This document shows, one piece after another, positions 1-21,722 of a DNA stretch of 21,722 nt. The stretch comes from a virus. Each line of letters starts with the position of its first letter. The stretch's first letter is position 1. The notes beneath the pieces were generated by a model. It saw only the letters and a program-made list of their open reading frames with translations. It ran no database searches and was not told where the DNA came from. The stretch lies in the IMG/VR virus record IMGVR_UViG_3300007344_000303, positions 1 to 21,722 of that record. One strand, written 5' to 3'. A program made the position numbers and the translations under genes.

Positions 1-1
1 A

Positions 2-145
2 ACGAATCAGGTGCTTCCAATACTTGAGGACAAGAAAAATCATGTGATTGATGCGTTAAGATATGCTTGCGAGGGTGTCAGGCGCGCTAATCCAACTACT
101 GCGGTCACAGACTTCGTGCCATTGCCAACCGCGAATCGGTGGTAG
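2..145 (+). CDS. terL: Terminase large subunit, C-terminal end (partial)
   Basis: The open frame enters from the left edge and ends at TAG 143-145, leaving 47 residues. It contains DKKNHVIDALRYACEG, which resembles the conserved end of the nuclease domain of phage large terminases, where an aspartate after the His-x-Ile is a metal ligand (H-V-I-D here). The large terminase is the ATP-driven motor and nuclease that packages phage DNA into the prohead through the portal. A portal gene follows 28 bases downstream, the usual order. The ATPase domain and most of the nuclease domain lie outside the window, so the assignment rests on this short tail and the neighbour. Confidence 0.8.
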   Translation, partial: TNQVLPILEDKKNHVIDALRYACEGVRRANPTTAVTDFVPLPTANRW

Positions 146-173
146 ATAATGGCTTGACAAACGAGGAATTGTT

Positions 174-2276
174 ATGGCTCGAATGACAAATGATCAGCGT
201 CTGGCGAATGTTCATCAAGACGCACTACATGAGTTCGACAGAATACAAAGTGCTCTGCGCGACGAGCGGTTGCAATGTTTAGAGGATCGTCGGTTCTACT
301 CGATCAACGGCGCTCAATGGGAAGGCAATCTGCTAGACCAATTTGAGAACAAGCCCCGGCTAGAAGTAAACAAGATCGCCCTGTCGGTCATGCGAATTAT
401 CAACGAGTACCGAAACAATCGCGTCACCGTTGATTTTACATCGAAAGATGGAACTGCAAATGACAAGCTAGCAGATGTCTGCGATGGCCTGTATCGAGCG
501 GACGAAAAAGATTCGATTGCGAATGAAGCCTATGACAACGCGTTCGAGGAGGCAGTCGGTGGCGGGTTTGGTGCGTGGCGGTTACGGGCTGACTACGAGG
601 ACCACGAAAACGACGAGGACGAACGGCAAAGAATTTTAATTGAGCCGATCTATGACGCCGACAGCAGCGTCTGGTTCGACCTAGACTCTAAGCGTCAGGA
701 CAAGGCAGACGCCAAAGTCTGTTTTGTTATTAGCTCGCTGACCTACGACAGCTACCTGTCCGAGTACGGCGATGACCCCGCAAGCTGGCCTAAAACCGTT
801 CATCAATATGAATTTGACTGGCTAACGCCAGACGTAGTTTACGTTGCGGAATACTACAGGGTAGAAGAGGTTAGCGAGACTGTTAGAATTTTTGAAACTC
901 TGGACGGTTCTGAGGAAAGATACACGACCTACGACTTCAAGGAAGACGAGCAGCTTGAAGAAATGCTTGCCGCAGTCGGCACGAGGGAGATTCGCCAGAA
1001 GCGCGTGAAGAAGAAAAAGGTTCACAAGTACATCATGAGCGGCGCCAAGATCCTTGAGGATTGCGGATACATCGCTGGCAAGTGCATTCCGATTATCCCA
1101 GTTTTTGGCAAGCGTTGGTTCGTTGACAACATTGAGCGATGCATGGGCCATGTTAGGCTCGCCAAGGACGCGCAACGGCTGAAGAATATGCAGTTGTCAA
1201 AGCTGGCTGAGATTTCGGCGCTGAGCACTGTTGAGAAGCCAATTCTATTACCCGAACAGGTTGCCGGTCATCAAGTGATGTGGTCTGAAGATAACTTGAA
1301 AGACTACCCGTATCTGCTGGTTAATCCGATTTCAGATGCGAACGGCAATCAAGCAATCTCGGGTCCGGTCGGATACACAAAGCCGCCACAGATTCCCCCG
1401 GCAATGGCAGCTCTGTTGCAAATTACAGAGACAGACATGATGCAGATCATGGGAAACCAGACTGGTGGCGAGGAGATTGCTTCAAACATATCTGGAAAGG
1501 CTGTAGAGCTGATCCAGACGCGTTTAGACATGCAGACGTTTATTTATATGTCCAACTTTTCCAAGGCTATGAGGCGCTGTGGTGAGGTCTGGCTGAGCAT
1601 GGCAAAGGATGTCTACGTCGAAGAAGAACGTAAGATGAAGATCATCGATGTTACGGAGACGGTTGATAGTGTGACCTTGATGACCCCAGCGATTAGCGAG
1701 ATGGGCGAGATTATCACTGAGAATGATCTGTCGAAGGCCACGTTTGATGTGGACGTTGAGGTTGGTCCCAGCTCAAGCACGAAGAAGCAGGCAACCGTTC
1801 GAGCGTTGACCGGGATGATGCAGATTACTGCTGACCCAGAAATGCAAAGTGTTCTCGGCTCTATGGCGATGATGAACATGGAGGGCGAAGGTATTAGCGA
1901 GGTTCGTGACTTCTTCCGTCAGAAGCTGATCAGGATGGGCGTTGTACAGCCCACAGAGGCCGAGGCAGAGGAAATGATGGCTGCGATGCAGAATCAGCCG
2001 CCTGATCCGAACGCGGTGTTCTTACAGGCTGCGGCAGAGGAGGCTACGGCGAAGGCTGCTAAGGCGCGAGCAGATGTCGTTAAGACGATTGCGGACGCAG
2101 AGCTGCAACAGGCTAGGGTTCTGGAAACGGGCGCCAGCACAGATCTAGAGCAGGCTAAGACCTTAGAAACTTTGGCAGGCATTGAGCAAAGCAACGAGCG
2201 GGTAGCTAACGAGACCGAAGAGAAGTCCGTCAGAAGCGCCCGGCTGCTTCAAGACATGATCCGAGACATGCGCTAA
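174..2276 (+). CDS. Portal protein, P22 gp1-like
   Basis: The 700-residue protein is close to the length of P22 portal (725 aa). It begins with a helical region, followed by PRLEVNKI at about 61-68 and a motif rich in glycine (GGGFGAWRL, about 129-137), features seen in P22-type portal proteins. The last 80 or so residues are rich in Ala, Glu, Lys and Gln and should form a long helix, as in the C-terminal barrel that P22 portal projects into the capsid. The portal forms a dodecameric ring at one capsid vertex; DNA enters and leaves through it. The start at 174 is supported by GAGG at 163-166, about 7 bases upstream. The stop codon shares its last base with the next start (TAATG). Confidence 0.93.
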   Translation: MARMTNDQRLANVHQDALHEFDRIQSALRDERLQCLEDRRFYSINGAQWEGNLLDQFENKPRLEVNKIALSVMRIINEYRNNRVTVDFTSKDGTANDKLADVCDGLYRADEKDSIANEAYDNAFEEAVGGGFGAWRLRADYEDHENDEDERQRILIEPIYDADSSVWFDLDSKRQDKADAKVCFVISSLTYDSYLSEYGDDPASWPKTVHQYEFDWLTPDVVYVAEYYRVEEVSETVRIFETLDGSEERYTTYDFKEDEQLEEMLAAVGTREIRQKRVKKKKVHKYIMSGAKILEDCGYIAGKCIPIIPVFGKRWFVDNIERCMGHVRLAKDAQRLKNMQLSKLAEISALSTVEKPILLPEQVAGHQVMWSEDNLKDYPYLLVNPISDANGNQAISGPVGYTKPPQIPPAMAALLQITETDMMQIMGNQTGGEEIASNISGKAVELIQTRLDMQTFIYMSNFSKAMRRCGEVWLSMAKDVYVEEERKMKIIDVTETVDSVTLMTPAISEMGEIITENDLSKATFDVDVEVGPSSSTKKQATVRALTGMMQITADPEMQSVLGSMAMMNMEGEGISEVRDFFRQKLIRMGVVQPTEAEAEEMMAAMQNQPPDPNAVFLQAAAEEATAKAAKARADVVKTIADAELQQARVLETGASTDLEQAKTLETLAGIEQSNERVANETEEKSVRSARLLQDMIRDMR

Positions 2277-3406
2277 TGGCCTCGATGCGCGAACTGGCGA
2301 TGGAGTTACTGAGCCGGGCTGGTTCTGGCCCAGTTCTTCAGCCGACCAACGTGTTCGGGCAGGATCCTGATTTACCGATTGGATACGGTGAGGGTGAAAT
2401 ATCACCTTTAGACGCCGCTGCAATGTCAACGATGTTCGTGCCCGGGGTTGGTGATGTCACTGGCCTAGCGGCTGACGTTGATATGTACATGCGCGACCCT
2501 GAGTCCAGAAACATTCCTAATTACCTCCTTACCGCTGCCGGTGTGCTACCGTTCCTGCCTGCCGCGTCTCAGGTCCGTAAGGGTATCAAGGCATACCACG
2601 GCTCACCTTATGACTTTGATCGGTTCAGCACAGAGCAGATAGGCACCGGAGAGGGCGCACAGGCTTACGGTCAGGGCTTGTACTTTGCTGGAAATGAGGA
2701 TGTTGCTAGGGGTTACCGAGACGCTTTAACCGGCCCTAGAGTGCAAAGAGCGCAAAGTCTATTAAGGCAGTCGGGTAATGACGTTGATTTGGCAATAGAA
2801 AACGCAAAAAACGAAATTGATCGACTAAAGTCGCTGGATCTAACCCCAGAAACCGGATCTGCAAAAAGGGAAAGCTTAATTTCTTTGCAAGAAGAAAAGA
2901 TAGCCGAGCTGACCGAGCTTAAGAATAGCGGACAGATGAGTGAAGGCCGTATGTACGAAGTCAACATCGACGTAGAGCCTGATGAGTTGCTTCAGTGGGA
3001 CATTCCAATAAGCCAGCAAAGCGAAAAGGTTCAAGACGCTGTGTACGCAAATAGGGATGCCGTTGATCAAAGGATCGTGGACGATTACTTTGGAGGTGAC
3101 CGAAACAATATAATTAACGAAGACATGACTGGTCAGCAGTACATGGCAAACATGGATAAAGTAAACGCTGGCATGATTGATGGGACGGAGTACGAGTTGG
3201 CAGAACGTGGCGTTAAAGGCATCCGATACGCTGACGCATTCACCCGGCACAAGACCCCTGACAAGCGTTCTATGAACTACGTCATATTCGATGACCGACT
3301 GATCACCATTGCGAAGAAGTACGGCGTAGCGATTCCTGTGGCGGCTGCTATGCTTGCTAGGATGACCGGCGAAGATACCTCGCAAAGTTATCAAGAGGAA
3401 ACCTAA
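2276..3406 (+). CDS. Phage accessory protein with ADP-ribosyltransferase-like (polyvalent/MuF type) domain
   Basis: 376 aa. Residues about 50-100 are hydrophobic and glycine/alanine-rich (PGVGDVTGLAADVDMYMRDP), the kind of leader found in phage polyvalent proteins. Residues 106-145 carry AYHGSP (His108) and, after GTGEGAQAYGQ, GLYF (Tyr136); KGIRYAD (314-320) and NYVIFDDRLITI (334-345) follow. This pattern matches ADP-ribosyltransferase-like domains in phage polyvalent proteins, which would move ADP-ribose from NAD onto a target; which residue serves as the acidic catalytic residue is unclear, and E309 is only a candidate. Residues 351-363 form a hydrophobic helix before a tail ending EET. 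The start overlaps the portal stop and has a weak ribosome site, but the next gene begins with the same MASMREL, which supports it. Whether the protein is packaged and injected is inference. Confidence 0.72.
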   Translation: MASMRELAMELLSRAGSGPVLQPTNVFGQDPDLPIGYGEGEISPLDAAAMSTMFVPGVGDVTGLAADVDMYMRDPESRNIPNYLLTAAGVLPFLPAASQVRKGIKAYHGSPYDFDRFSTEQIGTGEGAQAYGQGLYFAGNEDVARGYRDALTGPRVQRAQSLLRQSGNDVDLAIENAKNEIDRLKSLDLTPETGSAKRESLISLQEEKIAELTELKNSGQMSEGRMYEVNIDVEPDELLQWDIPISQQSEKVQDAVYANRDAVDQRIVDDYFGGDRNNIINEDMTGQQYMANMDKVNAGMIDGTEYELAERGVKGIRYADAFTRHKTPDKRSMNYVIFDDRLITIAKKYGVAIPVAAAMLARMTGEDTSQSYQEET

Positions 3407-3408
3407 TC

Positions 3409-5136
3409 ATGGCTTCAATGCGCGAACTGTCAGAAGCAATTCTAGGCCAGACGATTCTCAACAAAGAGACCGAGGACTACATGATGACTCCTGCCGGGCC
3501 GATCAGGCGTCAAGATCCGTTCACGCCAGCACAGTTCGTGAACTTTGCCGCGTCAATGCAGCCCGGTGCTGGCATTGCAGATATGGCTGGTGAGCTGCCA
3601 ATGACGCCGGGACCAGAGGCTGGGATCACTGAGGCGTTCTCAGCAGAAGCTTACCCAAGCTTTGGCGAAAACATATCTGAAGGTGAGTACCTAGACGCAT
3701 TCTTGCAAGGCTTAGGCGGTGTTGGTGATGCGCTGTACGCAACGGGACCGTTAGGCGTAGCCGCTGGTTCGGTCTTGAAAGCACCAAGGGCGTTGTCAAA
3801 AGCTTCTAAAGTTGCAGATTCTGGCATTGCTGAGACCGCTCAACCAATTGATTCTGCGGATTTGCAGTTTTTGCACAACACTTCACCGGGGAAAATAGCT
3901 AGACAGCAAGCAATGGGCGGTATGCCAATGCCATCTTTAGCTGTGACTCGGCAAGACATACCGTTTGAAGGATTTGGTGACATCACTTTGGTAGGAGATC
4001 CAGCCAAGTTCGACCCCAAAAGAAGCAGATCTAACGTGGTTTACGATGCGGACGCTTACACAGTCAGAGCACCGTCTCCGGTTAGGCAGGCTAAAAAGGG
4101 CGCATATAAAAAACTTAATGAAGAATTTGGCGATATAGCCAGAAAGTACGATGGTTATTTAGATGAAGCTAAATATTTACTTGCCGATCTTGAAACCAAA
4201 AAAAACATAAGTTCTGACAAGTACAGCACCATTGAACGATTTTTTGAAAACGATGTAGTGACTGACATTGCATTTTTACAAGAGAAAGGAATTACAGATA
4301 TACCATTGCGAAAGTATGGGACCAACACTGCGGCTGATGGTAGTAAAATATCAGAAATGGTTAGAGAATTTGGTCAAGAACGAAAAGATTGGGCAAATAA
4401 AAAAATTAATCAATACTTTGATAGTGACGAATTATTCGTATCCAATCCAGACCGAGACTATTACACCACCGCCGCTAAACTTAAACCGTACACTGCTGAA
4501 GAAGTAACCAAATTCATGAAGCGAAAACGAGGCGCTGGTCAAGAGTCAGTTATTGGCACTGGCGTTGGCATGGTACGAGCCAACCTTGCAAAAGAATTAA
4601 AAAGCTTGCCTGAGATAAGATCAGAAAAAGGTCGATTGGTTACAGCAGAGGACGTTGCAGAATTTAAGTCTGAGATGGATTCAACATTGATTGACTTGCA
4701 AGACATCATGCAGCCATTTTATAAATACGATGCTGGAGGGTTCAGGTATCGAGACGAAGTTGGCGAAATGATATATGACTCAGATCGCATTGGCTTAGAC
4801 AGAGCGTTCGAAAAGTATGGGTTTGAAAACATACCTAGTAACATTAAGCAGGAAATAAGTGATTACAAAGCTCGCTTAAGATCAGGCCCAACAGAGTATT
4901 TTGAAGCCAAGCCGGGTCGTGCGGTTGATTTTTCCGACTTCAAAGGCGCGATTGTTCCAGTTGATACGCCTAAATCCACCGTTGATGCGTTAAAAAAAGC
5001 AGGTCTAAAAATTGAGTATTACCAAGGTGAAACCGAAAGGCTCGACGCTAGAATGAAATTTCCCGGGACGGCGTTCTCAATTGCTGGTGGAATAATCTTA
5101 GCAGGCACCGCAATGAAGGACAAAGAAGAAACATAA
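3409..5136 (+). CDS. Large accessory protein with polyvalent-protein conserved domain; sister of the preceding gene
   Basis: 575 aa, starting MASMREL like its upstream neighbour and ending in a hydrophobic helix (about 555-569) and KEET, again like its neighbour. After a glycine/alanine-rich leader (45-140), residues 153-224 hold FLHNTSPGKIARQ, GGMPMPSLAVT, GDITLVGDPAKFDP and a YDADAYTVRAPSP segment. This block recurs in large phage and mobile-element polyvalent proteins; its activity is not known to me. The C-terminal FKGAIVPVDTPKS to EYYQG segment (511-539) is also familiar from these proteins. The middle (about 230-490) is helical, charged and visibly richer in A and T than the surrounding genes. 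The start has GAGG at 3395-3398. The product may act in the host cell after injection, but this is inferred only from family and position. Confidence 0.6.
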   Translation: MASMRELSEAILGQTILNKETEDYMMTPAGPIRRQDPFTPAQFVNFAASMQPGAGIADMAGELPMTPGPEAGITEAFSAEAYPSFGENISEGEYLDAFLQGLGGVGDALYATGPLGVAAGSVLKAPRALSKASKVADSGIAETAQPIDSADLQFLHNTSPGKIARQQAMGGMPMPSLAVTRQDIPFEGFGDITLVGDPAKFDPKRSRSNVVYDADAYTVRAPSPVRQAKKGAYKKLNEEFGDIARKYDGYLDEAKYLLADLETKKNISSDKYSTIERFFENDVVTDIAFLQEKGITDIPLRKYGTNTAADGSKISEMVREFGQERKDWANKKINQYFDSDELFVSNPDRDYYTTAAKLKPYTAEEVTKFMKRKRGAGQESVIGTGVGMVRANLAKELKSLPEIRSEKGRLVTAEDVAEFKSEMDSTLIDLQDIMQPFYKYDAGGFRYRDEVGEMIYDSDRIGLDRAFEKYGFENIPSNIKQEISDYKARLRSGPTEYFEAKPGRAVDFSDFKGAIVPVDTPKSTVDALKKAGLKIEYYQGETERLDARMKFPGTAFSIAGGIILAGTAMKDKEET

Positions 5137-5152
5137 CTCCTTGCTGGTTGTG
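5134..5152 (-). repeat. Ribosome-site repeat, copy 3 (no real gene follows)
   Basis: Read on the minus strand this contains ACCAGCAAGGAG, and all 19 bases are identical to 5404-5422. It lies just past the hairpin at the end of the 80-aa reverse gene and overlaps the stop codon of the forward 575-aa gene. An ATG sits two bases beyond the AAGGAG (minus strand, 5134), opening only a 28-codon frame antisense to the forward gene (to 5048), so it looks like an orphan boundary of a missing gene rather than a working start. Confidence 0.75.
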
Positions 5153-5166
5153 GGGCGTTAAGCCCC
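5152..5166 (-). terminator. Short stop-codon hairpin at the end of the 80-aa reverse gene
   Basis: GGGGC, a five-base loop and GCCCC make a perfect 5-bp stem. The loop contains the TAA stop of the reverse gene (5158-5160). No U-tract follows on the minus strand, so it may stabilise the RNA end or mark a cassette border rather than act as an intrinsic terminator. Confidence 0.45.
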
Positions 5167-5400
5167 GTAATATTCGTATGATCCTTCACTGACTCGGTCT
5201 ATGACCTCATCCCAAAACTCTGATGCGGGTCCAGAGTACCAGTTGATAACAATCGACGGCGCATCGCTCGAAGACCAGTAATCTGTGCCGGGAGCATCAA
5301 TGCAAATGCTTTTGTCGGTCTTAGTGATTTCGCTGACGCCCCAGTCAATGACCCCGCCTTCTTCTTGGATGGCTTGAAGAGCTTGTTTTTTCGTTGCCAT
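5158..5400 (-). CDS. Small hypothetical phage protein (80 aa), reverse strand
   Basis: The start is set at the ATG at 5398-5400 (MATKKQALQA) because AAGGAG lies 6 bases upstream within the repeated cassette; a longer in-frame start at 5445 would begin inside the upstream gene and has no such site. The 80-residue product is acidic, with a short helix at the N-terminus, then a middle rich in aromatic residues and serine (TDYWSSSDAPSIVINWYSG) and a second helix (EFWDEVIDRV). No signal peptide or membrane segment is visible, so it is probably cytoplasmic. I do not recognise the family. It lies downstream of the peptidase-like reverse gene with the same kind of ribosome site, so the two are probably co-transcribed, away from the virion genes. 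Confidence 0.7.
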   Translation of the reverse strand: MATKKQALQAIQEEGGVIDWGVSEITKTDKSICIDAPGTDYWSSSDAPSIVINWYSGPASEFWDEVIDRVSEGSYEYYGA

Positions 5401-5403
5401 TGT

Positions 5404-5422
5404 TAACTCCTTGCTGGTTGTG
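5404..5422 (-). repeat. Ribosome-site repeat, copy 2 (drives the 80-aa reverse gene)
   Basis: Identical over 19 bases to 5134-5152. It carries the AAGGAG (5407-5412) that sits 6 bases before the ATG at 5400. It lies between the stop hairpin of the upstream reverse gene and the start of the downstream one. Confidence 0.8.
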
Positions 5423-5440
5423 CAGCGGCTTATGCCGCTG
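5423..5440 (-). terminator. Stop-codon hairpin at the end of the peptidase-like reverse gene
   Basis: CAGCGGC and GCCGCTG form a perfect 7-bp stem with a four-base loop that overlaps the TAA stop (5430-5432). There is no U-tract on the minus strand, and the ribosome-site repeat begins directly after it. It could be an attenuator, an RNA-stability element or a remnant of cassette assembly. Confidence 0.5.
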
Positions 5441-5804
5441 TCCAATATGAGTTCACTGGTCTATATCGGCAATCCCAAGAGTCGATGCACACCCCGTCTT
5501 TTACAACAGTCAGATGCCCTGAGTTTATTACAACGGCAACGCCCTTAAAATCCCAATCCGCAAGCTTGATGTACTTGCCTTTGGCGTTTCGAGGCGGTTT
5601 GTTTCTAACAAAGCCATGATCCTCAAGGTATTTCATCCATACCTTATCATGGTCTGGGAAAGCGCCGATCTCCAAACCTAACGCCATCAGACCCTCAAAG
5701 GTTTCTCGATAGGTCTTGCCAGTAGCTATACTGATCGACCGGATCACGCAGTCATCTTTAAAAGTTTTGCAGATCCGCCCGTTGTCTGTTTGTTGAAAAT
5801 CCAT
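5430..5804 (-). CDS. Putative small papain-like (C39-like) cysteine peptidase, reverse strand
   Basis: 124 aa with a compact pattern known from small phage proteins of the papain/C39 fold. DDCVIRSISIATGK places Cys19 at the start of a helix, SGHLTVVKDG places His97 on a strand, and CIDSWDC gives Asp108 (or Asp111) as a third candidate catalytic residue. The spacing and order Cys-His-Asp fit a papain-like triad, but activity and substrate are unknown. There is no signal peptide. The start ATG at 5802-5804 has AAGGAG (5812-5817) 7 bases upstream within the repeated cassette. The gene is transcribed against the virion operon, ahead of the 80-aa gene, so it is probably under separate control and may act on host or phage proteins. 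It could instead be a catalytically dead relative. Confidence 0.66.
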   Translation of the reverse strand: MDFQQTDNGRICKTFKDDCVIRSISIATGKTYRETFEGLMALGLEIGAFPDHDKVWMKYLEDHGFVRNKPPRNAKGKYIKLADWDFKGVAVVINSGHLTVVKDGVCIDSWDCRYRPVNSYWTAA

Positions 5805-5811
5805 TCTGTAT

Positions 5812-5824
5812 CTCCTTGCTGGTT
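5812..5824 (-). repeat. Ribosome-site repeat, copy 1 (drives the peptidase-like gene)
   Basis: Minus-strand AACCAGCAAGGAG, identical over 13 bases to the other two copies at 5134-5152 and 5404-5422. It provides the ribosome binding site of the 124-aa reverse gene. Similarity ends sharply upstream of the core. Confidence 0.75.
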
Positions 5825-5862
5825 AAGTGCCGCCGAACCCCGACCACAAAAGAAGTATCTCA

Positions 5863-5876
5863 TGTTACTGGTAACA
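5863..5876. promoter_or_regulatory. Perfect 14-bp dyad in the divergent control region
   Basis: TGTTACTGGTAACA is a perfect palindrome with 6-bp arms around TG. It lies between the reverse gene pair and the forward scaffold gene, where a repressor site could control either direction. Operator function is inferred from symmetry and position only. Confidence 0.4.
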
Positions 5877-5890
5877 ATGGAAGGGGTTTA

Positions 5891-5916
5891 GTGCAAATAG
5901 TTGAAATAATTTGCAC
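5891..5916. promoter_or_regulatory. Inverted repeat, 8-bp arms, overlapping a candidate promoter
   Basis: GTGCAAAT (5891-5898) and ATTTGCAC (5909-5916) are exact reverse complements separated by 10 bases. The centre-to-centre distance of about 18 bp, near two helical turns, suits a dimeric DNA-binding protein more than an RNA hairpin. The spacer contains the candidate -35 element TTGAAA. Confidence 0.45.
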
Positions 5917-5928
5917 AAGGGTGATAAT
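5901..5928 (+). promoter_or_regulatory. Candidate sigma70-type promoter for scaffold and coat genes
   Basis: TTGAAA (5901-5906) and GATAAT (5923-5928) are separated by 16 bases and point to the scaffold gene starting at 5984, which would give an mRNA leader of roughly 50 bases. The -35 element lies inside the inverted repeat 5891-5916, so binding there could block transcription. It is predicted from consensus only. Confidence 0.4.
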
Positions 5929-5983
5929 TGAGTTACGGCAACCGCCCAGCCGATAACTTGGGTGAGTTTATAGGGATCACAAA

Positions 5984-6862
5984 ATGAACGAGGCAGTAGA
6001 GGGAGTTGACTATCAGGAAGAGGAAACGATTGAGGATGAGCAGCTTGAGCTTGAGGAAGATGTCACCGAAGACCTAGAGGTCGAAGATGATCCAAGCGAA
6101 GAGGTTGAAGAATCCGAAGACGAGGAATCTGATGAGATAGTGATATCCATCGGGGAGGAACCGCCCCCTCCAGAACCAGAACCAGCACCGGAGTGGGTCC
6201 GGGAGCTTAGAAAATCACACAGGGAGTTGCAGAGACGTAATCGTGAGCTAGAGGCAAAAATCCAACAGGCACCTGAGACCAATCCAGTTGTCACGCTAGG
6301 AGCGAAGCCAAGTCTAGAGTCATATGATTACGACACCGAGAAGTATGAGGCGTCACTTGCTGATTGGTACGAGCGGAAACGCTTAGTCGATGAGCAGGAG
6401 GCTAAGGCAAGGCAGGCTGAGCAACAGCAGGCCGAAGCTTGGCAACAAAAGTTGCAGGGCTACGCCGAGGCCAAGACCAAGCTGAAGGTGAAGGACTATG
6501 ACGATGCTGAGGAAGTTGCCCAGCAGACGTTCAATGTCGTTCAACAAGGCGTCATGATTCAAGGTGCTGAAGACCCGGCGTTGGTGATCTACGCTCTTGG
6601 AAAGAATCCCAAGAAGGCGAAGGAACTGGCACAGATAGACGATCCCGTAAAGTTTGCCTTTGCGGTTGCAAAATTGGAGAGTCAATTGAAAATTTCAAAT
6701 CGTAAGGCAGCAACACGGCCCGAGAAACAAGTCTCGGCAACGGCCCCGATAAAGGGTGCTGTGGACTCAACCCTAGAACGGCTGCGAGAAGAAGCGGCGC
6801 GGACAGGTAACATGGATAAGGTCATGGCCTATAAGCGCGCGCAGAAACGAGCGGCGAAATAA
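5984..6862 (+). CDS. Scaffolding protein
   Basis: 292 aa, near the size of P22 gp8 (303 aa) and directly before the coat gene, as in P22. The first 70 residues are extremely acidic (long runs of Glu and Asp), followed by a proline-rich hinge (59-69) and a charged, probably coiled-coil segment (71-95). The rest is helical, and the last 30 residues are basic (VMAYKRAQKRAAK), like the basic C-terminal coat-binding helices of phage scaffolds. The protein would direct coat assembly into proheads and then leave. AGGGA lies 9-13 bases upstream of the ATG. The start follows the dyad-rich control region, so this gene probably heads a transcript with the coat gene. The sequence is too low in complexity for a firm family match; position carries much of the call. 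Confidence 0.82.
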   Translation: MNEAVEGVDYQEEETIEDEQLELEEDVTEDLEVEDDPSEEVEESEDEESDEIVISIGEEPPPPEPEPAPEWVRELRKSHRELQRRNRELEAKIQQAPETNPVVTLGAKPSLESYDYDTEKYEASLADWYERKRLVDEQEAKARQAEQQQAEAWQQKLQGYAEAKTKLKVKDYDDAEEVAQQTFNVVQQGVMIQGAEDPALVIYALGKNPKKAKELAQIDDPVKFAFAVAKLESQLKISNRKAATRPEKQVSATAPIKGAVDSTLERLREEAARTGNMDKVMAYKRAQKRAAK

Positions 6863-6879
6863 ATTAAAAGGAGCCAATC

Positions 6880-8163
6880 ATGGCTAATAGCTTTAGTAAA
6901 GAAGAACGCGTAGCGTTCGAAAACATCTTGGAAGGTTTCCAAGACGCGCTGGTATTGTCGCGCAACGTAGGCGTTTACACTACCGATCAGGTAATGATGG
7001 AACGCACCAATGACGTTATCTGGCGTCCGATGCCTTACATTAGTACCTCTGTTAGCGTTGCTCCCGGGACTGATATTTCAACTGTAGGTGGTTATGACGA
7101 GTACACTCAGTTAGCGGTTCCTTCTAGCATCAACAACTACAAAACTGTACCGTTCCAAATGAACGCTTTGGAATTGCGTGACGCTCTGCAAGAAGATCGA
7201 CTCGGTGCGGCTGCTAAAAACAAGCTTGCTTCTGACATCAACGTTGCGATCATGAACGTTGCTGCCAATCAGGGCACTTTGGTTGTTAAGCGCACTGCCG
7301 CTGCGACTGGTTATGATGACGTTGCCCAGTGTGATGCAATCATGAACGAGCAGGGTGTGCCCGACTACGACCGTCACTTGGCACTGTCTAGTCGTGACTA
7401 CAATGGCATGGCTAACGATCTCTCCAAGGCTTCACGATCTTTCGGAAACGAAAAGTCTGACTCTGCCTACGAGCGATCACGCGTTGGCATGGTAGCTGGC
7501 TTCGACACGTTGAAGCTTGACTATGCTAACCGACTGACTGCTGCCGCTGGCGGTGGTGCTATCACTATCGATACTCAGAACGCTGCGACGAACTACCTCG
7601 TTCCTGCTGCGACTCGGACTGTCACTGGTGGAACCACTAACGTGGATAACAGATACCAGACTGTAACCGTATCTAGCACTACAAACGTAGCCGCTGGTGA
7701 CTGTTTCACAATCGCTGGTGTAGAAGCTGTTCACCACATCACGAAGCAGTCCACTGGACAGCTCAAGACTTTCCGCGTTATTTCGGTAACGAACGGTACG
7801 ACTATGGTTATCTCTCCGGGGATTATTTCAAACCAAGTCGCGTCTGACGCAAGTGCTCAGTACCAAAACTGCATCGTAACTCCTGCTGCTGCCGCAGCAA
7901 TTACCTTCCTGAACACGGTTACAGCATCTGTAAACCCATTCTGGCAGCGTGACGCTTTGGAACTGCTCCCCGGACGGTACGCTGTACCTTCTGATGCAGG
8001 CACTGCTGTACTGCGCGGAACCACTGATAACGGCATTGAGCTGGTTATGCAAAAGTTCTACGACATCAACACGATGACCACCAAGTATCGGTGCGACACG
8101 TTGTTTGGTGTAGTGAACAAGCAGCCAGAGATGTCTGGTATCATGTTGTTCAGCCAGACTTAA
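6880..8163 (+). CDS. Major coat protein, P22 gp5-like
   Basis: 427 aa, almost the length of P22 coat (430 aa). Shared features include an N-terminal helical arm, the ERTNDVIWRPM segment (41-51), which corresponds to an RSSNTIW segment in P22, and NVDNRYQTVTVS from residue 254, which matches NVDNRFATVTLS in P22. The segment around 215-300 is beta-rich and would correspond to the insertion domain of P22 coat. The protein has the HK97 fold and builds the icosahedral shell. A strong AAGGAG (about 10 bases upstream of the ATG) fits its need for very high expression. A hairpin terminator follows 17 bases after the stop. Confidence 0.93.
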   Translation: MANSFSKEERVAFENILEGFQDALVLSRNVGVYTTDQVMMERTNDVIWRPMPYISTSVSVAPGTDISTVGGYDEYTQLAVPSSINNYKTVPFQMNALELRDALQEDRLGAAAKNKLASDINVAIMNVAANQGTLVVKRTAAATGYDDVAQCDAIMNEQGVPDYDRHLALSSRDYNGMANDLSKASRSFGNEKSDSAYERSRVGMVAGFDTLKLDYANRLTAAAGGGAITIDTQNAATNYLVPAATRTVTGGTTNVDNRYQTVTVSSTTNVAAGDCFTIAGVEAVHHITKQSTGQLKTFRVISVTNGTTMVISPGIISNQVASDASAQYQNCIVTPAAAAAITFLNTVTASVNPFWQRDALELLPGRYAVPSDAGTAVLRGTTDNGIELVMQKFYDINTMTTKYRCDTLFGVVNKQPEMSGIMLFSQT

Positions 8164-8179
8164 AATGTGTGAAAAATGG

Positions 8180-8204
8180 GCGGGGGTTTTCCCCCGCTCT
8201 ATTT
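8180..8204 (+). terminator. Hairpin terminator or attenuator after the coat gene
   Basis: GCGGGGG (8180-8186), loop TTTT and CCCCCGC (8191-8197) form a 7-bp GC stem, followed by TCTATTT, a weak T-rich tail. Placed just after the coat gene, it would lower transcription of the following head and tail genes relative to coat. Because those genes continue on the same strand, partial read-through is likely. Confidence 0.7.
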
Positions 8205-8216
8205 CAGGAGGGCATT

Positions 8217-8357
8217 ATGCCGCTGAAAAAAGGTTACTCTAAAAGCAGTATTTCAAAAAACATCAAGACAGAGATGAAGGCCGGTAAGCCGAAAAAGCAG
8301 GCGGTAGCAATTGCGTTGAGCACTGCGCGAAGAGCAAAGAAAAAGGCCAAGAAATGA
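8217..8357 (+). CDS. Small lysine-rich protein, DUF6496-like
   Basis: 46 aa. The start is the ATG at 8217 because AGGAGG lies 5 bases upstream; an upstream in-frame start at 8091 would lie inside the coat gene and cross the terminator. The sequence MPLKKGYSKSSISKNIKTEM, then AGKPKKQAVAIALS and a basic tail, closely resembles a family of tiny phage proteins I know as DUF6496 (name from memory). The function of that family is unknown. The Lys/Arg-rich C-terminus (ARRAKKKAKK) suggests binding to nucleic acid. The stop overlaps the next start by 4 bases (ATGA). Confidence 0.8.
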   Translation: MPLKKGYSKSSISKNIKTEMKAGKPKKQAVAIALSTARRAKKKAKK

Positions 8358-8677
8358 ACCCAACACTACTGTACAAGTCCCCGGGCGATCACTTTGGACC
8401 CGAAGGCAAAACATATTCATATGTTGGCGTTAAAACTCAAGAGGAGTTGGACGCCAAACTAGCAGACGGATGGCACGAAACATTGGCTGATGCCATTGCG
8501 CCAAAGGTTGTGACCTCACCTCAGCCGGTCATCCCAGACGATAACGCACCACCACTTAGATTAGAGCTTGAAGAAAAGGCTAAGGAATTAGGCTTGAAGT
8601 TTGATGGTAGAACCTCTGATAATAAGCTGGCGCAAAAAATTCAAGAGGCGTTGGGAGCTTTAAATGGGCTGGACTAA
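8354..8677 (+). CDS. Small phage protein with C-terminal HeH/LEM-like helix pair
   Basis: 107 aa. The N-terminus (LYKSPGDHFGPEGKTYSYVGV) is followed by a segment with the helix QEELDAKLADGWHETLADA, a proline-rich linker (about 54-68) and a C-terminal LRLELEEKAKELGLKFDGRTSDNKL segment, written here in two parts: a first helix to about residue 80 and a second from about 88. That last segment resembles HeH/SAP-type helix-extended-helix folds, often found in small phage head genes. Its role is unknown; its place between coat and the gp4-like gene suggests head completion. It overlaps both neighbours (4 and 14 bases), so expression is probably translationally coupled. Confidence 0.68.
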   Translation: MNPTLLYKSPGDHFGPEGKTYSYVGVKTQEELDAKLADGWHETLADAIAPKVVTSPQPVIPDDNAPPLRLELEEKAKELGLKFDGRTSDNKLAQKIQEALGALNGLD

Positions 8678-9146
8678 GCGCGAGTACATCGAGCAAGCAT
8701 TTGAGGAGGTAGGGCTTGCGTCCTACGTCTTCGACTTGACTCCAGAGCAATTGCAAGCCGCGTTGCGTCGATTGGACGCGATGATGGCTGAGTGGAACGC
8801 CAAAGGACTTAGGCTAGGATACCCGCTCCCGCTATCGCCCGGTGACAGTCGATTAGATGATCAAACCTACGTTCCAGATCTGGCGAACGAGGCAATCTAC
8901 ACAAATTTAGGCATTAGGATCGCTCCAAGCTTTGGTAAGGGCATTATGCCTGACACTAAGGGCATCGCTAAGATGGCTTACAACACGGTTCTGCAAGCAT
9001 TTGCACAGCCCTACGAGCAGCAACTGCCCAGAACGATGCCAGCCGGTGCTGGTAACAAGCCTTGGCGTAACTACGATGACAATTATTTACGAAGACCTGT
9101 TGACCCGGTACTTGCTGGCGAAGACGGTCCACTAGAATACAACTGA
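8664..9146 (+). CDS. Tail accessory factor / head-closure protein, P22 gp4-like
   Basis: 160 aa (P22 gp4 is 166 aa). The N-terminal helix pair ends in LDAMMAEWNAKGLRLGY (38-53), matching LEAMMAEWYQDGIIIGY of gp4. NLGIRIAP (81-88) matches NLACRIAP, and TMPAGAGN (124-131) matches RMPTGSGN. gp4 binds under the portal after packaging, closes the channel and lets the next tail factor (gp10) attach; P22 gp4 was also reported to degrade peptidoglycan. The gene overlaps the end of the 107-aa gene by 14 bases, with GGAG upstream of the ATG. Confidence 0.9.
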   Translation: MGWTKREYIEQAFEEVGLASYVFDLTPEQLQAALRRLDAMMAEWNAKGLRLGYPLPLSPGDSRLDDQTYVPDLANEAIYTNLGIRIAPSFGKGIMPDTKGIAKMAYNTVLQAFAQPYEQQLPRTMPAGAGNKPWRNYDDNYLRRPVDPVLAGEDGPLEYN

Positions 9147-9156
9147 GGAGGCTGAC

Positions 9157-10320
9157 ATGCCCACGATCAATCAACTGCCCACGATTACGACCCTATCGGG
9201 CGGTGATCAGTTACCAGTTTACGCGACAAGCAACGGCGATGCTCGCAAGGCATCAATCAGCACTCTGATCGATTACTTTCAGACTACGTTTGCTGATCCC
9301 AACTACACCGTTGTAATTAACGCTCCGACTAATTCGGGATTTAACATTGCTCTGGGCGCAACATCTCAAAGCATTTGGCTAATCATGAATCCAACTGGCA
9401 CGTTCGCTGCTGGATCGGTTACGTTGCCTCCGGTAGCGGACTGCTATGACGGTCAAGAAATCATCATCATATCAACCCAAACCATTAGCGCGTTGACGAT
9501 CAACGGCAATGGCGGGACGTTGGTGGGTGTTCCTGCCTCGTTAGGGGCGGGTAGCTCATTTACGATTCGGTTTAACGAACTACAGTCAACTTGGTACACC
9601 ATCGTAAACAGCCTGCAAATTGCTGGTATCGACATTGTAACGACCACAGGCGTTCAAACCCTTACCAACAAGACGATGAGCTTTTCGAACAACACGTTTA
9701 GCGCGACCTCCGCAGAGTTAGCGGCAGCAATCAGCGACGAGACTGGCACAGGACTAGCAGTATTTAACAGCAGCCCAACACTGGTCACGCCCATCCTCGG
9801 AACGCCAACGTCAGGAACACTGACGAACTGTACTGGCCTGCCGGTTTCAACCGGAGTCTCTGGACTTGGCGCGAACGTCTCTACGTTCTTGGCTACTCCC
9901 AGCAGCGCGAACTTGGCGAGCGCGCTCACAGACGAAACTGGGACCGGGCTGAACGTATTTAACGCTGACCCAACCATTGACGGTGCTAACTTCACCGGAC
10001 ACGCTCAGACGGCTCCGGTCGCAGGCTCAAGCACTGGTGGGGTGTTGACCTTGGATATGGTTGACAGCAACGTGTTCACCAGCACATTAACCGAAAACGT
10101 GACTACGCTTACTTTGAGCAACCCGGCGCAGGGTCAAACCGTGAATATTCTGTTCACTCAGGACGCAACCGGCAGTCGAACGATGGCGTGGCCTGCGAGC
10201 TTTAAGTGGCCCGGCGGTACGGCATCGGTCCTGTCAACTAACTCAAATGCAGTTGATTTACTAGTCATCACCTACATAGGGACGGACTGGTACGCTTCGA
10301 TGATCAAGGATCTTTCATGA
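9157..10320 (+). CDS. Fibre-like structural protein with duplicated motif
   Basis: 387 aa, low in charge and rich in Thr, Ser, Asn and Gly, as in phage fibres. It starts MPTINQLPTITTLSGGDQLP, a common opening of such proteins. After a beta-rich domain (about 45-155), QTLTNKTMSF precedes two copies of a 24-25 residue motif around DETGTGL (186-209 and 250-274), separated by SPTLVTPILGTPTSGTLTN and TGLPVSTGVSGLG. This repeat arrangement is widespread in phage fibre and tail proteins. The C-terminal segment (about 295-387) resembles a fibre-end beta domain. GGAGG lies 5 bases before the start. P22 has no gene at this place between gene 4 and gene 10, so it may be an added virion decoration or adsorption protein. 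Confidence 0.7.
   Translation: MPTINQLPTITTLSGGDQLPVYATSNGDARKASISTLIDYFQTTFADPNYTVVINAPTNSGFNIALGATSQSIWLIMNPTGTFAAGSVTLPPVADCYDGQEIIIISTQTISALTINGNGGTLVGVPASLGAGSSFTIRFNELQSTWYTIVNSLQIAGIDIVTTTGVQTLTNKTMSFSNNTFSATSAELAAAISDETGTGLAVFNSSPTLVTPILGTPTSGTLTNCTGLPVSTGVSGLGANVSTFLATPSSANLASALTDETGTGLNVFNADPTIDGANFTGHAQTAPVAGSSTGGVLTLDMVDSNVFTSTLTENVTTLTLSNPAQGQTVNILFTQDATGSRTMAWPASFKWPGGTASVLSTNSNAVDLLVITYIGTDWYASMIKDLS
9712..9978 (+). repeat. Two-copy protein-level repeat inside the fibre-like gene
   Basis: Codons 9712-9783 (…LAAAISDETGTGLAVFNSS) and 9904-9978 (…LASALTDETGTGLNVFNAD) encode near-identical motifs. The DNA differs at many third positions, so the duplication is not recent. Confidence 0.75.
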
Positions 10321-10748
10321 GTTTTGCTGCTCGCACAGCATCTGGCACTGTATCCTCTGGTACGTTGTCCGCGTATCTAAAGGATAACTTTTATGCCGCG
10401 TTTGCAGCCTCTCCCAGCGCCGCGACAGTAACATTCACTGCTAACGCCTCTGGAACAATTGTCGTTGCTGCCACAATTAACGGTGAGACTTACACTTGGC
10501 TAATTGGTGGTGGGGTTAATTCAGACTACTCAATAAGATTGACTGTTACGAGCGGAACGGCCCCAAACCAAGCTGGATCAGCTTTGGTCTCTACTTGGCT
10601 ACCGTTAGGTATTTCTTACTACTGGGGTTTAACGACAACCTCTGGAAATCTAAACAACCAGTGTACTGTTGAAATTGCAGAGACGGCAACGCTAACCAAT
10701 ATTTTGGCGACAGGGTCAATTAGCATGAGCGCAACCGTAGGGATATAA
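10317..10748 (+). CDS. Small beta-rich hypothetical protein
   Basis: 143 aa, start ATG overlapping the preceding stop (ATGA), so probably co-translated. The sequence is nearly free of charged residues and dominated by Ala, Thr, Ser and Gly, with alternating strands such as TVTFTANASGTIVVAATING and SISMSATVGI. It looks like a secreted-type or virion beta-sandwich, but no signal peptide is visible. Position beside the fibre-like gene suggests a virion or fibre-associated role. I do not recognise the family. Confidence 0.65.
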   Translation: MSFAARTASGTVSSGTLSAYLKDNFYAAFAASPSAATVTFTANASGTIVVAATINGETYTWLIGGGVNSDYSIRLTVTSGTAPNQAGSALVSTWLPLGISYYWGLTTTSGNLNNQCTVEIAETATLTNILATGSISMSATVGI

Positions 10749-10749
10749 A

Positions 10750-11004
10750 ATGGCTACACCGGCAAAGGGTAAGGCAAAGGTTAAGGTCACCTCTACTGGC
10801 AAGAAGGTAAGCTACGGTCAGGCCGGTCGAGCCAGAGGTGGCGGCGCTAGAGTTAAGCCCGGGACCAAGAAGGGTGACGCGTACTGCGCTAGATCTGCCG
10901 GTCAGATGAAAAAGCATCCCAAGGCGGCTGCAAATCCAAACTCGCCGCTGAGATTGTCTAGGAAGCGTTGGAAGTGTTCAGGAACTAAGTCGAGGAGATC
11001 GTAG
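10750..11004 (+). CDS. Basic small phage protein with Cys pair and RKRWKC motif
   Basis: 84 aa, very rich in Lys, Arg and Gly. The N-terminal third (AKGKAKVKV to KKVSYGQAGRARGGG) is likely disordered; the C-terminal part has KKGDAYCARSAGQMKKHP and NSPLRLSRKRWKCSG. The latter block is familiar from small proteins of many environmental phages, but I cannot give a firm family name or function. The two cysteines (in YCARS and KWKC-like contexts) might bind metal. The high positive charge suggests contact with DNA or RNA. It starts one base after the previous stop and overlaps the next start by one base. Confidence 0.72.
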   Translation: MATPAKGKAKVKVTSTGKKVSYGQAGRARGGGARVKPGTKKGDAYCARSAGQMKKHPKAAANPNSPLRLSRKRWKCSGTKSRRS

Positions 11005-11153
11005 TGGCTAGTAAAGGATTGTACGCAAACATTGCGGCGAAAAAGAAACGAATTAAAGCAGGCTCAGGCGAAAAAATGCGAAAGCCCGGATCCAAAGGTG
11101 CGCCTAGTGCTAAGGCATTTAGGCAAGCAGCTAAGACAGCGAAGAAAAAATAA
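11004..11153 (+). CDS. Conserved 49-aa lysine-rich microprotein, GTG start
   Basis: The GTG at 11004 overlaps the preceding TAG by one base, with GAGGAG at 10992-10997 at normal spacing, and the frame runs to TAA 11151-11153. The product starts VASKGLYANIAAKKKRIKAG (first residue Met in the cell) and continues with GEKMRKPGSKGAPSAKAF, a sequence type that recurs in many phages as a protein of about 50 residues. Function is unknown. Strong charge and conservation suggest binding to nucleic acid or a role in virion assembly. It forms a tight run with the basic genes on either side. Confidence 0.78.
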   Translation: MASKGLYANIAAKKKRIKAGSGEKMRKPGSKGAPSAKAFRQAAKTAKKK

Positions 11154-11215
11154 TGTACCCCAAAAAGAAAAAAAAGCCGATCAAAAGAAAGCCTAAACCT
11201 AAACCCGGATACTGA
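11153..11215 (+). CDS. Possible 20-aa basic micro-ORF
   Basis: ATG 11153-11155 overlaps the preceding stop (TAATG) and the frame ends at TGA 11213-11215, just 9 bases before the gp10-like start. The peptide begins MYPKKKKKPIKRKPKPKPG and ends Tyr: 11 Lys and Arg, with alternating Lys-Pro. Without this frame there would be an unexplained 71-base gap in an otherwise gapless operon. Translation would depend on coupling, because no separate strong ribosome site is seen. Very short and compositionally extreme; it may be only a spacer. Confidence 0.42.
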   Translation: MYPKKKKKPIKRKPKPKPGY

Positions 11216-11224
11216 GCGTGAATC

Positions 11225-12634
11225 ATGCAGATACCCATCCTAAACGGTATATTCACTGATGACCGTCAGGCAGAAATACGAACCAGCTACCCGGTAAACC
11301 TAATACCTGTGCCAAAGCAGTCAGGGATCAGCAACGGCTATCTAAGGCCCGCTGATGGATTGACTAAGCATGGTGAGGGGCCCGGCGTAAACAGGGGCGG
11401 TATCGAGCGAGACGGCGTCTGCTACCGAGTTATGGGTACATCCCTATGCTCAATTGCGTCTGACGGTACGGTCACTGTGCTTGGAGACGTTGGCGGCACT
11501 GACGATAATCTAGTCACAATGGACTACTCCTTTGACCTTCTGGCGGTTGCTAGTGGTGGCAAACTATTTTACTGGGACGGCACGTCAGTTGATCAGGTGA
11601 CTGACCCAGATCTAGGGCCGGTCCTTGATGTCGTTTGGATAGATGGCTACTTCATGACCACTGACGGCGAATTTTTAGTGGTTACAGAGCTGTTAGACCC
11701 GTTTGCAGTCAACCCCTTGAAGTATGGATCATCTGAGATTGATCCTGACCCTGTAACAGCTCTCGTCAAGCTTAGAAATGAAATATACGCGGTTAACCGG
11801 CACACAATTGAGGTATTCGACAACGTAGGTGGTAATCTGTTTCCGTTTCAACGTGTAGAGGGCGCGCAGATTCAGAAGGGCTGCGTTGGCACTCACGCCT
11901 GTTGCGTGTTTATCGAGACGGTTGCGTTTTTAGGAGGCGGTCGTAACGAGTCACCCGGTATTTTTTTGGGCGTTAACGCTCAGGCCAATAAGATCTCAAC
12001 CAAGGAAGTGGATGAAATCTTGACTGACTACACTGAGGTGCAGTTGTCCAAGGTTAAACTTGAATCTAGGAACGACAGAAACCATCAGCACCTGTACGTT
12101 CATCTGCCTGACCAAACCTTGGTGTTTGACTACACCGCGACTCAGGCAACAAACATTCCGGTTTGGTTTGTTTTGACAACCTCAGAAACTGGACTGTCTC
12201 AGTACAAGGCGCGAGACATTATTTGGTGTTACGACAAGTGGCTGATTGGTGATCCAACTTCTAACGTAATTGGGTACTTCCAAGATGATATTGGCTCGCA
12301 CTATGGGTCAAAGGTGCGCTGGGAGTTCTCAACCAATATTATTTACAACGAAGGTCGCGGAGCAATTTTTCATGAGCTTGAGCTGGTCGCTCTAACTGGG
12401 CGCGTTTCGTTTGGCACTAATCCGGTCATTAGCACAAGTTACTCGGTTGACGGCGAGACATGGAGTCAGTCGCGGTCGATTAAGGTCGGAACGCAGGGCA
12501 ACAGAAACAAGCGGCTGGTTTGGTTTCAGCAGGGGTCAATGGTCAACTGGAGGATACAAAGGTTTAGAGGCGAATCTGACGCGCATGTATCATTTGCTCG
12601 ACTAGAGGCTCAGGTAGAGCCGTTGGCCTACTAA
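11225..12634 (+). CDS. DNA stabilisation / tail hub protein, P22 gp10-like
   Basis: 469 aa (P22 gp10 is 472 aa). The N-terminus SYPVNLIPVPKQSG…GYLRPADGLTKHGEG parallels DYLPVNMLATPKEI…GYLRSFPGIAKR of gp10. Later shared landmarks are NEIYAVNRHTIEVFDNVGG (family: FIVCFGSSTIEYFSLTG), AQIQKGCVGTHA, and the run HLYVHLPDQTLVFDYTA (family: LLIIHLPRHVLVYDAS). gp10 forms the hexameric ring below gp4 that seals packaged DNA and carries the needle and tailspikes. A beta-propeller-like repeat pattern is expected. The ATG has a weak ribosome site, so it may depend on coupling from the microgenes just upstream. Confidence 0.9.
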   Translation: MQIPILNGIFTDDRQAEIRTSYPVNLIPVPKQSGISNGYLRPADGLTKHGEGPGVNRGGIERDGVCYRVMGTSLCSIASDGTVTVLGDVGGTDDNLVTMDYSFDLLAVASGGKLFYWDGTSVDQVTDPDLGPVLDVVWIDGYFMTTDGEFLVVTELLDPFAVNPLKYGSSEIDPDPVTALVKLRNEIYAVNRHTIEVFDNVGGNLFPFQRVEGAQIQKGCVGTHACCVFIETVAFLGGGRNESPGIFLGVNAQANKISTKEVDEILTDYTEVQLSKVKLESRNDRNHQHLYVHLPDQTLVFDYTATQATNIPVWFVLTTSETGLSQYKARDIIWCYDKWLIGDPTSNVIGYFQDDIGSHYGSKVRWEFSTNIIYNEGRGAIFHELELVALTGRVSFGTNPVISTSYSVDGETWSQSRSIKVGTQGNRNKRLVWFQQGSMVNWRIQRFRGESDAHVSFARLEAQVEPLAY

Positions 12635-12635
12635 A

Positions 12636-13814
12636 ATGGCTAAATCAAGGCTAGGACTAACCCGGGACCAGTTAGCGGTATTCCTGAAGGATCACGAACA
12701 GATAATACAGTTCGAGAAGCTGTTTGACACTGTGGACGCTGGCAGCAGCGATAACACAATTGTTGACGTTGAGATCATCGCTCAGTTGGCCTCCAACACC
12801 GCGAATCAGGCGGTAGACACTAATCACCTCAAGACCGACTACATCGACTTTAATCCTTCCGCGCCACACGCGGACAAAGATGCTCGCGTAGTTTGGAACG
12901 CGTTTGATGACACGCTAAACCTCCATCATTCTGGCGGTGTAGTCCAGCAAGTAGGCCAAGAGGCCTATATCTACGGACGCAACAACACCGGATCCACGAT
13001 TACTAACGGATCAGCTATCGGGTTTGCCGGGGTCAACGGTAACAACCGACTAGAGCTTTTGGATTACATCGCTGACGGCACCCTGCCGATGAACTATTTT
13101 TTCGGCGTAGCCACTCAGGACATTTTAAATGGCGAGGTAGGGTTTGTAACGACCTTCGGAAATGTCCGAGGCATTGACACTACCGGCAGCGCGGTTAGCG
13201 AAACATGGGTTGAGGGTGACGAGCTTTACGCAAGCCCAACGATTGCTGGAGGGCTGACCAAGGTTAAACCTACGGCCCCTGATGTGGCGATCCCGGTCGC
13301 TATTGTGGTCGTTGTTAGCGCGACTGTCGGTGAGATATTCGTTCGGCCCATCATTGAGCAGCAGTTTTATTATGGGCAGTTTGCTAGGACCACAGACGTA
13401 ACGGCTGCGGTGATTAACACAGCGTACCCGATTGAGATGAACGTAACCGAGGTTGCTAACGGGGTCACGATTGGTACGCCAACCTCTAGGCTGGTGGCAG
13501 AATTTTCTGGCCTGTACAGCTTTCAGGTAAACTTTCAACTGTTATCGAATTCGGCAAGCTCCAAGAACGCATGGCTGTGGTTCAGGAAGAACGGCGTTGA
13601 CATTGCAGACTCTGCGAGCGTGGTAACCTTGTCAGGTAACAATGAAGCAAAGTCAGCGCATAAAAGTGACTTCATTTCACTCGACGCCGGTGAATACGTT
13701 GAGATGATGTTTGCGGTTGATAATACGGGTTTATTCCTAGACGCCACGGCTGCAACGGCTTTTGCTCCAGCAGCCCCTGCGGTCTTGGTCGCCGTCACTC
13801 AGGTACAACAGTAG
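12636..13814 (+). CDS. Tail protein with probable TNF/C1q-like C-terminal tip
   Basis: 392 aa, starting one base after the gp10-like stop. The N-terminus (LTRDQLAVFLKDHEQIIQFEKLF, split here as helices at 8-18 and 20-30) is a recognised opening of phage tail proteins. Residues 110-240 resemble a small beta-barrel domain common in fibres (NTGSTITNGSAIGF … VTTFGNVRGIDTTG … VGEIFVRP). Residues 246-392 have the pattern of a TNF/C1q-like jelly roll (FSGLYSFQVNFQL, WLWFRKNGVDI, LDAGEYVEMMF). The gene lies where P22 has its tail needle gene 26, and the Sf6 needle ends in a TNF-like knob, but no long coiled coil is visible here, so a fibre is equally possible. Host contact is the likely job. Confidence 0.72.
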   Translation: MAKSRLGLTRDQLAVFLKDHEQIIQFEKLFDTVDAGSSDNTIVDVEIIAQLASNTANQAVDTNHLKTDYIDFNPSAPHADKDARVVWNAFDDTLNLHHSGGVVQQVGQEAYIYGRNNTGSTITNGSAIGFAGVNGNNRLELLDYIADGTLPMNYFFGVATQDILNGEVGFVTTFGNVRGIDTTGSAVSETWVEGDELYASPTIAGGLTKVKPTAPDVAIPVAIVVVVSATVGEIFVRPIIEQQFYYGQFARTTDVTAAVINTAYPIEMNVTEVANGVTIGTPTSRLVAEFSGLYSFQVNFQLLSNSASSKNAWLWFRKNGVDIADSASVVTLSGNNEAKSAHKSDFISLDAGEYVEMMFAVDNTGLFLDATAATAFAPAAPAVLVAVTQVQQ

Positions 13815-13821
13815 GTTTATT

Positions 13822-14163
13822 ATGGCTATTACAGTAACGAACATTATTTCAAGAAGGCTGGCAGAGACGGCGGCGACAATTCAGTACACTGCGACCGGCG
13901 TGACTACGATAATTGACAAGTTCACAGTTACGAACGTGGGCGCAAGCAATGCCTTTATCACTGTCTACCTGCCCAACGCTAACTCTGCCGGTAATCCTTT
14001 GGCGTCTAATACGGTGATTAACGCTAGGACAATTGCGCCTCGCGAGACCTACTCATGCCCAGAGTTGATTGGTCAGGTGCTACCTGATGGCGGCACGATT
14101 GTAACGCAGGCTGGCGCTGCTAACTCTTTGGTCCTGAGCGCGACCGGCAGCGAGATAGCATAA
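13822..14163 (+). CDS. Small beta-rich structural protein
   Basis: 113 aa from the ATG at 13822; an earlier in-frame start (13762) would overlap the preceding gene by 53 bases, while this one starts 7 bases after its stop. The sequence IDKFTVTNVGASNAFITVYL followed by VINARTIAPRETYSCPELIG has the strand pattern of an immunoglobulin- or jelly-roll-like beta-sandwich, as found in small virion decoration and tail proteins. No signal peptide or catalytic motif is visible. The family is not firmly known to me. The ribosome site is weak. Confidence 0.7.
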   Translation: MAITVTNIISRRLAETAATIQYTATGVTTIIDKFTVTNVGASNAFITVYLPNANSAGNPLASNTVINARTIAPRETYSCPELIGQVLPDGGTIVTQAGAANSLVLSATGSEIA

Positions 14164-14166
14164 GAA

Positions 14167-14194
14167 TTGAATTAACGCAAATATATGAGACAAT
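14167..14194 (+). promoter_or_regulatory. Weak candidate promoter before the ejection-protein genes
   Basis: TTGAAT (14167-14172) and GACAAT (14189-14194) are 16 bases apart in an AT-rich 51-base gap, one of the few gaps in this part. The gap could restart transcription for the following four genes. Consensus match is moderate and there is no other support. Confidence 0.22.
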
Positions 14195-14214
14195 GATGTG
14201 AAAAGGACTGTTTG

Positions 14215-14658
14215 ATGGAAGATGTTGACTGGCTAAGGCGTAATTTCGTTGAAGTGTTCTGCCTACCAGAAGAGGCCACAGAGTGGCTAATTGATCTCTA
14301 CAGATCCATACAGTTTTTCGACGATGTTGCCGATGGTGACAAAGTAGACAGAAAGGATTTAGACCACGTTCTATGGCACATGATGGTTGGACAATACTCC
14401 AACGCATTTTTTGCACAAAAGAGCGCGGCATTAGTCCCGCTACTGGCGAACGCTATTTTGAAGTGGCAGGCGTCAGACCACGTTGAGCGTGAGGGAGATG
14501 TAGATGCCAGATCGTTTATGTGGAGGGCTGGTTACTACGACATTATTTTAACTGTTGTACAGCTCTGTCACGGGGCTGAGGTTGCTAAAGACAGCGCCCA
14601 CATGGTGATGAGAATGTACGGCGAAAAATACGAAGATTATTTAGAGGAGTTTTCATAA
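14215..14658 (+). CDS. Helical phage protein of unknown function before the ejection genes
   Basis: 147 aa from the ATG at 14215, with AGGA (14204-14207) 7 bases upstream; a TTG three bases earlier is less well spaced. The protein is almost entirely helical: DWLRRNFVEVFCLPEEATEW, LIDLYRSIQFFDDVADGDKV, a hydrophobic centre around LVPLLANAILKWQ and a helix AGYYDIILTVVQL. Similar proteins occur next to ejection genes in other phages, to my memory, with no assigned function. It occupies the place of P22 gene 14, which is needed for infectious heads, but I see no clear sequence link. The stop overlaps the next start (TAATG). Confidence 0.7.
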   Translation: MEDVDWLRRNFVEVFCLPEEATEWLIDLYRSIQFFDDVADGDKVDRKDLDHVLWHMMVGQYSNAFFAQKSAALVPLLANAILKWQASDHVEREGDVDARSFMWRAGYYDIILTVVQLCHGAEVAKDSAHMVMRMYGEKYEDYLEEFS

Positions 14659-15302
14659 TGCCACATCCAGCGGTTGCTATTGTAGGCGGGGGGCTTGCTA
14701 GTTCAGCTATTCAGTCAAGAGCGGCGAGAAAGGCGGGCAGAGCGCAAGAGCGTTCTGCTGAGATGGGCATTGAAGAGCAGAGGGCGGCACGATTAGCCAC
14801 TGAAAGGTTAATGGCTCCGTATGTTCAAGCTGGCACTGGGTCATTAGAGGCGCAGCAGGCGATTCTTGGGCTGTTAGGGCCAGAGGCACAGCAGCAAGCC
14901 TACGCCGGGATTGAGCAAGGTCCACTGTTTCAGTCACTGGTTGAGCAGGGCGAGGCTGGAATATTAGCCGGTGCATCCGCAACTGGTGGTTTACGCGGTG
15001 GAAACATCCAAGCCGCTCTGGGTCAATTTAGACCCCAGATGCTTCAGAGCATGATTCAGAATCAATATCAAAACCTTGCCGGTTTAACTTCGTTAGGTCA
15101 GGCTTCAGCGGCTGGTCAGGCTGGATTTGGTCAGCAGACGGCAGGCAACATTGCTAACTTGTACGGTCAGCAGGGTCAAGCTCGGGCTGGTGCTGCGCTG
15201 GGTCAAGGCCAAGCTTTAGGTAGCCTATTCAATATGCCTTTGCAAATTGCTGGAATGGCGGCTGGTTCTGGTCAGACAATGGGCGGGTTTTTAGGATTTT
15301 AA
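14658..15302 (+). CDS. Ejection (DNA transfer) protein, gp7-like
   Basis: 214 aa (P22 gp7 is 229 aa). It begins with a short hydrophobic glycine-rich stretch (VAIVGGGLASSAIQ), then a charged helix (ARKAGRAQERSAEM), and the rest is rich in Gln, Ala and Gly with repeated GQA/AGQ motifs (LGQASAAGQAGFGQQTAG). This composition is typical of small phage ejection proteins that are packaged in the capsid and enter the cell envelope to help DNA through. AGGAG lies 9 bases upstream of the ATG. Order and size of this and the next two genes (214, 460, 668 aa) mirror P22 gp7, gp20 and gp16, which supports the call more than direct similarity does. Confidence 0.75.
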   Translation: MPHPAVAIVGGGLASSAIQSRAARKAGRAQERSAEMGIEEQRAARLATERLMAPYVQAGTGSLEAQQAILGLLGPEAQQQAYAGIEQGPLFQSLVEQGEAGILAGASATGGLRGGNIQAALGQFRPQMLQSMIQNQYQNLAGLTSLGQASAAGQAGFGQQTAGNIANLYGQQGQARAGAALGQGQALGSLFNMPLQIAGMAAGSGQTMGGFLGF

Positions 15303-15316
15303 AAAGGTAAGTAACA

Positions 15317-16699
15317 ATGGCACAACCATACGACTATTCGCTAAACATACCGAGTCCGTTACAGGCTTTCGGTCAAGCTTTTAATGTTGGCGCTGCCGGT
15401 CAAAAAGCTAAAGAGGCTAGAGAGGCCAGAGAGTTAGCTTTGCAAAGGCAGGAAGAAGGCAACAGGCTGGTAAACGAGTATTTTGAGACGCCTGCCGACC
15501 AAAGGACTTACGATCAGGCTTTACGGATTGGTATGTATAACCCGCAATTCGCAGAGCTTGCACAAAAACAATTCGATGCACTTTCTGAACAACAACAGCA
15601 GAGTGCTTTTACAGACGCGACTCAGATTCATACTGCACTAAAAAATGTGCTTACAGGTGAAACTGACTTTGAAATACTTGATCAAATTTTAGATAGAAGG
15701 GTTCAGGCCACAAAAAACAATCCCGGATTAAACAAGATGTGGGTTGACGCTAGAGAGCTTGCTCGAACGGACCCGGACGCAGCCGAGATGATGGTAGCCG
15801 CAAGAATTGCTACGCTACCCGGCGGTAAAGACTACTTCGCCACGATGAAGACTAGAGGCGAAGAGGCTAGGGCCGAAGAAGAGCGCCCATTCAAGCTTAG
15901 GGCTGCTACTGCTGATGCTTTGTTAAAAGAAGCTAACTCATCCGTTGCTCTGTTAGAAATGGCTTATAAACCGGATCAACTGGCTTTTGATTTAGATTTA
16001 AGCGAACAACAAGTGAAACAAGCTAAGGCTGCAATCGCTGCATCTAGAGCGGCAGAAAAGAAATCAGGCGCAGAAGCTGTAAGGGCTCAAGCAAATGCTG
16101 ATGCAATCGCACAGGGCATTATACCCCTCGAAAAGCGTCCTGAAATTGAATCAAAAATGCGTAAAGAGTATACCGATAACACTAAAGACTTTGTCAAAGT
16201 TCGAGATGCCTACGGCAGGATGCTTGCCGTTGGATCGCCTGAAACTTTAGCTGATGAAGGTCCAGCAGATTTGGCCTTGATCTTTAACTACATGAAGATG
16301 CTGGATCCCGGTTCAACCGTTAGAGAGGGTGAATTTGCTAACGCAGAAAATGCTGGTGGTGCTTGGTCTAAAGTTGGCGTTCAGTACAACAAGCTTTTGG
16401 GTGGCGCTCGATTAACTCCACAAGTAAGGGCTTCATTTTTAAAGTCGGCTAAAGGGCTATATGACGCTGCTGAGGGTGGAGAGAAAAAGGTTAGAGCTGG
16501 TATAGAAAGAATCGCTAAAGGTTACGGTCTAAATACTGAAAACATATTTTTTGAAATTGGCGCAGCCGAGCCGCCTCGGGGTCCGATGCCATCAGAAGAT
16601 GTCGAGACTCAAGTTTTTAAAGTTAATGTTCCGGGCGGAACTTTGACCTTTCAAGACGAACAAACTTTTTTAGAATTCAAAAGAAATCAAGGCCGGTAA
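15317..16699 (+). CDS. Ejection (internal virion) protein, gp20-like by position
   Basis: 460 aa (P22 gp20 is 471 aa). It is Ala-, Glu- and Gln-rich and probably largely helical, with an N-terminal amphipathic part (AKEAREARELALQRQEEGNR), a long helical middle (190-265) and a well-ordered domain at 285-410. The segment LIFNYMKMLDPGSTVREGEF (321-340) is a motif I know from phage internal virion and ejection proteins. The protein is likely packaged with DNA and ejected to form part of a channel across the host envelope. AAAGG precedes the start at 10 bases. Family is assigned from motif, size and order. Confidence 0.75.
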   Translation: MAQPYDYSLNIPSPLQAFGQAFNVGAAGQKAKEAREARELALQRQEEGNRLVNEYFETPADQRTYDQALRIGMYNPQFAELAQKQFDALSEQQQQSAFTDATQIHTALKNVLTGETDFEILDQILDRRVQATKNNPGLNKMWVDARELARTDPDAAEMMVAARIATLPGGKDYFATMKTRGEEARAEEERPFKLRAATADALLKEANSSVALLEMAYKPDQLAFDLDLSEQQVKQAKAAIAASRAAEKKSGAEAVRAQANADAIAQGIIPLEKRPEIESKMRKEYTDNTKDFVKVRDAYGRMLAVGSPETLADEGPADLALIFNYMKMLDPGSTVREGEFANAENAGGAWSKVGVQYNKLLGGARLTPQVRASFLKSAKGLYDAAEGGEKKVRAGIERIAKGYGLNTENIFFEIGAAEPPRGPMPSEDVETQVFKVNVPGGTLTFQDEQTFLEFKRNQGR

Positions 16700-16701
16700 A
16701 A

Positions 16702-18708
16702 ATGGCAACAGATTACGAAGCTTTAGCAAAACAATACGGTGCCGTATTTACGCCCGATGAGGTTGTTGAAACTGATAAAGATGAAATTGATCAACTTACT
16801 TCAGACAAAGAAGTTGATTACTTTGCTTTGGCTGAAGAATATGGCGCTGTATTTACGCCGACTCCTGAAATACCACAAATGGATGCGTCTGGCGAGGTTA
16901 CATTGCCCGGCGTTGACCTCGGCCCTAAGATGCCTGAAGACCCAATACTTGCTAAAGAACGGTTGCTAGGTGCTGCTGAAGTTTTAACAACACTTGCCAC
17001 CGCTCCGACTACAGGCGCTTTAGGAATGCTAGGCGGCACAATTGGTGGACTGACTGCTGCCATATTGCGCGGAGAGTTCGGCACACCAGAAGCCGCTCGT
17101 CTGATAGAACAGGCCGCTGCCGGTGGTATGGAGCAGTTAACTTACGCGCCTAGAACTGAAGCCGGTCAACAATATATGCAGGCGATTGCAGAGCCGTTAG
17201 AGGCTGCTCCTGCGTTTGTTCCTGCTATGGGCGCTGCTGGGGCGATTCCAGCCGCTCTAACTGCTGGTGGGCAAGCAGTCAGGACTGCGGCTCCAAGGGT
17301 TGCTGAGGCTGCCAGACGAGTAATGCCTCAGCGTCCGATGGCTGGCGAGTTAATGGAAAGGCCGCAAAAGGTCGGCCCCGCTAGGGTAATGCCTGAAGAG
17401 ATTATTATTGAGGAGGGCCTACCGCCCAGAAGCGTTGGGGCGGCAGAGGTTCCCGTTGAAGTGGTAAGGCGTGAAGTTGCCGCGCAGATGCCGGTGCCAT
17501 TTGAGGGCAGAACAGGCTTAACGGCTGGTCAAGCTACCCGGGACTTTGCTCAGTTACAGTTTGAGAAGGAAACTGCAAAGCTTGGTGAAATTGGTGCCCC
17601 GTTGCGTGAAAGGGTACAGGCTCAGACTGCAAACTTTATTGATAACTTTGACGCCTTGATTGACTTGCCAACACCGATTGAACGTGAGGTTCGAGCGATC
17701 GGCATGGCAGTTGACAGTGCTGTTAAAAATAAAGCTGAAGTACAACGTAAGAAAATACAAAAATTATATAAACAGGCAGACGAGGCCGGGGATACTTTAG
17801 GCTTGGTTGAAATGCAACCTTTGGTCTTGGCGCTTGAAGACTTGGCAAGGTTTGAGGGCGTTGCAGGAAATGTTGGCCCAATCAGAAAAGAGGCTACTCG
17901 CCTCGGCGCTATTGCCGTCAATGAAGAAGGCAATTTAATTGCTCAAGAATTAAGCATCAAGGATGCAGAATTATTAAGACAATTTGTAAACCAAGCCACT
18001 GACTGGGCTGACAAGCGACAGTCATTAATGGCTAGAAAAATAAATGCTGCTATCGATAGCTCAACAGAGGGCTTAGGTGGCGAAATATATAAAAGAGCCA
18101 GACGAGAACGTGCAAAGTACGCAGAAGAATTTGAGAACGTAGGATTAACTGCAAAGCTTTTAGCCAAAAAGGGTAACACCTCTGAGCGAGCAATTGCCTT
18201 TGAGGATGTGTTCAACAAAATCATTATCCTGTCGCCAGTTGAAGAAATGAACAAGCTGCGACGAACGCTCCTTAAAGCGGGTCCAGATGGGCGTCAGGCT
18301 TGGGCTGATTTGAAGGCTCAGGGTATAGAATTTATTAAAGATCGAAGCCTGTCAGTAAGTCAAAAGGACGCAGCAGGAAATCCGTTACTTTCACCTGACA
18401 AGCTACAAAAAGTTATTAAGGCGCTTGACAATGATGGAAAATTAGAATCGCTGTACGGTAAAAAGATAGCGCAGCAGTTAAGGGATTTGGCTGAATTGTC
18501 AACTGTGATTTACACTGCGCCCCCGGGATCGGTTAACTTTTCCAACACCGCATCGGCTATTGGCAATGCAGTAGATACGATACTGACCTACGGTATCTCT
18601 GGAATGCCAATTGCTGGAAGGGCCGTATTAAAAGAATCGCTTGACTATGTAAAAAATCGTAAACTCAAAGCTAGGATCAGAGAAGCTCTGAAGGAGCCAA
18701 AAGAATGA
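16702..18708 (+). CDS. Ejection protein, gp16-like by position, with N-terminal tandem repeat
   Basis: 668 aa (P22 gp16 is 609 aa). Residues 4-18 and 39-53 repeat DYxALAxxYGAVFTP. Residues 92-123 are hydrophobic and glycine-rich (TTGALGMLGGTIGGLTAAIL) and could insert in a membrane; another small-residue-rich stretch (168-200) follows. From about 270 the protein is charged and helical (coiled-coil-like QKKIQKLYKQ region), ending near a short hydrophobic helix and a basic tail (VKNRKLKARIREALKEPKE). No lysozyme or transglycosylase motif is evident. It is probably packaged and delivered to the host membrane. The last bases contain AAGGAG serving the tailspike, whose ATG overlaps the stop (ATGA). 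Confidence 0.72.
   Translation: MATDYEALAKQYGAVFTPDEVVETDKDEIDQLTSDKEVDYFALAEEYGAVFTPTPEIPQMDASGEVTLPGVDLGPKMPEDPILAKERLLGAAEVLTTLATAPTTGALGMLGGTIGGLTAAILRGEFGTPEAARLIEQAAAGGMEQLTYAPRTEAGQQYMQAIAEPLEAAPAFVPAMGAAGAIPAALTAGGQAVRTAAPRVAEAARRVMPQRPMAGELMERPQKVGPARVMPEEIIIEEGLPPRSVGAAEVPVEVVRREVAAQMPVPFEGRTGLTAGQATRDFAQLQFEKETAKLGEIGAPLRERVQAQTANFIDNFDALIDLPTPIEREVRAIGMAVDSAVKNKAEVQRKKIQKLYKQADEAGDTLGLVEMQPLVLALEDLARFEGVAGNVGPIRKEATRLGAIAVNEEGNLIAQELSIKDAELLRQFVNQATDWADKRQSLMARKINAAIDSSTEGLGGEIYKRARRERAKYAEEFENVGLTAKLLAKKGNTSERAIAFEDVFNKIIILSPVEEMNKLRRTLLKAGPDGRQAWADLKAQGIEFIKDRSLSVSQKDAAGNPLLSPDKLQKVIKALDNDGKLESLYGKKIAQQLRDLAELSTVIYTAPPGSVNFSNTASAIGNAVDTILTYGISGMPIAGRAVLKESLDYVKNRKLKARIREALKEPKE
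16711..16860 (+). repeat. Tandem 15-residue repeat in the gp16-like protein
   Basis: Codons 16711-16755 and 16816-16860 encode DYEALAKQYGAVFTP and DYFALAEEYGAVFTP, identical at 12 of 15 positions. The DNA differs at several silent sites, so the peptide seems to be kept by selection. Confidence 0.8.
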
Positions 18709-20984
18709 CCGCAATCAGCATTACCCCCGGTTACCCCAACTTTTCAGACACTGATGGGTCGGCGCTTAACGATGGCTACGTTTACATTGGGCTAGAGTAT
18801 CAAGATCCGATCACGGCCCCTACGGGCGCCTTTTGGGACGAAGAGTTCCAGATACCCGCTGATCAACCCCTAAGAACGTCCGGTGGCTATATCGTGCGTA
18901 ACGGATCACCAGCGGCTGTTTACACTGGGGCTGCTTACTCCATTCTGGTACAGAACAAGAACCTTGTAACGGTCTACAACGCGCCTAGCGCGGTTATTAC
19001 GAACGTCACCAACAATGTTGAGGAAATTACGCAGTATCAGGGCGCACACGCCACCGACCCGATTGCTAGAAACGATGGCACACCGCTACAGGTTGGTGAT
19101 TTGTATTTTAACACTGTGGTTAACGAGCTGAAGGTTTGGAGCGGATCAACGTGGGTTCCGTCATCACCGGGTTCTGTGACCGTTGAAGACTTTACCGGGA
19201 CCGGAGCGCAGACGGCGTTTAACCTCGCCACAGCCCCGATTGCTGAGAATAACACGCAAATATACATCGACGGCGTTTATCAGCAGAAGGACACCTACTC
19301 GCTCGCAGGCGCCACGGTTAATTTCAGCACTGCACCGCCTAACCTCAGCGGGATTGAGGTCGTTAGTTTTTCAATTGCATCTTTGGGTACGGTTGACGCG
19401 TCCAATGTTAGCTACAACGAGGGCAGTGTTGGCGCGGTTAATACTAGCGTTCAGGCCAAGCTGCAAGAGTCAGTATCGGTCAAAGACTTTGGTGCTGTTG
19501 GTGATGGGTCTACGGATGATACAACTGCGTTTCAAAATGCTATAACAACTGGTAAAAATATATTCGTTCCTTTCACCTCTACTGGCTATAAAGTATCTGC
19601 ATCTTTAGGAACCTTGCAGGAAGGTCAGTCTATATTTGGACAGGGTTTGACAAAAATTGCAGTCGATACTAGCACAACGGATTTTGTAACAATCACAGCT
19701 ACAACCGAAAACATTATTTCAAATATTCGATGGGAAGGCAGCGGAACTACCAATGGAACAGGCATCAAGTTAAGTGTAGGAGGAACTGCCTCAGACTTTG
19801 CATCTGGCCTTTTAATTGAAAACTGTTGGATTATGGGCTTTAACAAAGGATATGCCCCTGACAATTCATTTGACGTTAAATTTATGAATTGTGAAATTAG
19901 AAACAATCGATACGGTTTGTTTTTAGAGCCTATTGGCGGTGGCGCTGGAAGCTACATTGCAACGTATGAATTTTTTGGTTGTCGTTTTTATGGCAATTCT
20001 ACGCGAGACATGAAACTTTTAGTTTCTGGTAATGCGGCTTGCAGAGGAATTAACTTTTTTGGCTGTACGTTTGACCCGACTGGGCATCCAACTAACCCAA
20101 GTATGCAAATTGAAAATGGTGCATTAATTAACTGGGATGGTTGTTATTTCGAGGCTGGTACTACTGGCGCTCCAAGACAAATTTTTGCAACTGGCAGCAT
20201 TAACTTGAAGGTAAGTAACTCTATCTGGACAGGCACAGGCGGGGTTGACTTAGACAGTTCAGAGATGACACTCGATAATTGCTGGAGTTTTAGCGCCGCC
20301 GCATCTCCGGGTGACAATAAAGATCCTATCATTGCTGATGCAAACTCTAGGGTTTTTATTAAGGATAGCAGGATGCGCTCAAACGCATCTGATTTTGTAG
20401 GATGCCAGACGTATGTTATTGAGAATAGTGAAGTCAAAATACCTGTGGGCGGAACTAACGCTTATTACAAGTTTAGATCAGGCGGCAGTAATGCCACGTT
20501 TACAAATCAACAATACATGGATACCTCTGATGTAGAGATATTTTCAATCGATGATTCCGGTTTAAAGTTTGTCGGCACTGACGGGATTAGATTCAAGGAT
20601 AATACGGCAGGGACGGACACAATTCTTTCTGATTATGAAGAAGGTGTTCATGTTCCTACTACAGCGCCAGAAACTAGCGGCACCCTAACATTTGGCAATC
20701 CGTCTTTGACTTACACGAAGATAGGGCGAATGGTTACAATAAACGGTATTTTAGGGAATGCTGTTCTTGGCACTCCAGTCGGAACATATTTTACGATGAC
20801 ACTGCCATATCCAATTAAAAGCGGCAGCATTGGGTACAGGGTTGGTGGAGCAGTAAGGTTTGTTCAAGGCACTACGGTTCCGTACCAAGGATCAGAGGCT
20901 GACACAACTATTACTATTTATATAGATGTAAGCACAATAAACACGGGAGATGATTTTTTTCTTTCGTTTTCGTATTTTGCATAA
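18705..20984 (+). CDS. Tailspike with P22-like head-binding domain and beta-helix
   Basis: 759 aa. Residues 1-95 (PNFSDTDGSALNDGYVYIGL, then DQPLRTSGGYIVRNGSPAAV and YSILVQNKN) match the head-binding domain of P22-type tailspikes. Residues 110-225 are linker beta domains (VTVEDFTGTGAQTAFNL, QIYIDGVYQQKD). At 258-280, SVKDFGAVGDGSTDDTTAFQ marks the start of a pectate-lyase-3-type right-handed beta-helix; several aromatic/Asn ladder turns (WDGCYFEAG, FFGCTFDP) follow. Such spikes bind and often cut host surface polysaccharide; catalytic residues cannot be picked. From residue 643 (DYEEGVHVPTT) a separate C-terminal beta domain begins. AAGGAG lies 8 bases upstream. The helix portion is richer in A and T than the head-binding part, suggesting exchange of the receptor-binding half. 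Confidence 0.9.
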   Translation: MTAISITPGYPNFSDTDGSALNDGYVYIGLEYQDPITAPTGAFWDEEFQIPADQPLRTSGGYIVRNGSPAAVYTGAAYSILVQNKNLVTVYNAPSAVITNVTNNVEEITQYQGAHATDPIARNDGTPLQVGDLYFNTVVNELKVWSGSTWVPSSPGSVTVEDFTGTGAQTAFNLATAPIAENNTQIYIDGVYQQKDTYSLAGATVNFSTAPPNLSGIEVVSFSIASLGTVDASNVSYNEGSVGAVNTSVQAKLQESVSVKDFGAVGDGSTDDTTAFQNAITTGKNIFVPFTSTGYKVSASLGTLQEGQSIFGQGLTKIAVDTSTTDFVTITATTENIISNIRWEGSGTTNGTGIKLSVGGTASDFASGLLIENCWIMGFNKGYAPDNSFDVKFMNCEIRNNRYGLFLEPIGGGAGSYIATYEFFGCRFYGNSTRDMKLLVSGNAACRGINFFGCTFDPTGHPTNPSMQIENGALINWDGCYFEAGTTGAPRQIFATGSINLKVSNSIWTGTGGVDLDSSEMTLDNCWSFSAAASPGDNKDPIIADANSRVFIKDSRMRSNASDFVGCQTYVIENSEVKIPVGGTNAYYKFRSGGSNATFTNQQYMDTSDVEIFSIDDSGLKFVGTDGIRFKDNTAGTDTILSDYEEGVHVPTTAPETSGTLTFGNPSLTYTKIGRMVTINGILGNAVLGTPVGTYFTMTLPYPIKSGSIGYRVGGAVRFVQGTTVPYQGSEADTTITIYIDVSTINTGDDFFLSFSYFA

Positions 20985-20999
20985 TTAAGGGCAAATAAA

Positions 21000-21722
21000 A
21001 TGTTAAAGACAGTTTCTTCAGTTGCAAATGCGTTAGGTGCGTTGAATTACAAGGGCACTTGGGACGCAGACACCAACACCCCAACCCTTGCGTCTGGAGT
21101 CGGCACACAGGGCGATTACTATGTTGTCAGCGTTGCCGGGACCACTGACCTAGATGGTATTACCAACTGGGGCGTAGGCGATTGGGCGGCGTTTAACGGG
21201 TCCGTATGGCAAAGAGTTGAGGGTGGTGCGGATGGTAACTTTGTAAATTTAACCGTCACTGGGACTTCTGAGCTAGATGGCAATGTTGCTATCGGTGCTG
21301 GCGTAACGCCAACCTATCCTTTGACAATAGAAAAAGATAGCGATAGTTGGATTTCCAGAATTTACAATAGCGGGTCTGATGCAGATGCTAATGCGCTATT
21401 AGTTCGGTCTGATGCAACCGCAGCGCACAATGCCGTTATTATTGCTGGTTATGCAGACGGCGGCTATAAGATGCTCTTGAAGTCTAGCGGTAACTTAGAG
21501 CTACTCGCTGGCAACCTAGTAATAGGCACATCAGGCAAAGGCATCGACTTCTCTGCTACCGCTGGCACTGGCACCTCTGAGCTGTTCGATGATTACGAGG
21601 AGGGTCTATGGACACCAACTGTAGACAGTGGAACGTGTGCCGCACAATATGGTTCTTATATCAAGATCGGTAAAATGGTTCATGCTACATTCAGCATAAC
21701 AAACCTGAGTGACACAACTACA
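21000..21722 (+). CDS. Second fibre / spike-type protein, 3' end missing
   Basis: The frame opens at ATG 21000, 15 bases after the tailspike stop and preceded by AAGG (20987-20990), and runs off the right edge after 241 codons. Residues 15-75 (LGALNYKGTWDADTNTPTLA, then GDYYVVSVAGTTDLDG and WAAFNGSVWQRV) form a small domain common near the N-terminus of phage fibres. Residues 82-190 are beta-rich (TVTGTSELDGNVAIG, SGNLELLAGNLVIG). From residue 198, DYEEGLWTPTVDSG and YIKIGKMVHATFSI mirror the C-terminal domain of the tailspike. It is probably a receptor-binding partner or alternative tip. No head-binding domain of the P22 type is present. Confidence 0.8.
   Translation, partial: MLKTVSSVANALGALNYKGTWDADTNTPTLASGVGTQGDYYVVSVAGTTDLDGITNWGVGDWAAFNGSVWQRVEGGADGNFVNLTVTGTSELDGNVAIGAGVTPTYPLTIEKDSDSWISRIYNSGSDADANALLVRSDATAAHNAVIIAGYADGGYKMLLKSSGNLELLAGNLVIGTSGKGIDFSATAGTGTSELFDDYEEGLWTPTVDSGTCAAQYGSYIKIGKMVHATFSITNLSDTTT

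Follow-up and report, generated by a model that had tools for sequence, protein, structure and literature searches.

Adjacent effector-like genes beside a P22-type phage portal share a short N-terminal tag and form a cassette in which leaders stay while cores are replaced

The window, which is the whole stretch of 21 722 nucleotides analysed here (IMG/VR virus record IMGVR_UViG_3300007344_000303), encodes two accessory proteins, A and B, between a P22-type portal and a P22-type scaffold. The order is portal, A, B, scaffold, with A and B head to tail and co-oriented with the head genes, the portal stop and the A start overlapping in TAATG, and the coat gene also lying downstream; the placement beside the portal noted in a preliminary description of this DNA is therefore as reported. 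The features discussed below are as follows:

174–2276, plus strand: P22-type portal (PF16510, E 6.9e-163), directly 5′ of A
2276–3406, plus strand: slot A gene (protein A, 376 aa), made of tag, leader A, ART-like core, and hydrophobic C-terminus
2276–2320, plus strand: N-terminal tag of A, MASMRELAMELLSRA, from the sequence, with a helix at residues 4–14 in a low-confidence model
2396–2587, plus strand: leader A module, residues 41–104, hydrophobic and kept while cores change
2588–3340, plus strand: ART-like core with conserved YHGSP, GTGEGxQAYGxGLYF, and NYVIFDD motifs
3299–3364, plus strand: hydrophobic stretch near the C-terminus of A; its first residues, KKYG, belong to the ART core family, and those beyond vary
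3393–3408, plus strand: AAGAGGA Shine–Dalgarno sequence of slot B, lying in the codons that encode EET at the end of A
3409–5136, plus strand: slot B gene (protein B, 575 aa), made of tag, leader B, PBECR5 core, and hydrophobic C-terminus
3409–3510, plus strand: N-terminal tag region of B, MASMRELSEAILGQTILNKETEDYMMTPAGPIRR, 100% kept in locus L007 although the next leader differs
3523–3795, plus strand: leader B module, 91 aa, a family without Pfam or PHROG match
3853–4422, plus strand: PBECR5 nuclease-like domain (PF18814, 84.8 bits, residues 149–338)
5059–5115, plus strand: hydrophobic stretch at the end of B, which other PBECR5 cores have too, with no EET at their ends
5984–6862, plus strand: P22-type scaffold (PF09306, 30.6 bits; phrog_648, E 2.9e-57), the downstream border of the cassette
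16702–18708, plus strand: gene-16-position ejection-type protein of the window phage, with an LTYxPRTExGQ-like motif in common with the slot B leaders of L008 and L019

A single catalytic domain is recognized in each protein. The PBECR5 score of B compares with a curated cut-off of 25, which bears out the earlier statement that its core is a domain known from polyvalent proteins. Protein A scores 26.1 bits (E 1.7e-5) with ART-PolyVal (PF18760), below the curated cut-off of 31.2; the ADP-ribosyltransferase-like domain described for it thus stands as a weak match that falls short of the family threshold, and we call A ART-like only. Its relatives in L014 and L183 score 31.3 and 58.7 bits. Catalogued polyvalent effector domains are accordingly present (PBECR5 in B; ART-PolyVal sub-threshold in A and at 31.3 bits in L014), and both A and B are encoded beside virion genes, the portal on the 5′ side and the scaffold and coat on the 3′ side. 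The AlphaFold model of A is poor (pLDDT 50.7) and that of B moderate (pLDDT 65.7); since structural comparison of the B model gave a best Z of 5.2 with no family prominent, we conclude nothing from the B structure.

The two proteins had been described as sharing both ends. Both do start with MASMREL and end with EET, and both have leaders that are Gly/Ala-rich and hydrophobic in composition. The first 21 bases of the two genes are identical at 19 positions, the two changes being synonymous and within the seven tag codons. Local alignment of the N-terminal regions gives p 0.026 with the tag and p 0.19 with the seven shared residues removed, and profile–profile comparison of leader A with leader B detected no homology (probability 0.5%, from shallow profiles); homologous leaders for A and B are therefore not supported in the window, where we treat the two as different families. 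The C-terminal ends do not align significantly (p 0.21), which leaves, of the reported C-terminal likeness, a hydrophobic stretch near the end of each protein. With no significant alignment beyond the first seven residues, and with leader profiles not detectably related, what A and B share is limited to the tag and to composition, whereas the N-termini of neighboring effector genes in other phages align much further. The slot B gene of L008 and L018 starts with MASMRELAMQILSSSG, lengthening the match with slot A (MASMRELAMELLSRSG), and continues with TEDYIMTPYGPVRR as in B. Across a 34-kb near-identical contig, MASMREL is carried by these two genes only, and an IMG/VR scan for DNA encoding it at a gene start retrieved tag-leader genes solely beside this type of portal, coat, or scaffold, the remaining hits being unrelated frames, many of them short. 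The amphipathicity of the tag is not above that of the other N-termini of this phage.

The EET at the end of A finds its best explanation in the translation of the gene that follows. Slot A genes end in GAGGAAAC[CG]TAA just 5′ of the slot B start, unchanged in 11 of the 11 genes compared, including that of L023, which keeps this end despite an otherwise unrelated C-terminus. The EET codons read AGGAAAC[CG]TAA, with AG or CG before, and carry the Shine–Dalgarno sequence of the next gene, which in the window lies ∼9 bases from the ATG; because the two coincide in all 11 genes, a protein-tag role for EET in slot A was rejected. Among 1012 distinct ORFs of at least 200 aa, EET ends are restricted to this family (16 slot-A-type genes and two B alleles). 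Protein B has no close same-strand gene on its 3′ side, and other leader–PBECR5 proteins have different ends, so its EET is a coincidence or a relic, and may derive from a slot A type end. As the hydrophobic ends of A and B belong to their respective core families, the C-terminal half of the proposed shared tag falls away.

The order portal, slot A, slot B, scaffold is repeated in IMG/VR contigs with 88–100% identical portals. Leader A (residues 1–102) is 92% identical in L023, where the protein is unrelated thereafter, and leader B (residues 1–145) is 97% identical in L017, again with an unrelated continuation; the leader-to-core junction is sharp, DNA identity falling from ∼96–100% to ∼25% within ∼45–90 bases. 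The L017 core is 88–92% identical to the cores of L008 and L050, which sit behind another leader. In many contigs, tags are retained where the core has been swapped; in L005 the first 34 codons of B are near-unchanged before the sequence diverges, and the L009 slot A gene has a second, similar tag upstream. The named relatives with the closest portals (72, 60, and 51% identity) have the scaffold right behind the portal, which makes this an empty site; the more distant P22-like contigs L127 and L135 have one large ART protein there, and the equivalent interval of Sulfitobacter phage PhiGT1 holds an ART relative, gene product 5. This comparison shows the portal–scaffold interval to be a two-slot cassette of putative effectors, in which leaders stay and cores are replaced, and in which one core may follow different leaders. 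The suggestion that interchangeable cores lie behind an N-terminal tag and leader beside the portal thus holds, the exchanges being those in L023, L017, L008, and L050.

Leader B is a widespread module, confirmed in 151 IMG/VR contigs. The best 80 of these 151 entered the comparison. In the loci compared, it is found in 79 ORFs, with at most three copies per protein, and the 80 leader-plus-core units fall into 13 core clusters by their first 200 core residues. Pfam matches among 51 non-redundant leader B proteins are to ART-PolyVal (9), PBECR5 (6), RelA/SpoT (5), zeta toxin (2), and ParB (2); in L183, ART and PBECR5 are fused behind one leader, with a DUF3990 match in addition. The leader gene follows a large terminase gene in L242, L234, L152, and L225, with the portal gene next in L242 and L234 (the L234 terminase being assigned from its position and its similarity to the L242 gene). 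Leader A and four leader B variants had no match in 50 697 phage records, among which the BLAST low-complexity filter may hide some, and a scan of GTDB genomes for leader B confirmed no relative.

Adjacent effector genes with a common N-terminus occur in three further, unrelated phage lineages, with z of 25 (L151/L152), 29 (L179), and 19 (L251). The L152 neighbors start with MAGILDTIRSRVQEDPVAQYLADTYRGAG and MAGILETIRSRVSNDPVTQYIFDIYRGAG, and in L151/L152 one neighbor has leader A and an ART core and the other leader B and another core. Both genes of the L179 pair start with MDQ[FY]RGAY[QN]QGLL, and both of the L251 pair have GFARRMMAQRLM, with ∼155 residues common at 59%. The neighboring genes of L155 carry leader B copies that are 53% identical, before an ART core and a PBECR5 core. 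By eye, tag sequences are distinct from lineage to lineage; in L234 and L242, the second, effector-like gene has no shared tag.

A third class of slot B leader (L008, L018, L050, L066, and L070) is homologous to the product of gene 17 of Vibrio phage 1.275.O (NVP1275O_17). The L008 leader retrieves it from the whole phage collection by tblastn (E 6e-8) and is 34% identical to it over 146 aa in pairwise alignment; clear ejection-protein homology is seen for this L008-type class only, and not for the window's own A and B leaders. Gene 17 is flanked on one side by the gene for a protein that weakly matches P22 Inj_translocase and on the other by that for a P22-type tailspike; from the P22 gene order, we take this to be the position of P22 gene 16. 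In the window phage, the protein at 16702–18708 has a homologue in Pseudomonas phage AH02, gene 13, which lies 3′ of a P22-like injection translocase; it also has an LTYxPRTExGQ-like motif in common with those slot B leaders. The pattern is confined to these three protein types within 1.2 million ORF residues and appears in none after shuffling, a count that is supportive only, as the pattern was chosen after the sequences were seen.

On these comparisons, we consider it fairly probable that the leaders load and eject interchangeable effectors, tag and leader together docking them for injection with the DNA, and we infer that A and B are packaged in the virion. They would be made late, together with the head genes; tag and leader would provide their docking in the procapsid, whether at the portal or alongside the ejection proteins; the hydrophobic leader would then carry them into the host cell along with the DNA; and there the ADP-ribosyltransferase-like core of A and the RNase-like core of B could hit host targets or defences. 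More broadly, and with less assurance, several unrelated phage lineages might each use an N-terminal address of their own, shared by neighboring effector genes, that suffices to have cargo loaded and injected and is borrowed from or matched to their own portal, scaffold, or ejection proteins, with cores freely exchanged; this we hold as a tentative extension.

Gly/Ala-rich hydrophobic leaders and C-terminal stretches would also suit proteins that are made in the infected cell and then sent by their leaders to its membrane or surface, without packaging, where they might serve takeover, time lysis, or exclude other phages. We judge this unlikely, given the head-operon position with its coupling to the portal, the ejection-protein homology found for one leader class, and the fact that polyvalent proteins generally adjoin virion genes. 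Somewhat less likely again is that the shared starts are a seam for recombination and translation, in which conserved DNA at the start codon and Shine–Dalgarno sequence allows the cassette to be swapped and the peptide has no role. The near-identity of the first 21 bases, the slot B Shine–Dalgarno sequence in slot A ends (which accounts for the EET of A), and breakpoints at leader ends all agree with such a seam, but leader A is kept over 102 residues and, between near relatives whose cores are of one kind, has dN of 0.01–0.03 against dS of 0.14–0.36, by which measure it is under purifying selection as a protein. The residues SMxEL are, moreover, retained in L010 and L019 despite changed codons, and together with the mostly synonymous changes in leader A this argues for selection on the peptide and not for an arm that serves recombination only. 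Leader B has residues that stay invariant between phages at ∼45% identity, and the common N-termini of other lineages are different and longer, which also speaks against a seam. If the start of one gene had recently been duplicated in part and the cores had then diverged, leaving a functionless tag, this would fit the mere 7 to 12 residues common in the window and leaders with no detectable homology; we think such an origin very improbable, since the same layout is found with other sequences in three further lineages and in many contigs tags survive the swapping of cores.

How P22-like and related phages select accessory proteins for injection is, to our knowledge, little understood beyond T4, MuF, and a small number of other cases. 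Loading through tag and leader would work like the T4 internal proteins Ip1–3, non-homologous accessory proteins with only an N-terminal packaging and injection leader in common, the set of which varies among phages (PMC12373910); with this precedent, the preliminary description's “unusual arrangement” was too strong. The likeness drawn is one of arrangement: neighboring unrelated proteins have a common N-terminal leader, MASMREL here and stronger in L151/L152, L179, and L251. Unlike in T4, the head is of P22 type, the leaders are longer and hydrophobic, the cores are catalogued enzyme domains, and packaging is something that we infer. The MuF polymorphic toxins of temperate phages likewise have a constant N-terminal region, a variable toxin end, and a gene just 3′ of the portal (PMC5576092), but here there are two tagged genes instead of one, no MuF domain was matched in A or B up to E 1 or, at E 0.001, in any of the 51 proteins with leader B, and the 34-kb contig, possibly incomplete, has no match to the PF00589 integrase. 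Polyvalent proteins carry the same effector domains (ART, PBECR, RelA/SpoT, and ParB) and are generally encoded beside virion genes (Iyer et al. 2017; PMC5512222), whereas here a leader family and lineage-specific tags are found on separate neighboring genes; the word “leader” is absent from the main text of PMC5512222. What sets the present case apart from these parallels is its leader family, its phage type, and the pairing of tagged genes. The leader family, which has no Pfam or PHROG match, offers a sequence-only handle for candidate injected effectors, including those with cores of no known domain, and the leader itself is a testable packaging signal. With the gene-16-position ejection proteins of P22-type phages, the likeness is the homology of the L008-type slot B leaders to NVP1275O_17; unlike those proteins, slot B genes add effector cores and sit between portal and scaffold, outside the ejection cluster.

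A single reading frame of 1307 aa in locus L220 (2914-6834) contains three copies of leader B, the 91-aa hydrophobic module of the PBECR5 protein B, each followed by a different core. In L183 (5914-9975), one leader B precedes ART-PolyVal, PBECR5 and a DUF3990 match fused to one another, an arrangement which suggests that the ART and PBECR5 activities act jointly.

A slot A gene of L009 (3411-4409) has two tag-like starts in series, MASMRELARQLLG followed by SSISELAMDLLSRAG, ahead of its leader. The ejection-type protein at the gene 16 position of the window (16702-18708, plus strand) carries an N-terminal near-repeat, DYEALAKQYGAVFTP and DYFALAEEYGAVFTP. An ALxDMSPI-like C-terminal motif is common to the large ART proteins of L123, L127, L130, L141 and L143, whose phages fall into two portal types; it is a possible C-terminal tag of lineages other than that of the window. 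Effector-like genes located between terminase and portal in L179, L234 and L242 carry RGLL-like motifs near both termini.

A 34-base element, made up of TAACTCCTTGCTGG and a GC-rich stretch, occurs three times in the window:

5134-5167, copy 1
5404-5437, copy 2
5809-5842, copy 3

Read on the minus strand, the copies contain AAGGAG, and two of the three precede small minus-strand ORFs. Copy 1 has no such ORF and adjoins the stop codon of B, as if the end of B had replaced a minus-strand gene.
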